From contig NZ_CP096659.1 in NCBI RefSeq assembly GCF_023238205.1, positions 2,497,626 to 2,561,625 of the forward strand: 64,000 bases of DNA. The letters are read 5' to 3'. This stretch comes from Halorussus limi (GTDB lineage: Archaea > Halobacteriota > Halobacteria > Halobacteriales > Haladaptataceae). The position numbers and the translations under genes are program-made. This document shows, one piece after another, positions 1 to 64,000 of the stretch. Numbering within the stretch: the stretch's first letter is position 1; every line of letters starts with the position of its first letter. Under the pieces are notes generated by a model, which saw only the letters and a list, made by a program, of their open reading frames with translations, ran no database searches and was not told the origin of the DNA.

Positions 1-2584
1 TCTCGCGGGGCCACTCGAAGAACCCGGCGAAGTAGGCCGTCTCCAGCGCGGTGCGCTGGCGGTCGGTCATCTCGTCGGTCAGCACCTCGTCGAGTCGCCG
101 GAGCGACTCGCTCGTCCGCGAGACCTGCCGCCGGGTGACGACTTCGACCGTGGGGTAGGCGTCCCGGACGCGTTCGACCACGCTCCGGACGTCGACGGTC
201 GGCGGGAAGTGGAGGGTCATGTGGTAGTCGCCGCCCTCGATGGACGCGCTCTCGATGTAGCCGCCCGCGGACGCGACCATCGAGACGACCGGCGGTTCGG
301 TGAGGCGGGCCTCGAAGGTGGTCGTTCCGAACTGTTCGCGGACGGGCGTCACCTCCTCCCAGTACGGAAGTTGCTCGGGCAACGCCGTCAGCGTCTCTAT
401 CGCGTCGTTGGTCGCGGTGCCGTACTCGATGAAGACGTCGTCGCCGACCGGGACCGCCCGGTCGAACGAGATGGTGCCCTCGCTCTCGGGGAGGCCCACC
501 GACTCGAACACGTCCCGGATGCGGAACTCCAACTCGACCATCTCGTCGCTCATCAGCGCCCGCTTGCGCTCGATGCTGGCGATGGCGTGGCCGACCACCT
601 CGCCGAGTTGCCGGACCACCCGCCGCTCGTCGCCCTCGAACGCGCCGACGCGGTCGGCGTAGACGTTCAGCACGCCGTACAGCGTGTCCTCGTACGTGAC
701 CGGAATCGCGGCCGACGACCGGAAGCCGTGGACCCGAGCGTGGTCGCGCCACGACTCGTAGTCGGGGTCCTCGAACACGTCGCCCGTGACCTGCATCTCC
801 TCGGTCCGGACCGCCCGACCTGTCGGGCCTCTGGCGGTCGCGTCGTCTGGGTCTATCGAAATCTCCACGCCGTCGAGGTAGTTCTCGACGCCCGCCTCGG
901 CGGTGAGTTCGACGGTCTCCGACTGGGTGTCCACCGTGCCGAACCACGCGAACTCGTAGGACTCGGCGTCGGCGAGTCGGTCGCAGACGACCTGCTCGAC
1001 CTGCTCGCGGGTGGACTGCTGGACCAGCGCCTCGTTGATGTCGCGGACGACCGCGTTCAGGTTGTTGAGCGCGGTCAACTGCTCGCGGTGGCGCACGAGT
1101 TGGGTCTCGCGGGCGACCCGGTCGTAGGCCGCCTCGGCGTTCGCGGCCAGCAGTTCGACCAACTGGCGGGTCCGGTGGTCGAACTCGCCGGGTTCGCGCG
1201 ACCCGACGACGAGGACGCCGTGGTCGCCCATCGGCACGAACGACCCGGCGCGCATCCGGGTGCCGTCGGGGTCCACGCCCAAGTTCGGCGCGTCGAGGAC
1301 GTCGTCGTGGTGGACCGGGTCGCCGCCGACGAACGCGCTCCCGGTGATGGTACTGTCGTCGGCCGAGACATCGGGAAACTCGTCTCGCATGAAGTCGGCC
1401 TCGACCGACCGCTCGGCGGGCCGGAGTCGGCCGTCGGCGGCGTCGTGGCGGTAGACGATGACGCCCGGCAGGTCGAGGACGTCGGTGGCGGCGTTCGCCG
1501 CGATTTCGCCGACCTCCTCGCGGGACTTCGCGCCGAGCAACTCCCGACTGGAGTCGTGGAGCGACTTCAGGGTCTCCTCGAACCGCTTGCGGTCGGAGAC
1601 GTCCCGAGTGACGCCGGTCCACGCGTACCTGTCGTCGGGACCGTACGGCCCGAACCTGCTCTCGACCGGAATCGTCTCGCCGTCCTTCCGCCGGAGGTCG
1701 AACTCCAGCGTGGCCCCCTCGGGGTCGCTCGTCGCCACCGTCGAACTCGACTCCGCTGCGACTTCGTTGACCGACTCCCCGTGGACGAGGTGAATCGGCC
1801 GACCGAGCAGTTCCTCTCGGTCGTACCCCGTCATGTCGAGGAACCGCCGGTTGGCCATCACGAACCGCTCGTCCTCGTCTAGCGCGTAGACGCCGTCCCA
1901 GAGGGTCTCGACCACCGTCTCGTAGCGTTCGAGTTCGCGCTCGCGCTCCTTGCGCTCGGTCACGTCCCGGAAATACACCGACAGGCCCGTGTCGGAGGGG
2001 TAGACGTGAGCCTCGAACCACCGGTCGAGCGGTTCGTGAAACTCCTCGAAGGTGGCCGACTCTTGGGTCTCCAACGCCTCTTGGAAGAGTCGCTCGGAGT
2101 GCACTCCCGGTTCCAACTCGTCGTGGATGGGGCGGCCGAGGAGGTCGGTCGCCGCCACGTCGAGCAGGGACTCGGCGCGTTCGTTGACGTAGGTGACGCG
2201 CAGGTCGTCGTCGAGCGCGAGGAACGCGTCGTCGATGCGCTCGAACAACTCGTCGAGTTCGCGGCGCAGGTCCTCGCGCTGGCGTTCGAGTCGGCGGACC
2301 TGCTCTCTGAGTCGGGTCGCGTCGTCTACGGACGCGTCGTCTTCGGCCGCGTCGTCGCTCCCACCGTCTGTCGGGTCCGGGGGCCGCCACCAGACCCGGC
2401 CGCGCGCGCCGACCTTCTTGGTTTCGAGGTCGCCACTCTCGGCGAGTCGTTCGAGGCGGTTGTAGGCGGTCCGGCGCGAACAGTCGAGTTCGTCGGCGAC
2501 TTCGCTCGTCGTGTACGGCGTCGAAGGGGAGTCCGCACGGTCGAAGACCGCGAGGGTGTCTGCGAGGGAGTCCGCGGCGTCCAT
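1..2584 (-). CDS. Bat-type (bacterio-opsin activator-like) regulator with PAS, GAF and HTH domains, C-terminus cut by window edge
   Basis: Predicted cytoplasmic sensor and transcription activator. Read on the minus strand from ATG at 2584 the frame stays open to base 1 (over 860 residues). Residues about 1-70 form a winged helix (segment with SEVADELDCSRRTAYNRLE), followed by an Arg/Glu-rich coiled coil, two PAS domains (about 115-340), two GAF-like domains, then a Bat domain. The visible end, LTDEMTDRQRTALETAYF, is the start of an HTH_10 domain, whose remainder lies outside. A DNA-binding domain at both ends is unusual but known in haloarchaeal Bat relatives. It is transcribed alone as far as can be seen. 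The ligand or redox signal cannot be inferred. Confidence 0.9.
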   Translation of the reverse strand, partial: MDAADSLADTLAVFDRADSPSTPYTTSEVADELDCSRRTAYNRLERLAESGDLETKKVGARGRVWWRPPDPTDGGSDDAAEDDASVDDATRLREQVRRLERQREDLRRELDELFERIDDAFLALDDDLRVTYVNERAESLLDVAATDLLGRPIHDELEPGVHSERLFQEALETQESATFEEFHEPLDRWFEAHVYPSDTGLSVYFRDVTERKERERELERYETVVETLWDGVYALDEDERFVMANRRFLDMTGYDREELLGRPIHLVHGESVNEVAAESSSTVATSDPEGATLEFDLRRKDGETIPVESRFGPYGPDDRYAWTGVTRDVSDRKRFEETLKSLHDSSRELLGAKSREEVGEIAANAATDVLDLPGVIVYRHDAADGRLRPAERSVEADFMRDEFPDVSADDSTITGSAFVGGDPVHHDDVLDAPNLGVDPDGTRMRAGSFVPMGDHGVLVVGSREPGEFDHRTRQLVELLAANAEAAYDRVARETQLVRHREQLTALNNLNAVVRDINEALVQQSTREQVEQVVCDRLADAESYEFAWFGTVDTQSETVELTAEAGVENYLDGVEISIDPDDATARGPTGRAVRTEEMQVTGDVFEDPDYESWRDHARVHGFRSSAAIPVTYEDTLYGVLNVYADRVGAFEGDERRVVRQLGEVVGHAIASIERKRALMSDEMVELEFRIRDVFESVGLPESEGTISFDRAVPVGDDVFIEYGTATNDAIETLTALPEQLPYWEEVTPVREQFGTTTFEARLTEPPVVSMVASAGGYIESASIEGGDYHMTLHFPPTVDVRSVVERVRDAYPTVEVVTRRQVSRTSESLRRLDEVLTDEMTDRQRTALETAYFAGFFEWPRE

Positions 2585-2709
2585 ACCCGTCTGTCAGACG
2601 CCGACGGAAGATAAGTTGTTCCGTCAACGGAAACGCTTCAATTCGGACGAGTTTCCGGATGGATGCGTCGCGGAACCGACGGTACCGATTCCCGACGCTC
2701 CGGCCGTCC

Positions 2710-3057
2710 TCACGCTTCCTCGATGGTGTCGATGACGCGCTGAGAGAGGTCCACGTCCGAGAGGTCGCCGCGCGCGTGAGCGGCCAACCACTCGGCGTCG
2801 GCCCGCCACGCGCCGCGGGGGTCCTCCTCGATGCTCGACACGTCGGCGCGCACGTCGATGGGGTCCCATCCCTCGTCTTGGAGCGCCAGCAGGCGGTTGA
2901 GGACCCGGCCGACCTCGCGGTGGGGCACGCCCTCGCCGGACGAGGCCGTCTCGTACTCGATGCGGAGCGTCGCGTCGTCGGTCGCGAGGTCGGTGACGTA
3001 GACGCCGTGGCTCATCAGTCGCTGTTCGAGTCGCTCGCGCAGGTCCGAGTCGTCCAT
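2710..3057 (-). CDS. conserved haloarchaeal hypothetical protein, 115 aa
   Basis: Small acidic soluble protein starting MDDSDLRERLEQRLMSHGV. I do not recognise a functional family. It has an N-terminal amphipathic helix, a middle beta-rich part (GVYVTDLATDDATLRIEYE) and a conserved-looking VGRVLNRLLAL helix. The ATG at 3057 is preferred over an upstream in-frame start at 3183 because the extra 42 residues are Arg/Pro-rich and overlap the neighbouring gene. No signal peptide or membrane segment is visible. The gene lies just downstream of the zinc-ribbon membrane protein on the same strand, 35 bases away, so the two may be co-transcribed. Confidence 0.75.
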   Translation of the reverse strand: MDDSDLRERLEQRLMSHGVYVTDLATDDATLRIEYETASSGEGVPHREVGRVLNRLLALQDEGWDPIDVRADVSSIEEDPRGAWRADAEWLAAHARGDLSDVDLSQRVIDTIEEA

Positions 3058-3092
3058 ACGGGGTGGTAGGCGCGAAGCGGGAAAACGTCTCG

Positions 3093-3314
3093 CTACCAGA
3101 AGCCGTGGGAGTCCCGCGGTGCCACGCAGGAGCAGGTCACGGTCGGGTCGAGTACGTCGTCGACCGGGAGTGATTCGCCGCATTCCGTACAGACGATGGT
3201 CGTGCCCTCGCTGCGCCGGTACCGGCGCAGTGCGTGGGCACCGATGACGGCTCCGGCGGCGAGGCCGACCGCCCCCGCCAGCGCCTTGTCTACGAACGCA
3301 GTTTCGCGTGCCAT
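3093..3314 (-). CDS. small membrane protein with C-terminal zinc-ribbon-like cysteines, 73 aa
   Basis: Starts MARETAFVDKALAGAVGLA: one Ala/Gly-rich hydrophobic helix at about residues 10-28 is followed by a basic stretch (RRYRR) and a cytosolic cysteine cluster, CTEC at 42-45 and CSC at 61-63. Four thiols in that spacing could bind one zinc. The upstream extension to 3407 looks non-coding, so the ATG at 3314 was chosen. No partner or function is known to me. The neighbour 115-aa gene on the same strand is the only operon candidate. Confidence 0.7.
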   Translation of the reverse strand: MARETAFVDKALAGAVGLAAGAVIGAHALRRYRRSEGTTIVCTECGESLPVDDVLDPTVTCSCVAPRDSHGFW

Positions 3315-3468
3315 GCGCTCCCGAGGTTGGCCCACAACCTTAAACCCATTGACGCCGGACGACCAACGGAATCCTTTCGTGTCAGTATGATTAGCGGATT
3401 TTGACACCGTCGGACCCGACGCGCTCTCCGGTCTGACCCCGAGCGCGCTCTCGAGCGATGGACACCAC

Positions 3469-3476
3469 TTATAAAA
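3469..3476 (+). promoter_or_regulatory. TATA box for the 124-aa membrane protein gene
   Basis: The sequence ttataaaa lies 24-31 bases before the ATG at 3500, the spacing expected for a leaderless haloarchaeal transcript. This decides the start: an in-frame ATG at 3458 lies upstream of the box and would not be transcribed from it. Confidence 0.7.
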
Positions 3477-3499
3477 GTCCGGTCGATACAGTTACGTAC

Positions 3500-3874
3500 A
3501 TGGTAGGGTTCCTGAACTTCGTCATCGGGTTCGTCGTGAGCCTCCTCATCGGAGCGTTCGGCATCTACGTCGGCGCGCGCGTCATCGCCGACCGAAACGA
3601 CTACGAGTACGCCGTCCTGACCGCGCTAGTCGGCGCGTTCGTCTGGTGGCTCATCACGGGGCTGTTCGGCATAATTCCGTTCGCCGGAGAGTTCATCGGC
3701 GCGGTCCTCGGTCTCGTCGCGTGGGTGTACGTCATCAACGCGCGGTATCCCGGCGGTTGGGGCAGCGCCATCGGTATCGGCGTAGTCGCGTGGCTCGCGG
3801 TCTGGGTCGTTCTCGTCGTCCTCGAAAGCCTCGAAATCATCGCGTCCGGCGCGCTCGGCGTCCCTTGGCTCTGA
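3500..3874 (+). CDS. polytopic membrane protein, 124 aa
   Basis: Hydrophobic protein starting MVGFLNFVIGFVVSLLIG with four predicted membrane helices separated by short loops (about residues 2-25, 34-52, 54-76 and 90-118). Glycine-rich helices and a conserved-looking YVGARVI turn are visible. I do not recognise a function; it resembles small haloarchaeal integral membrane proteins of unknown role. It is convergent with the downstream flavoprotein, only 13 bases apart, and stands alone. Start chosen from the TATA spacing. Confidence 0.75.
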   Translation: MVGFLNFVIGFVVSLLIGAFGIYVGARVIADRNDYEYAVLTALVGAFVWWLITGLFGIIPFAGEFIGAVLGLVAWVYVINARYPGGWGSAIGIGVVAWLAVWVVLVVLESLEIIASGALGVPWL

Positions 3875-3887
3875 GCGCCCCGGCCGA

Positions 3888-5048
3888 TTACCGCTCGTAC
3901 CCTAGTTCTTCGCCGACCAAATCTGCGGCGTTGCGTATCGCACCCACCGACGAGAGGTAGCCGGCGCCGACGGTGGTCTTGAGCGCCTTCGCGGCCCGGC
4001 CCGTGAGGACGGTCGGCCCGACTTGAGCCACCGCGCCGTCGCCGACCGAGACCAGCCACCCCGGCGAGTCGAACGCGAACGGGTCGAGTCGCGGTTCGAA
4101 CATGTCGTCGCCCTCCCGGTCGTACTCCACGAGTTTGGCGACGTTCTCGGCCACGGAGCGGGCCTCCCGGACCGCGGCCTGCGCGCTCGCCGGGACCGGT
4201 TCGCCGTCGGCGTCCACCACGCGGGCGGCGTCGCCCACGACGAAGGTGCCGTCGCCGAGTCGCAGGGTGTTCTTCACCGCGGGGCGCTCGCCGTCGAGCG
4301 CGTCGGGACCGCGGATGCCTCCGGTCCAGACGAACTGGTCGTAGTCGAGTCGCTCGCCGGTTTCGAGTTCGATGGAGTCGTCGTCCGCGGAAGCGACCCC
4401 GGTTCCGGTCCGAATCTCCACGTCGCGGGCTTCGAGTTGGTCGCGGACCGCGGCCCGGAAGTTCTCGGGGAACGCGGGCGCGACTTCGTCCAACTGTTCG
4501 AGCAGGGTGATGGTGACCGACTCGCTGGCGTCCTCCTCCCGGGCGAACGCCGCGAGTTCGCCCGCCACCTGCACGCCCGACAGGCCCGCGCCGCCGACGA
4601 CGACGCGGGCGGGGTCGTCCGGACGACCGGCCGACAGCGCGTCGAGGAACTCCTCGCGAATCCGCTCGGCATCGTCCAGCGTCTTGAGCGGCGCGGCGTG
4701 GTCCTCGACGCCCGGCAGGTCGTAGAAGGCGGTCTCGGCCCCGAGACAGACCCCGGCGTAGTCGTAGTCGATTCGCTCGCCCGACGCTAGCGTGACGACG
4801 CCCGCGTCCGGGTCCACGTCGACGACCTCGGCCCGTCTGACCCCGGCGCGGTCCAGCACTTCGTCCAACTCGACCACGATGTCGTCGGCCAGCGAGGGGC
4901 GGCGAATCACGCGGTGGACCTCGTGTTGGACGAGGTGGCGGCCGGTCCGCTCGACCACCAGAATCTCCACGTCGTCGGGGACGGTGCGCTCCAGTTTTCG
5001 GGCGAGGGTCAGTCCGGCGTAGCCCGCGCCGAGGACAGCGATTCGCAT
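3888..5048 (-). CDS. FAD-dependent pyridine nucleotide-disulphide oxidoreductase family protein, NDH-2-like
   Basis: Likely a type II NADH:quinone oxidoreductase-like flavoprotein passing electrons from NAD(P)H to quinone at the membrane surface. The N-terminus MRIAVLGAGYAGLTLARKLE is a Rossmann FAD site (GxGxxG). A second dinucleotide site is VVVGGAGLSGVQVAGELA near residues 150-167, and the FAD-closing motif GTFVVGDAARV is near 290. Length (386 aa) fits the NDH-2 family. No C-terminal membrane helix is obvious, so peripheral binding is inferred. A TATA-like tctatacc 25-35 bases before the ATG at 5048 suggests a leaderless transcript. The exact substrate is uncertain; sulfide:quinone reductase relatives look similar but lack of conserved redox cysteines argues against that. 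Confidence 0.85.
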   Translation of the reverse strand: MRIAVLGAGYAGLTLARKLERTVPDDVEILVVERTGRHLVQHEVHRVIRRPSLADDIVVELDEVLDRAGVRRAEVVDVDPDAGVVTLASGERIDYDYAGVCLGAETAFYDLPGVEDHAAPLKTLDDAERIREEFLDALSAGRPDDPARVVVGGAGLSGVQVAGELAAFAREEDASESVTITLLEQLDEVAPAFPENFRAAVRDQLEARDVEIRTGTGVASADDDSIELETGERLDYDQFVWTGGIRGPDALDGERPAVKNTLRLGDGTFVVGDAARVVDADGEPVPASAQAAVREARSVAENVAKLVEYDREGDDMFEPRLDPFAFDSPGWLVSVGDGAVAQVGPTVLTGRAAKALKTTVGAGYLSSVGAIRNAADLVGEELGYER

Positions 5049-5446
5049 TCGTCGGGGGTACGGAGCGTGCGGGTATAGAAGTGAGGGAGGCCGACGTGGG
5101 ACGGACGAGCGACGGAAAGCGCAGAGAGAACGGTCAGAGGGGAGGATGGACGAAAGCGGTGAGAGGAGGAGTAGACAGGCGGGCACAGAACGCGGGCGGA
5201 CCGGAGACCGCCAGACCGCGGTTCGGTCCGAGTAGGACAGATAACGGTCGGCATTTAAGTGAACTCGACGACAACGTGTGGTCACGACTCGGGGGTCGCA
5301 GGAATCGGTCCGCGGTTCGACGGGGACGGGGAAGGGAGTTCACTGACGCGAGTCGTCGGCCGTCGTCTGTATCTCGGCCAGCGTCTCGTAGAGTTGCTGA
5401 CTCGTCGAGGAACGCCGTCGCCCTCCTCCGAGACCACTTGACCATC
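5049..5446. other. intergenic region between divergent flavoprotein and histidine kinase genes
   Basis: About 400 bases with no convincing gene. It holds the flavoprotein promoter near 5075-5083 (minus strand) and a possible kinase TATA box, catttaag, near 5252-5259, which would leave a leader of roughly 165 bases. Extending the kinase upstream to 5081 gives Arg/Gly-rich sequence with no domain character. A minus-strand frame at about 5343-5445 has coding-like residues but no start codon. Confidence 0.5.
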
Positions 5447-6979
5447 ATGAGCCACAACCCAGTACACACCGACCGGCGAAGCGACCGGACGACGCTCGGC
5501 CTCGAAAGCGGACTCGAAGCCCTACGCGAGAGCCCCGCGTTCCGGGGTCCCGTCGAACCCCTCGACGGTCACGACTCGAACGACCACCTCGCGCTCGTCT
5601 ACGAGACCCGCGAAGAGCAGTTCGCGGCCGCGGTGCCGTTCGTCGAGCAGGGACTCGACCGGAACGAGCGGTGTCTCTACATCGCCGACGAGAACTCCGA
5701 GACGGAGGTTCTCGACGCGATGCGGAACGCCGACGTGAACGTGGACGACGCGCTGGAGTCCGGCGCGCTGACGCTCCACACCAAGCAGGACACGTACTGT
5801 CGGGGCGGTTCGTTCGACCCCGAGAACATGCTGGCGTTTCTGGAGGCCGCCATCGAGGAGGCCACCGAGGAGTACGAGGCGCTCCGAATCGCGGGCGAGA
5901 TGACGTGGATATTCGGCGACGACCCGCAGATAGAGGACCTCGTGGAGTACGAGGGCCGACTCAACCACCTGTTGCCCGACGAGGACTCCATCGCGCTCTG
6001 TCAGTACAACCGCAACCGCTTCCCGGCCGAGGTGCTTCGGGACATCGTTCGGACGCACCCCCACCTCGTCTACGACAACACGGTGTCGCACAACGCCTAC
6101 TACACGCCGCCCGAGGAGTTCTTCGGACCGGACCGACCCGCCCGGGAGGTCGAGCGCATGCTGAAGTCGCTCCGCGACCGGACCATCGCCACCGAGAAAC
6201 TCAGTCGGCGCGAGCGCGAACTGAAGCGCCAGAACGACCGACTGGAATCGTTCGCGAGCATGCTGGCTCACGAACTCCGGAACCCGCTCTCCATCGCTCA
6301 AATATACCTCGAACAGGCGGTGACCGACGACGGCGACGCCGCCGAGGAGGTGGCGACCGCGCTCGACCGCATCGAGGAGATGATAGACGTGCTGCTCGTC
6401 ACCGCGCGGACGAGCGAGGCGGACATCGACTACGAGGCGGTGGACCTCTCGGAGGCCGCCGCCGACGCGTGGGCGGACCTCTCGCCCGAAGGGGCGACGC
6501 TCCGGGTCGAGACCGACCGGACGATTCAGGTGGACCCGGTCCACTGCTGGCACCTGCTGGAGAACCTGTTCAGCAACGCCGTCGAACACGGGTCGACGAC
6601 CCCTCGCTCGAAGTCTCGCGAGGACGCCGGCGAACACGGCGCCGCGAACAGTCGTCCGGCGAACGCCACCGCCGAGCGCGCGACCGAGAACGAGCAACTC
6701 TCGGCCGACGGCGGCCTGCGGGGCGACGACGCGACGCTGACGGTCAGCATCGGCAGCCTCGAAGAGGGGTTCTACGTCGCCGACGACGGAAGCGGCATCC
6801 CGGAGGGTGAGCGCGCGACCATCTTCGACGCCGGACACAGCACCGAGGCCGACGGAATCGGACTGGGCCTCACGTTCGTCGCGCGCCTCGTGGAGACGTA
6901 CGGCTGGGACTGCGACGTGACCGAGAGCGAGGCGGGCGGCGCGCGCTTCGAGTTCCGAAACGTGGAAACCGGCGCGTAG
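5447..6979 (+). CDS. MEDS-domain sensor histidine kinase
   Basis: Cytosolic two-component sensor of 510 residues. Residues about 40-220 match the MEDS (DcmR-like) sensory domain: HLALVYETREEQFAAAVPF, then CLYIADE and the RIAGEMTW strand. A coiled linker leads to the HisKA H-box MLAHELRNPL with the phosphorylated His at residue 275. The ATPase part shows the N-box HLLENLFSNAVEHG and G-boxes ADDGSGIP and GIGLGLTF. There are no membrane segments, so the signal is probably cytoplasmic. A Ser/Ala/Glu-rich linker of about 45 residues sits between N-box and G1, which is longer than usual. No response regulator is adjacent; haloarchaeal kinases of this type are often orphans. The ATG at 5447 directly precedes the recognisable protein. 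Confidence 0.92.
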   Translation: MSHNPVHTDRRSDRTTLGLESGLEALRESPAFRGPVEPLDGHDSNDHLALVYETREEQFAAAVPFVEQGLDRNERCLYIADENSETEVLDAMRNADVNVDDALESGALTLHTKQDTYCRGGSFDPENMLAFLEAAIEEATEEYEALRIAGEMTWIFGDDPQIEDLVEYEGRLNHLLPDEDSIALCQYNRNRFPAEVLRDIVRTHPHLVYDNTVSHNAYYTPPEEFFGPDRPAREVERMLKSLRDRTIATEKLSRRERELKRQNDRLESFASMLAHELRNPLSIAQIYLEQAVTDDGDAAEEVATALDRIEEMIDVLLVTARTSEADIDYEAVDLSEAAADAWADLSPEGATLRVETDRTIQVDPVHCWHLLENLFSNAVEHGSTTPRSKSREDAGEHGAANSRPANATAERATENEQLSADGGLRGDDATLTVSIGSLEEGFYVADDGSGIPEGERATIFDAGHSTEADGIGLGLTFVARLVETYGWDCDVTESEAGGARFEFRNVETGA

Positions 6980-6985
6980 GACGGC

Positions 6986-7969
6986 TCAGAACAGGGCTTC
7001 GCTCTCGTCCAGAACCTCGGCCGGACCGCCGACCTCCCAGACCATCGTCTCGACGCCGCAGTCGGCGACGACCTCTTCGACGCGCTCGACGTACTCGTCG
7101 GTCGTGTTGACGTAGACGCTCGCGCCCGTGTCGGTCGAGAAGTAGACCGGCACGTCCTCCTCCTCGCGGAGTTCGCGGACGGCGTCGAAGATTTCTAAGG
7201 TGGCGGGCTTCCAGTAGACCCATCCCGCGGGACCGGTCATCGTGGTCGCGGCCAGCGATAGCGAGTCGTGTTCGGCGGTCTCGAAGACCCGGTGGAAGTC
7301 GCCCTCGCGGAGCGCGTCGCGCATCTCGGCCAACTGGTCGTGGAGGTGGGCGAGTCGCGCCTCGAACATGTGGCTGTCGGCGGCCTCGCGGTGTGCGTGT
7401 TCGGTCTCCTTGTAGGCGGGGACGAGACCCGCCACGATGCGCAGGTCGTCTTCGAGCGGCGAGTCGAGGCGCTCGGACCGACAGTCCTCGTCGTTGAGTC
7501 CGGCGTGGAGGTCGGAGAAGCCGCCGGTCACGGCGCGGGCGGCCGACGAGGAGCCCCGGCGCGCGATGGTCGAGATTTCGGGTCGGGAGAGTCCGAGGTC
7601 AGCGGCCTCGGCCAGCGCCGTCGCGGCCGCGGCGAACCCCGACGACGAGGAGCCGAGTCCCACGTTCGACGGGAAGGAGTTCTCGCTCTCCAGTCGGACC
7701 GGGTACTCGGCGTGGTCGGCGTCGGCGAGGTCCCGCACGCGCGAGACGACGTTCGACACCCGGTCGGCCTCGTGGTCGGCCAACTCCTCGCCGCCGACGA
7801 CGAAGGTGTCCGAGTCGAGGTCCGGGTCGAACTCGACGGTGGTCTTGGTGTGACTCGGCGCGGTGCAGACGCTGATGGAGTCGTGGTAGGGGAGACGGAG
7901 TTCTTCGTCGCGCATCCCGTGGTATTTGACGAGTCCCTGAATGGGGTGGGCTTTCGCGGTCGCCTTCAT
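6986..7969 (-). CDS. mvaD: phosphomevalonate decarboxylase (diphosphomevalonate decarboxylase family)
   Basis: GHMP-superfamily enzyme of the archaeal mevalonate pathway. In haloarchaea this family decarboxylates mevalonate 5-phosphate to isopentenyl phosphate, which isopentenyl phosphate kinase then phosphorylates; that assignment is established for Haloferax volcanii and applied here by similarity. Visible motifs are KAHPIQGLVKYHG at the N-terminus, the ATP-binding glycine/serine loop SNVGLGSSSSGFAAA, and the C-terminal STDTGASVYV active-site loop. Length (327 aa) is normal. A TATA-like aatttaaac 25-32 bases upstream of ATG 7969 indicates a leaderless monocistronic transcript supplying isoprenoid lipid synthesis. 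Confidence 0.93.
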   Translation of the reverse strand: MKATAKAHPIQGLVKYHGMRDEELRLPYHDSISVCTAPSHTKTTVEFDPDLDSDTFVVGGEELADHEADRVSNVVSRVRDLADADHAEYPVRLESENSFPSNVGLGSSSSGFAAAATALAEAADLGLSRPEISTIARRGSSSAARAVTGGFSDLHAGLNDEDCRSERLDSPLEDDLRIVAGLVPAYKETEHAHREAADSHMFEARLAHLHDQLAEMRDALREGDFHRVFETAEHDSLSLAATTMTGPAGWVYWKPATLEIFDAVRELREEEDVPVYFSTDTGASVYVNTTDEYVERVEEVVADCGVETMVWEVGGPAEVLDESEALF

Positions 7970-8055
7970 GCTTTGACGGGGGAGCGATGTCCGTTTAAAT
8001 TCCCCGGAACCGACCCCAACCGCGGACGGGTCGGACGTGTCGACGGCGCGTCGTG

Positions 8056-8463
8056 TTACTCCGTCCTGTATCTCCAGATTCCCGCAGACGCCAACAGGAG
8101 CAGACCGACCGCAAGCGGTGTCGTGCGAACGACGTTGTGGAGTAGAGGCGAACACCCGTCGTTCACCATCCCGAGAACCAAGTACGAGTCGCCTCGATAC
8201 CTGACCCACGTCGGTCGTTCGAAGTGGAGTTCGGCGACGGCTACCTCGTCGCCTGCGCTCAGTGCTTTCCGAAATCCCGCCTTCTGCTCGTCGGTCAAAT
8301 TCTCGAACTCCGTCGTCGGTGCGTCCGCGTAACCGCTCGCATCGTCGCTGACGGACAGATAATAGGTGGAACAACCGCCCGAGTCGACGAAGAAGTACGC
8401 TCCGTATCCCGTCAACGCGACGCCGACGAGGGTGACCGCGGCGATGACAGCAGTTCTGTTCAC
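8056..8463 (-). CDS. haloarchaeal membrane protein, two helices, 135 aa
   Basis: Starts at GTG (8463), with a TATA-like cctatacg about 27 bases upstream, supporting a leaderless start. There is one N-terminal helix (AVIAAVTLVGVALTGYGAYF) and one C-terminal helix (PLAVGLLLLASAGIWRY), enclosing an exported domain of about 80 residues. Two cysteines (SGGCSTYY and NDGCSPLL) lie outside the membrane and could form a disulphide. The middle NLTDEQKAGFRKAL segment resembles a motif seen in several small haloarchaeal surface proteins. Function unknown. Confidence 0.75.
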   Translation of the reverse strand: MNRTAVIAAVTLVGVALTGYGAYFFVDSGGCSTYYLSVSDDASGYADAPTTEFENLTDEQKAGFRKALSAGDEVAVAELHFERPTWVRYRGDSYLVLGMVNDGCSPLLHNVVRTTPLAVGLLLLASAGIWRYRTE

Positions 8464-8561
8464 ACTCTTGACCGGAACTAAAATCCGTATAGGTTTTGTG
8501 GAAGTCGGCGTCGTCGCTCGAACCCGAATAGCTCAAACCCCTTCCGCCCCACGCTTCCCGC

Positions 8562-9248
8562 ATGGGAGAGCCACTCGACACGCGCGAAGCGCAGGCCGAG
8601 GAGGTCATCGGCCGCCTCTACGACGAGTATCCAGACTCCACCATCTCGCTCAACTTCTCGAACCGCCTCGAACTCCTCATCGCGGTCATGCTCTCGGCGC
8701 AGTGTACCGACGAGCGCGTGAACGAGGAGACCGAACATCTCTTCGAGAAGTACGAGACCGTCGAGGACTACGCCGAGGCCGACGAGGACGAACTCTCGGA
8801 GGAACTCGGCTCCATCACCTACCACAACAGCAAGGCCGACTACATCAAGTCGTCCGCCCGGACCATCATCGACGAGTACGACGGCGAGGTTCCCGACACG
8901 ATGGAGGGACTGACCGACCTGAAGGGCGTCGGCCGCAAGACCGCCAACGTCGTCCTCCAGCACGGCTACGACATCGTCGAGGGCGTCGTCGTGGACACCC
9001 ACGTCCAGCGCATCTCCCGCCGACTCGGTATCACGGAGGACGAGCGACCGGAGGACATCGAGCAGGACCTGATGGGAATCGTCCCCGAGGAACACTGGCA
9101 GCAGTACACCCACCTGTTCATCAGTCACGGCCGAGCGACCTGCACCGCCCGGAACCCCGACTGCTCGGACTGCGTCGTGGAGGACCTCTGTCCGTCCTCG
9201 AAACTCGACCACGACGTGGACTTGGCCAGCGGCGAGACGTGGAACTGA
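8562..9248 (+). CDS. nth: endonuclease III, DNA glycosylase/AP lyase
   Basis: Base-excision repair enzyme removing oxidised pyrimidines and nicking the abasic site. The 228-residue protein shows the helix-hairpin-helix LKGVGRKTANVVL with the catalytic Lys, the catalytic Asp in VVDTHVQRISRRL, and the 4Fe-4S loop Cys-x6-Cys-x2-Cys-x5-Cys in CTARNPDCSDCVVEDLC. Length and motif order are those of the bacterial and archaeal Nth family. All key residues are present. It is transcribed alone, divergent from the small membrane protein upstream. Confidence 0.96.
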   Translation: MGEPLDTREAQAEEVIGRLYDEYPDSTISLNFSNRLELLIAVMLSAQCTDERVNEETEHLFEKYETVEDYAEADEDELSEELGSITYHNSKADYIKSSARTIIDEYDGEVPDTMEGLTDLKGVGRKTANVVLQHGYDIVEGVVVDTHVQRISRRLGITEDERPEDIEQDLMGIVPEEHWQQYTHLFISHGRATCTARNPDCSDCVVEDLCPSSKLDHDVDLASGETWN

Positions 9249-9323
9249 CCGCCCGCGGAGCTGTTTCTGCTAGCTCATTGTCAACTCCGGTGGATTGATT
9301 ACCGTCGCCGTTCGCGCTCCGCT

Positions 9324-9779
9324 ATGACGATAGACGAGACGGCGTCGATAGTAGACTCGACGCTCGGCGAGGTCGAACTCCGAGAGTACGTTACCGTCCA
9401 CGACTCCGAACTCGCCGACGGCGTGCGAGTGTACGAGCGGACCTCCGTCAAGAAGTCGGTGTTCGACGGCCCGACGGTCGTCAACGCGAACTGCTACGTC
9501 GAGAACGCGAGACTCGGCGAGCGCGTCCAAGTCGGCCCGAACGCCTCCATCGTCGGCGTCACGCACGACCTCACCGACACCGGGATGGAGTTCGGGAACG
9601 ACCGGTTCGAGGAAATCGTCGTGGAAGACGGCGCGTTCGTGGGGGCCGGTGCGGTCGTCCTTCCCGGCGTCACCGTCGGGGAAAACGCCGTCGTCGGAGC
9701 GGGGACGACGGTCTCGACGGACGTGCCGAGCGAGTGCGTCGTGCGGGCGGAATCGAACACGCGGACCCGAGAACTCTGA
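9324..9779 (+). CDS. left-handed beta-helix (hexapeptide repeat) acyltransferase-like protein
   Basis: A 151-residue protein made of hexapeptide turns: early turns (STLGEVELREYVTVHD) and a regular run near the C-terminus (IVVEDGAFVGAGAVVLPGV, VGENAVVGAGTTV). This is the LbetaH fold of sugar N-acyltransferases and gamma-type carbonic anhydrases. A His in VGVTHDLTD and the loop that follows it are in the place where transferases hold their catalytic His. The acceptor substrate is unknown; WbbJ-like nucleotide-sugar acetyltransferase is the closest guess. It stands alone between nth and a convergent membrane protein gene. Confidence 0.85.
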   Translation: MTIDETASIVDSTLGEVELREYVTVHDSELADGVRVYERTSVKKSVFDGPTVVNANCYVENARLGERVQVGPNASIVGVTHDLTDTGMEFGNDRFEEIVVEDGAFVGAGAVVLPGVTVGENAVVGAGTTVSTDVPSECVVRAESNTRTREL

Positions 9780-9796
9780 GCGGCGGTGAACTCGGT

Positions 9797-10285
9797 TCAG
9801 TACAACACGTAGTCGATGAAGAACCGGACCATCCCGATTAGCCACGCCAGCATCCAGAAGAGGACGTAGCCAGCGACGCCGACGCGGAGTCGGCCGCGCC
9901 ACGCGCCCATGTTCTCGTGGAGTTCGCCGATGTCCACGTCGCGGTCGGCCGCGTCGCTGTCGTACAGGTCGTGCTGGTGTTTGACCTGAAAGATGCGGAC
10001 GATGCCCGTCATCGCGACGAGCAACATCGCGTAGGCCTGGAGGCCGAGAAAGGCGTGGAGGGCCGCGAACCCGCCGAACTGGTCGAAGAACCGCGGGAGC
10101 ATCCACGTCACCAACGGCACTGTCGTCAGCAGGAGTCCGACCGTGATGAACTTGAGGTGGTGCATCAACACGTCCCACGTGACCACCTCCTGATTGAGGA
10201 TGTACCACGCCCCGTAGAGGTAGAACGGAAAGCTGGCAGTGACGACGAGGGCGACTCCGGCCGCAACCAACGTCTCGCTGGCCAT
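9797..10285 (-). CDS. four-helix haloarchaeal membrane protein (DUF7321-like)
   Basis: Integral membrane protein of 162 residues with helices at about 5-28, 42-62, 72-92 and 133-155. Histidines at membrane edges (LMHHLKF, AALHAFLGLQAYAML, KHQHDLY) resemble haem or metal sites in cytochrome-like or DUF420-type membrane proteins, but no binding can be proven. From memory it corresponds to the DUF7321 family, often found near respiratory genes in haloarchaea. The respiratory operon starts about 1.8 kb away on the other strand, so a link to electron transport is plausible but inferred. Confidence 0.75.
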   Translation of the reverse strand: MASETLVAAGVALVVTASFPFYLYGAWYILNQEVVTWDVLMHHLKFITVGLLLTTVPLVTWMLPRFFDQFGGFAALHAFLGLQAYAMLLVAMTGIVRIFQVKHQHDLYDSDAADRDVDIGELHENMGAWRGRLRVGVAGYVLFWMLAWLIGMVRFFIDYVLY

Positions 10286-10420
10286 GCGCGGCGGTTAGGA
10301 GCGCTGGCGGTTAAGGGGTGCGAAACCTGACTCGCGCAATCCGCCCGGACGGGGAGCGCCGCCACAGCGGGTAGCAACCTTAATCAGTTCGACGTACCAG
10401 GGTCGGGACGAACTATCTCA

Positions 10421-11356
10421 ATGTCCGGACTCACTATCGTCTGCGTGGACCCCGACGAGTCGGCGCGCGAGGAGACGCTCGCCCAACTGCGGGACGCGGG
10501 CGACGCCCCGACGCTGGTCACGGCCGAGTCGCTCGCGGCGGCCGAGGAACGGGTGCGCGACCGGGACGTCGACTGCGTCGTGACCGAACACGACCTTCCC
10601 GACGGAACCGGCCTCGAACTCGCCGCGCGCGTCCGGGACTTCCGGCCGAGCGTCGGGTGCGTCCTCTACACCGCGGCCGACCGCGAGCAGTTGGCGACCG
10701 ACGAGTTCGGCGACCCGGTCGCGGAGTACGTCGCCAAGGACGCGCCGAACGCGGCCGAGCAGTTGCGGAACGTCGTGGCGTTCACCGGGTCGTTCCGGAC
10801 CCAGACGGCGTATCCGCTCCCCCAGAACGAGACCGACCGACTCGCCGCGCTCGAGGCCTACGAACTCGACCCCGAGACGCTACAGGACGACGTCGAACGG
10901 ATTACCGACCTCGCGGCCCGGCACCTCGACGTGCCGATGGCGTCCGTCAACCTGATAAAGGAACACAGTCAGGAGTTTCTGGTCTGTCACGGCGCGAACT
11001 GGACGCCGACGAACCGCGAGGACTCCATCTGCACCTACGCCATCGTCGAGGACGGGCCGGTCGCCGTGGTCGAAGACGTGAAGGAGGACCCGCGGTTCGC
11101 GGAGAACCGGACGCTCGACGACCTCGGAATCCGGTCGTACGCCGGCGCGGACCTGCGGACCTCGGACGGACTGGCCATCGGGACGCTCTGTGCCTACGGC
11201 GAGGAGCCACGAACCTTCTCGGAGAGCGACCGGGAGTTCCTCGCCACGCTGGCCGACGTGACGATGACCGTCCTCGAACTCCACCACGAGGTGACGCAGT
11301 TACAGCGCGACCCCGCCGACCTGCCGGAGCGAGACGCCGGGAGTGGTCGCCGGTGA
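10421..11356 (+). CDS. receiver-like domain plus GAF domain protein, phosphoacceptor Asp replaced by Glu
   Basis: Residues 1-125 have a response-regulator fold: acidic pocket VCVDPDES, the beta3 strand DCVVTEHDLPDGTG, the Thr of VLYTAA and the Lys of VAKDAP. The position that normally carries the phosphoaccepting Asp is Glu56, which mimics a permanently phosphorylated state. Residues about 140-295 form a GAF domain with typical motifs (MASVNLIKEHSQEFLVCHG, SICTYAI, GTLCAYG). There is no output or DNA-binding domain, so it probably acts on a partner. The stop overlaps the GTG of the next gene by three bases, which points to that protein as the partner. A TATA-like cttaat lies about 40 bases upstream. 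Confidence 0.88.
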   Translation: MSGLTIVCVDPDESAREETLAQLRDAGDAPTLVTAESLAAAEERVRDRDVDCVVTEHDLPDGTGLELAARVRDFRPSVGCVLYTAADREQLATDEFGDPVAEYVAKDAPNAAEQLRNVVAFTGSFRTQTAYPLPQNETDRLAALEAYELDPETLQDDVERITDLAARHLDVPMASVNLIKEHSQEFLVCHGANWTPTNREDSICTYAIVEDGPVAVVEDVKEDPRFAENRTLDDLGIRSYAGADLRTSDGLAIGTLCAYGEEPRTFSESDREFLATLADVTMTVLELHHEVTQLQRDPADLPERDAGSGRR

Positions 11357-12018
11357 GCGAACGACGCGCCCGACCGTACGAGTTCGCCGACGACCTGCCG
11401 CTCGGGAGCATCGAACCCGGTACGAACCTGCTCGTCGCGGGACCCGCGATGGGCGGCGCGCGGCGACTCGCGCTCCGCCTCGTCGCCGAGGGGAACGACC
11501 GCGGGGAGGGGATGGTCCTCGTCTCGACCGACAAGGCGAGCGGGAAACTGCTCTCCGAGTGCGACGGCCTCTGTACCGACCTCGGACGCTCGCCGCTCGG
11601 CGTCGTGGACTGCGTGAGCAGGGGGTCGGGGAGTGGCCGGTTCGCCGACAGGGTCGAGACGGTGTCGAGTCCGGGCGACCTGACCGGCATCGGCATCGAG
11701 TTCTCGGGGCTCTACCAGAACATCCATCGGGCGGGCACCGAGCGCGTTCGCGCGGGCCTGTACTCCGTCTCGACGCTGTTGATGTACGCCGACTTTCAGA
11801 CCGTCTCGCGGTTCGTACACACCGTCAGCGGGCGCATCGCGGCGACCGACGGCCTCGGCGTGTTCTTCATCGACCCGGCCACGCAGGACCAGAAGGTCGT
11901 CAGCACCGTGACCCAACTCTGCGACGCCAGAGTCGACGTTCGGGAGCGCGACGACGGGGGCAGCGAACTCCGAGTTCGGGGCCTGCGCGACCAACCGCGC
12001 GAGTGGACGCCGTTCTGA
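11353..12018 (+). CDS. degenerate RecA/KaiC-like protein (DUF7504-like)
   Basis: A 221-residue cytoplasmic protein with a RecA-like layout: a P-loop position reading LLVAGPAMGGARRLALRLV, an early strand GMVLVSTDKAS and a Walker-B-like strand GVFFIDPAT. The P-loop lacks the Lys that contacts ATP phosphates (Ala-Arg instead of Lys-Thr/Ser), so ATP hydrolysis is doubtful. Haloarchaea carry many such proteins (DUF7504 from memory), usually beside receiver or HTR-like genes. It starts at GTG 11353, inside the stop of the receiver-GAF gene, so translation is coupled. It probably works in the same signalling pathway; output unknown. Confidence 0.82.
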   Translation: MSERRARPYEFADDLPLGSIEPGTNLLVAGPAMGGARRLALRLVAEGNDRGEGMVLVSTDKASGKLLSECDGLCTDLGRSPLGVVDCVSRGSGSGRFADRVETVSSPGDLTGIGIEFSGLYQNIHRAGTERVRAGLYSVSTLLMYADFQTVSRFVHTVSGRIAATDGLGVFFIDPATQDQKVVSTVTQLCDARVDVRERDDGGSELRVRGLRDQPREWTPF

Positions 12019-12117
12019 CTTTTCACGCCAATCGACGCCGTTCGGACCGGTCTCGACCGACCGCGCGCCGAGACTACGTCGCGGCGCTTATACCGCTACG
12101 GGTCTGACTTTCGGACA

Positions 12118-13023
12118 ATGACCGACGCCTCGGACGACCCGGCGGGCGAGCGACCGGTCGATTCGCCGAGCGGGGCCGACGCGGGCGACCGGCCCGCCCC
12201 CGAAGAAGGGGCGGAGACTCGGGACCGCCCCGCAGGCGACGAGCGCGACCGACTCACGCCCGAGGAAATCGAGGAGAAGTACGACTTCGAGGACTTCGGG
12301 CCGCAGGACATGGCCGAGATGACCTACGAGGAGTGGGAGGCCGTCTTCGACCACGACTCGTGGATCACCGGCCGCGACCTGCTCGACAGGGTCGAGGCCG
12401 ACCTCCAGAGTCGGGTCGCCGACCGCGACGTGTTCGCCGTGGTCGAGCGCATCGAACAGGAGGGCGAACCGCAACTGCTGGCGTACTCCGACGAGGGGTA
12501 CGCCGTGGTCTACCCCGACGGGACAATCGAGGGGAGCGGCACCGTCCTCCGCGACGTGAAACCCTCGGTCGCTCTGGCCTCGATGGAGAGCTACGACGTG
12601 CCCGAGATGCCGGAGGGCGAGGTGCTTCCCGACCCCGCGGAGGTGCCGGAGGGGTCCGGGAAACTCGGCAACCAGTTGATGCAGGTCGTCGCCGCGGTCC
12701 ACGTCCTCGCGGGCGTCGCACTGCTCGTGTCGTGGATAGCCGTCGGCCTCCCCATCATCGCAGCGGTGGCGGCGTTCGGCTTCCTCGCCTTCGGCGTGTT
12801 CGTCTTCCTCTTGGTGGCGAACGCCCGACTCTCCGACCGGTTCCGCGCCGAAGAGTACCGCAACCGCCTCCGGGCGGTCGGGTTGGATGACGAGAAGCGC
12901 CCCGACTTCCTCCCCGACTCCGACGCCGAGTCGTCCGATTCGCTCGCCGAGGAGACCGCCGACCCGGCCGACGGCGGGGCGGCGGAAACCGGAGTCTCGT
13001 CGGCCTCCGAGAGTGGGAACTAG
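12118..13023 (+). CDS. membrane protein of the halocyanin/Rieske cluster (DUF7319-like)
   Basis: 301 residues: an acidic disordered N-terminus (1-40), a conserved soluble domain (EEIEEKYDFEDFGPQDMAEM to about 170), two adjacent membrane helices at about 183-205 and 208-230, then an acidic tail. From memory this is the DUF7319 family, which sits next to halocyanin and cytochrome b genes in many haloarchaea. A TATA-like gcttatacc 25-33 bases before the ATG makes it leaderless. The next gene has its own TATA box, so it may be a separate transcript. A role in assembly or as an accessory subunit of the quinol-oxidising complex is inferred from position only. Confidence 0.8.
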   Translation: MTDASDDPAGERPVDSPSGADAGDRPAPEEGAETRDRPAGDERDRLTPEEIEEKYDFEDFGPQDMAEMTYEEWEAVFDHDSWITGRDLLDRVEADLQSRVADRDVFAVVERIEQEGEPQLLAYSDEGYAVVYPDGTIEGSGTVLRDVKPSVALASMESYDVPEMPEGEVLPDPAEVPEGSGKLGNQLMQVVAAVHVLAGVALLVSWIAVGLPIIAAVAAFGFLAFGVFVFLLVANARLSDRFRAEEYRNRLRAVGLDDEKRPDFLPDSDAESSDSLAEETADPADGGAAETGVSSASESGN

Positions 13024-13108
13024 ACCCATACTCGGCGCGTCGGCCGCCGAAACACCGGTCCGGCGGCATCGGTGGCTTTAAGCAAGTCGTGTCCTGACTT
13101 TCAACTGT

Positions 13109-13762
13109 ATGAAGAGGCGGGACTTTCTGATGGCAGCCACCGGTGTTGCGGGCGGCGGTGCCGCAGGGGCGACGGCCGCTGCGGCCCAAGAGACGACCAC
13201 CACGTCGTCCGGCAATACCACTGCCTCTGGAAACGAGACCACGACTGCCGCCAACGGAACGACGACCAGCGGAGGCGCGTCCGGCGGTGGCGGTCCGACC
13301 AAAGAGGTGATAGTCGGTCCCGGCGGGAGCCTCGTGTTCGAGCCCGCCGAGATTACGATTGCAACGGGAACGACGGTGAAGTGGGTCTGGGAGTCGGACA
13401 ACCACAACGTCGTCCCGTCGAGCCAACCCGAGGGTGCTGACTGGCAGGGGACGCCCGGCGCACCCAGTAAGACGTACAACACGGGCTACGAGTACTCCCA
13501 CACGTTCAATACGACCGGAACGTTCGAGTACTACTGTCAGCCTCACGAGACCGCCGGGATGGTCGGTACCATCAACGTCAAAGAGAGCATCAGTAGCGGC
13601 GGCGGTGGCGGGCAGAAAGAGGCCAACCCCGAACACATGGGCGTTCCGTTCCAAGCCCACTTCGTCGGCCTCGCGACCCTGTTGATGATAGCCGTGTCGC
13701 TCGTCTACACGTTCTTCCTCCTGAAGTACGGCGAATCGCCGCACGCGAGTGGAGGTAACTAA
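13109..13762 (+). CDS. halocyanin (blue copper protein), Tat-exported, C-terminal membrane anchor
   Basis: Type-1 copper electron carrier on the outer membrane face, 217 residues. The Tat signal is KRRDFLMAATGV followed by an Ala-rich h-region. A Thr/Ser/Asn linker precedes the plastocyanin domain (about 70-155) with copper ligands visible: His in SDNHNVVPSS, Cys and His in YYCQPHETAGM, and that Met. A C-terminal helix (FVGLATLLMIAVSLVYTFFL) anchors it. It begins the operon with Rieske and cytochrome b genes and has its own TATA-like ctttaagc about 30 bases upstream, so it is likely the electron acceptor of that complex. A near-copy is cut by the right window edge. Confidence 0.95.
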   Translation: MKRRDFLMAATGVAGGGAAGATAAAAQETTTTSSGNTTASGNETTTAANGTTTSGGASGGGGPTKEVIVGPGGSLVFEPAEITIATGTTVKWVWESDNHNVVPSSQPEGADWQGTPGAPSKTYNTGYEYSHTFNTTGTFEYYCQPHETAGMVGTINVKESISSGGGGGQKEANPEHMGVPFQAHFVGLATLLMIAVSLVYTFFLLKYGESPHASGGN

Positions 13763-13764
13763 CG

Positions 13765-14151
13765 ATGTCATCCACAGGCTCGACCTACGGCGACATTCAC
13801 CGCTACGAAGCGGCGCGGGAGAGTACGGCCGCGGCCATCGCCATCGTCCTGCTGACGGTGGTCGAGGTCGTGTTCGTCGGTCTGTTCACGTACGGACTGG
13901 TGACCGGTTGGGGGTACAGCGAGATCGGGAACATGTACCTCGGGGGCGTCCTCGCGGTCATCTTCATCGACCTCGCGTTCATCCTCCTACTGTACCGCAA
14001 GGAGTTCCTCCCCGACGTGATGATCGTCAAGAAGCGCCGCCGCAAGTGGGAAGACCTCTACATCCGCGAGGAACAGCAGCACGGCACCGACTCGGTCGGT
14101 GACGCGTGGTCGCAGTTCAAACAGGCAGTGTACCCGTACTACAAACGATAA
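13765..14151 (+). CDS. small membrane subunit candidate of the Rieske/cytochrome b cluster (DUF7318-like)
   Basis: 128 residues with two membrane helices (about 23-47 and 54-75) and a basic cytosolic C-terminal tail (KKRRRKWEDLY). The start lies only two bases after the halocyanin stop and the next gene follows two bases after its stop, a tight operon arrangement. It resembles the family I remember as DUF7318. No cofactor-binding residue is obvious. Its conserved place between halocyanin and Rieske genes suggests an accessory subunit of the quinol:halocyanin oxidoreductase; this is inference. Confidence 0.82.
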   Translation: MSSTGSTYGDIHRYEAARESTAAAIAIVLLTVVEVVFVGLFTYGLVTGWGYSEIGNMYLGGVLAVIFIDLAFILLLYRKEFLPDVMIVKKRRRKWEDLYIREEQQHGTDSVGDAWSQFKQAVYPYYKR

Positions 14152-14153
14152 CT

Positions 14154-15002
14154 ATGGCAGGAGAAGACGATAAGTATCCCGAGAGCACAGGTCGTCGCCG
14201 CTTCGTGAAAGGCGTGGTCGGCAGCGCGTCCCTCGCGGGCGTCGGCACGGCCGCCGCGGCGGGTATCAACTCCACGACGTCGCCGACCGGCGCCGGCGGT
14301 GGCATCACGAAGTTCATGGCGATGGAGAACACCGCCGGTCCTGCGCCGCGCGGGATGCCCCAGATTCCGGTCGAGATAGACTCGGAGGGCTACCTGAAGG
14401 GCGTCTGGCCCGACGTGAAGACGGTTAAACAGCAGGGGCGAGAAGTGAAAGTCGCAGAGATGGAACTGGGCGGAGTGACGTACTCCGCCGAGTGGTTCCA
14501 GTACTGCGGCGTCCAGACGTACCCCGGCGTCCAACCCGACGCCGACCAGGACAACTACTTCCGATACTCCGGCAACTCGAAGTTCGAGTGGCAGAACGAG
14601 GAGGTCAGCGAAGGCAACAAGATTCACGTCGACGACTTCAGCGACTACGAGACGTGGGGCAACGGCATCGGACGAGACGGTCTCGGCAAACCCGCACAAG
14701 GGACGTGGCGCTCGCAGGACATCCCGCCGAGCGGCACGATGCCGATTCAGGTCATCCGTAGCACGCGGGTCGAAGAGATGGCCAAGGACAACGAGTGGCT
14801 GAAGGCCAGCACCCAGGAAGGATTCATTGCGAACTTGAACAAATGCACGCACTTTTGTTGCGTGCCGTCGTTCAAGGGTCTGGCAGGGTCCGCGGTGGCC
14901 AACGCACAGGACAAGATCTACTGTCAGTGCCACCAGTCGGTGTACGACCCGTTCAACATCGTGGAGAAATCGTTCGTGGCGCTCCCGCGACCGGAGGAAT
15001 AA
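14154..15002 (+). CDS. Rieske 2Fe-2S protein, Tat-exported
   Basis: Iron-sulfur subunit of a bc1/b6f-like complex, 282 residues. An N-terminal twin-arginine motif (GRRRFVKGVVG) leads into the Ala-rich membrane segment that anchors Rieske proteins. Cluster ligands are Cys231 and His233 (CTHFCC) and Cys257 and His260 (CQCH), with Cys236 and Cys259 placed for the usual disulphide. An insertion of roughly 90 residues (about 115-205, acidic) precedes the cluster domain, longer than in bacterial proteins. It is in an operon with halocyanin upstream and split cytochrome b downstream. ATG 14154 was chosen over the upstream frame extension, which overlaps the previous gene. Confidence 0.95.
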   Translation: MAGEDDKYPESTGRRRFVKGVVGSASLAGVGTAAAAGINSTTSPTGAGGGITKFMAMENTAGPAPRGMPQIPVEIDSEGYLKGVWPDVKTVKQQGREVKVAEMELGGVTYSAEWFQYCGVQTYPGVQPDADQDNYFRYSGNSKFEWQNEEVSEGNKIHVDDFSDYETWGNGIGRDGLGKPAQGTWRSQDIPPSGTMPIQVIRSTRVEEMAKDNEWLKASTQEGFIANLNKCTHFCCVPSFKGLAGSAVANAQDKIYCQCHQSVYDPFNIVEKSFVALPRPEE

Positions 15003-15005
15003 CGA

Positions 15006-15809
15006 ATGAGCTTAGAACGGAAAGACGAACACGACCACGGCGAGTGGATGAAGGAGAAGGATCTCACGCCGGTAGAGACGACGTTCCTGACCGCACTCAT
15101 CTGGATGGACCAGCGGTTCCGGATCGTCGACTACCTCGAGATTCTTGAGACCCTCTACTACAGGGTCAACATGCAGATGCCCAAGAGCCACACCGAGCAG
15201 TACAACTTGGACAACAAGTTCTGGTACTGGTACCCGCTGTACGCGCTCGGTAGCTTCTCGACCATCGCGTACGGTGTAGCCGCGCTGAGTGGCGCGTTAC
15301 TCGGATTCTACTACGCACCGGGGACCGTATCGGCGTCAGGTGACGCGTCGTTGGCCTACAACCAGTTGTCGTTCATCATGACCGAGTTGAACTTCGGATT
15401 CATGCTCCGGTCTATCCACCGGTGGGCGGCGCAGGTGATGGTCGCGGCAGTGTTCCTGCACATGATCCGGGTGTACTTCACCGGCGCGTACAAGGAGCCT
15501 CGTGAACTCAACTGGCTGCTGGGCATCATCCTCATCAGCCTGACTATGGTGTTCGGTTACTCCGGATACCTCCTCACCTGGGACCAGTTGGCGTTCTGGG
15601 CCAGCCAGATCGGCGTCGAGATGAGCCTCTCGATACCGCTCATCGGCGAGTGGGTCGCACAGCTGGTGTTCGGCGGGTTCAGTCCCGGAGCGGCGACGCT
15701 CCAGCGCATGTACATCATGCACGTGTTCCTGCTCCCGTTCGTAGTCACGACCCTCGTCGCGGTCCACATCGCCATCGTGTGGATTCAGGGCATCGCAGAA
15801 CCCCACTAA
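15006..15809 (+). CDS. cytochrome b N-terminal domain protein (b6-like), haem-binding
   Basis: Membrane subunit carrying the two b haems of the quinol oxidising complex, 267 residues with four main helices. Paired haem ligands are visible: His in RSIHRWAAQ and in FLHMIRVYF, and His in YIMHVFLLP and VAVHIAIV. The size matches cytochrome b6 of split b6f-type complexes rather than full-length mitochondrial cytochrome b. It follows the Rieske gene after three bases and precedes the C-terminal half after three bases. It is missing nothing that I can see. Confidence 0.95.
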   Translation: MSLERKDEHDHGEWMKEKDLTPVETTFLTALIWMDQRFRIVDYLEILETLYYRVNMQMPKSHTEQYNLDNKFWYWYPLYALGSFSTIAYGVAALSGALLGFYYAPGTVSASGDASLAYNQLSFIMTELNFGFMLRSIHRWAAQVMVAAVFLHMIRVYFTGAYKEPRELNWLLGIILISLTMVFGYSGYLLTWDQLAFWASQIGVEMSLSIPLIGEWVAQLVFGGFSPGAATLQRMYIMHVFLLPFVVTTLVAVHIAIVWIQGIAEPH

Positions 15810-15812
15810 ACC

Positions 15813-16592
15813 ATGTCAGACGAACAAGCAAAAACCGACGGAAGCGGAGAAGCACAGACGGACGGCGGCGGCACCGGCATTGTCCCGCCCGACGACGAGA
15901 CCCCGACGTGGAGCGAGCGCAAGGAGCGCACACAGGGGCTCTCCCGACTGACCTACGAGTACTTCGAGCGTGCGCGCCGCGAGGACCAGGACCTTCGACA
16001 GGAGTCCAGTTACGTCGAGCGTGACGTGCTGGCGTTCCCGGTGTGGCCCCACGAGATGATCCGGAACCTCTCGTTGACGAGTTTCTTCGTCGGGATGATC
16101 CTCTTCCTGTCCGCGACGCTCCCGCCCCACCTCGGGGCGCCGGCCGACCCGAGTTCGACACCGGCGGTCATCCTGCCGGACTGGTACCTCTACTGGTCGT
16201 TCGGACTGCTGAAGCTGGGCCCGCTCAACCCCGAACTGGCGATCCTCGGCGGCGAGAAGTTGCTGTCCGACCGCGCCTACGGCGTCATCGCCAACGTCGT
16301 GGTGGTCGGGTTCATCGCCATGGTTCCGTTCCTGAACAAGGGGAGCGCGCGCCGCCCCGTCGAGCAGCCGTTCTGGGCCGCCGTCGGGATGGCCGGGTTC
16401 GTGTTCGCGTGGACCATCAGTGCAGTGTCCATCAAGAACCTCGTCCCCATCAACTCCCACTTGCTGTTCGACCTCGCGTTCCTGCTGCCGATTATCGCAG
16501 GCACCATCACCTACGCGGTGCTGAAGTCGATGCGCGAGGGGTACATGTTCGACCTCAACCGGCGGTACTACCGGCTCCGGCCGCCGAAGTGA
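15813..16592 (+). CDS. cytochrome b C-terminal domain (subunit IV-like) protein
   Basis: 259 residues with an acidic, hydrophilic N-terminus (1-70) and membrane helices at about 85-110, 152-172, 186-206 and 213-231. The motif ILPDWYLYWSFGLLKL corresponds to the PEWY-type quinol-oxidising loop of cytochrome b: here it reads PDWY. That residue change is also seen in some prokaryotic complexes. With the preceding gene it completes cytochrome b. The first helix pair and PDWY assignment rest on family knowledge. Confidence 0.9.
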   Translation: MSDEQAKTDGSGEAQTDGGGTGIVPPDDETPTWSERKERTQGLSRLTYEYFERARREDQDLRQESSYVERDVLAFPVWPHEMIRNLSLTSFFVGMILFLSATLPPHLGAPADPSSTPAVILPDWYLYWSFGLLKLGPLNPELAILGGEKLLSDRAYGVIANVVVVGFIAMVPFLNKGSARRPVEQPFWAAVGMAGFVFAWTISAVSIKNLVPINSHLLFDLAFLLPIIAGTITYAVLKSMREGYMFDLNRRYYRLRPPK

Positions 16593-16610
16593 CGCCGCAG
16601 GATTTTCCTT

Positions 16611-16931
16611 ATGAATTCGAGTACGGACAACGCCGACGTCGAGGGGGAGTCTCCCGACCGCGAAGTCGAGGTACCCATCGGGCTCTACAAGGTCGTCATC
16701 GTGTTCTCGACCATGTTCGCGGTGGCGTTCGTCGTGGGTGGGTTCATCGTCCTCGACACCGCGACGCGACGGGCGCGGCTCTCGCCGTCGGAGATGAACC
16801 TGCCGCTCGCGCTGCTCGGCGTGGCGATGATAGCGGCGGGCGGGGTCGTCTACGCCTTCGCGACCCGGTTCCGCGCCGAGGGAATGGGAAAACCTAAAGA
16901 CGGCTCCGACGAACCATCAAACAATGGCTGA
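16611..16931 (+). CDS. two-helix membrane protein of the respiratory operon (DUF7315-like)
   Basis: 106 residues: acidic N-terminus, helix at about 26-48, helix at about 64-85, and a Lys/Asp/Ser-rich cytosolic tail. The gene follows the cytochrome b C-terminal gene by 18 bases and overlaps the next start by eight bases, so it is co-transcribed. From memory it matches the DUF7315 family. No redox motif is visible. It may be a small structural subunit of the complex. Confidence 0.78.
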   Translation: MNSSTDNADVEGESPDREVEVPIGLYKVVIVFSTMFAVAFVVGGFIVLDTATRRARLSPSEMNLPLALLGVAMIAAGGVVYAFATRFRAEGMGKPKDGSDEPSNNG

Positions 16932-17178
16932 CGAATTCGCTAAGGGATTCGGTATCCTGACGGGCGGCGGTCTCGTCTGGATGGTGCTGTCGGGTTGGTA
17001 CACGACGCCGGGGTTCGAAGACACGCAACTCCTCGGTAAGATTCCCGGCAACCTCGACACCTACGGACAGTTCGCCATCATGCTCCGGGAGGTAATGTTC
17101 TGGTTCACCGTCCTCGGAGTAGTGACGTTCTGGGTCGTCCTCCCGGCGCTCGAAGAGCTTCGGGAAGCATCGTCGTAG
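16924..17178 (+). CDS. two-helix membrane protein of the respiratory operon (DUF7314-like)
   Basis: 84 residues, with helices near 9-26 and 52-76 joined by a loop of about 25 residues (GWYTTPGFEDTQLLGKIPG). It is the last gene of the operon that starts at halocyanin and overlaps the previous gene. It resembles DUF7314 as I recall it. Its small size and tight coupling suggest a subunit comparable to the small helices of b6f complexes (Pet-type), which is an inference. Confidence 0.75.
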   Translation: MADEFAKGFGILTGGGLVWMVLSGWYTTPGFEDTQLLGKIPGNLDTYGQFAIMLREVMFWFTVLGVVTFWVVLPALEELREASS

Positions 17179-17707
17179 AATCGCGCGGTCCGTATCTCTC
17201 GTTTCTTCGTTTCGCTAGCCGATGGCTCCGGAGCGGTCCGTGTCTCTCGTTCGTCTCGTGAGTGGGCGTTGCTCGACGGCATCTCAGCGCGCCACCGTCG
17301 GACCAGTGACCCCCCAATCGAGTCAGTGCGTCCGGGCCTGACCGCTCGACGCCCCGCCTGACCACCGAGCCGGTTCGCACAGCGACGAGGAGTGACTGAC
17401 CGCTCTGGGTCGGACCTGTGTCGCTGTGGGCGACCTGCCGCGGTCGAGGCGGTCCCCGTCCGCGCGGAGCGCGTGTGGCGCGCGAACAGTTCGACTGAGC
17501 AGTAGACGCCGGATTCTCCGAGAGTGCTGTGAATCCGCCAGAAGGCAGGCAGACCTATGACCGACAGAACCGTGTGTTTTCCGAGTACCGTCGGCTGTAC
17601 CTCGTTTGTCGCGACCCTTCGGAGGACGCCCTCGCCAACCGAAAAGAGCGGTCCGAGCGGTCGGCTGGTCGGGCAGAGAGCGAGGAAAAGTAACGAAGCG
17701 ACCGGAG
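17179..17707. other. 529-base gap without a supported gene
   Basis: No frame here has haloarchaeal coding character. Two imperfect direct copies of a CGGTCCGTRTCTCTCGTT motif occur near 17185 and 17239, about 53 bases apart. A possible 52-codon frame from ATG 17557 is basic and lacks any domain. The gap separates the respiratory operon from a convergent membrane protein gene and should hold both terminators. Confidence 0.4.
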
Positions 17708-18148
17708 TTAGATGATGGAACTCCAGTACGGCTTGATGAGGAAGAACAGGCTGAGGTAGCCCGCGTAGAGGAACACGACGAACGAGGCCGTCAGCGCGCC
17801 CTTGGGACTCGACAGTCGCTCGTCGTTCCGGAGTTCGACTTCACGGGCCTCGAACTCGAAGAAGTCGGTGATGAAGAGGCCGATGACGAGTATCGAGAGG
17901 ACCATCCCGGCGTGGTGGTGGAGACTCAGCAGGTAGAACGCCCCGAGGACCAGGGCGACGTTCGACACCTCGTGGAGCCAGTTGCGACTCAGTTCCTCGT
18001 CGTGGTCGTCGCTTCGGGCCTGCTTGCGGTAGTCCCTGTAGGCCCACCAGCGAGTGCCCATGTTGACCAACACGAGAGCGAACACCACGTACTCGACGAT
18101 GTCCGCGAAGAGCGTGTCAATCGGTCCGAGCAGTGACAGCGGTTCCAT
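17708..18148 (-). CDS. four-helix membrane protein (DUF7313-like)
   Basis: 146 residues with helices at about 13-30, 64-80, 82-99 and 121-141. Histidine-rich LLSLHHHAGMVL lies at a helix start and could bind metal or haem. From memory it is DUF7313, numbered with the other cluster proteins because it sits beside the same respiratory operon in many haloarchaea. It is on the opposite strand here, with a TATA-like gatataata 25-33 bases before ATG 18148, so it is regulated separately. Function unknown. Confidence 0.78.
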   Translation of the reverse strand: MEPLSLLGPIDTLFADIVEYVVFALVLVNMGTRWWAYRDYRKQARSDDHDEELSRNWLHEVSNVALVLGAFYLLSLHHHAGMVLSILVIGLFITDFFEFEAREVELRNDERLSSPKGALTASFVVFLYAGYLSLFFLIKPYWSSII

Positions 18149-18196
18149 ACTGGATATTCGGAAAGCCGACGTATTATATCCTTTCCATTGCCGCCA

Positions 18197-18967
18197 CTAC
18201 CGCTCGAAGAACGGTCGGCTCTCGGCGACCCGGACCAGTTCGACCGCGCCGTCCTCCGCGACTTCGACCGTGGTGTGGGGCGGGACCGCGCGAACCTGCC
18301 GGTCGTCGAGCGACAGCGACACCTCGCCTTCGTCGCGCTCGACGGTCAACTCGACCGGGCGCTCGGCCGACACGACCCAGTTGTCGACGTCGACCGCGAA
18401 CGGCGCGACCGGAACAACGCCGACGACGCCGGTGCCGGGTTCGAGAATCGGCCCGCCCGCGCTCCGGCCGTAGCCGTGGCTTCCGGTCGGCGTCGAGACG
18501 ACGACGCCGTCGGCGCGGAACCGCGAGACCAGTTCGCCGCGCGACCGGACCGCGTACTCGGAGATGCGCGCGGGTTCGGCCGTCACGAGCATCACGTCCG
18601 CCATCGCGGGGCCGACGCGTTCGCCGCCGACCGCGACCGAGAGGACCGACCGCGTAACCGTCTCGAACTCGTCGGCGAGGAGAGACTCGACCGCCGTAGC
18701 GGCGGCGTCGGCGTCCACGCCGCCGTAACCCGGTCCGGCGTCGACCGGGAGAACCGGCACCTCGACGCCCTCTCGGACTGTTTCGAGCAGAGCGGTCTCG
18801 CCGACCGCGATGACCGCTTCGCGGTCGGCCGCGACGGCCTCACTCGCCGGGCCGCCGACGGCGTTCGCGTCGGCCTCGACCGAATCGCGTATCTCGTCGG
18901 CGAGCGCGCCGTCGCCCACGATTCCGAGCGTCGCGGTCCCGACCGCCTCGTCGTTCGGACTACCCAT
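18197..18967 (-). CDS. NAD kinase-like protein lacking the GGDG motif
   Basis: 256 residues. The C-terminal half matches ATP-NAD kinases: VVVSTPTGSHGYGRSAGGP corresponds to the conserved TPTGSTAY..SAGGP substrate loop, followed by the VVPVAPFAVD and beta-rich tail. The N-terminal half should contain GGDG(T), the ATP/metal site; here the same strand reads IAVGETALLE and the motif is absent. It may therefore be a non-kinase paralogue that binds NAD, or a divergent enzyme. Haloarchaea usually encode another NAD kinase with the motif. No operon partner. Confidence 0.82.
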   Translation of the reverse strand: MGSPNDEAVGTATLGIVGDGALADEIRDSVEADANAVGGPASEAVAADREAVIAVGETALLETVREGVEVPVLPVDAGPGYGGVDADAAATAVESLLADEFETVTRSVLSVAVGGERVGPAMADVMLVTAEPARISEYAVRSRGELVSRFRADGVVVSTPTGSHGYGRSAGGPILEPGTGVVGVVPVAPFAVDVDNWVVSAERPVELTVERDEGEVSLSLDDRQVRAVPPHTTVEVAEDGAVELVRVAESRPFFER

Positions 18968-19143
18968 TGGGCGCCACTTGGTCGCCGTCCCTGAAAAGGG
19001 TACGGAGTCCGCGACGGCGCCGCGTGCGGCGGATGGCGGACCCGTCCGACGGCCCCGAGAGCGTTAGCAGGGCGAGATACGCGGCGGGCAGTACGTCGTC
19101 GGCCGGGGTCGGTCCGGCAGTCGTGCGAACGGGCGCTCCCGAC

Positions 19144-20454
19144 CTACTCGCCGTACGGCCAGTCGCCGATTATCTTCATGCCCTCGGCTTGGTCTTCGTC
19201 CTCCAGCGCCGCGGCGATTTCCTCGGGGTCCTTGCGCGCCACTTCGAAGTCGTCGCTCGCGAGGCGGACGGTCAGTTCGGTCAGCAGGACCGCCTGCTCG
19301 CGGAGGTCCCGGACCTCCAACTTGTCGAGGGTGTCGGCGTAGGTGTGGCCCCATCCGCGGCCCTCGTCGCCGGTCTCGCTCATGACGTGGTAGCCCGGCA
19401 CGCCCCACTTCACGTACGGCCAGTGGTCGCTGTGGGGTCCCTGTTCGGGGACGGTATTCACGGGGTGGCCGAGGTCGTCGCCCACCTCCTCCGCGGCGGC
19501 CTCGAGCGCGTCGAACCCGTGGGTGAAGAACGAGAGCGTCCGCCCGCGGACGACGCCGTCGTTGTTCACGATGGCCTCGATGGAGTCGAGGTCGCGGCTC
19601 TCGGCGTCTACCTCCGACCCCACGAGACCGACCTCCTCGGCCCCGTACGCGACGAAGTGGACCCTCGTGTCGAGTTCGTCCTCGCGCGCCGCGAGCGCCT
19701 TCGCCATCTCGACGACCATCGCCGTGCCGGCACCGTTGTCCATCGCGCCCTCCGCGATGTCGTGGGCGTCCACGTGACTCGTCACGAGGACCTCCTCGTC
19801 GGTGTCCGGTCCGAGTTCGGCGTGGACGTTCTGGCTGGTCGCCTCGTGGATGTCCGCCTCGACGGCCACCTCGACCTCCTCGCCCTCCCAGCGTCGTGAG
19901 AGCCGAGAGCCGACCTCCTTCGAGACGCCGACCGCGGGAACGTCGCCGATGGGGTCTTCGCCGGTCCCGACGCTGCCCGTCGGCGGTAGACAGCCCTCGA
20001 CGTGGTTCCGGAAGACGAACGCGGCGGCGCCGCCCTCGACGGCGTAGTAGTACTTCTCGCGCCGGTGGATGAACCGGTCGTAGTAGTCGGGGACGTTCGA
20101 CGCGACCATCACGACCTTCCCCTCGACGTCGGTCTCCTCGAAGTCCTCGGGCAGGCCGTACCCCAAATCGACGAGTTCGCCCGTCGCGCTCGCGTCGGGA
20201 CTCCGCGGGAGCGCGATGGACTCCTGTGCAGTGTCGCCCGCGCGAATCTCGCTGTCGCCGCGGGTCCAACCCTGCACGTCGAACGCTTCGAGTCGGGCGT
20301 CCCGAGCGCCCGCCTCGGCGAGTGCGTCGCGCGTTCGCTCGGCCGCTTCGCGTTCGCCCTCGCTCCCGGCCATCCGGTCGCCGATGTCTACGAGCGTCTC
20401 CAAGTGGTTCCACCCGACGTCGCTGATGAACGTCTCACCGATCCACTGTGCCAT
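19144..20454 (-). CDS. M28 family zinc peptidase with PA insert
   Basis: Predicted aminopeptidase of 436 residues. A protease-associated (PA) type insert spans about 80-200. Dizinc ligands of M28 are visible: His and Asp in TSHVDAHD, Asp in AMDNGAG, the Glu pair in AYGAEEVG, Asp in VNNDGV and His in WGHTYADT. There is no signal peptide, so it is likely cytoplasmic. The in-frame ATG at 20517 would add a Lys/Arg-rich, non-acidic extension (MKNHRNFRFEKLTLRR) unlike halophilic coding sequence, so ATG 20454 was chosen. No operon partner is visible. Confidence 0.9.
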   Translation of the reverse strand: MAQWIGETFISDVGWNHLETLVDIGDRMAGSEGEREAAERTRDALAEAGARDARLEAFDVQGWTRGDSEIRAGDTAQESIALPRSPDASATGELVDLGYGLPEDFEETDVEGKVVMVASNVPDYYDRFIHRREKYYYAVEGGAAAFVFRNHVEGCLPPTGSVGTGEDPIGDVPAVGVSKEVGSRLSRRWEGEEVEVAVEADIHEATSQNVHAELGPDTDEEVLVTSHVDAHDIAEGAMDNGAGTAMVVEMAKALAAREDELDTRVHFVAYGAEEVGLVGSEVDAESRDLDSIEAIVNNDGVVRGRTLSFFTHGFDALEAAAEEVGDDLGHPVNTVPEQGPHSDHWPYVKWGVPGYHVMSETGDEGRGWGHTYADTLDKLEVRDLREQAVLLTELTVRLASDDFEVARKDPEEIAAALEDEDQAEGMKIIGDWPYGE

Positions 20455-20611
20455 ACCTTCGCATGCAGTTCGTCGTAGCGTAAGTTTTTCGAATCGAAAA
20501 TTCCGATGATTCTTCACTTCGCGGGCGATTTCGGAGCAGTAACGCGAAAGAACCTCAACGTTGCTTTTAAAGACATCGCTCGACGTTAGACATTTTGGCG
20601 GCCCAACAATA

Positions 20612-20619
20612 CTTTATAA
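20612..20619 (+). promoter_or_regulatory. TATA box for the E1-alpha dehydrogenase gene
   Basis: The sequence ctttataa predicts initiation near 20640, where an ATG opens a six-codon frame (MEVGDG) ending at TGA 20658-20660. That stop lies one base before the in-frame ATG 20662 and overlaps the main-frame ATG 20653. Confidence 0.6.
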
Positions 20620-20652
20620 CGCTGGGACTCCACTTCTTCATGGAAGTCGGTG

Positions 20653-21732
20653 ATGGATGATATGGCAATACAGGCTCCCGACGTGACTCGCGTCGTCGAT
20701 CTGGACGGCACCGTCGACGAAGGCACCGACCCCGACCTCTCGGAGTCGGCGGTAATCGACCTCTACCGACTGCAGGTACTCGCCCGGACGTTCGACGAGA
20801 AAGCCGTCAGACTCCACCGACAGGGCCGCATCGGAACCTACGCGCCGCTTCAGGGTCAAGAGGCCGCGCAGGTCGGCGCGGCGTACGCGCTCGCGGAGGC
20901 GGACTACTGCTTCCCGACGTATCGCGACCACGCGATGTACCTCACCCGGGGACTCGACCTCGAAGACGTGCTGGTCTACCTGCTCGGCGAAGGCAACTAC
21001 GTGGACCGCGAGGACCCCGCTACTCTCCGGACCTTCCCGCCGACCATTCCCATCGCGACCCAACTTCCCCACGCCGTCGGGACGGGCATGGCGGCCGACT
21101 ACCGAGGCGACGACTGCGCGACGCTGGTCAGTTTCGGCGACGGCGCGACCAGCGAGGGCGACTTCCACGAGGGGATGAACTTCGCGGGCGTCTTCGACGC
21201 GCCCACCGTCTTCTTCTGTCAGAACAACCAGTGGGCCATCTCGGTCCCGCGCGAGCGCCAGACCGCCTCCGCGACCATCGCCCAGAAGGCGCAAGCCTAC
21301 GGCTTCGAGGGCGTCCGCGTGGACGGCAACGACGTGCTGGCGGTCTACGCCGCGGTGGAGGACGCGCTCGACGCCGCGAAGGCGGGCGAGGGACCGCGCC
21401 TCATTGAGGCGGTCACGTACCGACAGGGTGCCCACACGACCACCGACGACCCGTCGAAGTACCGGGACGACGAGGAGGTCGAGGAGTGGCGACGGAAGGA
21501 CCCGGTGGAGCGAACTCGCGAGTATCTGGCGGACGCCCACGACTGGTCGGCGACCGACGAGGAGGAACTCCGGGAGTGGGCCGACCGGCGCGTCGCGGAG
21601 GCGGTGTCCAACGTCGAGGACCGCACCGGACTCGACGCGGACGCCATCTTCGAACACGTCTACGCCGAGACGCCGGCGAAACTCCGGCGTCAGCGCGAGC
21701 AAGTGGTGAACGACCCGGAAGTCGAGCGGTAG
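20653..21732 (+). CDS. thiamine pyrophosphate-dependent 2-oxoacid dehydrogenase E1 subunit alpha
   Basis: Alpha subunit of a pyruvate or branched-chain oxoacid dehydrogenase E1. The thiamine-binding motif runs from SFGDGATSEGDFHEGMNFAG to CQNNQWAIS (GDG...NN). Other family signatures are the phosphorylation-loop equivalent QGAHTTTDDPSKYR and FPTYRDHAMYLTRG. The alpha subunit normally needs a beta subunit, an E2 lipoyl transferase and E3; none is adjacent, so it is an orphan copy here. Start candidates are ATG 20653 and ATG 20662; the first is reported, but the short frame in the leader could favour the second. Substrate unproven. Confidence 0.92.
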   Translation: MDDMAIQAPDVTRVVDLDGTVDEGTDPDLSESAVIDLYRLQVLARTFDEKAVRLHRQGRIGTYAPLQGQEAAQVGAAYALAEADYCFPTYRDHAMYLTRGLDLEDVLVYLLGEGNYVDREDPATLRTFPPTIPIATQLPHAVGTGMAADYRGDDCATLVSFGDGATSEGDFHEGMNFAGVFDAPTVFFCQNNQWAISVPRERQTASATIAQKAQAYGFEGVRVDGNDVLAVYAAVEDALDAAKAGEGPRLIEAVTYRQGAHTTTDDPSKYRDDEEVEEWRRKDPVERTREYLADAHDWSATDEEELREWADRRVAEAVSNVEDRTGLDADAIFEHVYAETPAKLRRQREQVVNDPEVER

Positions 21733-21901
21733 CGAGACGACGGGAATTCGGAGACACGAATCGAGCGACGGAAGACCACGAAAGTTCAGACCTAGAAGTC
21801 GAACGACGGACCCGGGGTGACCGCCACTCCCGTCTGGAGGTCGAATCGATTCGCGGACTCGTTCAGGTGCCTTTTTACTATTCGACCCGCAACGCTACGG
21901 T

Positions 21902-22753
21902 ATGACAGTAGCGGACGATTCAGCAGAAGAGCACGGCCATCACCTCCCGGCCGTCGAGGACTGGCCTCGCGGCTTCGGCGAGGCGAGTTGGTGGCCCTTC
22001 GTCACCGCGCTCGGCGGTGCAGGCATCTACGTCGGTGCTGCACTGTTCCTGCTCGCCCAAGGACAGCAACCGATAGTCGACCCCCTCTACGGTCCGCTCG
22101 TGTTCGTCGGGGCGGTCGGTCTGTTCCTCGCGGGCCTGTACGGATGGGTTTACCACGCCTTCGTCAAGGCGTTCTGGTCGGGCGGCGGCCACGGAAACAC
22201 CGGGCTCAGGTGGGGCATGATACTGTTCCTCGGGTCCGAGATAGCCACCTTCAGCGCCGGGTTCGTCTACTACTTCTTCATCCGCGTGGGCACGTGGTCC
22301 ACCGAAGGGTTCCCGGAACTGCTGGGGTCGCTCGTGCTCGTCAACACCGCCCTGCTGGTGCTGTCGAGTATCACGCTCCACTGGGGCCACGTCGAACTCC
22401 GGAAGGGTAATCGCCGGAACTTCCTCGTCGGACTGGCCGCGACCCTCCTGCTCGGCATCGTGTTCATCGGCGGGCAGGTGCTGGAGTACTACGAGTTCAT
22501 CCAGCACGAGCACTTCACCCTCACCTCGGGCATCTTCGCCTCCGCGTTCTACGGCCTGACCGGCCTGCACGGCCTGCACGTCTCGATGGGCGCGGTCCTC
22601 ATCGGCATCGTGTTCATCCGCGCGCTCTACGGGCAGTACACCGCCGACCGCCACACGTCGGTCACGACGGTCTCGATGTACTGGCACTTCGTGGACGCGG
22701 TCTGGATATTCCTCGTCGTCGTGCTGTACGTCGGCTCGGAAGTCTCGCTGTAA
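21902..22753 (+). CDS. coxC: cytochrome c oxidase subunit III
   Basis: Haem-copper oxidase subunit III, 283 residues, seven predicted helices. Typical stretches are RWGMILFLGSEIATFSAGF, containing the membrane Glu, and the C-terminal YWHFVDAVWIFLVVVLY, a family hallmark. The His-rich acidic N-terminus (EEHGHHLP) is cytosolic. It stands alone; subunit II is 730 bases away on the opposite strand and subunit I is not in the window, so the oxidase genes are scattered. Confidence 0.95.
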   Translation: MTVADDSAEEHGHHLPAVEDWPRGFGEASWWPFVTALGGAGIYVGAALFLLAQGQQPIVDPLYGPLVFVGAVGLFLAGLYGWVYHAFVKAFWSGGGHGNTGLRWGMILFLGSEIATFSAGFVYYFFIRVGTWSTEGFPELLGSLVLVNTALLVLSSITLHWGHVELRKGNRRNFLVGLAATLLLGIVFIGGQVLEYYEFIQHEHFTLTSGIFASAFYGLTGLHGLHVSMGAVLIGIVFIRALYGQYTADRHTSVTTVSMYWHFVDAVWIFLVVVLYVGSEVSL

Positions 22754-22764
22754 GCGGTCCGCTT
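22752..22764 (+). terminator. terminator-like hairpin after coxC
   Basis: Inverted repeat AAGCGG-T-CCGCTT overlaps the coxC stop and is followed by a short T run. Haloarchaeal terminators are mainly T-rich, so the hairpin is only supporting evidence. Confidence 0.35.
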
Positions 22765-23480
22765 TTCACTCGTTCGTTCCCCGTCACTGTAGCCCGCGTA
22801 GACGAACGTCTATCGGTGGGTCCGCTCGACGACCACTGTCGCCGCCCCGTGTCGGCGTCATCGGTCGTTCGAGAGAGGAGGGTTGCCTCGGTTCCGTCCA
22901 TCCGGCGGGCGTCTTCCGGACGTTCGTCTTCCGAGCGCGACCCGAATTGACGTGGTGTCTTCCTACCAGTCGCGAACTGAACCGGCGAGAACTCGACGTT
23001 CTCCCCGCGTCGCTGTGATACGGCGAGGATTCGCGGAGCGACGCGAGTCCCGGCGGTGAGTATTCACGGACGCCTCTCTGCGAAGTCGTACCGTGGTTCG
23101 TCTACCGTATCTCACCCTCGTGTTACGTTCCGAACCGCGGCCGTCTCGCGTACACCAGACCTGCGGGACACCCTACTGTCCGCGAGAACGGGACGGGAAA
23201 CCGCCGAAACGCGGTGAACTTCTCGGACCGGAACTCGCCGCAATCGAGAGACCGGCGGTCTGGGTCGGAAAGTTCGGTGTCGCGGCCACCGTTGGAGACC
23301 GACTTCCCGCCCGTCGTGAGCGGTCGGAGTCGAGTTCTGAAGGGAGGAGGAAGCATCACGAGGCACCGCTACAATCTCGAAATGGAGGCCCGCGTGCGAC
23401 GTCTACGTGCTCGTCGGCCGACTCGAGGCGACGCCGCTACGTTCGAAGGAGAGTCGGAAAATAGGAAAAAGCGGAACGCG
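22754..23480. other. 727-base gap without a supported gene
   Basis: Convergent region between coxC and coxB. Reading frames are basic, Arg/Ser/Pro-rich and interrupted; none has a domain or a promoter. A/T-rich stretches near 23458-23476 (minus-strand ctttttcctatttt) probably terminate coxB. The length is notable for this compact region and could be a decayed gene, but no homology can be claimed. Confidence 0.4.
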
Positions 23481-24200
23481 TTAGCTCGAACTGTTGCCCC
23501 GTTGCTCGTCGAGCCAGTTCTGATACTCCTGCTGGGAGACGACTTTGACCTCGCCGAGCATCTTCGAGTGGCCGACACCGCAGTACTCCGCACAGTAGAG
23601 CTGGTAGGTCCCGGTCTCGGTGGGCTTCGTCTTGATGGTGTTGTGCGTGCCTGGGATGGCGTCCTGCTTCAACCCGAGTTCGGGCACGTGGAAGGCGTGG
23701 AGCCAGTCGGTCGACGTGACGTTGAGGAACACGTTCTGGCCCTTCGGTATGACGAGCGTGCCGGTAGTCGAGACGTTCTCGCCCTCGTAGTTGAATTTCC
23801 AGAGGTACTTCTGGCCGACGACTTCGACTTCGACGGCCTGCTGGCTCGGTTGGTACTCGCCGCTGGCGTTCGAGACGTAGCCGTTGGCCATCACGCCGTA
23901 GGAGGCGTAGCCGACGACCAGCAGGACCAGCGCGGTGGCGATGGTCCACGAGATTTCGAGGCGGCGGTTCTCCTTGGTGGGTTTGGGCTCGTCGTTCTTC
24001 CGGTACTTCCACACGGTGTAGATGAGGATGCCCTCGACCAGCACCGTGATGGGGATCGCCATGTACAGCAGTTGCGTGTTCAACGACTGAATCAGCGCTT
24101 CGGTCGTAGAGTCGTATCCCTGCGCCAGCACCGGGTCGGCGAACAGGGCGAGCGCCGCGACCCCCAGTAGCGTTGCGAACGCTGTCCGCTTGGAACTCAT
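23481..24200 (-). CDS. coxB: cytochrome c oxidase subunit II
   Basis: CuA-bearing oxidase subunit, 239 residues. A Sec signal (LLGVAALALFADPVLAQ), two membrane helices (about 42-65 and 84-104) and an outer cupredoxin domain follow in the usual order. CuA ligands are visible: His in WLHAFHVPE, then Cys203, Cys207, His211 and Met214 in CAEYCGVGHSKM. It would accept electrons from halocyanin. Minus-strand TATA tatttatg is 26-33 bases upstream of ATG 24200. Confidence 0.96.
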   Translation of the reverse strand: MSSKRTAFATLLGVAALALFADPVLAQGYDSTTEALIQSLNTQLLYMAIPITVLVEGILIYTVWKYRKNDEPKPTKENRRLEISWTIATALVLLVVGYASYGVMANGYVSNASGEYQPSQQAVEVEVVGQKYLWKFNYEGENVSTTGTLVIPKGQNVFLNVTSTDWLHAFHVPELGLKQDAIPGTHNTIKTKPTETGTYQLYCAEYCGVGHSKMLGEVKVVSQQEYQNWLDEQRGNSSS

Positions 24201-24225
24201 GCTGTTCCGGAATTAGGACGAGACT

Positions 24226-24233
24226 CATAAATA
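24226..24233 (-). promoter_or_regulatory. TATA box of coxB
   Basis: Minus-strand tatttatg, 26-33 bases before the coxB ATG, gives a leaderless transcript. The opposite-strand haem synthase gene has its own box near 24294-24302 and, unusually for this window, a Shine-Dalgarno-like ggag before its GTG. Confidence 0.65.
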
Positions 24234-24334
24234 CCTACTGACTTTCCCCGTCGGACGCGGGGTTCGCCGCCCCTGTCCCGCTCGATTCGGTTCTTCTAAA
24301 TACGACGAGTACCGATGTTCGATAGGAGATTCGC

Positions 24335-25744
24335 GTGACAGAATACACGTCTCGGCGGTTCGTCTCGATGCTCGCTGGCACCGCGATAGGCGTCTACTTG
24401 CTGGTGGTCGTCGGTGCGACCACGGCGCTGACCGACGCCGCGGCCGCCTGTCCGACGTGGCCCGCGTGCAACGGACGGTGGCTCGTCCCGCTCGACCGGC
24501 CGAAACTCGCCGTCGCGTGGGGCCACCGAGTCGCCGCGCTCGGCGTGGGACTCGCCCTGGCGGCGACGACGGTCCTCGCGTGGCGGGCCGACACCGACCG
24601 CCGCGTTCGCGGTGCGCTCGCCGCCGCCGCGCTGCTCTACCCGACGCAGGTAGGTCTCGGCGCGTTCGCCGCGACCACCGCCACCCCGGCGCTGCTGTCG
24701 GCGGTCCACCTCGTCGTCGGCATGGCCATCTTCGGCAGCATCGTCCTCGCGCTGGCGTGGACGCTCGAACCCGAGACGTTCGACGAACCGACCGGCGTCG
24801 AAGACCCCGAGGAGATGCCCGACGCCGGGGAACAGGCCCCGACGCCGGGGAGTCGAGCGACCCCCGACGGCGTACTCGCCCGCGCGAAGCGGACCGGGTT
24901 CGCCTACTTCCGCCTGATGAAACCGCGGCTGATGTGGTTGCTCTGTCTGGTCGCCTCTGCCGCGATGGCGCTTGCGGCGGGACCGGCCCTGCAGGTCGAA
25001 ACCGTGGTCGCCACTCTCGTCGGCGGCGTCCTCTCCATCGGCGCGTCGGGGACGTTCAACCACGTCTTCGAGCGCGACGTGGACCGGAAGATGAACCGGA
25101 CCGCCGACAGGCCCGCGGCGACCGACCAGATTCCGGTTCGCAACGCCGTCGCCTTCGGATTCGCGCTTGCCGCGCTCTCGCTCGTCGCGTTCCTGTCGGT
25201 GAACGTGCTGGCCGCCGTGCTCGGGATGTTCGCCATCCTGTTCTACAGCGTGGTCTACACGCTATTGCTCAAGCCGAACACGGTCCAGAACACGGTCATC
25301 GGCGGGTTCGCCGGAGCGCTCCCCGCGCTCATCGGCGGGGCCGCGGTCACCGGCGAAGTCGGCCTACCCGCGCTCGTGCTGGGCGGCGTCATCTTCCTCT
25401 GGACCCCCGCTCATTTCTACAACCTCGCGCTGGCGTACAAGGACGACTACGCCCGCGGCGGGTTCCCGATGATGCCCGTGGTCCGGGGCGAGGCCGCGAC
25501 CCGCAAGCACATCCTGCTGTACCTCGGCGCGACCCTGCTCTCGGCGGGCCTGCTCTCGGCGGTCACGACGCTCGGCTGGCTCTACGCCGGGACGAGCGTT
25601 GCGTTCGGGGGCGTCTTCCTCTGGGCGGTCGTCCGACTCCACCGCGAACGGACCGAGGCGGCGGCCTTCCGGTCGTTCCACGCCTCGAACGCCTATCTGG
25701 GCGCGCTCCTGCTCGCTGTCGTCGCCGACGCGCTCGCGTTCTGA
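24335..25744 (+). CDS. ctaB: haem o synthase CtaB fused to an N-terminal half-size CtaA-like domain
   Basis: 469-residue membrane protein. Residues 1-145 form four helices with CtaA (haem a synthase) features: Cys39 and Cys45 in CPTWPACNG, His64 in WGHRVAAL and His125 in AVHLVVG. A linker (about 145-185) joins protohaem farnesyltransferase (CtaB) with the prenyltransferase motifs NHVFERDVDRKMNRT and YKDDYARGGFP and about eight helices. The fusion may carry out both haem B to O and O to A steps for the haem-copper oxidase; that dual role is inferred. It starts at GTG 24335 with ggag eight bases before. The next gene follows three bases after the stop. Confidence 0.92.
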   Translation: MTEYTSRRFVSMLAGTAIGVYLLVVVGATTALTDAAAACPTWPACNGRWLVPLDRPKLAVAWGHRVAALGVGLALAATTVLAWRADTDRRVRGALAAAALLYPTQVGLGAFAATTATPALLSAVHLVVGMAIFGSIVLALAWTLEPETFDEPTGVEDPEEMPDAGEQAPTPGSRATPDGVLARAKRTGFAYFRLMKPRLMWLLCLVASAAMALAAGPALQVETVVATLVGGVLSIGASGTFNHVFERDVDRKMNRTADRPAATDQIPVRNAVAFGFALAALSLVAFLSVNVLAAVLGMFAILFYSVVYTLLLKPNTVQNTVIGGFAGALPALIGGAAVTGEVGLPALVLGGVIFLWTPAHFYNLALAYKDDYARGGFPMMPVVRGEAATRKHILLYLGATLLSAGLLSAVTTLGWLYAGTSVAFGGVFLWAVVRLHRERTEAAAFRSFHASNAYLGALLLAVVADALAF

Positions 25745-25747
25745 CCC

Positions 25748-26419
25748 ATGACACGCACCATCGACGTCTCGCTGGACCGACTCCGGCCGGACCGCGATAC
25801 CCTGCTGTGGGCGGGTCTCGTTCTCAACACCGAACTCATCCTGACGTTCGCGTACCTCCTGCTCGCGGACGTGACCGTGACCGAGTGGCGGTATCTCGTC
25901 TTCCCGTACGTGTGGCTCAACCTCAGCGTGTGGGCGCTGGTCCGGACGACGCCGTCGGCCGATTCGCCCCGGTCGCGCTACATCGGCGCGACGATAGCGG
26001 TGGGTTACTTCCTGTTGCTGGCGTACGTCGGCGGCCTGCTCGCGCCCGGCGGACACCACGCGCTCGGGTGGCGGGTCGCGTGGCTCCCGCCCGGGTGGGG
26101 TCCGGCGCTGCTGTACACCGGAACCGCGGTCAAGATATCGCTGTTCCCGTACAAACTCGTGGGCTACCTGACGCTGGCGTACCTCGTCTACGACACGGTC
26201 CTCGAAACCGCGGGGTCGGCGGTGTCGGGCCTGCTCGGACTCGTCTCCTGTGTCAGTTGCACGTGGCCGGTCGTCGCCACGCTCGCGGCCGGACTCGCGG
26301 GGTCGGGCACCGCGGTCGCGGCCGCGGCCAGCGAGTGGTCGTACACGCTCGGCACCCTCGCGTTCGCCGCGACCGTCGTGTTGCTCCGCTGGCGGCCGAC
26401 GTTCGGTCGCTTCCGGTGA
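25748..26419 (+). CDS. membrane protein in operon with ctaB (DUF7546-like)
   Basis: 223 residues, about six helices. A Cys pair within a helix, LVSCVSCTWPVVATL, recalls copper- or thiol-handling sites in oxidase assembly proteins, and the YTGTAVKISLFPYKLVGYL stretch is conserved-looking. It lies three bases after the CtaA-CtaB fusion, so it is translationally coupled. From memory it is DUF7546. A role in haem-copper oxidase biogenesis is a reasonable inference but unproven. Two imperfect 26-base tandem repeats start within its last codons. Confidence 0.8.
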   Translation: MTRTIDVSLDRLRPDRDTLLWAGLVLNTELILTFAYLLLADVTVTEWRYLVFPYVWLNLSVWALVRTTPSADSPRSRYIGATIAVGYFLLLAYVGGLLAPGGHHALGWRVAWLPPGWGPALLYTGTAVKISLFPYKLVGYLTLAYLVYDTVLETAGSAVSGLLGLVSCVSCTWPVVATLAAGLAGSGTAVAAAASEWSYTLGTLAFAATVVLLRWRPTFGRFR

Positions 26420-26458
26420 GCGTCGGCCGCAGTCGCTTCCGGTGAGACTCGACCGCAG
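26407..26458 (+). repeat. two 26-base tandem repeat units at the end of the DUF7546-like gene
   Basis: Units at 26407-26432 and 26433-26458 share tcgcttccggtgag followed by a similar second half; a third partial unit (tcgcttt) follows. The first unit contains the last codons and stop of the gene, so the repeat duplicated the gene end. Confidence 0.6.
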
Positions 26459-26530
26459 TCGCTTTTCGCGTCCGGTAGGCGTGCCCGGTTATCTTTCGCG
26501 ATAATTTGAGGAAATTATAATCCGGTTCGC

Positions 26531-26548
26531 GTCAGACGTTCGTCTGAC
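26531..26548. promoter_or_regulatory. perfect 8+2+8 inverted repeat at predicted transcription start
   Basis: Arms GTCAGACG and CGTCTGAC with a TT spacer end four bases before the ATG at 26553 and about 12 bases after the TATA-like attataat (26513-26520). A dimeric repressor bound here would cover the initiation site. A second inverted repeat, ATAATTT-gagg-AAATTAT (26501-26518), overlaps the TATA box. Confidence 0.5.
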
Positions 26549-26552
26549 ACCC

Positions 26553-27173
26553 ATGCCGACCCCCGGCGACGACGCCAGACGATACGCGTCGATGCTCGCG
26601 GAACGCGCCGACCACCGGTCGGTCACGGCCGAGCGACTGGCGGGCACCGCGGACGCCGTCGCCGACCTCACGGAGACGCTCGTCGCGGTCCTCGCCGAGG
26701 CCGAACGCCCGAAGTTCTGCTTCGAGTGCGGCGAGGGCGGCGTCGGGTTCGGCGACCCCGATTCGACGGTCACGCCCGAACGCGGCGGGGTCTACCTGAT
26801 TACGAACCGGCGGGTCTACGTCCGTCTGGGCGTCGGCGACGAGGACAGGTCGCTGAGTCTCCCCTACGGGGAAATCGCGGGCGTTCGCCACCGGAGCGGC
26901 CAGCGGCGCCACCGCATCGACCTCGCGGTCTCGGGGTCGAGATACTACCTCTGGGTCTCCCCGGAGTTCGACGCCGGGGACGTGGCGGAGGCCGCCGAGT
27001 ACGTGAGCTACCGCCACACCGCCGAAACTCCGGACTCGGGCGCGGACGACGCCTCGTCGGACGAGTCGCAGAGTCTCCGTGAGCGACTGGCGCGCCTCGG
27101 CGACGCCAAGTCGCGAGGACTCATCGACGAGGAGGAGTTTCAACACCGGAAGGACGAACTGCTCGACGAGTGA
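26553..27173 (+). CDS. PH-like and SHOCT domain protein
   Basis: 206 residues, cytosolic. An N-terminal helical part (1-55) is followed by a Cys-x2-Cys (KFCFECGEGG), then a bacterial PH-like beta domain (about 75-140, VYLITNRRVYVRLGVGDED and LPYGEIAGVRHRSG). The end is a SHOCT helix pair (SLRERLARLGDAKSRGLID, then EEEFQHRKDELL). SHOCT motifs often sit at the ends of membrane-associated or oligomeric proteins. No membrane helix is present. A palindrome at the start suggests tight transcription control. Confidence 0.82.
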   Translation: MPTPGDDARRYASMLAERADHRSVTAERLAGTADAVADLTETLVAVLAEAERPKFCFECGEGGVGFGDPDSTVTPERGGVYLITNRRVYVRLGVGDEDRSLSLPYGEIAGVRHRSGQRRHRIDLAVSGSRYYLWVSPEFDAGDVAEAAEYVSYRHTAETPDSGADDASSDESQSLRERLARLGDAKSRGLIDEEEFQHRKDELLDE

Positions 27174-27192
27174 CGTTCTCGCACCCTCGTCT

Positions 27193-27450
27193 TCACTCGC
27201 CGAGTCGGTACTCCTCGGCGTCCGCCGGACCGCCGACGTAGCCGAGCAACCAGTTCCACTTCTCGGAGACGGAGGCGTCCTTCGGCGCGTCGGCCATGCG
27301 CTCGGCGATGAACGTCGGACTCCACTCGACGCCCGCCTCCCGGACGCGGACCGCGGCCTCGGCGACTCGTTCGGCGTCGCGTTCGGCACCGAACTCCGCG
27401 GCGACCTTGGTCTCGACTCGGGTTCTGAACTCGTCGGCTCCGTCGGTCAT
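27193..27450 (-). CDS. conserved haloarchaeal hypothetical protein, 85 aa
   Basis: Acidic all-alpha protein starting MTDGADEFRTRVETKVAAEF, ending with EKWNWLLGYVGGPADAEEY. There are no Cys residues, signals or membrane helices. The longer in-frame start at 28089 runs through the ABC gene on the other strand and is a shadow, so ATG 27450 is used. Function unknown; convergent with the PH/SHOCT gene. Confidence 0.7.
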   Translation of the reverse strand: MTDGADEFRTRVETKVAAEFGAERDAERVAEAAVRVREAGVEWSPTFIAERMADAPKDASVSEKWNWLLGYVGGPADAEEYRLGE

Positions 27451-27534
27451 ACCGGTTCTATCCGACCTCCGACACAAATAGTTGCTGGCGTCGGAACCGA
27501 CGGGCTTAGGGCCGGACCGGCGCAAGTGCCCGAC

Positions 27535-28551
27535 ATGACCGAGCCACTGGTCGCCGAGGACCTGCGGAAGTCCTACGGCGACACCACGGCGCTCGACGGC
27601 GTCTCGCTGTCGGTCGGCGAGGGCGAGGTGTTCGGACTCATCGGCCCGAACGGCGCGGGCAAGACCACGCTGGTCCGGGCGCTGACCGGAACCACGGAAC
27701 CCGACTCGGGGTCGGTATCGACGTTCGGGACCGACCCCGCGTCGGCCGACCGCCAGCGCCTCGGCCTCCTCCCGCAGGCGTTCGACCCGCCCGAACGGCT
27801 GACCGCCCGCGAACTGGTCGCGTACTACGCCGGCCTGTACGACGAGGCGCGCGACCCCGACACCGTGCTCGCGGAGGTCGGTCTCGACGCCGAGGACGAC
27901 ACGTGGTACGAGAACCTCTCGGGCGGCCAGCAGCGCCGGACCTGCGTCGGGACGGCGCTGGTCAACGACCCGGACCTCCTCTTTCTGGACGAACCGACCA
28001 CGGGCATCGACCCGGCGGGGCGGCGCGCGCTCTGGACGCTCGTGGAGGACCTCGCGGACCGCGGCACCACGGTCTTCCTGACGACCCACTCGATGGAGGA
28101 GGCCGAGCGCCTCGCCGACCGGGTCGGTCTGCTCGCCGACGGCGAACTCGCGGCGGTCGGTGCGCCCTCGGACCTCGTGGCCGAGTACGGCGGCCGGACG
28201 AGAATCGTGGTCGAGACCGAGACCGACTCGGGAATCGACGACGGGGCCGCCGACGCGACCGGACTCGCCGGGGCGGCCGACGCGCTCGCGGGCACCGACT
28301 TCGAGGTCGAGGCGTCCGAGGGCCGACTCGTCGTGACCGGCGTCCGACCCGAGGACATCGCCGAAGTCGTCGCGGCGCTGAACGAGGGCGGCGTCGCCTA
28401 CGAGTCGCTGACGTGGACGGAACCCGACCTCGAAGACGCCTTCCTCCGACTGACCGGACGGTCGGTCGCGGGCGGCGAGGGCGTCTCGCTCGGCCGGACC
28501 GGCGAGGCGGACGGCGACGGCGAGGCCGCGCTCGCGGGGGGCGAGCGATGA
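27535..28551 (+). CDS. ABC-2 type transporter ATP-binding protein
   Basis: 338-residue ATPase of an exporter. Walker A is GPNGAGKTT, the signature is LSGGQQRRTCVG, Walker B is LLFLDEPTTG, and the switch His lies in LTTHSMEEAE. A C-terminal extension (about 215-338) is typical of DrrA/CcmA-like exporters. Its TGA overlaps the ATG of the permease gene (ATGA), so the two are translated together. The substrate is unknown; drug, lipid or polysaccharide export are all possible. Confidence 0.94.
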   Translation: MTEPLVAEDLRKSYGDTTALDGVSLSVGEGEVFGLIGPNGAGKTTLVRALTGTTEPDSGSVSTFGTDPASADRQRLGLLPQAFDPPERLTARELVAYYAGLYDEARDPDTVLAEVGLDAEDDTWYENLSGGQQRRTCVGTALVNDPDLLFLDEPTTGIDPAGRRALWTLVEDLADRGTTVFLTTHSMEEAERLADRVGLLADGELAAVGAPSDLVAEYGGRTRIVVETETDSGIDDGAADATGLAGAADALAGTDFEVEASEGRLVVTGVRPEDIAEVVAALNEGGVAYESLTWTEPDLEDAFLRLTGRSVAGGEGVSLGRTGEADGDGEAALAGGER

Positions 28552-29348
28552 CGGCGACCGGTCGGGTCCGCGCGGAGGCCAGCGCGGCGTGGCGGTCGTT
28601 CACCCGGCGGCGGACCGCCGTCTTCTTCACGTTCTTCTTCCCGGTCATCCTCATCCTCATCTTCGCGGTGCTGGTCCAGACGAACCCGGGCGGCGGCGGC
28701 CTGTTCGCCGAACCGCCGGGCTACTACCTGCCGGGGTATCTCGCGGTCGTCGTCCTGTTCACGCCGCTCTCGCGGGTCGGTTCGGAGGTCGCGCGCCACC
28801 GCGAGGGCAACCGGTTCGAGAAGTTGGAGACGACGCCGCTGTCGCGCGCCGAGTGGTTGCTCGCCCACACGCTGGTCAACGTCGCCATCATCGGCATCGC
28901 CGGCCTGCTCATCCTCGGACTCATGGCGCTGGTGACGGGCACCGCGTCGCTGGCGCTCGGCCCGACGACCCTCGCGCTGGTCGCGGTGTTCCTCGCGTTC
29001 GCGGTGGCGCTGTTCTGTGGTCTCGGCGCGGTGCTGGGCGGACTCGCCGACTCCCAAGACGGCGTCATCGCCGCGAGCAACACCATCGCGCTCCCTCTAC
29101 TCTTCCTCTCGGACACGTTCGTCACGCCCGACCTGCTCCCGGCGTGGTTCCGGCCCGCGACGAACCTCTCGCCGCTGACCTACTTCGCCCGCGGGGTCCG
29201 GGACCTGACCTACGTGCCGCCCGAGACCGGCGTCGAACCGCTCGGCGCGTCGCCGCTCGGCGGGTGGGAGTTCGACCTCGCGGTCCTCGCGGCCCTCACG
29301 CTGGTCTTCTTCGCGGCCGGGACCTACGCGATTCCCCGGACGGACTGA
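28548..29348 (+). CDS. ABC-2 type transporter permease
   Basis: 266 residues with six helices: one near 24-43, then a long outer loop, then five from about 63 to 260. The stretches RTAVFFTFFFPVILILIF and LSPLTYFARGVRDL are typical of ABC-2 permeases. ATG 28548 overlaps the stop of the ATPase gene. One permease with one ATPase implies a dimer of each. It is followed 74 bases later by a lipoprotein gene that may or may not belong to the same function. Confidence 0.92.
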   Translation: MTATGRVRAEASAAWRSFTRRRTAVFFTFFFPVILILIFAVLVQTNPGGGGLFAEPPGYYLPGYLAVVVLFTPLSRVGSEVARHREGNRFEKLETTPLSRAEWLLAHTLVNVAIIGIAGLLILGLMALVTGTASLALGPTTLALVAVFLAFAVALFCGLGAVLGGLADSQDGVIAASNTIALPLLFLSDTFVTPDLLPAWFRPATNLSPLTYFARGVRDLTYVPPETGVEPLGASPLGGWEFDLAVLAALTLVFFAAGTYAIPRTD

Positions 29349-29422
29349 CCGGGTTTCGGACCGTCTCGGTTCGCCGAGGTTCAGTCAGAAAACATTTACC
29401 GGCACTGGCCGGACCACGAGTT

Positions 29423-29968
29423 ATGCACTCACGACCGCTGGCCGCCCTCTCGCTCGGCGCCCTCCTCGTCCTCGCGGGATGTATCGGCGGTGGCTCCGCG
29501 CCCGGAGCGACCGGCTCGCCGTCCGCGACGGCCGACACCGCGACGACCGACCTCGAAACCTCGTCCGTCTCGTCCGCCCCGTCTACCGCGACCACCGGGG
29601 CCGAAACCACCACCCGAGCGTCCTGCTCGCTCGACGCGAACGCGACGCTCTCGTCGGTGTCGAAACCGGAGACCCTCTCCGAGGCGACGGCCCGCGACGT
29701 CGCCGAGACCGTCGCCTCGCGCTACCAGTCGGTCCGCGTGGACGAACACACGTACTTCAACCACCACACGACCGTCTCCGGCGTCGAATCGGTCGACGGC
29801 GGCTACCGGGTCGCCTTGAAGGGCGAACTCGATTACGACGAGCGCGGCGGCGAGAACGCGACGGTCGTCCACGTCCATCGGCCGTACTCCGTCACCTACC
29901 GCGTGACCGACCGGGGCGTCGTCCGGCGCGGCGAGGCCGGTGCGACCGGCACCGTCGTCTGCTGGTAA
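29423..29968 (+). CDS. secreted lipoprotein with Ser/Thr linker, 181 aa
   Basis: A Sec lipoprotein signal ends in the lipobox LAGC with Cys20. A Ser/Thr/Ala linker (to about 67), probably glycosylated, leads to a compact domain of about 110 residues. That domain carries His clusters (TYFNHHTT and VVHVHRPY) and a Cys pair (Cys68 and the penultimate Cys). I do not recognise the family. Upstream tttacc near 29395 may be its promoter. Confidence 0.78.
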   Translation: MHSRPLAALSLGALLVLAGCIGGGSAPGATGSPSATADTATTDLETSSVSSAPSTATTGAETTTRASCSLDANATLSSVSKPETLSEATARDVAETVASRYQSVRVDEHTYFNHHTTVSGVESVDGGYRVALKGELDYDERGGENATVVHVHRPYSVTYRVTDRGVVRRGEAGATGTVVCW

Positions 29969-30005
29969 CGTCGCCGACTCGGAGTCGCGCCGTTCGCCGG
30001 CTAAT

Positions 30006-30545
30006 TCACTTCTCTTTCGCGAGCAGTCGCCGCCGGAACCCGACCGACTCGGAGGTATCGGCGTCCGTCGCGTCCTCGACGGGGACGCCCCGCAACCGGA
30101 GGATTTCGGCCGCCTCGTCGGCGTCGCGCTCGGTCGGCGTCTCGATTTCGAGCGGATCGCGCGCCTCGTCGTCGAACTCGACGCTGAGGCGGTCGTCGTC
30201 CACGCGTCGGGCCGCGGCGACGTCGCGCAGTCGAGCCGTCTTCGTTCGCGTCGCGCGGTACGCCACGACGAGGGCGATGAGGCCGATGCAGGCGACCAGA
30301 AACAGCGACGGCAGGTCGGCCCGCCCCGCCAGCACTGCGGGTACCTTTCGGGCCCCGCGGACGACGAACCACGCGGTACTGACCGTCGAGAAGACGAACA
30401 GCGCGCGCCGACCCGCGGCGTTGGTGGTCCAGCCGTCGCGCCACTTCCCCCGCGCCAGTCGCCGCGCCGACCCCGAGATTTCGAGGCGGCCGTCGGCGAC
30501 GGTCGCGGTTCCGGTCGTCGTGCGGAACGTCCACTCGTCGGTCAC
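30006..30545 (-). CDS. two-helix membrane protein with PH-like character, 179 aa
   Basis: N-terminal beta-rich segment (WTFRTTTGTATVADGRLEIS, continuing to about 45), two helices (about 47-65 and 79-97), then an acidic cytosolic domain (FDDEARDPLEIETPTERDAD). The strand pattern resembles bacterial PH-like membrane proteins but the match is weak. It lies 72 bases downstream of the fructosamine kinase gene on the same strand. Function unknown. Confidence 0.72.
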   Translation of the reverse strand: MTDEWTFRTTTGTATVADGRLEISGSARRLARGKWRDGWTTNAAGRRALFVFSTVSTAWFVVRGARKVPAVLAGRADLPSLFLVACIGLIALVVAYRATRTKTARLRDVAAARRVDDDRLSVEFDDEARDPLEIETPTERDADEAAEILRLRGVPVEDATDADTSESVGFRRRLLAKEK

Positions 30546-30617
30546 GAGCGGTTGCTCGTCGCCGAGCGACTTATGTCGGGCGGTTGGCGTGAGCGGGTGG
30601 TCAGTATCCGCGGTCGG

Positions 30618-31565
30618 TCAGTAACCGAGGCCGGTCAGTCGCCCGTCGATTCCCGCGGCGTAGCGCTCGTCCCCGAAGTACAGCAGGTGTTCGAGCAGGG
30701 GAACTAACTGGTACACCGCGCGCCGCCCCTCGCGGAATCCCGGGTCGATACCGCGCTCGGCGTCGTACGCCTCGAAGAAGGCGTCGCCGAACGACCCCGC
30801 GAACGCGACGTACGCGAGTTCGACCTCGGCGTGGCCGAAGTAACACGCCGGGTCGAGGAACGCCCGGACCCGCCCGCCGTCGGCGAGGACGTTGTTCGCC
30901 CACACGTCGCCGTGGAGCAGGGCGGGCGGCGGGTCGTCGGGGAGCAACGAGTCGAGGTCCCGGGCGAGCGCGTCGAGTCTATTGCTGAGGTCCGACGGGA
31001 GGACGCCCGCCTCGCGGGCCTTCCGGGCGAAGTGGCGGAGCCGTCGGTCCCGGAAGAACGCGACCCACGAGTCGGTCCACCGGTTCGGCTGACGGTACGG
31101 CCCGGTCAGGGTGTCCCGCGGGAAGCCGTAGTTTCGCCCGGGGCCGTCCTCCCGTCCGGCGGTCTCCTCCGGGCGCTCGCGGTGGAGCGCCGCGAGGTGA
31201 CGGGCGGCGTCGCGCTCGCCGGCCGGAGTGACTTCGCTATCGCCCTCGACGTACTCCAAGACCAGCAGGGCGTCGGTGCGGTGGTACACCTCGGGGACAG
31301 GCAGGCCGCGGTCGGACAGAAATTCGAGCATGAACGCCTCCGTGCCGAGGGGCGTCTCGCCGGTCTTGGCCGCCGCGGTCCGGCCGTCGGCGAGGGCGAC
31401 GCGGGCGACTCGGCCGACCTCGCCGCCGTCGAGTTCCGCGACCGACTCGACGTCGGTTCCGAGTGCGTCGGCGACTCGGTCCCGGAGCGAGAACCCGGGC
31501 GAGTCGTCCGACCCCGACGAATCGTCCGAATCCGGACCCGACGAGTCGTCGGCGTCTCCGCTCAT
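30618..31565 (-). CDS. fructosamine kinase family protein
   Basis: Kinase that phosphorylates ketoamines on glycated proteins or small molecules, starting their repair. The 315-residue protein has an acidic Ser/Asp N-terminus (1-25), the kinase N-lobe (VARVALADGRTAAAKTGE), the catalytic loop LLHGDVWANNVL and the metal-binding loop FLDPACYFGHAEVELAY, all diagnostic for the FN3K family. Its ATG at 31565 overlaps the stop of the upstream DUF420 gene by four bases, so the two form an operon. Confidence 0.92.
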   Translation of the reverse strand: MSGDADDSSGPDSDDSSGSDDSPGFSLRDRVADALGTDVESVAELDGGEVGRVARVALADGRTAAAKTGETPLGTEAFMLEFLSDRGLPVPEVYHRTDALLVLEYVEGDSEVTPAGERDAARHLAALHRERPEETAGREDGPGRNYGFPRDTLTGPYRQPNRWTDSWVAFFRDRRLRHFARKAREAGVLPSDLSNRLDALARDLDSLLPDDPPPALLHGDVWANNVLADGGRVRAFLDPACYFGHAEVELAYVAFAGSFGDAFFEAYDAERGIDPGFREGRRAVYQLVPLLEHLLYFGDERYAAGIDGRLTGLGY

Positions 31566-32179
31566 CGGCGTCCGACGACGAGCGGTGCCAGCGACATCAC
31601 GTACTGCTCGACGCCGTAGACGTGGTTGAGCAGGACGTAGGTCACGATTCCGAGCGCGAGGCTCAGTCCCCACGCCGCGACCGCGATGCGGCCGACCCTC
31701 GCGTGGGCGGTGTCCCGGAGCTCCGACGGTGTGTGAGTGAGGCCGAGGACGACAGCGTGGACGACCACGGGAACCGACACCGCCGAGAGGACGATGTGGA
31801 TGGCGAGCATCACGATGTAGGCGTAGTAGACCGCCCCGCTCGCCGCGATGTGCTTCTCGCCGCCGCCCCCGAGCTTCGTGAGGTAGAGGACGAGAAACAG
31901 GAGGATGAGCGTGAACGCCGCCAGCATCGCGGTCCGGTGTTTGCGAACCTCGCCGCGGCGAATCCACCGCACGCCGAGGACGATGGTGGTCAGCGCGAGG
32001 GTGTTCACGACCGCGATTGCGTGACTCAGCAGGTCCACGGTCGCGCGTTCGAGTTCCGGATAGATGGGCAGGACGCCCGCGAACGTCCCGAGGACGAGGA
32101 CGTAGCCCAGCACCGAGAGGACCGCGGTCACGGCACGCGGGTTGTTCTTGACCCGCCGCTTCGCAGTCGAAGTAGCCAT
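31562..32179 (-). CDS. DUF420 family membrane protein
   Basis: 205 residues with six helices. Conserved histidines in LLSHAIAVVNTLAL, MLAIHIVLSAV and VHAVVLGL resemble the DUF420/CtaM-like group that accompanies cytochrome oxidases in bacteria and archaea. A role in terminal oxidase assembly is known for relatives and only inferred here. Oxidase genes lie 6-10 kb away. It overlaps the fructosamine kinase start, an odd functional pairing. Confidence 0.85.
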   Translation of the reverse strand: MATSTAKRRVKNNPRAVTAVLSVLGYVLVLGTFAGVLPIYPELERATVDLLSHAIAVVNTLALTTIVLGVRWIRRGEVRKHRTAMLAAFTLILLFLVLYLTKLGGGGEKHIAASGAVYYAYIVMLAIHIVLSAVSVPVVVHAVVLGLTHTPSELRDTAHARVGRIAVAAWGLSLALGIVTYVLLNHVYGVEQYVMSLAPLVVGRR

Positions 32180-32335
32180 GTCGGGGCGTTAGGACTACCG
32201 GCCCAAGTGTGTTCCTGTCCGCCTCGGCGGGCGTACGGGTCGTTTCTCTCGTCACTTCAGCGACGCAGGAACGTCTCCCCACCGCTCGCGAGGCGCACGA
32301 ACGTTTAAGTCCGAGACCGGGACGAAACTGCCTCG

Positions 32336-33577
32336 ATGGAGGCGCTCGGCGTCCGAATCGGCCTGTCTCTCGGCCCGTCGGCCGCGGCGCTCGCGTTCGT
32401 CTTCGTCGGGGTCGCGCTCGGGACCCTGAGCGGACTCACCCCCGGTCTGCACGTCAACAACCTCGCGCTCCTGTTGGCGTCGGTCGCGCCCGCGGTTCCC
32501 GGTCCGCCGCGACTCGTCGGCGCGGCCGTGCTCGCTGCCGGGGTGGTCCACTCGTTTCTCGACGCCGTACCCGCGCTCGCGCTCGGCGTGCCGGACGCCG
32601 CGATGGCGGCGTCCGCCCTGCCCGCTCACCGACTCGTCATCGCGGGGCGAGGGCGAGAGGCGGTCAGGCTATCGGCGCTCGGGAGCGGACTCGCGGTCGC
32701 GTTCGCGGTCCCGCTCGCGATTCCGGTCACGCGCGGCATGACGGTCGCCTACCCGGTCGTGCGCGCTCACCTCCCGGTCGTCCTCGGCGTCGTCGTCGCG
32801 TTCCTCTTACTGACGGAGGGGTCGGTTCGGGCGTTCTGCGGCGGCGCGGCGGGGTTCGCGGGAAGCGGAGCGCTCGGGCGCGCCACCCTCGACCTGAGTC
32901 CGGCCGCGCCCCTCGACGCGGGCGGGATGCTCACGCCGCTGTTCGCGGGACTGTTCGGCGCGCCGGTCCTGATAGAGGCGCTCTCCGGGTCCGGCGTGCC
33001 CGAGCAGGACGACTCGACGATAGCGGCCTCCCGGCGGACGGTCGGCCTGACCGCGGCGGCCGGATGTCTCGCCGGGGCGGTCGTCGGCTACCTGCCGGGC
33101 GTCTCGTCGGCCGTCGCCGCGGTGCTTGCGCTCGCGCTGGTCCCCGGTTCGACCGACGCCCGCGGGTTCGTCGTGGCGACCAGCGGCGTCAACACAGCGA
33201 ACACCGTATTCGCGCTCTTCGCGCTGTCGGCGCTCGGCACGCCTCGGACCGGCGTGATGGTCGCGCTCCGAGAGGCGAACGCGCCGGTGAACCTGCCGCT
33301 CCTGCTCTCCACGGCCGCGATTGCGGGCGTCGCGGGCTTCCTGCTCGTCCTCGGCGTGGGCGACCGCTACCTCCGTGCGGTCGGCGCTGTCGACCAGTCG
33401 CGCCTCTCGGTCGGCGTCGTCGGCCTGCTGGCCGGACTGAGTTGGCTGTTCGCGGGCGGCGTCGGCGTCGCGGTCTTCGGGGTCGCTACGCTCGTCGGTC
33501 TCGTCCCCGCCCGGTTCGGTGCCCGGCGCGTCCACCTGATGGGGGTGTTGCTCGGGCCGCTGATGCTGGGCGCGTGA
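32336..33577 (+). CDS. tripartite tricarboxylate transporter TctA-like permease (DUF112)
   Basis: 413-residue protein with ten to twelve helices. GTLSGLTPGLHVNNLALLL and AAVVG..LPGVSSAVAAVLAL match the paired GxxxGxxPGxG-type motifs of the TctA/DUF112 permease family. In bacteria TctA needs small subunit TctB and binding protein TctC; neither is present here, as is usual for the archaeal branch. Substrate unknown. A TATA-like gtttaag sits 27-33 bases upstream. Confidence 0.88.
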   Translation: MEALGVRIGLSLGPSAAALAFVFVGVALGTLSGLTPGLHVNNLALLLASVAPAVPGPPRLVGAAVLAAGVVHSFLDAVPALALGVPDAAMAASALPAHRLVIAGRGREAVRLSALGSGLAVAFAVPLAIPVTRGMTVAYPVVRAHLPVVLGVVVAFLLLTEGSVRAFCGGAAGFAGSGALGRATLDLSPAAPLDAGGMLTPLFAGLFGAPVLIEALSGSGVPEQDDSTIAASRRTVGLTAAAGCLAGAVVGYLPGVSSAVAAVLALALVPGSTDARGFVVATSGVNTANTVFALFALSALGTPRTGVMVALREANAPVNLPLLLSTAAIAGVAGFLLVLGVGDRYLRAVGAVDQSRLSVGVVGLLAGLSWLFAGGVGVAVFGVATLVGLVPARFGARRVHLMGVLLGPLMLGA

Positions 33578-33596
33578 GGGTCCGCTCGGCGACTCG

Positions 33597-34085
33597 TTAC
33601 CGGCGTTCCAGAATCCGCCTCGTCCGGCGGTGGCGGTCCCGGAACATCGGTTCGAAGCCGACCCAGCCGAGCGGTCCGAGCAGGTCGCCGACCACCGGGA
33701 GTCGGTACTCGACCCGGTCGCGGAGGAGCGTCCGGTCGTCGCCGTCGGCGTAGAAGTAGTGCGTGTGGTGCCACTCCGGGAACGGGCCGTCCTCCATCGC
33801 GTCCGCGAAGACCGCGGACCCGTCGCCCTCCTCGCGCCGCGTGATGCGCGAGGTCCACCGCTGGCGCGGGCCGACGCCGAACGGTCGCATCGACATCCGG
33901 ACCGCCGTGCCGGATTCGAGCACCGCGTCGTCGCCGCGCTTGCTCCCGTCCGGGCCGCGGATTCCCTCGACTCGGAGGTGCATCCAGTCGGGCGTGAGCG
34001 CCTCCAGTCCGTCGATTCGGGAGTGGAACTCCCACACCTCGTCGAGCGGCGCGTTCACCCGGACTGCTCGCTGGTAGGTGGCCAT
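33597..34085 (-). CDS. SRPBCC (START-like) ligand-binding protein
   Basis: 162-residue soluble protein of the Bet v1-like fold: an opening strand (YQRAVRVNAPLDEVWEFHSR), central strands with a long groove, and a C-terminal helix with FRDRHRRTRRILE. It resembles the CoxG/SRPBCC proteins that bind hydrophobic ligands. The ligand is unknown. It is convergent with the permease gene (19 bases) and 60 bases from the end of the ABC importer operon on the same strand. Confidence 0.85.
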   Translation of the reverse strand: MATYQRAVRVNAPLDEVWEFHSRIDGLEALTPDWMHLRVEGIRGPDGSKRGDDAVLESGTAVRMSMRPFGVGPRQRWTSRITRREEGDGSAVFADAMEDGPFPEWHHTHYFYADGDDRTLLRDRVEYRLPVVGDLLGPLGWVGFEPMFRDRHRRTRRILERR

Positions 34086-34145
34086 CGGTGGGACGTAGGG
34101 GCCGCGGCAACCCAATCCTTGCGGTCGCGAGCGGTCTCGCCGTCG

Positions 34146-34337
34146 CTAGTCGAGCGTCAGCAGGACGAACACGCTCGTCAGCGTGGCCGCCACGCCGACG
34201 GCCATCGCGGTCGCGTACGCGCCTCGGAGGAACCCGTAGGCCGCGACCGCGGTCAGCGCGACGGCGAGACCGAGGAGCGGCGACGCCGCCGAGCGAACTC
34301 GGCGTCCGAGTCGCCCCGACCGCGAACGGGGCCTCAT
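34146..34337 (-). CDS. small two-helix membrane protein at the end of the sugar ABC operon, 63 aa
   Basis: It starts MRPRSRSGRLGRRVR, giving a strongly basic cytosolic N-terminus, followed by helices at about 19-38 and 44-61. The ATG overlaps the TGA of the importer ATPase by four bases, so it is translated with it. I know no named family. Because of its position it may assist assembly or localisation of the importer; this is inference. It is too small and basic to be judged by composition alone, but overlap and helices support it. Confidence 0.65.
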   Translation of the reverse strand: MRPRSRSGRLGRRVRSAASPLLGLAVALTAVAAYGFLRGAYATAMAVGVAATLTSVFVLLTLD

Positions 34338-35461
34338 CGCTCGGTCGCGACCGGGTCGGCCGCGTCGGAGGTCCGCTCGGAGAAGGTCAGCGACTCCCCG
34401 GTCGCGGGGTCGAAGTAGTGGAGCTTCGACCGGTCGAACTCGACGCGAATCTCCTCGCCGACGCTCACGTCCACGTCGGGTTCGACCGAGGCGTTCAGCG
34501 AGCGGTCGTCGCCGACGGTCAGTTCGAGGACGGTCTTCTCGCCCTGCGGTTCGACGACCTCGACGCTCGCGGGGTAGCCTCGCTGAGCGACCGAGATGTT
34601 CTCGGGTCGGATTCCCAGCGCGAGCGACTCGCCGACCCGGTGCTCGACCTTCGAACGGTGTGTCTCCGGTATCTCGTGTTCGAGACCCCCGAGATCCACG
34701 ACGAGCCCCGAGTCGCTCCGTCGAAGGTCGCCTTCGAGGAAGTTCATCGAGGGACTGCCGAGGAAGTCGGCGACGAACATGTTCCGCGGGTTGGCGTAGA
34801 CGAACGTCGGTTCGCCGACCTGCTGAATCTTCCCGGCGTCCATCACTGCAATCTGGTCGGCCAGCGTCATCGCCTCTATCTGGTCGTGAGTGACGTACAC
34901 CGTGGTGGTGTCGAGTTCGTCGTGGAGTTTGTTGAGTTCCGCCCGCATCTGGACGCGCAACTTGGCGTCCAGATTGGAGAGCGGTTCGTCCATCAGGAAC
35001 ACGTCGGGGTCCCGGACGATTGCCCGGCCGAGCGCCACCCGCTGTTGCTGACCCCCCGAGAGTTCCGAGGGGCGGCGGTCGAGCAACTCCTCTATCTGGA
35101 GGAGTTGCGCCGCGTCGGCCACTCGTTCCTCGATAACGTCGTCGTCGGTGCCCTGCTGTTCGAGGCCGAACCGCATGTTCTCCTCGACCGTCTTGTGCGG
35201 GTAGAGCGCGTAGTTCTGGAACACCATCGCGATGTCCCGCTCGTACGCGCGCTTGTCGTTGACGACCTCGCCCCCGATGGAGACGATACCGTCGGTAGCG
35301 CGTTCGAGACCCGCGACGAGTCGGAGCGTCGTCGTCTTGCCACACCCCGACGGTCCGACGAGGACCGTGAAACTCTCGTCCGGGATGTCGAGCGAGACGC
35401 CGTCGACCGCGACCACGTCGTCGAACTCCTTGACCAGTTCCTCGAGCGTTACTTCGGCCAC
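34334..35461 (-). CDS. sugar-type ABC importer ATPase (UgpC/MalK-like)
   Basis: 375 residues. Walker A GPSGCGKTT, Q-loop FQNYALYPH, signature LSGGQQQRVALG, Walker B VFLMDEPLSNLD and switch His in YVTHDQIEAM; the C-terminal TOBE-type beta domain (about 240-360) is that of carbohydrate importers. GTG 35461 is chosen because a Shine-Dalgarno-like gaggtgg precedes it at good distance; an in-frame GTG at 35470 is too close to it. It powers the two permeases encoded just upstream. Confidence 0.93.
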   Translation of the reverse strand: MAEVTLEELVKEFDDVVAVDGVSLDIPDESFTVLVGPSGCGKTTTLRLVAGLERATDGIVSIGGEVVNDKRAYERDIAMVFQNYALYPHKTVEENMRFGLEQQGTDDDVIEERVADAAQLLQIEELLDRRPSELSGGQQQRVALGRAIVRDPDVFLMDEPLSNLDAKLRVQMRAELNKLHDELDTTTVYVTHDQIEAMTLADQIAVMDAGKIQQVGEPTFVYANPRNMFVADFLGSPSMNFLEGDLRRSDSGLVVDLGGLEHEIPETHRSKVEHRVGESLALGIRPENISVAQRGYPASVEVVEPQGEKTVLELTVGDDRSLNASVEPDVDVSVGEEIRVEFDRSKLHYFDPATGESLTFSERTSDAADPVATER

Positions 35462-35471
35462 GTGTACCACC

Positions 35472-36392
35472 TCATTCTTTGACAGCTCCTTGAGTCAGTC
35501 CGCTGACGATGTACCGCTGGAAGAACAGGCCGAACAGGATGCCAGGCAGGGCCGCTATCATCCCGCCCGCGGCCAGATGCGCCCAGTCCACGAAGTCGTC
35601 GGCGATGAACAGCGAGACGGCGATGGGGAGCGTCTGGGCCTGCTCGGACGAAGTGAGAACGAGCGCGAAGACGAACTCGTTCCACGAGAAGATGAACGCC
35701 AGAATCGCCGTCGCGGCGATGCCCGGCTTGGCGACGGGGAGGATGATTTTCACGAACCCTTCCCACTGCGAACAGCCGTCGACCTGCGCCTGCTCGTCCA
35801 GACTCTCGGGCACGCCGTCGAAGTAGTTCTTCATTATCCACACCGCGAACGGCAGGTTGAAGAACGTGTACGTCAGGATGAGCGCGATTTTCGTGTCGTA
35901 GAGACTCCCCGTGAGGCCGCCGACGAGCGGCGGGTTCGACATGATGGCGAAGAACGGGACGATGAGCGCGATGGGCGGAATCATGCGGGCGCCGACGATG
36001 GAGAGGAGCAACGCCTTGTTCCCCAAGAAGTCGTGGCGCGAGAACGTGTAGCCCGTGAGCGTCCCGAGGGTGACGCAGATGAGCGTCGTCGTGCTGGCCA
36101 CTATCAGGCTGTTGAGCGTGTATAGCTCGAACGGCCGATTGGCGAAGATGTCCACGTAGTTGTCGATAGTCGGTCTGGCCGGCAGGAAGTTGACGGGGAG
36201 ACTCAGCACTTCCGCGGTCGGTTGGATGCTCGTGATGAGGATGTAGTAGATGGGGAACCACACCACGAACACGTACAACCCGAGCAGGCCGTACGACACC
36301 AGTCGCTCGCGTACCACGCTCGGCCACTCGTTGTCGGTGTCGAGGCCGAACCCGTCGACGATTCGGTCGATGTAGGACGTTCTCGTACTCAT
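35472..36392 (-). CDS. carbohydrate ABC importer permease (MalG-like)
   Basis: 306 residues with six helices. The EAA loop that docks on the ATPase is visible as EQAQVDGCSQWEGFVKIILP. The long hydrophilic N-terminus and the ITSIQPTAEVL stretch are typical of MalG/UgpE permeases. The start overlaps the stop of the preceding permease by four bases (ATGA). It forms a heterodimer with that permease. Confidence 0.93.
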   Translation of the reverse strand: MSTRTSYIDRIVDGFGLDTDNEWPSVVRERLVSYGLLGLYVFVVWFPIYYILITSIQPTAEVLSLPVNFLPARPTIDNYVDIFANRPFELYTLNSLIVASTTTLICVTLGTLTGYTFSRHDFLGNKALLLSIVGARMIPPIALIVPFFAIMSNPPLVGGLTGSLYDTKIALILTYTFFNLPFAVWIMKNYFDGVPESLDEQAQVDGCSQWEGFVKIILPVAKPGIAATAILAFIFSWNEFVFALVLTSSEQAQTLPIAVSLFIADDFVDWAHLAAGGMIAALPGILFGLFFQRYIVSGLTQGAVKE

Positions 36393-37321
36393 GTTGCGTA
36401 GGGAGTCTCGCCGAATACCTTGTACAGCACTGCGACGATGGCGAACGTGACCGCCAGCAGGACGACGCCGAGCGCGGCGCCCTCACCGGGACGACCGAAC
36501 ACCATCGCGGTCCGGTAGAGCCACGACGCCCACACCTCGGTGCTCTTTCCGGGGCCGCCCTGGGTCATGACCCAGACGAGGTCGAGGGCGCGGATGTCGA
36601 AGATGATGCGGATGGTGAGCGCGACGAGGATGGAGGGTTTGAGGAACGGATACGTGACGTTCCAAAAGCGCGACCACCGGCTCGCGCCGTCGACCTCCGC
36701 GGCGTCGTAGAGCTGTTCTGGGACGTTTTGCAGCCCTGCGAGCAGGATGATGATGATGAACGGAGTGAACACCCAGACGTCCGCGATTATCAGCGCCATC
36801 ATCGCCAGCGTCCCGTCCGATAGAAACGCAATCTTGTTGTCGATGAGACCGGTCTGCATCAGGACGCCGTTGATGGCTCCGTACTGGGCCTGAAACATCC
36901 AGCGCCACATCAGCCCGCTCATCACGTACGGCAGAATCCACGGCACGATGACCGCCGTGCGAAGCCAGCCGCGACCCGCCAAGTCCTTGTTCAACAGGAG
37001 CGCGACGCCCAGTCCGAGCAGGAACGAGATGGAGACGCTGAACCCCACGTAGACGATGGTGTGCCACGTGAAGTTCACGAACGTCGGGTTGAGTACGCCG
37101 AACCAACCCCCGGCGTCGCCCAACAGGAGGTCCGTGAAGTTTTCGAGGCCCACGAACTCCTTGGCACCCGTTATCGGATTGGTCCAGAACAGGCTCGACC
37201 AGAACAGTTGCAGCGTCGGATAGACGATGATACCGGCTATCCAGAGAACCGTCGGCCCGACTGTGAGCGGGACGAACAGGCGGTCGAGCGTGCGGCGTAT
37301 CGACTGTGACGATTGCGACAT
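36389..37321 (-). CDS. carbohydrate ABC importer permease (MalF/UgpA-like)
   Basis: 310 residues, six helices, with the EAA loop LYDAAEVDGASRWSRFWNVT. The N-terminal MSQSSQSIRRTLDRLFVPLT is cytosolic. It lies 13 bases after the binding-protein gene and overlaps the next permease, which fixes its place in the operon. Substrate specificity cannot be read from the sequence. Confidence 0.93.
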   Translation of the reverse strand: MSQSSQSIRRTLDRLFVPLTVGPTVLWIAGIIVYPTLQLFWSSLFWTNPITGAKEFVGLENFTDLLLGDAGGWFGVLNPTFVNFTWHTIVYVGFSVSISFLLGLGVALLLNKDLAGRGWLRTAVIVPWILPYVMSGLMWRWMFQAQYGAINGVLMQTGLIDNKIAFLSDGTLAMMALIIADVWVFTPFIIIILLAGLQNVPEQLYDAAEVDGASRWSRFWNVTYPFLKPSILVALTIRIIFDIRALDLVWVMTQGGPGKSTEVWASWLYRTAMVFGRPGEGAALGVVLLAVTFAIVAVLYKVFGETPYAT

Positions 37322-37334
37322 GAAGGGGATGCAG

Positions 37335-38588
37335 CTACAGGATGCCGAGGTTCTTGTAGAGTTGCGTGATGTTCTTCTCGGCGGTCTGTAGCGCCTGCTT
37401 CGGCGGCTTCTTACCGAGCAGTGCCGGGGTGATCTGGTTCGAGAGGTAGTTGTCCACCTGCGGTTGGGCGCGGTAGGTCTCGCTCTTGGCGTGCTTGAGG
37501 TTGTACTGCTGAACGTCGAGCCACTTCTGCGGGAACTCCTGTTTCACTTCCTGCATGTCGTAGACCTCCGGCACTGGCGCGGGGTTGCCCTCGGTTATCA
37601 TGTCGGTCTTGACCGACTCGGTCGTGGACATGAACCGGGCGAACCGCTTCGCGGCCTGCTTGTTCTGCGAGAACTTCGAGACGCCGATGCCGTTGGTGTC
37701 TTGGAACGTCGCGCGGCTCTGGGGCCCTTTCGGTGGCTTGGCGACGCCGAGACGCTCTTGGCTCCAGTCTTGGGAGTCCCACGCGCGACTCGCCAGCGGC
37801 GTCCACGACTCGACGGTAGCGAGACTGCCGCCGATGAAGGCGTCGCCGACCGGTCCCTCGCCCATCGTCGAGATGCCGTCCGGGATGATGTTCTGCTTTC
37901 GGAGCGGCGTGAGCAGGTTCTCGAACACGTCGACGCCCTTGTTGACGAACGTCGGTTCGTTGTTCTCGTTGAACAGTTGGCCGCCCGCCTGATAGAGGAA
38001 CTGCTTGAACGTGAACACGTCCTTGTTCGCCCACGTGAACGCGAACCCGGACTGGTTCCCGTCGCTCATCTTCTTGCCCTTTTGGATGATCTCGTCCCAG
38101 TTCTGGGGCGGTTGCTGGACGTTGTTCTGCTGCATCGCCTGCTTGTCGTAGAGGTAGGTGCCCCACTTGCCCAGTTGCGGGGCCATGTAGGCCTGTCCGT
38201 CGAACTGGATGAGTTCCTGCAGGTTCTTCGGGTACTTCGAGACGTGGTCGCTCGGCAGGTCCAGCGGGACGATCCAGTTGGCCGCGACGAAGTCCGCCAG
38301 CCACCACGTCGGCCCGTTGAACGCGTCGACCTGACTCCCCTGGTTGCGCCACTGCGTGATGAGCGTCGTCTTGAGGTTCGACCACGGCACCTCGTTGACG
38401 TTGACCGTGATGCCCGTCTCGTCCTCGAACCGCTGAATGTTCTTCTCCGTACCGGGGTCGTACTTCAGGCTCCCGGCGTTGTAGAAGGTAATCGACTTGT
38501 TCTGAGCCAGTGCGGAGGCGCTCCCCACCACACCGGCCACACCCGTTGCTCCGGTCGCTTTCAGAAAGCTTCTGCGTGTCTGTTTCAT
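37335..38588 (-). CDS. extracellular solute-binding protein of the sugar ABC importer, Tat signal, no lipobox
   Basis: 417 residues of the family 1 (MalE/UgpB-like) binding proteins. The Tat signal is KQTRRSFLKATGATG, ending SASALAQ with no Cys, so it is not a standard lipoprotein. The mature part shows ITFYNAGSLKYDPGTEKNI and a large periplasmic-type fold with many Trp and Gln residues. It has no cysteine and no C-terminal helix, so how it stays near the importer is unclear. ATG 38588 starts directly at the Tat signal; the longer frame to 38621 is not needed. Confidence 0.92.
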   Translation of the reverse strand: MKQTRRSFLKATGATGVAGVVGSASALAQNKSITFYNAGSLKYDPGTEKNIQRFEDETGITVNVNEVPWSNLKTTLITQWRNQGSQVDAFNGPTWWLADFVAANWIVPLDLPSDHVSKYPKNLQELIQFDGQAYMAPQLGKWGTYLYDKQAMQQNNVQQPPQNWDEIIQKGKKMSDGNQSGFAFTWANKDVFTFKQFLYQAGGQLFNENNEPTFVNKGVDVFENLLTPLRKQNIIPDGISTMGEGPVGDAFIGGSLATVESWTPLASRAWDSQDWSQERLGVAKPPKGPQSRATFQDTNGIGVSKFSQNKQAAKRFARFMSTTESVKTDMITEGNPAPVPEVYDMQEVKQEFPQKWLDVQQYNLKHAKSETYRAQPQVDNYLSNQITPALLGKKPPKQALQTAEKNITQLYKNLGIL

Positions 38589-38689
38589 GACTGCCCCCAA
38601 ATCCCACCCGCAATTCCGCATCCATGGTAATAATAATCACGGCCAGTGTCACCAATGGGCAGTAATATTATCGGAGGCGCGGCGCTACG

Positions 38690-38717
38690 CCATGAGTATA
38701 ATCATGGTTCATGATGG
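38690..38717. promoter_or_regulatory. overlapping inverted repeats between the ABC importer and aminotransferase genes
   Basis: CCATGA at 38690-38695 pairs with TCATGG at 38702-38707 across six bases, and ATCATG (38701-38706) pairs with CATGAT (38710-38715) across three bases. The cluster sits beside a TATA-like gataatatta (minus strand, about 38663-38672) in front of the importer operon, a position suited to a regulator. Confidence 0.5.
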
Positions 38718-38754
38718 ATTGGTGCCCGGCAAATACTGACTGTCACATCGAAGC

Positions 38755-38762
38755 TTTATATG
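38755..38762 (+). promoter_or_regulatory. TATA box of the aminotransferase gene
   Basis: The sequence tttatatg ends 24 bases before ATG 38786, giving a leaderless transcript and excluding the upstream in-frame ATG at 38711. Confidence 0.65.
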
Positions 38763-38785
38763 CGTGGTCCCGTTCTCCACTGCAC

Positions 38786-39943
38786 ATGGTATCGGAGCGC
38801 GCGACCCGGACGACCCCGTTCGCCGCGATGGACGTACTCGAACGGGCAAACCGCATGGACGACGTGGTACACCTCGAAGTAGGCGAACCCGACTTCGACA
38901 CGCCGGCGGCAGTCACCGACGCGGCAGTCGCAGCGCTCCGGGCAGGCGAGACCAGTTACACGTCCTCGAAGGGCAAACCGAAACTCCGGGCGGCCATCGC
39001 AGAGTACTACGACCGGCGGTACGGCGTGGACGTGTCGCCCGACCGCATCGTCGTCACCTCAGGGTCCTCGCCCGCCCTCTTGCTGGCGTTCTCGTCGCTG
39101 GTGGACCCCGGCGACGAGGTGGTGTTGACCGACCCATACTACGCCTGCTACCCCAACTTCGTCCGCCAGACCGGCGGGCGCATCTCGACGGTTCCGCTGT
39201 CGGCCGACGACGGGTTCCGCCCGCGCGCGGACGCCTTCGCGCGCACGCTAAGTTCCGACACGGAGGCGCTGTTGCTCAACTCGCCCGCGAACCCGACCGG
39301 CGCGGTCCTCGACGGCGGAACGCTGGAGGAACTGGTGGCGCTGGCCGACGACGCCGACGCAACCGTGGTGTCCGACGAGGTGTACCACGGCCTGACCTAC
39401 GAGGGCGAGGACCACACGGTGCTGGAGTACACCGACGACGCCTTCGTGATAGACGGCTTCTCGAAGCGGTTCGCGATGACCGGGTGGCGACTCGGGTGGA
39501 TGGTCGCACCGCCGGAGTACGTCGGCCACGTCAACCGCATCGCGCAGAACACGCTCATCTGCGCGCCGAACTTCGTCCAGTCGGGCGGCGTCGCGGCGCT
39601 GGAATCCGGCGACGACTTCCTCGACGACGTGCGCGACACCTACCGCGAGCGCCGGGACTTCCTCGTGAGCGAAGTCGAAGACTGGGGACTGAGCATGGGG
39701 TACACGCCCGGCGGCGCGTACTACCTGCTCGTGGACGTGAGCGACCTGCCGGGCGACGCCTTCGACGCCGCGGACTTCTTCCTCGAAGACGCGGGCGTGG
39801 CGATGACGCCCGGTCCCGACTTCGGGACCAACGCCGAGGAGTGCCTGCGAGTGTCGTACGCCAACAGCGCCGAGCGACTGGCCGAGGCGTCCGAGCGCAT
39901 CCAGCGCGCCTTGGAGAGCGTCGAGATTTCAGCGGCGGACTGA
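38786..39943 (+). CDS. pyridoxal-phosphate aminotransferase, aspartate aminotransferase family (AspB3-like)
   Basis: Class I/II aminotransferase of 385 residues, cytosolic. The PLP Lys is Lys227 in GFSKRFAMTGWRLGW. Other hallmarks are NSPANPTG, SDEVYHGL (Asp and Tyr contact the cofactor) and the C-terminal Arg in CLRVSYANS that binds the substrate carboxylate. It probably makes or uses aspartate, alanine or aromatic amino acids; the substrate cannot be fixed. The neighbouring convergent Lrp regulator gene matches the known Halobacterium pairing of lrpA1 with aspB3. Confidence 0.92.
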   Translation: MVSERATRTTPFAAMDVLERANRMDDVVHLEVGEPDFDTPAAVTDAAVAALRAGETSYTSSKGKPKLRAAIAEYYDRRYGVDVSPDRIVVTSGSSPALLLAFSSLVDPGDEVVLTDPYYACYPNFVRQTGGRISTVPLSADDGFRPRADAFARTLSSDTEALLLNSPANPTGAVLDGGTLEELVALADDADATVVSDEVYHGLTYEGEDHTVLEYTDDAFVIDGFSKRFAMTGWRLGWMVAPPEYVGHVNRIAQNTLICAPNFVQSGGVAALESGDDFLDDVRDTYRERRDFLVSEVEDWGLSMGYTPGGAYYLLVDVSDLPGDAFDAADFFLEDAGVAMTPGPDFGTNAEECLRVSYANSAERLAEASERIQRALESVEISAAD

Positions 39944-40139
39944 CCCGTTAGCAGACGGCCTTCAGCAACATTCTCATTTCTCCGAGAAACATATAGAATG
40001 GTAAACGACAGTAGTAGATAGCTTCGAGGACTCTCTGCTCGCAGGATTCGGTAGCGCCACCGCTACTCGACGTATCTCGTACGAGTCAGTCCCGACCCCG
40101 CCCGACCGGCCTCCGGCGAGTTCCCGTCCCCGTACCGGC

Positions 40140-40568
40140 TTACTTCAGTCGCTCTTGCAGGAACGAGGGGTGGGCCGCCGTCACGCCCTCGATGTTCAGA
40201 ATCTTCTCGCTGATGACGTCGCCGACGGCGTCGCCGTCCGCGGCGCGAACTTCCGCCATGAGCATGTGGTCGCCCGACGACGAGTACAGCGTCTCGACCT
40301 CGTCCAAGTTCTTCAGGTCGCGAGTCGCCTCGACGTACTCCTCGCTGGCCACGTCGATGCCCACCATCGCGATGGACTTGCTGGAGAGCTTCTTCGGGTC
40401 GATTTCGGCCGAGTACCCCACGATGACCCCCTCGTCTTCGAGTTTCTCGATGTATTTCCGGACCGTGGGCTTCGAGACGTTCGCCCGGTCGGCGATTTCG
40501 GCGTAGGACGCTTGGGCGTCCTCCTCGAGGACCGAGAGGATTCGGTCCTCCGTAGACTGTGTACTCAT
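40140..40568 (-). CDS. Lrp/AsnC family transcriptional regulator (LrpA1-like)
   Basis: 142 residues: winged HTH at about 8-55 (SYAEIADRANVSKPTVRKYI) and a RAM ligand-binding domain (VGIDVASEEYVEATRDLKN, SSSGDHMLMAEVRA). The fold matches archaeal Lrp proteins that form octamers and respond to amino acids. In Halobacterium salinarum LrpA1 is reported to act on aspB3; the same neighbour is found here. A GTATTT-13-AAATAC inverted repeat lies just upstream of the start and may be an autoregulatory site. Confidence 0.93.
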   Translation of the reverse strand: MSTQSTEDRILSVLEEDAQASYAEIADRANVSKPTVRKYIEKLEDEGVIVGYSAEIDPKKLSSKSIAMVGIDVASEEYVEATRDLKNLDEVETLYSSSGDHMLMAEVRAADGDAVGDVISEKILNIEGVTAAHPSFLQERLK

Positions 40569-40575
40569 TACCAGT

Positions 40576-40600
40576 GTATTTCGGATACGGGAAAAAATAC
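40576..40600. promoter_or_regulatory. candidate Lrp operator upstream of the lrp gene
   Basis: GTATTT (40576-40581) and AAATAC (40595-40600) form an inverted repeat eight bases before the lrp ATG, with an A-rich half between. Lrp proteins bind such AT-rich dyads, so autoregulation is plausible. Confidence 0.45.
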
Positions 40601-40758
40601 CTTCCGAATAGGAAAACGGTCCCCACGCTGACCGAACACTCCTTTGGAACTTCGAGTCGCCCGCCGGTTGTCGGCTCGGAACGGAAACGACTCGTCACGG
40701 AACGCCGCCGTTCGGCGACGGCCATCCGTTTTTTCCCCGCAGACGAGGTACCGAGCGT

Positions 40759-41004
40759 ATGGCACGACGCTCGCGCCGACGATTCCTTCAGGTCTCGCTC
40801 GCCGGACTAGCCACTGCGTTCGCCGGGTGCGGCTTCCCGGGCGGTGGCGGCGAAGGCGGGGAGGGTGGCGAAGGCGGAGAGGGCGGTGAAGGAGGAGGAG
40901 AGGGAGGAGAAGGCGGAGAGGGCGGTGAAGGAGGAGGAGAAGGTGGCGAAGGCGGTGAGGGCGGCGAGGACAGGGCCGCGCCCGAGGTCGGTCCCGATTC
41001 GTAG
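40759..41004 (+). CDS. Tat lipoprotein with Gly-Glu-Gly repeat tail, 81 aa
   Basis: Tat lipoprotein signal: RRSRRRFLQVSLAG followed by lipobox FAGC with Cys24. The mature protein is almost only GGE repeats (about residues 28-70) ending DRAAPEVGPDS. No folded domain remains, so it may be a flexible surface tether or a truncated protein. After the TAG at 41002-41004 the same frame continues with coding-like sequence to a second TAG at 41134-41136. The repeat DNA is a purine-only tract and prone to slippage. The upstream signal is convincing; function unknown. Confidence 0.72.
   Translation: MARRSRRRFLQVSLAGLATAFAGCGFPGGGGEGGEGGEGGEGGEGGGEGGEGGEGGEGGGEGGEGGEGGEDRAAPEVGPDS
40845..40972 (+). repeat. 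GGCGAA/GAG minisatellite, purine-rich tract
   Basis: Imperfect repeats of 6-9 bases, ggcgaa and ggagag types, make a plus strand almost free of pyrimidines apart from repeated ggc and ggt. It encodes the Gly-Glu repeats of the lipoprotein; the other strand would encode Pro-Ser repeats, which is a shadow. Confidence 0.8.
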
Positions 41005-41136
41005 CGCGGCCGGTGTTCGGTTCGCGGGGGGTTGACCGAGATACCGAATTTCGACCGCACCTACCCGGGTCGTGACCAGCGGGACCTGATGAACGCGGCC
41101 AACGCCTTCTGGAAACACGACCCGTGTAGCGAGTAG
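41005..41136 (+). pseudogene. in-frame coding-like remnant after the lipoprotein stop
   Basis: Reading on in the lipoprotein frame past TAG gives 43 codons, of which the last 30 (IPNFDRTYPGRDQRDL, then MNAANAFWKHDPCSE) have haloarchaeal codon use and a protein-like make-up. It may be the lost C-terminus of the lipoprotein, cut by a nonsense or frameshift change in the repeat, or a separate small frame from TTG 41032. No family is recognised. Confidence 0.35.
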
Positions 41137-41181
41137 AAAGCAGATTCTAGAGAGTAGCGAACGGACGTAGACGCTCGGTCC

Positions 41182-41198
41182 CGAAAAAGCGAAGAGAA
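41182..41198 (-). terminator. T-rich terminator candidate after porB
   Basis: On the minus strand the sequence ctcttcgctttttcggg lies about 40-57 bases past the porB stop. A run of T residues is the main termination signal in archaea. Confidence 0.4.
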
Positions 41199-41238
41199 CG
41201 GCGATAATCCGACCGCGACCGACGGTTCTCGTCCCCGT

Positions 41239-42174
41239 TTACTTGTGGCGGTCGAGCAGGTCGTAGCTACGCTCCCACTCGTAGTCCTCGTCGAAGTACC
41301 GCTCGGCCAGCGGTTCCTCGGGCATGTCGCCCGTGGCCTGCTTCTCCTCCTGGTAGGACGGTCGGTCCTCGTCGTGGTAGAACCGACCCGTGAGGACCTC
41401 GCCCTCGTAGAGGGCGTTCTCGGCCTTCTGCATCATCTCCGACGCCTCGCTGCGGTCGGTGATGTCGAAGTCGTAGTCGTCGCTGTCCTGCACGTCGATG
41501 TACGGGACGTACTGCTTGGCGTCCTTGTTCCACGTCGGGCACTGGGTGAGGAAGTCCACGTGCGCGAACCCGTCGTGTTCCATCGCCTCCGTCAGGATTT
41601 CCTTCGCCTGATTCGGGTTGACCGCCGCGGTCCGGGCGACGTAGGACGCACCCGAGGTCAGCGCGAGCGACAGCGGCCGAATCGGCTGCTTGGCGCTGCC
41701 GTGGGGCTGGGTCTTCGACTTGTGGCCCTTCGGACTGGTCGGGGAGGTCTGGCCCTTCGTCAGCCCGAAGATCTCGTTGTCGAAGACGATGTAGGTCATG
41801 TCGTGGTTCTCTCGGGCGGTGTGCATGAAGTGGTTCCCGCCGATGCCGTAGCCGTCGCCGTCGCCGCCCGCCGCGACGACTTCGAGGTCGGGGTTGGCCA
41901 TCTTGGCCGCGCGAGCGACCGGCAGCGCCCGGCCGTGGATGGAGTGGAACCCGTAGCTCTTGAAGTAACTCGACAGCTTACCCGAGCAACCGATACCCGT
42001 GACCAGCAGGGTCTCCTCGGGGGTACGACCGACTTCGGGCATCGCTTGCTTCAGCGCCTTCAGGACGCCGAAGTCGCCACAGCCCGGACACCACGTCGCC
42101 TGCGGTTCGATTTCGGGCGTGAACTCGTCTCTGTTGATCTCTCGCTCTTCACCGATTGCGTTGAATGCACTCAT
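41239..42174 (-). CDS. porB: 2-oxoacid:ferredoxin oxidoreductase beta subunit, probably pyruvate-specific
   Basis: TPP-binding subunit of the ferredoxin-linked oxoacid oxidoreductase that makes acetyl-CoA from pyruvate in haloarchaea. The 311-residue protein shows WCPGCGDFGVL, GCSGKLSSYF and the thiamine motif GGDGDGYGIGGNHFMH followed by DNEIFGLTKGQTSPTSPKG. The length (311) fits haloarchaeal PorB better than the shorter KorB (about 288), from memory, so the por assignment is likely but not certain. It follows porA after two bases. Confidence 0.88.
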   Translation of the reverse strand: MSAFNAIGEEREINRDEFTPEIEPQATWCPGCGDFGVLKALKQAMPEVGRTPEETLLVTGIGCSGKLSSYFKSYGFHSIHGRALPVARAAKMANPDLEVVAAGGDGDGYGIGGNHFMHTARENHDMTYIVFDNEIFGLTKGQTSPTSPKGHKSKTQPHGSAKQPIRPLSLALTSGASYVARTAAVNPNQAKEILTEAMEHDGFAHVDFLTQCPTWNKDAKQYVPYIDVQDSDDYDFDITDRSEASEMMQKAENALYEGEVLTGRFYHDEDRPSYQEEKQATGDMPEEPLAERYFDEDYEWERSYDLLDRHK

Positions 42175-42176
42175 GA

Positions 42177-44075
42177 TTAGTCACCCGTTGCGGATTCGAT
42201 GCGGACGTTGTACTGGCTCAGGTCGGCGTCGTCGCCGATTCGGCTCTCGAAGCCGGAGACGACCTCGCGAGGCTCGAAGGGGTTGCCGTCGTACTTGAGC
42301 AGACTGTACAGTTTCTCGCCGAAGCGGCCGAGTTGGCCCTGAACGTGGCGGCGGAACTGCGCCGTGGCGTTCATCTCGACGACCAGCGCCTCGTCGACGC
42401 TCTCGAGGAACGCGGTCACTTCGTCCTTGGCGAACGGCATCATGTCGCTGACGTTCATGGCCTTCACCGAGTGGCCCTGCTCGTTCAGTACGTCGACGGC
42501 CTCCTCGACGACGCCTTTGGTACTGCCCCAACTGAGGATGCCGTACTCGGCGTCCTCGGGACCGTAGACCGTCTGGTGGTCGGCGTTCTCCGCGAGTTCG
42601 TCGCGGATGGACTCGAGTTTCGACATCCGGCGGTTCATCTGGAGGACGCGGTTGTCCGGGTCCTCGCTGATGTGGCCGACTTCGTTGTGCTCGTTACCCG
42701 AGGCGAGGTAGTTGCCACCCTTCTGTCCGGGGAGCGAGCGCGGACTGACGCCGCCGCGTTCGCCGTCGGCGTCGTACATGTACCGCTTGAACCGACCGGC
42801 TTCCTGCACGGCCTCTTCGAGGTCCTCCTCGGTGACGACGCTTCCGATGTCGGGGTTCGGCTCCTCGTCGAACACGTCCTCGGGGACGGTCTGGTGGCCG
42901 CCCGAGAGCTTCTGGTCGTAGATGACGATGGCCGGAATCTGGTACTCGTAGGCGATTTCGAAGGCCTTCCGAGTCTGCTCGTAACACTCCGCGGCGTCGC
43001 CCGGTGCGAACACGACGCGGTTGGAGTCGCCCTGACTCGTGTACAGGACGTGTTCGAGGTCGCCCTGTTCGGGCTTGGTCGGCATCCCCGTCGAACCGCC
43101 GGCGCGCATCGACTCCACGAGGACGATGGGCGTCTCGGTCATCTCCGCGAGACCGAGCGGTTCGGACATCAGCGCGAACCCGCCGCCCGACGACCCGGAC
43201 ATCGCCTTCGCGCCGGCGTGGCTCGCGCCGATGGCGAGCGACGCCGCGGCGATTTCGTCCTCGACCTGCTCGGAGATGCCGCCCATGTCCGGCAGGTGCT
43301 GGGTCATGATGGTGAACACGTCGGTCCACGGGGTCATCGGGTAGCCCGAGATGAACCGACAGCCCTCGTCGAGCGATCCGTAGGCGATGCCGTGCGAACC
43401 GGAGACGAGGACTTGCTCCTCTTCCTGCGTCCCCGTCGGGGCGCGCAGGTCGTGGGTGTGTTCGTAATCCTCGTTGACCGACTCGTAGGCCTCTTCGAGA
43501 ATCTGGAGGTTGGCCTCCAGCACGTCGCCGCTCATGGCGTCCTCCATCAGGTCCTCGATGTACTGGAGGTCCATGTCGAGCAGCGCGGCGGTCGCGCCCA
43601 CGCCGGCCGTGTTGCGCATGACCTCTCGACCGTGTTCCTTGGCGAGGCCGCGCAGGTCGAGGTCGTAGACGTGCCAGTTGTTCTCCTCGACGCGCTCGTC
43701 GAAGTTCTCGATTTCGCTGGCGTCGAGCAGGCCGGAGTCGTAGACGATGACCCCGCCCTCTCGAAGCTCGTCGAGGTTCTCCGTCAGCGGCTTGATCTCC
43801 TCGTTGCCGTAGTAGGCTTCCTCCTGCGGGTTCCGGGCGAAGCTGTCGCCCAGCGCGAGCAGGAAGTTGTAGTTGTCTCCCCGCGACTTTACGGGCTCGT
43901 CTTTCGCCCGAATCTCTACGTACGTGTGGCCACCGCGGATGCGCGACGGGTAGTGTCGGTGCGTGAAGACGTTCAGGCCCGAGCGCATCAGCGCTTTGGC
44001 GAAGTTCTGGCTCGTCGAGTCGATTCCGTCGCCGGAACCGCCCGCGATTCGCCAGATAAGTTCGTCATTAGTCAT
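42177..44075 (-). CDS. porA: 2-oxoacid:ferredoxin oxidoreductase alpha subunit (gamma-alpha fusion), probably pyruvate-specific
   Basis: 632 residues. The N-terminal part (about 1-190) is the gamma domain (IAGGSGDGIDSTSQNFAKAL and HYPSRIRGGHTYVEIRA), followed by the alpha domain with the GYPMTPWTDVFTIM and SGSSGGGFALMSEPLGLAEM stretches. Haloarchaeal enzymes have only one ferredoxin-linked 4Fe-4S cluster and no delta subunit, which agrees with two genes here. A TATA-like atttatct about 40 bases before ATG 44075 heads the operon. KorA, its 2-oxoglutarate paralogue, is somewhat shorter. Confidence 0.88.
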   Translation of the reverse strand: MTNDELIWRIAGGSGDGIDSTSQNFAKALMRSGLNVFTHRHYPSRIRGGHTYVEIRAKDEPVKSRGDNYNFLLALGDSFARNPQEEAYYGNEEIKPLTENLDELREGGVIVYDSGLLDASEIENFDERVEENNWHVYDLDLRGLAKEHGREVMRNTAGVGATAALLDMDLQYIEDLMEDAMSGDVLEANLQILEEAYESVNEDYEHTHDLRAPTGTQEEEQVLVSGSHGIAYGSLDEGCRFISGYPMTPWTDVFTIMTQHLPDMGGISEQVEDEIAAASLAIGASHAGAKAMSGSSGGGFALMSEPLGLAEMTETPIVLVESMRAGGSTGMPTKPEQGDLEHVLYTSQGDSNRVVFAPGDAAECYEQTRKAFEIAYEYQIPAIVIYDQKLSGGHQTVPEDVFDEEPNPDIGSVVTEEDLEEAVQEAGRFKRYMYDADGERGGVSPRSLPGQKGGNYLASGNEHNEVGHISEDPDNRVLQMNRRMSKLESIRDELAENADHQTVYGPEDAEYGILSWGSTKGVVEEAVDVLNEQGHSVKAMNVSDMMPFAKDEVTAFLESVDEALVVEMNATAQFRRHVQGQLGRFGEKLYSLLKYDGNPFEPREVVSGFESRIGDDADLSQYNVRIESATGD

Positions 44076-44312
44076 ATCTGTTGCTCACGGCCGTTAGGCC
44101 CAGTGATTGAAGATAAATCGGGGAGTCAGTAAAGCCTTTGCTATAGATTAGCAAGGAATGTTCATGAGGGATAGGCGGTAATGGCGCATTTCCGACCATT
44201 TCCCTGTTAATCGGTACTCCGTGCCGGAGACGGCAGCGATTAACCGATACTTCAGTTTCTAACTAAAACTAAACACATAAGTTTATAAGAAAAATAGGGG
44301 CAAACCAATCGT
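44076..44312. promoter_or_regulatory. AT-rich divergent promoter region between porA and the PKD protein gene
   Basis: It contains the porA TATA (minus strand, about 44113-44120) and, for the PKD gene, tttataag at 44282-44289, 24-31 bases before ATG 44313. The region is clearly richer in A+T than its surroundings, as at the edge of acquired DNA. No small gene is seen. Confidence 0.6.
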
Positions 44313-47300
44313 ATGTCGAAGCCGACGTTGATCGCCGTCGCCGTCTTTCTCGTCGTGACGACCACTGCTGCCGGAACGATTCCAACGGACGATGCCGCGT
44401 CCGTCACGGACGCCACCCCGGCGAACGACGCCGCGACTCCGAACGAAGCACCGCTCGCAGACGCCGGTCTCGACCAAGACGTAACGAGAGGTGCGACCGT
44501 TCTCCTCGACGCCACGGGGTCGCGCGACTCCGACGGTCGCATCGAACGCTACGAGTGGTCGATTCGGACACCGAACGGCGACACGGTTGCGCCGGACTGC
44601 GCCGACTGTGCCCGAACTCGGTTCACACCGACCGAGACCGGTCGCTATCAGGTCACGATAACCGTCACTGACGACGACGGCGCGACGCGTTCGGACACGC
44701 TCTACGTCGACGTGTCACCCGGGTCGGGCCCCGGCGTCTCGGTCTCCGGACCGACGCGGCCGACCGAGGGTTCTACGGCGACCTACACCGCGAACCTCAC
44801 GGTGGGGGCCGCTGCGCTCGACTATGTCGTCTGGAAGGTCGACGGTACTCGAATCGCCAACCACTCGCTCTCGGCCGAGCAGACGACCGACGCCGTGACG
44901 AAACACTTCCCCACTGCCGAGAATCGCGACGTTACTGCGACGGTCTACGACGCCGACGGACTCACGAACGCGAGTTCCCTCACCGTAGCGGTCCAGTCTG
45001 ATTCGGATTCACCGTCCGAATCGCCGGAATCGAGTACGTCGACCGCCGATGGAAAGTCTCCTCGAATAGCGGGTGACAAGGTCGTGACTGGGTCGAAACC
45101 GCTCCGCGGCCGGTACGACGTTCGACTGGACGCTCCGACTACTGCCGTCGCCGCGGTAGAATGGCGAAGCACCGCCGGGAAAATCTCCGAGGGACGGTCA
45201 CTGACCCGGACGTGGGAACCCGGCGACCACGAACTCTACGCCGTCGTGACTTACGCCGATGGCTCGTCGAACGTCGCCACGTTCGCCGACGGGACGACGA
45301 CTGTCACGGCCGACCCTCGCCCGAACGTGTCGTTCGAATCGCTCGACCGACACGGTTTGATTTCGGGTGCGGTCCGTGGAGTCGACGAGTACGAGAATCT
45401 GAACGGACTCCGCGTCGAAGTGGACGGCGAGACCGTTGCAGTGGCCGGGGGCACCGTACGCGGTCGGTATCGTCACGATTTCGGCCGCCAGCGGACTATG
45501 CGCTTCTCCGACGCCGAGTTCACGCCCGGTGAACCATACACGGTGACCGTCGTTGCCACCGACGAACGGGGCCAGACCGTCCGGGCGAGTCGCGAAATCG
45601 TTCCGGTCGAGAAACCCGAAATCGTCCGGTCAGAGTTCGTCAACGGGCCGGTGGATTCGTATCACGAACGCCTTGATCCTACTCGATATGCGGCACATCA
45701 CGTCTTGGAAATTGATTTGAACGGTGTAGACCCTGAAAAGGTGGATATCCAAATTCAGTCAAGGAATGATCTTGCCAAAAGAACCGACACTAATGGACTT
45801 AGCCGAGTAGAAGAAGGAGGCAAGGAGCACTTAGTACTGCATAGTTTCTGGTTTGGAGAATCACCAGGCCAGTACAGCACAACTGCGTACGTTAACTACT
45901 CAAATACATATGCCCATTGGGAAAGTAAAAGCGTGTCAAATTTCCGAGTTACACCTAGTAAACCAGAACTTCGACTGAATGTCGTCAACGACGGCACAAA
46001 GGAGTATATCACCCGAGAACACGGTATCCTAGTAAATGCGTCCGGTTCGTTCGACCCAGACGGTACGGATCTCAAATATATCTGGAAATACGGGGCAGAA
46101 CCCACGAAACCCGACAATTCCACGGCGAAGTTTCGGTCTTACGAGCGAGCGGCGAGTATCGTCGAAGACGGCTACGACCTGCGAGCGAAGCGGAACTTCG
46201 ACTTCTTGAACTACTTCGTTCCGGGCATTTCCAACACGAGTGTTCTGAGCGAAGAACCGTACTCTGACGAGGAAACGGTTCGGGTCCAAGTAGAAACGGA
46301 ACCGTATCACTTCGCAAAAGAGACGTACTATCAGGACTTCTCGTTGGGGATCTCGGTGTCGAATCCCGCTGCGAGCGTCGTCGAGCGAGAGAAGGTCGAA
46401 GCCGAGCGAAGCGGCCATTCAGACGCGACCGAAGACGCATATCGATACGTCTGGACTATCGAACTCCCCACCGAATCGCTCGCCTCGACTACACCGTCTC
46501 AAACCGTGACGATTTACAACCGAGAGAACGCTCGGAAGAAGACCGAAGCGGAGCTACCGCAAATTCTCGTTTCGGGAAGCAGTAGTAAGTACTGGACTGA
46601 CGTCACTGTACAAAATCTCTCCTATTTGGTCGAGAAGCCTCGCGTAAGAAACGTGACGGTCAACGAGAAGGAGACTCGGGACGAGTATCTCAAGCATGGA
46701 TACGAAGTTCGGCGGACGACCGGAACCACGAAATACATCCTCGAAAAGAAGGTTAAGACGCAGGACGCGAAGTACGGAACCGAAACCAAGCGCTTCGCCA
46801 GTCGGCGCCTCCGGAAGATGTTTCTACAAACGTCGAATGCGTGGTACGCCTCCGGACGTCACGAGACGCAGCGAACCAAGGTCGAACGGTTCTCCCAGTG
46901 GCACCCGTCCTCGGAAATAGAATTCAAGAAGAAGTGGCACGATTCGAGCCTCTGGAACGGTGAGCGGACCGGTGACACCCGCAGAATAAAAGTCGAATCT
47001 GCCGAGTACCGGACGCAGCGCAAGTACCGCTACGAAAACGAGATAGAGAAAACGAAGACGATTCCGGTACGACGGAGCAAAACTCGATGGGTAACGAAAA
47101 CCGCTACACGGACGGTGGAGCGTTGTAGTCTCAGGTTCGGTTGCGAAGAGGTGACCCAGAAGTACACTTACAGGACGAAGGAAACGTACACCTACAGAAC
47201 GACGAAGACTTACACGTACACGATCACGAAGACGGAAACGTACTGGGCGACTTCGAGGCACCAGTCGGACCACGCGTTTACCGGAAAGAAGAGACGAGTA

Positions 47301-47801
47301 AAAATCTCGGATGCGGTCTACGAAACTCGCTTCGAGGTTGAGTACAAGACTCAACGCACGGAGACCGTGACGAAGTACGAGGCGATACGCGACAAGAAAG
47401 TCCAGGATGCGGTCTACGAGTGGCGGGCAAAATCGGAGACGACGGACTACGTACTCGCGAGAAAGCAAGTGTCCCGAAACGGCTGGCGGATGAGGGAGGC
47501 ACAGGCCACTACGTGGGTTCTCGGCAGAGACGATGGCACGACGAAGTTCTGGACGCCGATATACGAAGCCGAAAGCGACGTCGTCAAAACCAAAGCTACC
47601 ATCACCGGGACGCTCACGACCCGATCCTACGATTCCAGGGTTGGCCGTGTCACGGAGGAGAGCGAACTCAAATCAGATACCTTCACGTACGAAGGGGCAA
47701 AAAGCAGACAATATATAATAGGAAAAATAGATAGGGGCGAGGAGAGACTCAATTGGTGTCGAGTGAAAGTCGCATGCTCGAAGTCTAACGGAGGGATCTA
47801 A
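44313..47801 (+). CDS. large secreted PKD-domain surface protein with basic Lys/Arg/Thr/Tyr-rich C-terminal region
   Basis: 1162 residues. A Sec signal (LIAVAVFLVVTTTAAGTI) and Asp/Ala spacer precede a PKD domain at about 45-135 (LLDATGSRDSDGRIERYEW, with a Cys-x2-Cys). Ig-like beta domains follow at about 140-232, 255-335 and 340-430, and another PKD-like segment near 565-605 (LVNASGSFDPDGTDLKYIWK). From about residue 448 the codon use and base composition change. The region about 770-1160 is strongly basic and Tyr/Thr-rich, with the near-repeat KYTYRTKETYTYRTTKTYTY near 950-970. No C-terminal anchor is seen; the partner gene 5 bases downstream encodes a membrane-anchored protein. Such basic sequence is rare in haloarchaea. 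Function unknown; surface binding or assembly is a guess. Confidence 0.85.
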   Translation: MSKPTLIAVAVFLVVTTTAAGTIPTDDAASVTDATPANDAATPNEAPLADAGLDQDVTRGATVLLDATGSRDSDGRIERYEWSIRTPNGDTVAPDCADCARTRFTPTETGRYQVTITVTDDDGATRSDTLYVDVSPGSGPGVSVSGPTRPTEGSTATYTANLTVGAAALDYVVWKVDGTRIANHSLSAEQTTDAVTKHFPTAENRDVTATVYDADGLTNASSLTVAVQSDSDSPSESPESSTSTADGKSPRIAGDKVVTGSKPLRGRYDVRLDAPTTAVAAVEWRSTAGKISEGRSLTRTWEPGDHELYAVVTYADGSSNVATFADGTTTVTADPRPNVSFESLDRHGLISGAVRGVDEYENLNGLRVEVDGETVAVAGGTVRGRYRHDFGRQRTMRFSDAEFTPGEPYTVTVVATDERGQTVRASREIVPVEKPEIVRSEFVNGPVDSYHERLDPTRYAAHHVLEIDLNGVDPEKVDIQIQSRNDLAKRTDTNGLSRVEEGGKEHLVLHSFWFGESPGQYSTTAYVNYSNTYAHWESKSVSNFRVTPSKPELRLNVVNDGTKEYITREHGILVNASGSFDPDGTDLKYIWKYGAEPTKPDNSTAKFRSYERAASIVEDGYDLRAKRNFDFLNYFVPGISNTSVLSEEPYSDEETVRVQVETEPYHFAKETYYQDFSLGISVSNPAASVVEREKVEAERSGHSDATEDAYRYVWTIELPTESLASTTPSQTVTIYNRENARKKTEAELPQILVSGSSSKYWTDVTVQNLSYLVEKPRVRNVTVNEKETRDEYLKHGYEVRRTTGTTKYILEKKVKTQDAKYGTETKRFASRRLRKMFLQTSNAWYASGRHETQRTKVERFSQWHPSSEIEFKKKWHDSSLWNGERTGDTRRIKVESAEYRTQRKYRYENEIEKTKTIPVRRSKTRWVTKTATRTVERCSLRFGCEEVTQKYTYRTKETYTYRTTKTYTYTITKTETYWATSRHQSDHAFTGKKRRVKISDAVYETRFEVEYKTQRTETVTKYEAIRDKKVQDAVYEWRAKSETTDYVLARKQVSRNGWRMREAQATTWVLGRDDGTTKFWTPIYEAESDVVKTKATITGTLTTRSYDSRVGRVTEESELKSDTFTYEGAKSRQYIIGKIDRGEERLNWCRVKVACSKSNGGI

Positions 47802-47806
47802 CGGAC

Positions 47807-48739
47807 ATGACGAACAAAAAATTCTACGTTACCGTCGGAACGCTGTTCGTGGTCTGCGCGTTGTTGTCCACGGGAGTAGTCGCCGCTGGAGTACTGCAAG
47901 ACGAGAGTTCGAACGAGAAGGTCGAAGCGACCGGAGGGACTACGTACACAGTCGCTTTCAACGGGGAGGAGTCGGCTCTCAAAGTTACTGCTAAAAACCC
48001 GACTAAAGAGAAAATCCGACTTGCAGGATATGTAGTCACTGTCGATGGACGACAAGTTCATGAGAAGAATCTCAATCTTTCCGTGGGCGAAGAACGAACG
48101 AAACGAATCAATATTACGGACGGCATAAACGTCAACCAGGATAGCCACACCGTAACCTTCTCCACCTACGGCGGTCACACCGAGTTCAACTTCACTCGCG
48201 AAATAGATTCAGCCGACTCCGGAAAGATTCCAACACCGTACATTGCGGACGTAGAAGTCATTGAGGGCACCATCAACGGTGAACCGTCCGCAGTCGCCGA
48301 GGTGACGCTCGCGAATCCTTCGGAACAACTCTACAGCACGAAGCTCATGGTCCACACGGTCGGGACCGACGGGAGTCTCTACCCCGCTTCGGTCCGTCCG
48401 GGCGACACCCGAACGATCACCGTGGAGTTGCTGGACGACCGCGGTGCCAAGATAGCTGGCGAGGCGCGACTCTACACCGGTAACCTGACGACAGCAGAAG
48501 GCGGTATCGACCAAGTAGAGTTTGCCGGTCGTGCCGGAGCCCAGACTCGAGTCTGGAACGCCTCGTACGAGTCCGTGCGGCCGACGTGGATGCAGAACAA
48601 CTACGAGTATCACAACGACAGCTACGCCCCCGGTCTCGCGACGAAGCTCAGCGGCGGGCACGAAGTGGCTGGAATCCCGGTCGCATATCTCTGTGCCGGG
48701 GTTCTGCTCGGACTGTTTGCGTTTCGGAAATTCCGTTAA
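47807..48739 (+). CDS. membrane-anchored exoprotein, partner of the PKD protein
   Basis: 310 residues with an N-terminal signal or anchor (FYVTVGTLFVVCALLSTGVV), two beta-rich outer domains (about 40-130 and 140-230), a loop rich in Asn/Tyr (MQNNYEYHNDSY) and a C-terminal helix VAYLCAGVLLGLFAFRKF with basic end. The topology places nearly all of it outside the cell, anchored at the C-terminus. It begins 5 bases after the PKD protein and must share its transcript. The first half is Lys/Asn-rich like the preceding gene end, the second returns to normal haloarchaeal composition. Family not recognised. Confidence 0.82.
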   Translation: MTNKKFYVTVGTLFVVCALLSTGVVAAGVLQDESSNEKVEATGGTTYTVAFNGEESALKVTAKNPTKEKIRLAGYVVTVDGRQVHEKNLNLSVGEERTKRINITDGINVNQDSHTVTFSTYGGHTEFNFTREIDSADSGKIPTPYIADVEVIEGTINGEPSAVAEVTLANPSEQLYSTKLMVHTVGTDGSLYPASVRPGDTRTITVELLDDRGAKIAGEARLYTGNLTTAEGGIDQVEFAGRAGAQTRVWNASYESVRPTWMQNNYEYHNDSYAPGLATKLSGGHEVAGIPVAYLCAGVLLGLFAFRKFR

Positions 48740-48744
48740 ACGGC

Positions 48745-48954
48745 CTACGACTCCTTCGTACGGATGATTTCGCGCATGTTCAGGTAGATATCCCGCGGCG
48801 TGGTCTCCTCGTCGGGGTCGTAGATGTCGCTGATACGGTAGAGAATCGCGGCGACCATCTTGCTCTCGGAACTCTCGGCGCGGATGTCGTCGGCAATCGC
48901 TCGGAGCGTCTCGACGCGCTGAGCGTCACTTCCATCTGGGCCGTCGTCGGACAT
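48745..48954 (-). CDS. conserved small haloarchaeal protein, 69 aa
   Basis: Acidic helical protein starting MSDDGPDGSDAQRVETLRAI, ending with YLNMREIIRTKES. The stretch SKMVAAILYRISDIYD looks conserved. The gene lies three bases downstream of the apbC gene on the same strand, so the pair is an operon. It has no Cys, membrane helix or known domain. A role linked to Fe-S delivery is possible only through that neighbour. Confidence 0.78.
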   Translation of the reverse strand: MSDDGPDGSDAQRVETLRAIADDIRAESSESKMVAAILYRISDIYDPDEETTPRDIYLNMREIIRTKES

Positions 48955-48957
48955 GGG

Positions 48958-49992
48958 TCAGCGTTGTTGGCGTCGCTTGATAATTCCGACGTTGTTGGCG
49001 ACGTTCTCCGTCAAGACGCGGAAGGCGTCGCCCGTGTCGCTGTCTTCGTCCAGTACGATGGGTTTACCCTCGTCGCCGCCGGTCCGGACCGAGGGGTCGA
49101 TGGGAATCGACCCGAGGAACGGCATGTCGTTCGTCTCGGCGAACTTCGCGCCGCCGCCCCGGCCGAAGATGTCGTGTTCACCGCCGCAGTCGGGACACTT
49201 GAACGTGGACATGTTCTCGGCGATGCCGAGGACCGGCGTGTCGTGCTTCCCGAACATCCGCAGACCCTTGCGGGCGTCGTCGATAGCGACCTCCTGGGGC
49301 GTCGTGACGATGACCGCACCCGTGACCGGCACGCTCTGGAGGAGCGTGAGCTGAGCGTCACCGGTTCCCGGCGGCAGGTCCACGACCATGTAGTCGAGGT
49401 GGCCCCACTCGACGTCCTCCCAGAGTTGCGTGAGGACCTTGTGGACCATCGGACCGCGCCAGATGACGGGGTCATCCTCGCCGACGAGGAAGGCCATGCT
49501 CATGAGTTTCACGCCGAACTGCTCGGGCGGAATCATGGTCTCGTCTTCGGTCGCTCTCGGGACCTCTTCTGCGTCGACCATCCGGGGGACGTTCGGGCCG
49601 TACACGTCGGCGTCGAACAGGCCGACGCGCGCACCCATCTGTGCGAGGCCCGCCGCGATGTTGACCGCGACGGTGGATTTGCCGACGCCGCCCTTACCGG
49701 ACGCCACCGCGATGATGTTCTTGACGTTCGGCAGGACTTGCTCGTCGGCGGAGATGTCGTCGTCCACGCGGGCCGAGAGTTCGGCGTCGAGACCGCGGTC
49801 CCCGAGGACCTCTCGAACCCGGTTGGCGATTTGGGTCTCGTTTGGCGAGTAAGGGGCACCCAACGCCAGCGAGACGGTCGCTGTGTCGCCGTCGACCGAC
49901 ACGTCGTTGACGAGACCGAGCGAGACGATGTCGTCGCCGAGGTCCGGGTCCTCGACTTCCCGGAGCAAGTCGCGTACCTCTGATGCGTCCAT
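48958..49992 (-). CDS. apbC: Mrp/NBP35 (ApbC) family Fe-S cluster carrier ATPase
   Basis: 344 residues: an N-terminal MIP18/DUF59 domain (about 1-80) fused to a ParA-type ATPase with deviant Walker A GKGGVGKST (99-107), the switch DLPPGTGD and the cluster-binding Cys266-x2-Cys269 (FKCPDCGG). The dimer would hold a transferable 4Fe-4S cluster between these Cys pairs. It is the likely carrier for cellular Fe-S enzymes. The neighbouring divergent moaA encodes a 4Fe-4S enzyme that could be a client, which is inference. Confidence 0.94.
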   Translation of the reverse strand: MDASEVRDLLREVEDPDLGDDIVSLGLVNDVSVDGDTATVSLALGAPYSPNETQIANRVREVLGDRGLDAELSARVDDDISADEQVLPNVKNIIAVASGKGGVGKSTVAVNIAAGLAQMGARVGLFDADVYGPNVPRMVDAEEVPRATEDETMIPPEQFGVKLMSMAFLVGEDDPVIWRGPMVHKVLTQLWEDVEWGHLDYMVVDLPPGTGDAQLTLLQSVPVTGAVIVTTPQEVAIDDARKGLRMFGKHDTPVLGIAENMSTFKCPDCGGEHDIFGRGGGAKFAETNDMPFLGSIPIDPSVRTGGDEGKPIVLDEDSDTGDAFRVLTENVANNVGIIKRRQQR

Positions 49993-50122
49993 AGCCGTGG
50001 GTACGGTCCGAAGCGGCGATAAGCCTTGTCAACTTTCGAGTCCGAAACCGTAACCGGATTCGGTTACTCTCGCGGGGTATTCGACAGCGATTTTAAGGAC
50101 TCGCGCGCGAAAGGTCCGAACT

Positions 50123-51091
50123 ATGTTGGAGGACGATTTCGGGCGCGAGGTCTCCGGGGTTCGGGTCTCGCTCACCGACCGGTGTAACTTCGACTGCGTC
50201 TACTGCCACAACGAGGGGTTGGGCGACACGCGCGGTCCCATGGACCCACAGGACGACGAGATGAGCGCCGACGACGTGGTCCGGTTCCTGGAAGTTGCCC
50301 GTGAGTTCGGCGTCGAGAAGGTGAAGTTCACGGGCGGCGAACCGATGCTCCGGCAGGACTTGGAGGACATCATCCGACGAACGCCCGACGAGATGGAGGT
50401 CTCGTTGACGACCAACGGGACTTTCCTCCCCGGTCGCGCGCCGGACCTCGTTGCGGCCGGACTGGAGCGCGTGAACGTCTCGCAGGACGCGCTCGACCCC
50501 GAGGCGTTCGCGGAAGTCACTCAGAGCGGGGCTTACGACAAGGTCATCGAGGGCGTTCACGCCGCGCTCGACGCCGGACTCGACCCCGTCAAACTGAACA
50601 TGGTCGTGTTCGAGCACACGGCGGGCTACGTCGAGGAGATGGTCGAACACGTCGCCGAGAACGACGGACTTCAGCTTCAACTCATCCAGTACATGCCGGA
50701 ACTCACCGGCAAGCCCGAGTGGAACATCGACATCCAGCGCGTCCACGACTGGTTGGCGGACATCGCCGACGAGGTCGAGACCCGCGAGATGCACCATCGG
50801 AACCGCTACTGGGTGGACGGCGGGATGGTCGAAATCGTCGACCCGGTGGAGAATCCGCAGTTCTGCGCGAACTGCCACCGCGTACGCGTCACGCACGAAG
50901 GATTCCTTAAGGGGTGTCTCAATCGGAACGACGACCTCCGTTCGATGGGCGAGATGACTCGCGGCGAGATTCGGGAGACGTTCCGCGAAACCGTCGAGAA
51001 TCGGGTCCCCTACTACGGCGAGTACATGGTTCGAGGCGACGACGGCGAGTGGGAGATAAACGACGAGTACGTCAACAACGTCGAAGTCTGA
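50123..51091 (+). CDS. moaA: GTP 3',8-cyclase, molybdenum cofactor biosynthesis
   Basis: Radical SAM enzyme of 322 residues starting molybdopterin synthesis from GTP. The SAM cluster is Cys21, Cys25 and Cys28 in CNFDCVYC; the second, substrate-binding cluster is Cys-x2-Cys-x13-Cys in [25 protein letters not shown] is the SAM-binding GGEP motif. The bacterial C-terminal Gly-Gly is not present (it ends NNVEV). No other moa gene is in the window. Confidence 0.94.
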
Positions 51092-51328
51092 TTCCGGGTT
51101 TCGCGCTCGAATCGTCCTCTCCGGAGTTTCCGGCGTTCGTGGCGGAGTGGCTCCTATCCCTGTTCCTCGCAATGGCAGTACGAAGTTGTCGGAAGTTGCA
51201 CCGTTACCGATTGCCGACGTAATCGTCGTGCGACGGCCACGCAGCACTACTGGCCTCACCGCCACCGTCGCCGACCCGCATCGTTACCGGCCCGTACGCT
51301 TAACCGTGATTCCGATGAACCCCGAGAC

Positions 51329-51655
51329 ATGAGCGAGACCGAACTGGTCGAACGACTGGGCGCGGCCGACGTAGGCGACCACGTGAGCGTGGACCTCGCG
51401 GACGGCACCAGTTTCGAAGGAGTGGCGAGTCCCATCGACTACGTTCCCGAGGAGTCGCTCCGGGTCGAAGTCCGGCCCGAGGGCGGGACCACCGAGCGGT
51501 ACGAACTCCGTGCCGACTACGACGGGGAGTGGAATGCGATGTCGGTCCGTCACACCGACGCCGCCGACGGCGATTCCGGATGGGAGACCCTCGGGGCGGT
51601 CGAACGCATCGAGGTTCGCGGCGACGAAGACGAGTGGGAGTGGGGTCACTCGTAG
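51329..51655 (+). CDS. conserved haloarchaeal hypothetical protein, 108 aa
   Basis: Small acidic beta-rich protein starting MSETELVERLGAADVGDHVS. The pattern VSVDLADGTSFEGVASPIDY followed by strands resembles an Sm- or SH3-like barrel, but I cannot assign a family. It contains no cysteine or membrane helix. A TATA-like cttaacc near 51299-51305 gives a leaderless start. Confidence 0.72.
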   Translation: MSETELVERLGAADVGDHVSVDLADGTSFEGVASPIDYVPEESLRVEVRPEGGTTERYELRADYDGEWNAMSVRHTDAADGDSGWETLGAVERIEVRGDEDEWEWGHS

Positions 51656-51737
51656 CCAAGTACGGCCGGTCTCCCGTCGTCGGAATCCCGGCCCGTCGGG
51701 GAGTGAGAAGGCGCGACGAAGGGGCAGCGTTTCGTTG

Positions 51738-51748
51738 TATTTATATAT
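51738..51748 (+). promoter_or_regulatory. strong TATA box before tRNA-Ser and the ribosomal operon
   Basis: The sequence tatttatatat predicts initiation near 51770, about 58 bases before tRNA-Ser. Because rps13 begins only 18 bases after the tRNA, one transcript probably carries both the tRNA and the ribosomal protein operon. Confidence 0.6.
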
Positions 51749-51827
51749 GGTCGCCCAGTACGTTGAGTTGCAAACCTGTAGGGGCGCCGGGTCCCGAGTC
51801 CGAGAGGGCGACAGTGAATGCAAGCGT

Positions 51828-51912
51828 GTCGAGGTAGCCTAGTCTGGCCCACGGCGCAGGGTTGCTAACTCTGTGGCGTCAAGCCTCGAGGGTTCGAATC
51901 CCTCCCTCGACG
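51828..51912 (+). tRNA. tRNA-Ser (anticodon GCU)
   Basis: Acceptor GTCGAGG pairs with CCTCGAC at the 3' end. The anticodon stem CAGGG/CTCTG encloses TTGCTAA, giving GCU for AGC/AGU. A long variable arm (GGC/GCC stem) and the T-arm GAGGG-TTCGAAT-CCCTC are typical of serine tRNA. The discriminator base is G and no CCA is encoded. No intron. Confidence 0.95.
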
Positions 51913-51930
51913 CTTTCCAGTATCCAAACC

Positions 51931-52449
51931 ATGAGTACGGAAGAACCACAGGAGGAAGACGAGGACCTCCGCTATTTCGTCCGCATCGGGCAAACCGACC
52001 TCGATGGGACGAAGTCCGTCGAACGATCCCTCAGCGAACTGAACGGGATCGGTCGCCGAGCGGCGCGAATCATCGCCGACAAATCCGGCGTAGACCGCAC
52101 GGCGACGTTCGGACGCCTCGAAGACGACGAAATCGATAGCGTCGTCGAGGCCGTCGAGAACTTCGCCGACGAGGTCCCTGAATGGCTCGCAAACCACCGC
52201 AACGAGTACTTCTCCGGGGAGACGACCCACCAGACGGGCAACGACCTGAACATGACCCGTCGCCAGGACATCAACCGGATGAAGATGATCGACTCGTACA
52301 AGGGCGTCCGCCACAAGCGTGGCCAGAAGGTCCGCGGACAGCGAACCCGTTCGACGGGGCGTACCGAGGGCACCATCGGCGTCAACGTCGAGGAGATCAA
52401 AGAAGAGCAGGCCGCGGAAGAGGCCGCAGACGAGGGTGGTGAAGAATAA
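51931..52449 (+). CDS. rps13: 30S ribosomal protein S13 (uS13)
   Basis: 172 residues with an acidic N-terminal extension, the [17 protein letters not shown] helix-two-turn-helix and the conserved basic end [19 protein letters not shown]. The C-terminus has an acidic halophilic tail ([15 protein letters not shown]). First protein gene of the operon, 18 bases after tRNA-Ser; its stop shares one base with the rps4 ATG. Confidence 0.97.
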
Positions 52450-52973
52450 TGGCGCTCGGACAGAACACCAAGTTCTACGAGACGCCGAACCACCCGTATC
52501 AGGGCGAGCGTATCTCCGAGGAGCGCAGCCTCCTCGACCGCTACGGCCTGCAGAAGAAAGAGGAACTCTGGCGCGCCCAGTCCAAACTTCGCGGCTACCG
52601 CCGCGAGGCCCGGAACATCCTCGCGCAGCGAGCGCAGGGCGACACCGAGGCTGTGGAAGGCGAGGAGTTCGTCACTCACCTCCAGCGAATCGGCGTCCTC
52701 GACGAGGGCGACGAGTTGGACGACGTCCTGCTGCTGGACGTGACCGACGTGCTGGAGCGCCGTCTCCAGACGGTCGCCTACCGCAAGGGTCTGGGCAACA
52801 CGCCGAATCAGGCTCGACAGTTCGTCGTCCACGGACACGTCACCGTGGACGGCCAGCGCGTGCAGGCTCCCTCGTACAAGGTCGAAGTGGCCGAGGAGTC
52901 CACTGTCGAGTTCGAGGAGAACAGTCCGCTGGCGGACGAACTCCACCCCGAACGAGCGGAGGGTAACGAATGA
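52449..52973 (+). CDS. rps4: 30S ribosomal protein S4 (uS4)
   Basis: 174 residues with the S4 RNA-binding domain ([19 protein letters not shown] and [12 protein letters not shown]). It organises 16S rRNA 5' domain. It overlaps rps13 by one base and rps11 by four. Confidence 0.97.
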
Positions 52974-53362
52974 GCGCAAACGACGACGACAAATGGGGCG
53001 TAGCCCACGTTCACGCATCGTTCAACAACACCATCATCACGGTCACTGACCTGACCGGCGCGGAGACCATCGCGAAGAGTAGCGGTGGGACCGTCGTCAA
53101 GCAGAACCGCGACGAGTCCTCGCCCTACGCCGCGATGCAGATGGCCGAGACGGTCGCCGAGGAGGTCAAGGCGGCGGGCATCGACGGCGTTCACGTCAAC
53201 GTCCGCGGCCCCGGCGGCAATCTCCAGCAGAACCCCGGACCGGGCGCGCAGGCGACTATCCGCGCGCTCGCTCGTGCCGGACTCGAAATCGGTCGCATCG
53301 AAGACGTGACCCCCATCCCGCACGACGGCACCCGCGCCCCCAAGGGCAAGAGTGGATTCTAA
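52970..53362 (+). CDS. rps11: 30S ribosomal protein S11 (uS11)
   Basis: 130 residues with [24 protein letters not shown] and the end [14 protein letters not shown], diagnostic for uS11. It lines the mRNA exit cleft of the small subunit. Operon order rps13-rps4-rps11-rpoD is the archaeal standard. Confidence 0.97.
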
Positions 53363-53365
53363 CCC

Positions 53366-54115
53366 ATGACAGAAGACTACGAGGTTGAGTTCATCGAACG
53401 CGGGGACCGCCAAGCGCGGTTCCTCGTTCGAGGCGTGACCCCGGCGTTCGCAAACGGGATTCGCCGGGCCATCATCGCGGACGTGCCGACCCTCTCTATC
53501 GACACCGTCCGGATGGTCGAGAACTCGTCGGTGATGTTCGACGAGCAGATCGGCCTGCGACTCGGTCTCGTCCCCCTCACCACGCCGCTCGGCGAGTTCG
53601 AGGAGGGCGACACCGTCACTCTCAGCCTCGACGTATCGGGTCCGGGGACCGCCTACTCGGGCGACCTCGTGAGTTCCGACGGGATGGTCCAACCGGCCGA
53701 CGACAACGTCCCCATCATCGACCTGAAGGACGACCAACGCCTCGAACTCGAGGCCGACGCCGTCCTCTCGACGGGGAAGGATCACGCCAAACATCAGGGC
53801 GGCGTGGCCGTCGGCTACCGACACCTCCAGCGCGTGGAGGTCGTCGGCGACCGCGACGAGTACGACGAGGAGGAAGAGACCCGAATCCTCCGCGGCGTCA
53901 TCGAAGACGACGGCGAACTCGTCCCCACCGAGGAGTTCGACCACGACCTCACGAACCGGTATCCCGGCAAGGAGATCGAGGTCCACGACGTGGACAACGC
54001 GTTCGTGTTCCACGTCGAGACCGACGGGTCGCTGTCCATCGACGACATCGTGACGGAAGCGGCCGCTACCATCAGCGACCGCGCCGACGAACTCGAACAG
54101 GCTGTACAACTATAG
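53366..54115 (+). CDS. rpoD: DNA-directed RNA polymerase subunit D (Rpo3)
   Basis: 249 residues of the archaeal alpha-like subunit that nucleates polymerase assembly with subunits L, N and K. The dimerisation stretch [16 protein letters not shown] and the [11 protein letters not shown] motif are clear. The protein has no cysteine, so the ferredoxin-like insert found in some archaea cannot hold an Fe-S cluster here, as in other halophiles. It sits between rps11 and tRNA-Leu. Confidence 0.96.
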
Positions 54116-54276
54116 AACCATGCAGGGCACTTCAGACCACATTTCGGCGTTCGCACGTCCCGCCCGCCAGCGGAATCGCTATCGGGCGCGGCGATTCGGA
54201 AGTCAGACCGAAAGTGGTTTGAAGGGCCACCCACAACACACTGTTGCCCGCGACGGGCTGCACGTGTGTTCTACGT

Positions 54277-54361
54277 GCAGGGATAGCCAAGTCAGGCCAA
54301 CGGCGCAGCGTTCAGGGCGCTGTCTCGTAGGAGTCCGCAGGTTCAAATCCTGCTCCCTGCA
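54277..54361 (+). tRNA. tRNA-Leu (anticodon CAG)
   Basis: Acceptor GCAGGGA pairs with TCCCTGC. The anticodon stem CAGCG/CGCTG encloses TTCAGGG (anticodon CAG). A class II variable arm (CTC/GAG) and T-arm GCAGG-TTCAAAT-CCTGC are present; discriminator A, no encoded CCA. It is inside the ribosomal operon, 33 bases before rpl18e. Confidence 0.95.
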
Positions 54362-54394
54362 CTGCAATTTTCATTCCCACCAGGAGGAAGTATT

Positions 54395-54748
54395 ATGAGC
54401 AAGACGAATCCGAGGCTCACCAGTCTCATCGCTGATCTGAAGTCGGAGTCCCGCGACTCGGACGCCGACGTATGGAGTACTGTCGCGGACCGCCTCGAGA
54501 AGCCCCGGAGCACCTACGCGGAAGTCAACCTCGGTCGCATCGAGCGATACGCCGAGGAAGACGAGACCGTCGTCGTGCCCGGCAAGGTTCTCGGGAGCGG
54601 AGTCCTGCAGAAGACCGTTACCGTCGCCGCCGTGGACTTCTCGTCCACCGCGGAGACGAAGATTCAGCAAGCCGACGGTGAGGCTCTCGAACTCGAACAG
54701 GTAATCGAACAGAACCCCGACGGCTCGAACGTGCGGGTGATCCGATGA
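54395..54748 (+). CDS. rpl18e: 50S ribosomal protein L18e (eL18)
   Basis: 117 residues starting [19 protein letters not shown]; the [20 protein letters not shown] and [13 protein letters not shown] stretches match archaeal eL18. Absent from bacteria. Overlaps rpl13 by four bases. Confidence 0.96.
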
Positions 54749-55182
54749 GTCTCGCAGAATTCGACGCAGACGTAGTGGTCGACGCGCGCGACTGCATCCT
54801 CGGTCGCGTGGCGAGCCAAGTCGCACAGCGCGCTCTCGACGGCGAACGCGTCGCGGTGGTCAACGCCGAGGACGCGGTCATCACCGGGAGCGAAGACGAC
54901 GTGATGGCGACCTACGAGAAGCGCGCCGAACTGGGTTCGGACAGCGGTCCGTACTACCCCAAGCGACCCGACATGATCTTCAAGCGGACCATCCGCGGGA
55001 TGGTCCCGTACAAGGAGGACCGCGGTCGGGAAGCCTTCGAGAACGTCCGCGTCTACGTCGGCAATCCGCACGACGAGGACGGGGAAGTTCTCGACGGGAC
55101 CTCGCTGGACCGGCTATCGAACATTCGCTTCGTCCAGTTGGGCGAAATCAGCGCAAATCTGGGTGCTAACGTCACATGGTAA
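54745..55182 (+). CDS. rpl13: 50S ribosomal protein L13 (uL13)
   Basis: 145 residues with [29 protein letters not shown] and [20 protein letters not shown], the uL13 signature. Overlaps rps9 by seven bases, so translation is coupled. Confidence 0.96.
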
Positions 55183-55574
55183 CCAACACGAGTGGCAAGA
55201 AGAAGACGGCCATCGCCCGCGCCACCGTCAGGGACGGCGAGGGGCGAGTGCGAATCAACTCCCAGCCCGTCGAGCTGGTCGAACCGGAGACGGCGCAGCT
55301 GAAGATGCTGGAACCGTTCCGCATCGCCGGCGACGAGGCCCGCGACGACGTGGACGTCGAAGTCTCCGTGCAGGGCGGCGGCATCAGCGGACAGGCCGAC
55401 GCGGTCCGGACCGCCATCGCGCGCGGTCTGGTCCAGTACACCAACGACGCAGAGCTCCGGGACGCGTTCATCGAGTTCGACCGGTCGCTGCTGGTCAACG
55501 ACTCGCGGCGCTCCGAGCCCAAGAAGTGGGGCGGCCCCGGCGCTCGCGCCCGCTACCAGAAATCTTACCGTTAA
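55176..55574 (+). CDS. rps9: 30S ribosomal protein S9 (uS9)
   Basis: 132 residues with [39 protein letters not shown] and the basic tail [14 protein letters not shown] that reaches the P-site tRNA. ATG 55176 overlaps the end of rpl13. Confidence 0.96.
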
Positions 55575-55621
55575 TCACTATGACAGGAAACCCGCGGTTC
55601 CGAACGGAGGCACGATAATCC

Positions 55622-55822
55622 ATGATGGTACCAGTCCGCTGTTTCACCTGCGGCATGGTCGTCGGGGAGTACTGGGAAGAGTTCAAGGCACGGTCGGCGA
55701 CGAAGGAGGGCGACGAGGACCCGGAGAAGGTCCTCGACGAACTCGGCGTCGAACGACAGTGCTGTCGCCGGATGCTCGTCTCGCACAAGGACCTCGTCGA
55801 CATCGTCGCTCCCTACCAGTAA
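55622..55822 (+). CDS. rpoN: DNA-directed RNA polymerase subunit N (Rpo10)
   Basis: 66 residues of the zinc-bundle subunit: Cys-x2-Cys in [14 protein letters not shown] and the Cys-Cys pair in [17 protein letters not shown] bind one zinc. It forms the assembly platform with subunits D, L and K. ATG at 55622 or 55625. The stop shares one base with the rpoK start. Confidence 0.96.
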
Positions 55823-56001
55823 TGGCTCAGCAACGCTACTCTCGCTACGAGAAGGCTCGCATCATCGGGGCACGCGCCCTGCAGGTGTCTTACGGCGCCC
55901 CCGTGCTGACCGACACCGAGGAGACCGAGCCGATTCTCATCGCGGCCGACGAGTACGACGCCGGTGTCCTACCGTTCACGGTGCGACGAGGTGAGAAATG
56001 A
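55822..56001 (+). CDS. rpoK: DNA-directed RNA polymerase subunit K (Rpo6/omega)
   Basis: 59 residues starting [20 protein letters not shown] and containing LQVSYGAP, the archaeal omega homologue signature. It stabilises the largest polymerase subunits. The ATG shares one base with the rpoN stop and its own stop overlaps eno by four bases. Confidence 0.95.
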
Positions 56002-57209
56002 CGCTCGTCAGTGAGGTTCGGCTTCGGCAGGTTCTCGACTCCCGAGGCAATCGGACGGTCGAGGCCGACGTCGTCACCGAGAGCGGTGGCTTCGGCCGCG
56101 CGGCGGCCCCGAGCGGGGCTTCGACCGGCGAGTACGAAGCCATCGAACTCGACCCGAGCGAGGCCATCGCGTCGGCCCGCGAACACGCCGTCCCCCGGTT
56201 GGAGGGCAAGGTCTTCGTCGGCGACCAGCGCGACGTGGACCGCACGCTTCGCGCGGCCGACGGCACGGACGACTTCTCGGAGATCGGTGCGAACAGCGCG
56301 GTCGCCATCAGCATGGCCGCCTCGAAGGCGGCCGCCGACGTGACCGGCGCACCGCTCTACCAGCACCTCGGCGGCGCGTTCCGCGGCGAGGAGTTCCCGA
56401 CGCCGCTCGGTAACGTCATCGGCGGCGGCGAACACGCCGCGGACGCGACCGCGATTCAGGAGTTCCTCTCCGCGCCCGTCGGCGCGCCGAACGTCCAAGA
56501 CGCGGTGTTCGCCAACGCCGCGGTCCACCAGGAGGTCCACGACCTGCTGGCCGAACGCGACATCGCCGCCGGAAAGGGCGACGAGGGCGCGTGGGCACCG
56601 TCCATCGAGGACGACGAGGCGTTCGAGTTGATGGCCGAGGCCACCGACTCGGTCGCCGACGAGGTCGGCTTCGACATCAAGTTCGGACTCGACGTGGCCG
56701 GTGCGGAGATGTACGACGAGGACGACGACGAGTACGTCTACCGCGAGACGACCCGCTCGACCGACGAGCAGATCGAGTACATCGCCGACCTCGTCGACGA
56801 GTACGACCTCGCCTACGTGGAGGACCCCCTCGACGAGGACGACTACGCCGGTTTCGCGGAGTTGACCCAGAAGGTCGGCGACCGGACGCTCGTCTGCGGC
56901 GACGACCTGTTCGTCACCAACGTCGAGCGACTCCAGACGGGCATCGAGCGGGGCGCTGGCAACAGCATCCTCGTCAAGCCCAACCAGATCGGTACGCTCT
57001 CGGACGCGTTCGACGCCGTCGAACTCGCGGTCGAGAACGGCTACCGGCCGGTCATCTCCCACCGGAGCGGAGAGACCGAGGACACGACCATCGCACACCT
57101 CGCCGTGGCGACCGGTGCTCCGTACATCAAGACGGGCGCGGTCGGCGGCGAGCGAACTGCCAAGCTCAACGAACTCATTCGTATCGAGCAAAACGTATCA
57201 CGACTATGA
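55998..57209 (+). CDS. eno: enolase
   Basis: Glycolytic and gluconeogenic enzyme interconverting 2-phosphoglycerate and phosphoenolpyruvate; 403 residues. The substrate loop [13 protein letters not shown], Mg ligands in [19 protein letters not shown] and GDDLFVTN, catalytic Lys in [10 protein letters not shown] and the end [18 protein letters not shown] are all present. Its place between rpoK and rps2 is conserved in haloarchaea. ATGA overlap with rps2. Confidence 0.97.
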
Positions 57210-57988
57210 GCGAAAACGACCCCGAACAGGTAGACGAGGAAGGCCTCGACGCCGCGGAATCGGAGATCGCCACCGAACCCGAGGGCGAATCCGGTGCGGA
57301 ACCGTCGGTCGACCCCGACGAGGACGTTGCGGCCGAGGCTGACGACGAAGAAACGACCGAAGACGAGGGACCGAACCTCGACGAGAACGTCATGGAGAAC
57401 CAGGAGGAGGCCGACCTCCTCATCCCCGTCGAGGACTACCTCGGCGCTGGCGTTCACATCGGTACCCAGCAGAAGACCCAGGACATGGAGCGGTTCATCC
57501 ACCGCGTCCGGACCGACGGACTGTACGTCCTCGACGTCTCGAAGACCGACGGCCGCATCCGAACGGCCGCGGACTTCCTCGCCAACTACAGTCCCGAGCA
57601 GATTCTGGTCACGTCCTCGCGCCAGTACGGCCGCTTCCCCGCCGAGAAGTTCGCGGACGCGGTCGGCGCGCGCGCCCGGACCGGCCGATTCATCCCCGGC
57701 ACGCTGACCAACCCCAAGTACGACGGCTACATCGAACCCGACGTGCTGGTCGTGACCGACCCCATCGGTGACGCGCAGGCCGTCAAGGAGGCCATCACGG
57801 TGGGCATCCCGGTCATCGCGATGTGCGACTCCAACAACAACACCAGCAACGTGGACCTCGTGGTCCCGACGAACAACAAGGGCCGCAAGGCGCTGTCGGT
57901 CGTCTACTGGCTACTCGCCAACGAGACGCTCGACCGCCGCGGTGCCGAACCCGCCTACTCGCTCGACGACTTCGAGAGCGAGATTTAA
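57206..57988 (+). CDS. rps2: 30S ribosomal protein S2 (uS2)
   Basis: 260 residues; a long acidic N-terminal extension (about 1-65) typical of halophiles, then [31 protein letters not shown] and [15 protein letters not shown] 57206 overlaps the eno stop. It ends the operon; a hairpin and a T run follow. Confidence 0.96.
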
Positions 57989-57991
57989 CTT

Positions 57992-58028
57992 CGCCGAGTT
58001 TCGGCGTTTCCGCGTTCCAGACGCTTTT
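57992..58028 (+). terminator. terminator after rps2
   Basis: Perfect stem CGCCGA-gtt-TCGGCG (57992-58006) followed by TTT and, at 58024-58028, a T5 run. It would end the long ribosomal/polymerase/enolase transcript. Confidence 0.55.
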
Positions 58029-58087
58029 TCTACGGGAGTTCGGTCGAGAGCGGTGGCGCTGTTCGCCGAGAGAACGGCGGAGAACGG

Positions 58088-59155
58088 CTACTGGTCTACG
58101 CAGTCTTCGAGCGGCCCGATAATCTCGTCGGCGACCGAGTAGGGGTCGGTCTCGCGTTCGAGCACCTGTTGGGCGAACGCCTCGATGCCGCCCCGGCGCT
58201 CGATTTCGGTCTCCAGCAGCGTACCCACGTCGTCCCGGAGCAGGTTGCGAATCTCCTCCGCGTAGCGCATCCGGGCCTTCTCTTCGAGCAGGCCAGAGGC
58301 TTCGAGGTAGTCGGCGTGGTCGGCGAGCGTCTGAACCAGTTCCTCGACGCCCTCGCCGTCCTTGGCGACCGTCTCCACGATTTGGGGCTCCCAGTGTTCG
58401 GTCTCCTCGCCTTCGTCATGGTCGTCGGACTCGCCGTCTTCCCCGTGGCCGCCGGTCGAACCCGCGCCGTGGTGGCCCGTGGCGAGACTGGCGGTGTTGT
58501 CCTGTTGCATGTGGACCATCTCCCGGAGTTCCTGCACGGTGCGGTCCGCGCCGTCGAGGTCGGCCTTGTTGACGACGAACACGTCGGCGATTTCGAGGAT
58601 GCCCGCCTTCAGCATCTGGACGTCGTCGCCGCTCCCCGGCGGGACCAGCACCGCGACGGTGTCCGCGGACTTCACGATGTCTATCTCGTTCTGGCCGGCG
58701 CCGACCGTCTCGATGAGTATCTTGTCCTTGCCGAACGCGTCGAGGGCCTTGACGGCGTCGGTGGTGGCGGTCGAGAGGCCGCCGAGCGTGCCCCGGGCCG
58801 ACATCGACCGGAAGAACACGTCCATGTCGCCGACGTTGCTCGCCATCCGGATGCGGTCGCCCAGTACGGCGCCGCCCGTGAACGGCGAGGAGGGGTCGAC
58901 GGCGATGACGCCGACCGTCTCGCCGCGCTCGCGGTAGTAGTTCGCCATCTTGTCCACGAGCGTCGACTTGCCGGCGCCGGGGCTCCCCGTGATACCGACG
59001 ACCTCGGCGTCGCCGGTGTGCTGGTGGAGTTGCGAGACCAGGTTCCGGTAGCCCGGTGCGCGGTTCTCGATTTTGGTGATGACGCGGGCGAGCGCCCGGT
59101 GTTTGCCCGCCAGCAGGTCCTCGACCAGTTCGGCGTGGTCGGGTTCGCCGCTCAT
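58088..59155 (-). CDS. meaB: methylmalonyl-CoA mutase-associated GTPase MeaB (ArgK family)
   Basis: G3E GTPase that protects and reactivates B12-dependent methylmalonyl-CoA mutase; 355 residues. Walker A GSPGAGKST (57-65), DPSSPFTGGAVLGDRIRM and the base motif NKADLDGA are visible. Unusually, residues about 222-251 form a His/Gly/Asp-rich insert (GHHGAGSTGGHGEDGESDDH) in the region before the C-terminal dimerisation part. The ATG overlaps the stop of the B12-binding subunit gene by four bases. Confidence 0.95.
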   Translation of the reverse strand: MSGEPDHAELVEDLLAGKHRALARVITKIENRAPGYRNLVSQLHQHTGDAEVVGITGSPGAGKSTLVDKMANYYRERGETVGVIAVDPSSPFTGGAVLGDRIRMASNVGDMDVFFRSMSARGTLGGLSTATTDAVKALDAFGKDKILIETVGAGQNEIDIVKSADTVAVLVPPGSGDDVQMLKAGILEIADVFVVNKADLDGADRTVQELREMVHMQQDNTASLATGHHGAGSTGGHGEDGESDDHDEGEETEHWEPQIVETVAKDGEGVEELVQTLADHADYLEASGLLEEKARMRYAEEIRNLLRDDVGTLLETEIERRGGIEAFAQQVLERETDPYSVADEIIGPLEDCVDQ

Positions 59156-59568
59156 CGCTCGGGAGCGTTCTCGCGGACGAACTCGATGGTCTCTTCCATC
59201 GGGGTGCCGGGGCCGAACACCTCGGCGACGCCCAGTTCCTTGAGTTCCGCCTTGTCGTCGTCGGGCACGACACCGCCGACGAGAATCAGCGTGTCCTCGA
59301 AGGCGTCGTACTCTTTCAGTCCGTCGATAATCTTGGGAACGAGGGTGTTGTGGGCGCCCGAGAGGATGGAGATGCCGAGGACGTTCACGTCCTCTTGGAC
59401 CGCGGCCTGCACGATTTCGTCGGGCGCGTTGTGGAGGCCGGAGTAGATGACCTCGAACCCGGCGTCGCGGAACGCCCGCGCGATGACGTGTGCGCCGCGG
59501 TCGTGACCGTCGAGTCCGACCTTGGCGACGAGACAGCGAATCGACTGCTGTTCCTGGTCTGCGCTCAT
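59152..59568 (-). CDS. cobalamin-binding subunit of methylmalonyl-CoA mutase
   Basis: 138 residues of the B12-binding domain: KVGLDGHDRGAHVIARAF contains the DxHxxG cobalt-ligand motif, then SILSGAH and VGGVVPDDD form the nucleotide-tail pocket. In haloarchaea the mutase is split into a large catalytic and this small subunit; the large one is not in the window. ATG 59568 is chosen over 59577 because MSADQEQ is a typical acidic start. It forms an operon with meaB for propionyl-CoA or succinyl-CoA metabolism. Confidence 0.92.
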   Translation of the reverse strand: MSADQEQQSIRCLVAKVGLDGHDRGAHVIARAFRDAGFEVIYSGLHNAPDEIVQAAVQEDVNVLGISILSGAHNTLVPKIIDGLKEYDAFEDTLILVGGVVPDDDKAELKELGVAEVFGPGTPMEETIEFVRENAPER

Positions 59569-59779
59569 ACCCGTCAATTCTTGCCGTCAGACTTTGACCC
59601 TTACGGAAACTTCACTGAAAGTTCATTTGGGTTCGTGAAATCGAAATTGTGGAACGGCGCCGACGGTCGCTCGCCCGACACTCCGCGCCGGCTTTCGTGC
59701 GTCGCGACTCCTCGGCGTCGCTCGCGAGTGCGTCGCCGACTCTCCGACCGACGGCAGACACCCGTGGCTACCCGGTAGC

Positions 59780-59797
59780 GCGCGAAAGAAAAATCGA
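59780..59797 (-). terminator. T-rich terminator candidate after rpl12
   Basis: Minus-strand ctcgatttttctttcgcg lies 16-33 bases beyond the rpl12 stop and should end the rpl1-rpl10-rpl12 transcript. Confidence 0.45.
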
Positions 59798-59812
59798 GTG
59801 TCGGAGTCGAGT

Positions 59813-60157
59813 TTACCCGAAGAGTTCGCCGAGACCCTCGCCGCTGGCCTCGTCGTCCTCGTCGTCGTCGCCTTCGTCTTCGTCGGCCGCTTCCTCTTCG
59901 GCCTCGTCCTCGTCGGCGCCCTCGTCCTCGGCACCGCCCTCTGCGGCAGCGCCGCCCGCTGCGGCACCGCCAGCGGGCACGGCCGCGGCCTGCTCGACGG
60001 CCTCGTCGATGTCGACGTCCTCGAGCGCGGCGACGAGCGCCTTGACGCGGGACTCCTCGACGTCGACGCCCGCGGCCTCGAGCACGTTGGTGAGGTTCTC
60101 TTCGTTGATCTCTTCGCCCGATTCGTTCAGGATGAGTGCGGAGTAAACGTATTCCAT
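59813..60157 (-). CDS. rpl12: 50S ribosomal protein P1 (archaeal L12)
   Basis: 114-residue stalk protein: helical N-terminal dimerisation domain ([20 protein letters not shown]), Ala/Gly hinge, then a very acidic linker and the factor-binding tail GLGELFG. Follows rpl10 after 24 bases. Confidence 0.96.
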
Positions 60158-60181
60158 TGTTAGTAGTTGTGTGGTAGTTAG

Positions 60182-61219
60182 TTATCCGAACATCGCGCCG
60201 AGCGCGTCGCCGCCGTCGTCGCCGTCGTCGTCCTCCTCGTCGTCTTCGGCGTCGGCGTCCTCGGCCTCGGTGTCGGATTCGGTTTCTTCGTCGGTCGATT
60301 CCTCGTCGGCGCCGCCCGCGGCGGGAGCTTCGACGTCGGAGAGCTCCTCGGGGAGCGCCTCCTCGTCGTCGATCTGCGCAGCGAGCGCACGAACCTGTCC
60401 GTCCGCCTTGCTCACGAGGTCCGGCACGACGTCCGGGCTCTCGATTTCGGCCTGGAGACCGAGGCTCTTGGCCTCGCCCTCGGCCTTCTGGACGAGCGTC
60501 GGCGCGGTCTGGGCGGTCGGGTAGACCGCGTTGACCGAGAGGTTCCGGGCGCGGGCCGCGGCGGCCTCGATGTCCGCGCGGTACTCCTCGACGTCGATGG
60601 CCAGTTCGTCGGCCTCGAACAGGACGCCGTCGGAGAAGACGCCGCGAAGGTCCAGTCCCACTTCCTTCGGCTCCATGCCGAGTTCCGCGAGGACGTTGGC
60701 CACGTCTTCGGACACCTCGTCGCCTTCCTCGGCGACGACGCTGTCCTCGGTGACGTGGATGGACCCTTCCATGATGCGGGCCGCGGCACCGATGCTCTGG
60801 AGTTCGCCCACGAACGGACCGGGGTCGACGCCCGTGTCACCCTCGGGGATGACGATTTCGTTGGGCGCGACCTCGCCCGCGCCGATGGGGGCGGGACTCT
60901 TCGAGGCTTCGAGCTGCTGGAACAGCCCGAACGGGTTGTCGTTCGTGCCGATGAGCCCGACTTCGCCGGAGATGTACTGCTTCAGCTCCTCGACGCCCTC
61001 GTCGACTTCGTCGAGGGCGCGTTCGAGCAGCGTGTTCCGGCTGATGCGCAGTTCCGCGCTCCCGTGGAGGTTGCGCCGCATCGTCTGTAGCTGGCGCGAC
61101 GGGATGCCCGTCACGTTGACGATGCCGACGCTACTGTACCCTTCGATGAGGTCGACGATGTCGTCGACCTCCTCTTTCTTCCACTGGGGGATGGTCTCGG
61201 TCTTGCGTTCGGCCGACAT
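60182..61219 (-). CDS. rpl10: 50S ribosomal protein L10 (P0, uL10)
   Basis: 345 residues: rRNA-binding domain ([18 protein letters not shown]), an insertion domain (about 110-185), helical spine binding P1 dimers, and the acidic tail ending GDALGAMFG. Anchors the stalk that recruits translation GTPases. Starts one base after the rpl1 stop. Confidence 0.96.
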
Positions 61220-61220
61220 G

Positions 61221-61859
61221 TTAGGCCACCTCCACGGACGGTCCCATCGTCGTCTTGACGTAGACGTTGTCGATGTTGAGCGGACCCTTCTCGAGGTTCG
61301 AGTGGAGTCGGCGGAGAATCACGTCGATGTTGTCGGCGATCTCCTCCGCGTCCATGTCCTCCGCGCCGACGCGGGTGTGGAAGGTCCGGCGGTCGCCGCT
61401 CCGAAGCTGGACCGTGTTCTTCATCCGACTGACGACTTCGACCACGTCGTCGTCGGGCTGAAGCGGTTCCGGCATCTTCCCTCGGGGACCGAGGATGGTA
61501 CCGAGGTACCGACCGATGTCTTGCATCATCGCCGCTTCGGCGATGAAGAAGTCGGTCTCGTCGGCGAGGTCCTTCGCATCGTCGTCGTCGTCGCCGAGGT
61601 CTTCGAGGTCGTCGCCATCGAAGACTTCGTCGGCAACGTCTTCGGCGCGGAGGGCGGTCTCGCCCTCTGCGAACACGACGATCTTCGTCTCCTGTCCGGT
61701 GCCGGACGGAAGGACGATACTTTCGTCTACGCGGTTCGACGGTTCGTTCAAATCGAGATCGCGCAAGTTAATCGCGAGGTCCACCGTTTCGCGGAAGTTC
61801 CGCTCGGGTGCATCCTCGAGTGCGCGAGAGACTGCTTGCTCTATCTCCTGATCTGCCAT
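61221..61859 (-). CDS. rpl1: 50S ribosomal protein L1 (uL1)
   Basis: 212 residues with [30 protein letters not shown] and the end [13 protein letters not shown], diagnostic for uL1. Archaeal L1 also represses its own operon by binding the mRNA; the leader here contains a strong hairpin and a good Shine-Dalgarno (ggaggtg), which is rare in this mostly leaderless window. Confidence 0.96.
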
Positions 61860-62021
61860 TGTTCACCTCCGTAGTACGCAGGACGCTCCTACGGGTCAGT
61901 GAAACAGGTTACTGTCTGTGGTCGCCGTTATCGCGGGTCGCCAATACGGCGAATCCGCGACCGAACGACAGTAGACAGTAGACGCCTGTCTCATCCGAAT
62001 CGAGGGCCATGCGAAACTTAA
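61860..62021 (-). promoter_or_regulatory. structured leader and promoter of the rpl1-rpl10-rpl12 operon
   Basis: A minus-strand TATA, tttaagtt (62014-62021), predicts initiation near 61990, giving a leader of about 130 bases. A stem-loop at 61932-61959 pairs GCGG...CCGC and TCGCC...GGCGA around GTATT, and ggaggtg lies six bases before the start codon. A translational operator for L1 is likely by analogy with other archaea. Confidence 0.55.
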
Positions 62022-62103
62022 ACCCGTCGAAGCAGTACCGGGCGGGCCTCACCACCCCTGAGAGGGCCGTAATCAGTTACTTCGGCCGCCACGAACCTCC
62101 GCC

Positions 62104-62844
62104 GTGGCCGAACCAGTCTCGATTCCGGTCCTCGTGGCGGTAATCGCCGTCGGACTCGCGGGCGTCCACCTCGCCGCGGGCCGTCTCCACCTCCGGTCGA
62201 TTTCCCGAAGCGTCTGGCTCTCCGGCGCGGGGGGCGTCTCCGTGGCCTACGTGTTCGTCCACGTCCTCCCCGAGTTGGAGGAGCGCCAGCACGCCTTCGG
62301 CGGCGTCGTCGGCTTCCTCGAACACCACGTCTACCTCCTCGCGCTGGCCGGGTTCACGGCGTTCTACGGTCTCGAACAGGTCGCCCGTCGGTCGAGCGAC
62401 CGACGCGACCGCGAAGTCGCGGGAGCCGAGACGACTACGTCCGCGGGCGTGTTCTGGCTCCACGTCGGGTCGTTCGCGGCGTACAACGCGCTCGTCGGCT
62501 ACCTGCTCGTCCACCGCGAGGAGAGCGGACTGGCGAGCCTCGGATTCTTCGCGGTCGCCATGGCGCTCCACTTCGCGGTCAACGACTACGGACTCCGGGA
62601 CCACCACCGCGAGGCGTACGACCGCGTCGGCCGGTACCTGCTCGCGGGCGGCGTCCTCGCGGGAACCGCCGTCGGCTGGACGACCACGGTCGGGGCCGCG
62701 CTGGTGTCCGGGCTGTTCGGGTTCTTGGCCGGCGGAATCGTCCTCAACGTCGTCAAGGAGGAATTGCCCGAGGAGCGCCAGAGCAACGTCTGGGCGTTCG
62801 GCGTCGGGTCGGCGGTCTACGCGGCCCTGTTGCTGTTCGTCTGA
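62104..62844 (+). CDS. polytopic membrane protein, ZIP-transporter-like
   Basis: 246 residues, about seven helices, starting at GTG. Motifs that recall ZIP metal transporters are AYVFVHVLPELEE (His...Pro-Glu) and the ALHFAVNDYGLRDHH helix. A His-bearing loop (FLEHHVYLL) precedes helix 3. Full ZIP signatures (HSxxDG) are missing, so substrate and even transport function are uncertain. It is divergent from the rpl1 operon. Confidence 0.72.
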   Translation: MAEPVSIPVLVAVIAVGLAGVHLAAGRLHLRSISRSVWLSGAGGVSVAYVFVHVLPELEERQHAFGGVVGFLEHHVYLLALAGFTAFYGLEQVARRSSDRRDREVAGAETTTSAGVFWLHVGSFAAYNALVGYLLVHREESGLASLGFFAVAMALHFAVNDYGLRDHHREAYDRVGRYLLAGGVLAGTAVGWTTTVGAALVSGLFGFLAGGIVLNVVKEELPEERQSNVWAFGVGSAVYAALLLFV

Positions 62845-62928
62845 GCGACCGGTAGACGCTCGTCGGCGTCGCACTCGGATGTCGGCCAGCCGGAAGTTTT
62901 ACGCTGTGTTCGTCCGAAACTCGATACC

Positions 62929-63459
62929 GTGGACAGCGTCGAACTCAGCACCGTCGTCTACGTGCCGCCCGAGGAGGCCTACGACTTTCTCGTCGATTTT
63001 CAGGGGTACGCGAACTACTCGAAGTACCTCGAACGCGTCGAGCGCAACGGCGACGGCGGTCCCGGGACGGAGTACGACATTCATCTCCAGTGGTGGAAAC
63101 TCGACTACGTCGTGCGGTCGGAGGTGACGGAGTTCGACCGCCCGGAGCGAATCGGCTGGCGCATCACTAAAGACCTACGCGCGCACGGGGAGTGGCGGGT
63201 CGAACCCGAACCCGACGCCGCGCCACCGGACCGCGACTCCGCCTCGCGGGTTCGGCTCGTCATCGAGTTCGACGCCGACTCGGCGAGTTCCGACATGCTA
63301 GACCTGCCCCGACTCGTCTCGCTCGACAGAGTCATCGGCAAGGTCAAACCGCTCGTCCTGAAGGAGGCCGAGCGCGTCGTCGAGCGAATCGTGGCGGACC
63401 TCGAAGGCCAGCACCGCGAGGTCGAGTTGACGCTCCACGAGTCGCCCGACACGGTGTAG
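62929..63459 (+). CDS. SRPBCC family ligand-binding protein (polyketide cyclase-like)
   Basis: 176 residues with a Bet v1-like fold: VELSTVVYVPPEEAYDFLVD, then GYANYSKYLERVER, WRITKDLRAHGEWRVE and a long C-terminal helix. It starts at GTG with a TATA-like gttttacg about 30 bases upstream. A hydrophobic ligand is likely, identity unknown. It is convergent with the halocyanin gene 39 bases away. Confidence 0.85.
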   Translation: MDSVELSTVVYVPPEEAYDFLVDFQGYANYSKYLERVERNGDGGPGTEYDIHLQWWKLDYVVRSEVTEFDRPERIGWRITKDLRAHGEWRVEPEPDAAPPDRDSASRVRLVIEFDADSASSDMLDLPRLVSLDRVIGKVKPLVLKEAERVVERIVADLEGQHREVELTLHESPDTV

Positions 63460-63498
63460 CCGGTCCGAAAAATCGAAGCGGAAGCAGCGAACGTCTCG

Positions 63499-64000
63499 TT
63501 ACTCGGCCTGTCCGTAGTCGCCGCCGTACTTCATGAAGAAGTAGGCGAGGCCGAGCGTGAACACCAGCGCCGCCGTCGTGGCGACGCCGAGCGTCTTCGC
63601 GCTGCTCGGGATGGCGGGACCGCCGCCGCCCGTCGAGGCGCCGCCCTCTTGGACGGTGACGGTGCCGACCATCCCGGCGGTCTCGTGAGGCTGACAGTAG
63701 TACTCGTACGTTCCGGTCGTCTCGAACGTGTGGGAGTACTCGTGGCCCGTGTTGTACGTCTTGCTCGGGGCGCCGTCGGTGCCCTGCCAGTTGGCACCTT
63801 CGGGCTGGCTCGACGGGACGACGTTGTGGTTGTCCGACTCCCAGACCCACTTCACCGTCGTTCCGGGGGCGATCGTAACCTCGGCGGGCTCGAACACGAG
63901 GCTCCCGCCGGGACCGACGATGACTTCCTTCGTCCCGCCGCCGCCGGAACTCGTCTCCTGACTCTCGGCCGCGGCGGTTCCCGCCGCGCCCGCGGCCGCC
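63499..64000 (-). CDS. halocyanin (second copy), N-terminus beyond the window
   Basis: Blue copper protein read on the minus strand; the first visible residues (AAAGAAGTAAAESQET) are the end of the signal peptide, so only the start is cut off. Copper ligands are in SDNHNVVPSS and YYCQPHETAGM, and a C-terminal helix (TLGVATTAALVFTLGLAYFF) anchors it. The central 254 bases (63665-63918) align without gaps to 13313-13566 of the first halocyanin with long identical tracts. It can serve as an alternative electron carrier to the same oxidase. Confidence 0.93.
   Translation of the reverse strand, partial: AAAGAAGTAAAESQETSSGGGGTKEVIVGPGGSLVFEPAEVTIAPGTTVKWVWESDNHNVVPSSQPEGANWQGTDGAPSKTYNTGHEYSHTFETTGTYEYYCQPHETAGMVGTVTVQEGGASTGGGGPAIPSSAKTLGVATTAALVFTLGLAYFFMKYGGDYGQAE

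Follow-up and report, generated by a model that had tools for sequence, protein, structure and literature searches.

The proteins through which haloarchaea touch, recognize and aggregate with one another are poorly known. The nearest archaeal precedents that we found for the locus described here are the PKD and LamG proteins of nanohaloarchaea and the giant Ig-like SPEARE proteins, PKD/Ig surface proteins for which a role in cell-cell interaction has been proposed (PMC10266531). The subject of this report, P1, resembles them in being PKD- or Ig-like, but differs in that it has no detected LamG or ATPase domain and no evident membrane helix, and in that it carries a new ribbon domain and is accompanied by a dedicated partner gene, P2 (compare PMC10266531). 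A more distant parallel is the ultra-long CDR-H3 of bovine antibodies, in which a stalk with a disulfide-organized tip is borne on an Ig-type protein and stalk length affects folding and stability (PMC8602281). The likeness of stalk and disulfide tip is an analogy only, with no homology, and the tips differ: that of P1 is a single small Cys-x4-5-Cys loop of conserved type at the end of long arms, whereas the bovine knob is diversified (PMC8602281).

P1 lies in a stretch of 64,000 nucleotides from Halorussus limi (hereafter the window), where it is encoded by an intact open reading frame that begins with ATG and specifies 1162 residues; the P2 gene begins 5 bp 3' of its stop codon. The features of both genes are collected in Table 1.

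Table 1. Positions of P1, P2 and their predicted or recognized parts in the window
Feature	Residues	Position in window	Strand	Basis
P1, giant PKD/Ig-like protein (predicted to be exported) with a new C-terminal domain	1-1162	44313..47801	+	
Probable Sec-type signal peptide	1-22	44313..44378	+	hydrophobic N-terminus without twin arginine, by eye
PKD domain	44-134	44442..44714	+	PF18911, 50.9 bits, cut-off 27
PKD-like stretch	573-611	46029..46145	+	PF21027, 25.7 bits, just under cut-off 27
New C-terminal region, no known family	770-1162	46620..47798	+	
Unit u2	about 815-852	46755..46868	+	weakly related to u3, hhalign E 7.7e-5, probability 62 %
Module b1, W...TGxTRxVxVxxAxYxT	about 875-912	46935..47048	+	duplicate of b2, hhalign E 8e-14
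Inserted beta-ribbon, anchors Y899 and W978	predicted strands 904-939, 943-978	47007..47246	+	lock-step arm lengths, covariation, AlphaFold
Tip loop C938-SLRFG-C944, probable disulfide	938-944	47124..47144	+	Cys-x4-5-Cys in 40 homologues
Module b2	about 978-1016	47244..47360	+	duplicate of b1
Unit u3	about 1029-1066	47397..47510	+	weakly related to u2
P2 (310 aa), predicted to be a type I membrane partner whose ectodomain is beta-rich	1-310	47807..48739	+	
P2 C-terminal membrane helix (predicted), basic end	289-309	48671..48733	+	sequence and a model helix of low to moderate confidence

By its sequence P1 is a PKD-domain protein, a PKD_4 match being present in all 27 of the P1 family members and a PKD-like stretch of the PF21027 type in 24 of them. 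The first-pass annotation of this DNA, made from the sequence alone, had described the N-terminal half as a stack of PKD/Ig-like domains. This needs correction: in the window protein the PKD domain at residues 44-134 is the only one above its Pfam cut-off, the stretch at 573-611 falls just short, and the remaining Ig-like matches are weak and differ from homologue to homologue. Those P1 homologues that have a complete N-terminus begin with a hydrophobic segment lacking a twin arginine, again as judged by eye, and P1 has no evident membrane anchor or membrane helix of its own. The signal peptides of P1 and P2 and the membrane helix of P2 were assigned by eye and from low-confidence models rather than with a dedicated predictor.

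The C-terminal third is strikingly different in composition. Residues 1-769 carry a net charge of -41, whereas residues 770-1162 (393 residues) carry a net charge of +33 with a pI of 9.87 and contain 10.4 % Lys, 11.5 % Arg, 14.8 % Thr, 6.4 % Tyr, 3.8 % Asp and 9.7 % Glu. The basic C-terminal third noticed at first pass is thus real, as is the KxYTYRT-like alternation seen near residues 950-970, which can be placed at residues 950-978 (KYTYRTKETYTYRTTKTYTYTITKTETYW). Across the family, the alternation of Thr, Val and Ile in the two arms that make up this stretch and its partner scores 310, against 177.5 +/- 14.9 in shuffled sequences (0/1000 as high). Searches of Pfam, NCBIfam and PDB sequences gave no named family for the C-terminal region, in agreement with the earlier impression. 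The description as a cationic repeat was too simple: what is repeated is an internally duplicated module, b1 and b2, on either side of a single beta-ribbon that is optional, varies in length and bears a Cys pair at the tip, and u2 and u3 form the outer units. A third copy of the u2/u3 unit, u1, was considered and rejected (E 0.025).

The alternating Thr/Tyr/Arg stretch belongs to a long antiparallel beta-hairpin with a Cys-x4-5-Cys tip, and both the geometry and the register of this hairpin are well supported. In most homologues two Cys residues, 4-5 residues apart, lie between the positions corresponding to Y899 and W978, so that each arm can be counted in residues from its anchor and not from alignment gaps. 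Four length classes are found (left/right 39/34, 37/32, 25/20 and 23/18), and the left arm exceeds the right by exactly 5 residues in all 22 Cys-bearing homologues first counted, a rule that also held in all 18 others fetched later (40/40 together). The arms therefore lengthen and shorten in lock-step, and they do so by even numbers, as would be expected if the faces of the strands must be kept. The number of independent events is nevertheless small, since the length classes are inherited within clades and only a handful of length changes were independent: a tree built from the N-terminal part requires 8 changes in all to account for the eight ribbon classes (the four Cys-bearing ones and four that are Cys-less or ribbon-less), two of them for the 23/18 class. 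In four homologues that lack the Cys pair 57 residues separate the anchors, and in a few homologues almost none do.

Covariation leads to the same register. APC-corrected mutual information between the arms peaks at shifts of -2, 0 and +2 from the antiparallel register (0.064, 0.060 and 0.050, against an overall mean of -0.001), and the value for the band, 0.058, compares with 0.008 +/- 0.010 after parity-preserving permutation of columns and was reached in 0/5000 permutations. Charge complementarity between the arms gave no clear register peak. From the window sequence alone, AlphaFold also predicts two strands, with a core pLDDT of 84-91; the single-sequence model of the whole C-terminal region has a mean pLDDT of 42 and is confident only in the hairpin. 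The first-pass expectation of extended beta structure in this part of the protein is thereby supported, and a disulfide between C938 and C944 at the ribbon tip is probable. The register of such a hairpin can thus be derived before any structure is solved by comparing homologues, as lock-step length change and register-specific covariation together predict which residues pair.

The gene pairing of P1 and P2 is also well supported. P2 is predicted to begin with a signal peptide, to have an ectodomain rich in beta structure and to end in a hydrophobic helix with Arg and Lys behind it; its single-sequence AlphaFold model has a mean pLDDT of 38. In a survey of 194 haloarchaeal genomes, the strong matches to P2 fell in the identical 28 genomes that matched the profile of the P1 C-terminal region, the other P2 matches being weak and mostly partial (best 1.7e-6). 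A P2 homologue is present at all the full-length P1 loci read, one of which (L035) ends at a contig edge, and lies downstream of P1 in 22/22 further homologues. With the exception of locus L044, P2 starts between 47 bp before and 56 bp after the P1 stop among the loci read, with a 4-bp overlap in several. A conserved region always paired with the downstream gene had been proposed beforehand as the mark of a defined system, and this is what the survey returned: strict co-occurrence and adjacency, as for a two-component surface system. The pair occurs in at least four neighbourhoods: in some families it separates porAB from Mrp, MoaA and ribosomal genes, in others it separates porAB from aroC, and there are two or more further settings. 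The neighbours thus have the look of housekeeping genes, and the unit is the pair itself. The two proteins may form a physical complex, of which co-occurrence and adjacency are no proof. Two loci depart from the usual arrangement. At L044 (11691-12386, genome G100) P1 is intact and P2 lacks an intact 5' part, possibly through a frameshift or a sequencing error, and at L060 (6929-9995, genome G156) P1 is broken into two frames of 431 and 603 aa and P2 is intact.

Which part of P1 depends on P2 can be narrowed down by comparison among homologues. P2 is kept in five homologues (L055-L057, L127 and L128) whose ribbon is gone or almost gone, so the need for P2 does not lie in the ribbon. The PKD head, approximately residues 37-235, is also found in shorter proteins and in porA-adjacent proteins of some 900 residues, with no P2 match nearby. 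Taken together, these two observations would place the dependence on P2 either in the centre of P1 or in its C-terminal part, the ribbon excluded.

We consider it reasonably probable, if far from certain, that P1 and P2 form a two-gene haloarchaeal system for cell-surface contact, in which P2 anchors P1 and the PKD/Ig stack and ribbon arm project outward. With its probable Sec-type signal peptide, P1 would leave the cell as a giant soluble protein, and P2, with its predicted helix and beta-rich ectodomain, would keep it at the membrane. The PKD/Ig-like stack of P1 is followed by the C-terminal domain, where the ribbon, an insertion that can reach 80 residues, sits between the two W...TGxTRxVxVxxAxYxT modules; this two-stranded antiparallel ribbon, with up to about 36 residues per strand, would measure some 10-12 nm if straight. 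The stack and the ribbon may then contact other copies of P1, a neighbouring cell or the matrix, the ligand and the adhesive role of P1 being the least certain part of this explanation. A bolder version is more doubtful, namely that an exported giant with a disulfide-tipped ribbon of 10-12 nm, adjustable in length over evolution, and a dedicated small membrane anchor make up an undescribed two-gene contact system and a new architecture for prokaryotic surface contacts. The pair is a concrete, deletable candidate for surface contact in several haloarchaeal families.

One alternative is that the ribbon serves self-assembly, the Tyr/Val/Arg faces of neighbouring P1 molecules packing into sheets or fibres of a surface layer or matrix with no foreign ligand. 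The two faces of the ribbon do differ, one being rich in Thr and Glu and the other in Tyr and Val together with Arg and Lys, and the tip is of a conserved type (C-x3-[hydrophobic]-G-C in most homologues) and not hypervariable. However, Arg, Lys and Glu are frequent on both faces, the charged residues extending up to the tip, and some homologues have no ribbon at all; we regard this alternative as unlikely, though it fares best among those considered.

The first-pass annotation had favoured the charge itself, suggesting that a cationic C-terminal region could bind acidic S-layer glycans, DNA or another cell. The window protein, at +33, and its closest relatives, at +8 and +11, would suit such a role. 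Among the 47 homologues long enough to compare (the window protein included), however, the net charge of the C-terminal part runs from -32 to +33 with a mean of -4 and is positive in only 16/47, close relatives of the same genus stand at -32, -11 and -10, and the window protein is the extreme. This spread rules out charge as a conserved feature of the family and makes charge-based binding of acidic glycans or DNA very improbable as the family function, so that the cationic character does not hold up as the working principle. What does recur is a relative difference: the C-terminal part is less acidic than the N-terminal part in 47/47 homologues, and Lys and Arg together average 15.4 % in the former versus 8.6 % in the latter.

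Long amphipathic hairpins with alternating Thr are typical of the pore stems of aerolysin-like and binary-toxin proteins. That the ribbon is such a stem of a beta-barrel pore, with P1 acting on the membranes of other cells, can hardly be credited: the P1 ribbon is likewise a long hairpin with alternating Thr, and pore stems head the Foldseek list of the poor P1 model, but that list is non-significant (no match at E <= 0.001, for a model mostly of low confidence), any long hairpin would attract hits of this kind, a Cys loop forms the tip, the host is a PKD/Ig surface protein, and charged residues on both faces near the tip (charged or amide residues make up 88, 72, 60 and 78 % at left-arm positions 1, 5, 7 and 9, within 10 positions of the tip) leave no lipid-facing strand and argue against a membrane-inserting stem.

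The patchy distribution of the family counts against the surface contact system that we favour. A protein search of the 194 haloarchaeal genomes returned about 26 long P1 homologues at 33-72 % identity, and in a larger draw the C-terminal profile found the family in 50/392 haloarchaeal genomes and 17/86 genera, with one copy each; genome G627, of the same genus as the window, has no P1. Homologues with an intact frame thus exist in other genomes, their absence being one of the observations that the first-pass annotation had named as telling against its proposal. Among the matches listed from 295 genomes drawn across the phylum, none was new from outside Halobacteria, all being already-known haloarchaea. 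A mobile origin of P1 found no support: searches made without the family profile matched neither plasmid or phage records nor viral contigs. A search confined to the open-licence literature found no paper on the P1/P2 family.

In other haloarchaea, proteins of about 900 aa (L061 and L093-L101) adjoin porA in the same place as P1. Their N-terminal part is homologous to that of P1 (392 aligned columns, profile E 2e-49), and their C-terminal part is likewise rich in Thr, Arg, Tyr and Trp, with TG[ER]TR motifs; homology of this type-B C-terminal part to that of P1 is not detectable (best E 0.026, probability 2 %). It seems that at one locus a common PKD head has been joined to differing C-terminal modules. 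Shorter proteins with the PKD head only (L058, L059, L062, L105 and L106) show about 40-50 % identity to P1 residues 37-266 and continue into acidic or low-complexity tails, and in three of them (L058, L059 and L062) a different small lipoprotein-like gene lies directly downstream.

Elsewhere in the window, a short frame resembling a twin-arginine lipoprotein, with Gly/Glu repeats (GGEGGEGG), lies at 40759-41004. On the minus strand at 57543-57632, ARAGORN further reported a tRNA of unassigned type whose anticodon has two bases; it may represent a tRNA with an intron, or else an artefact.
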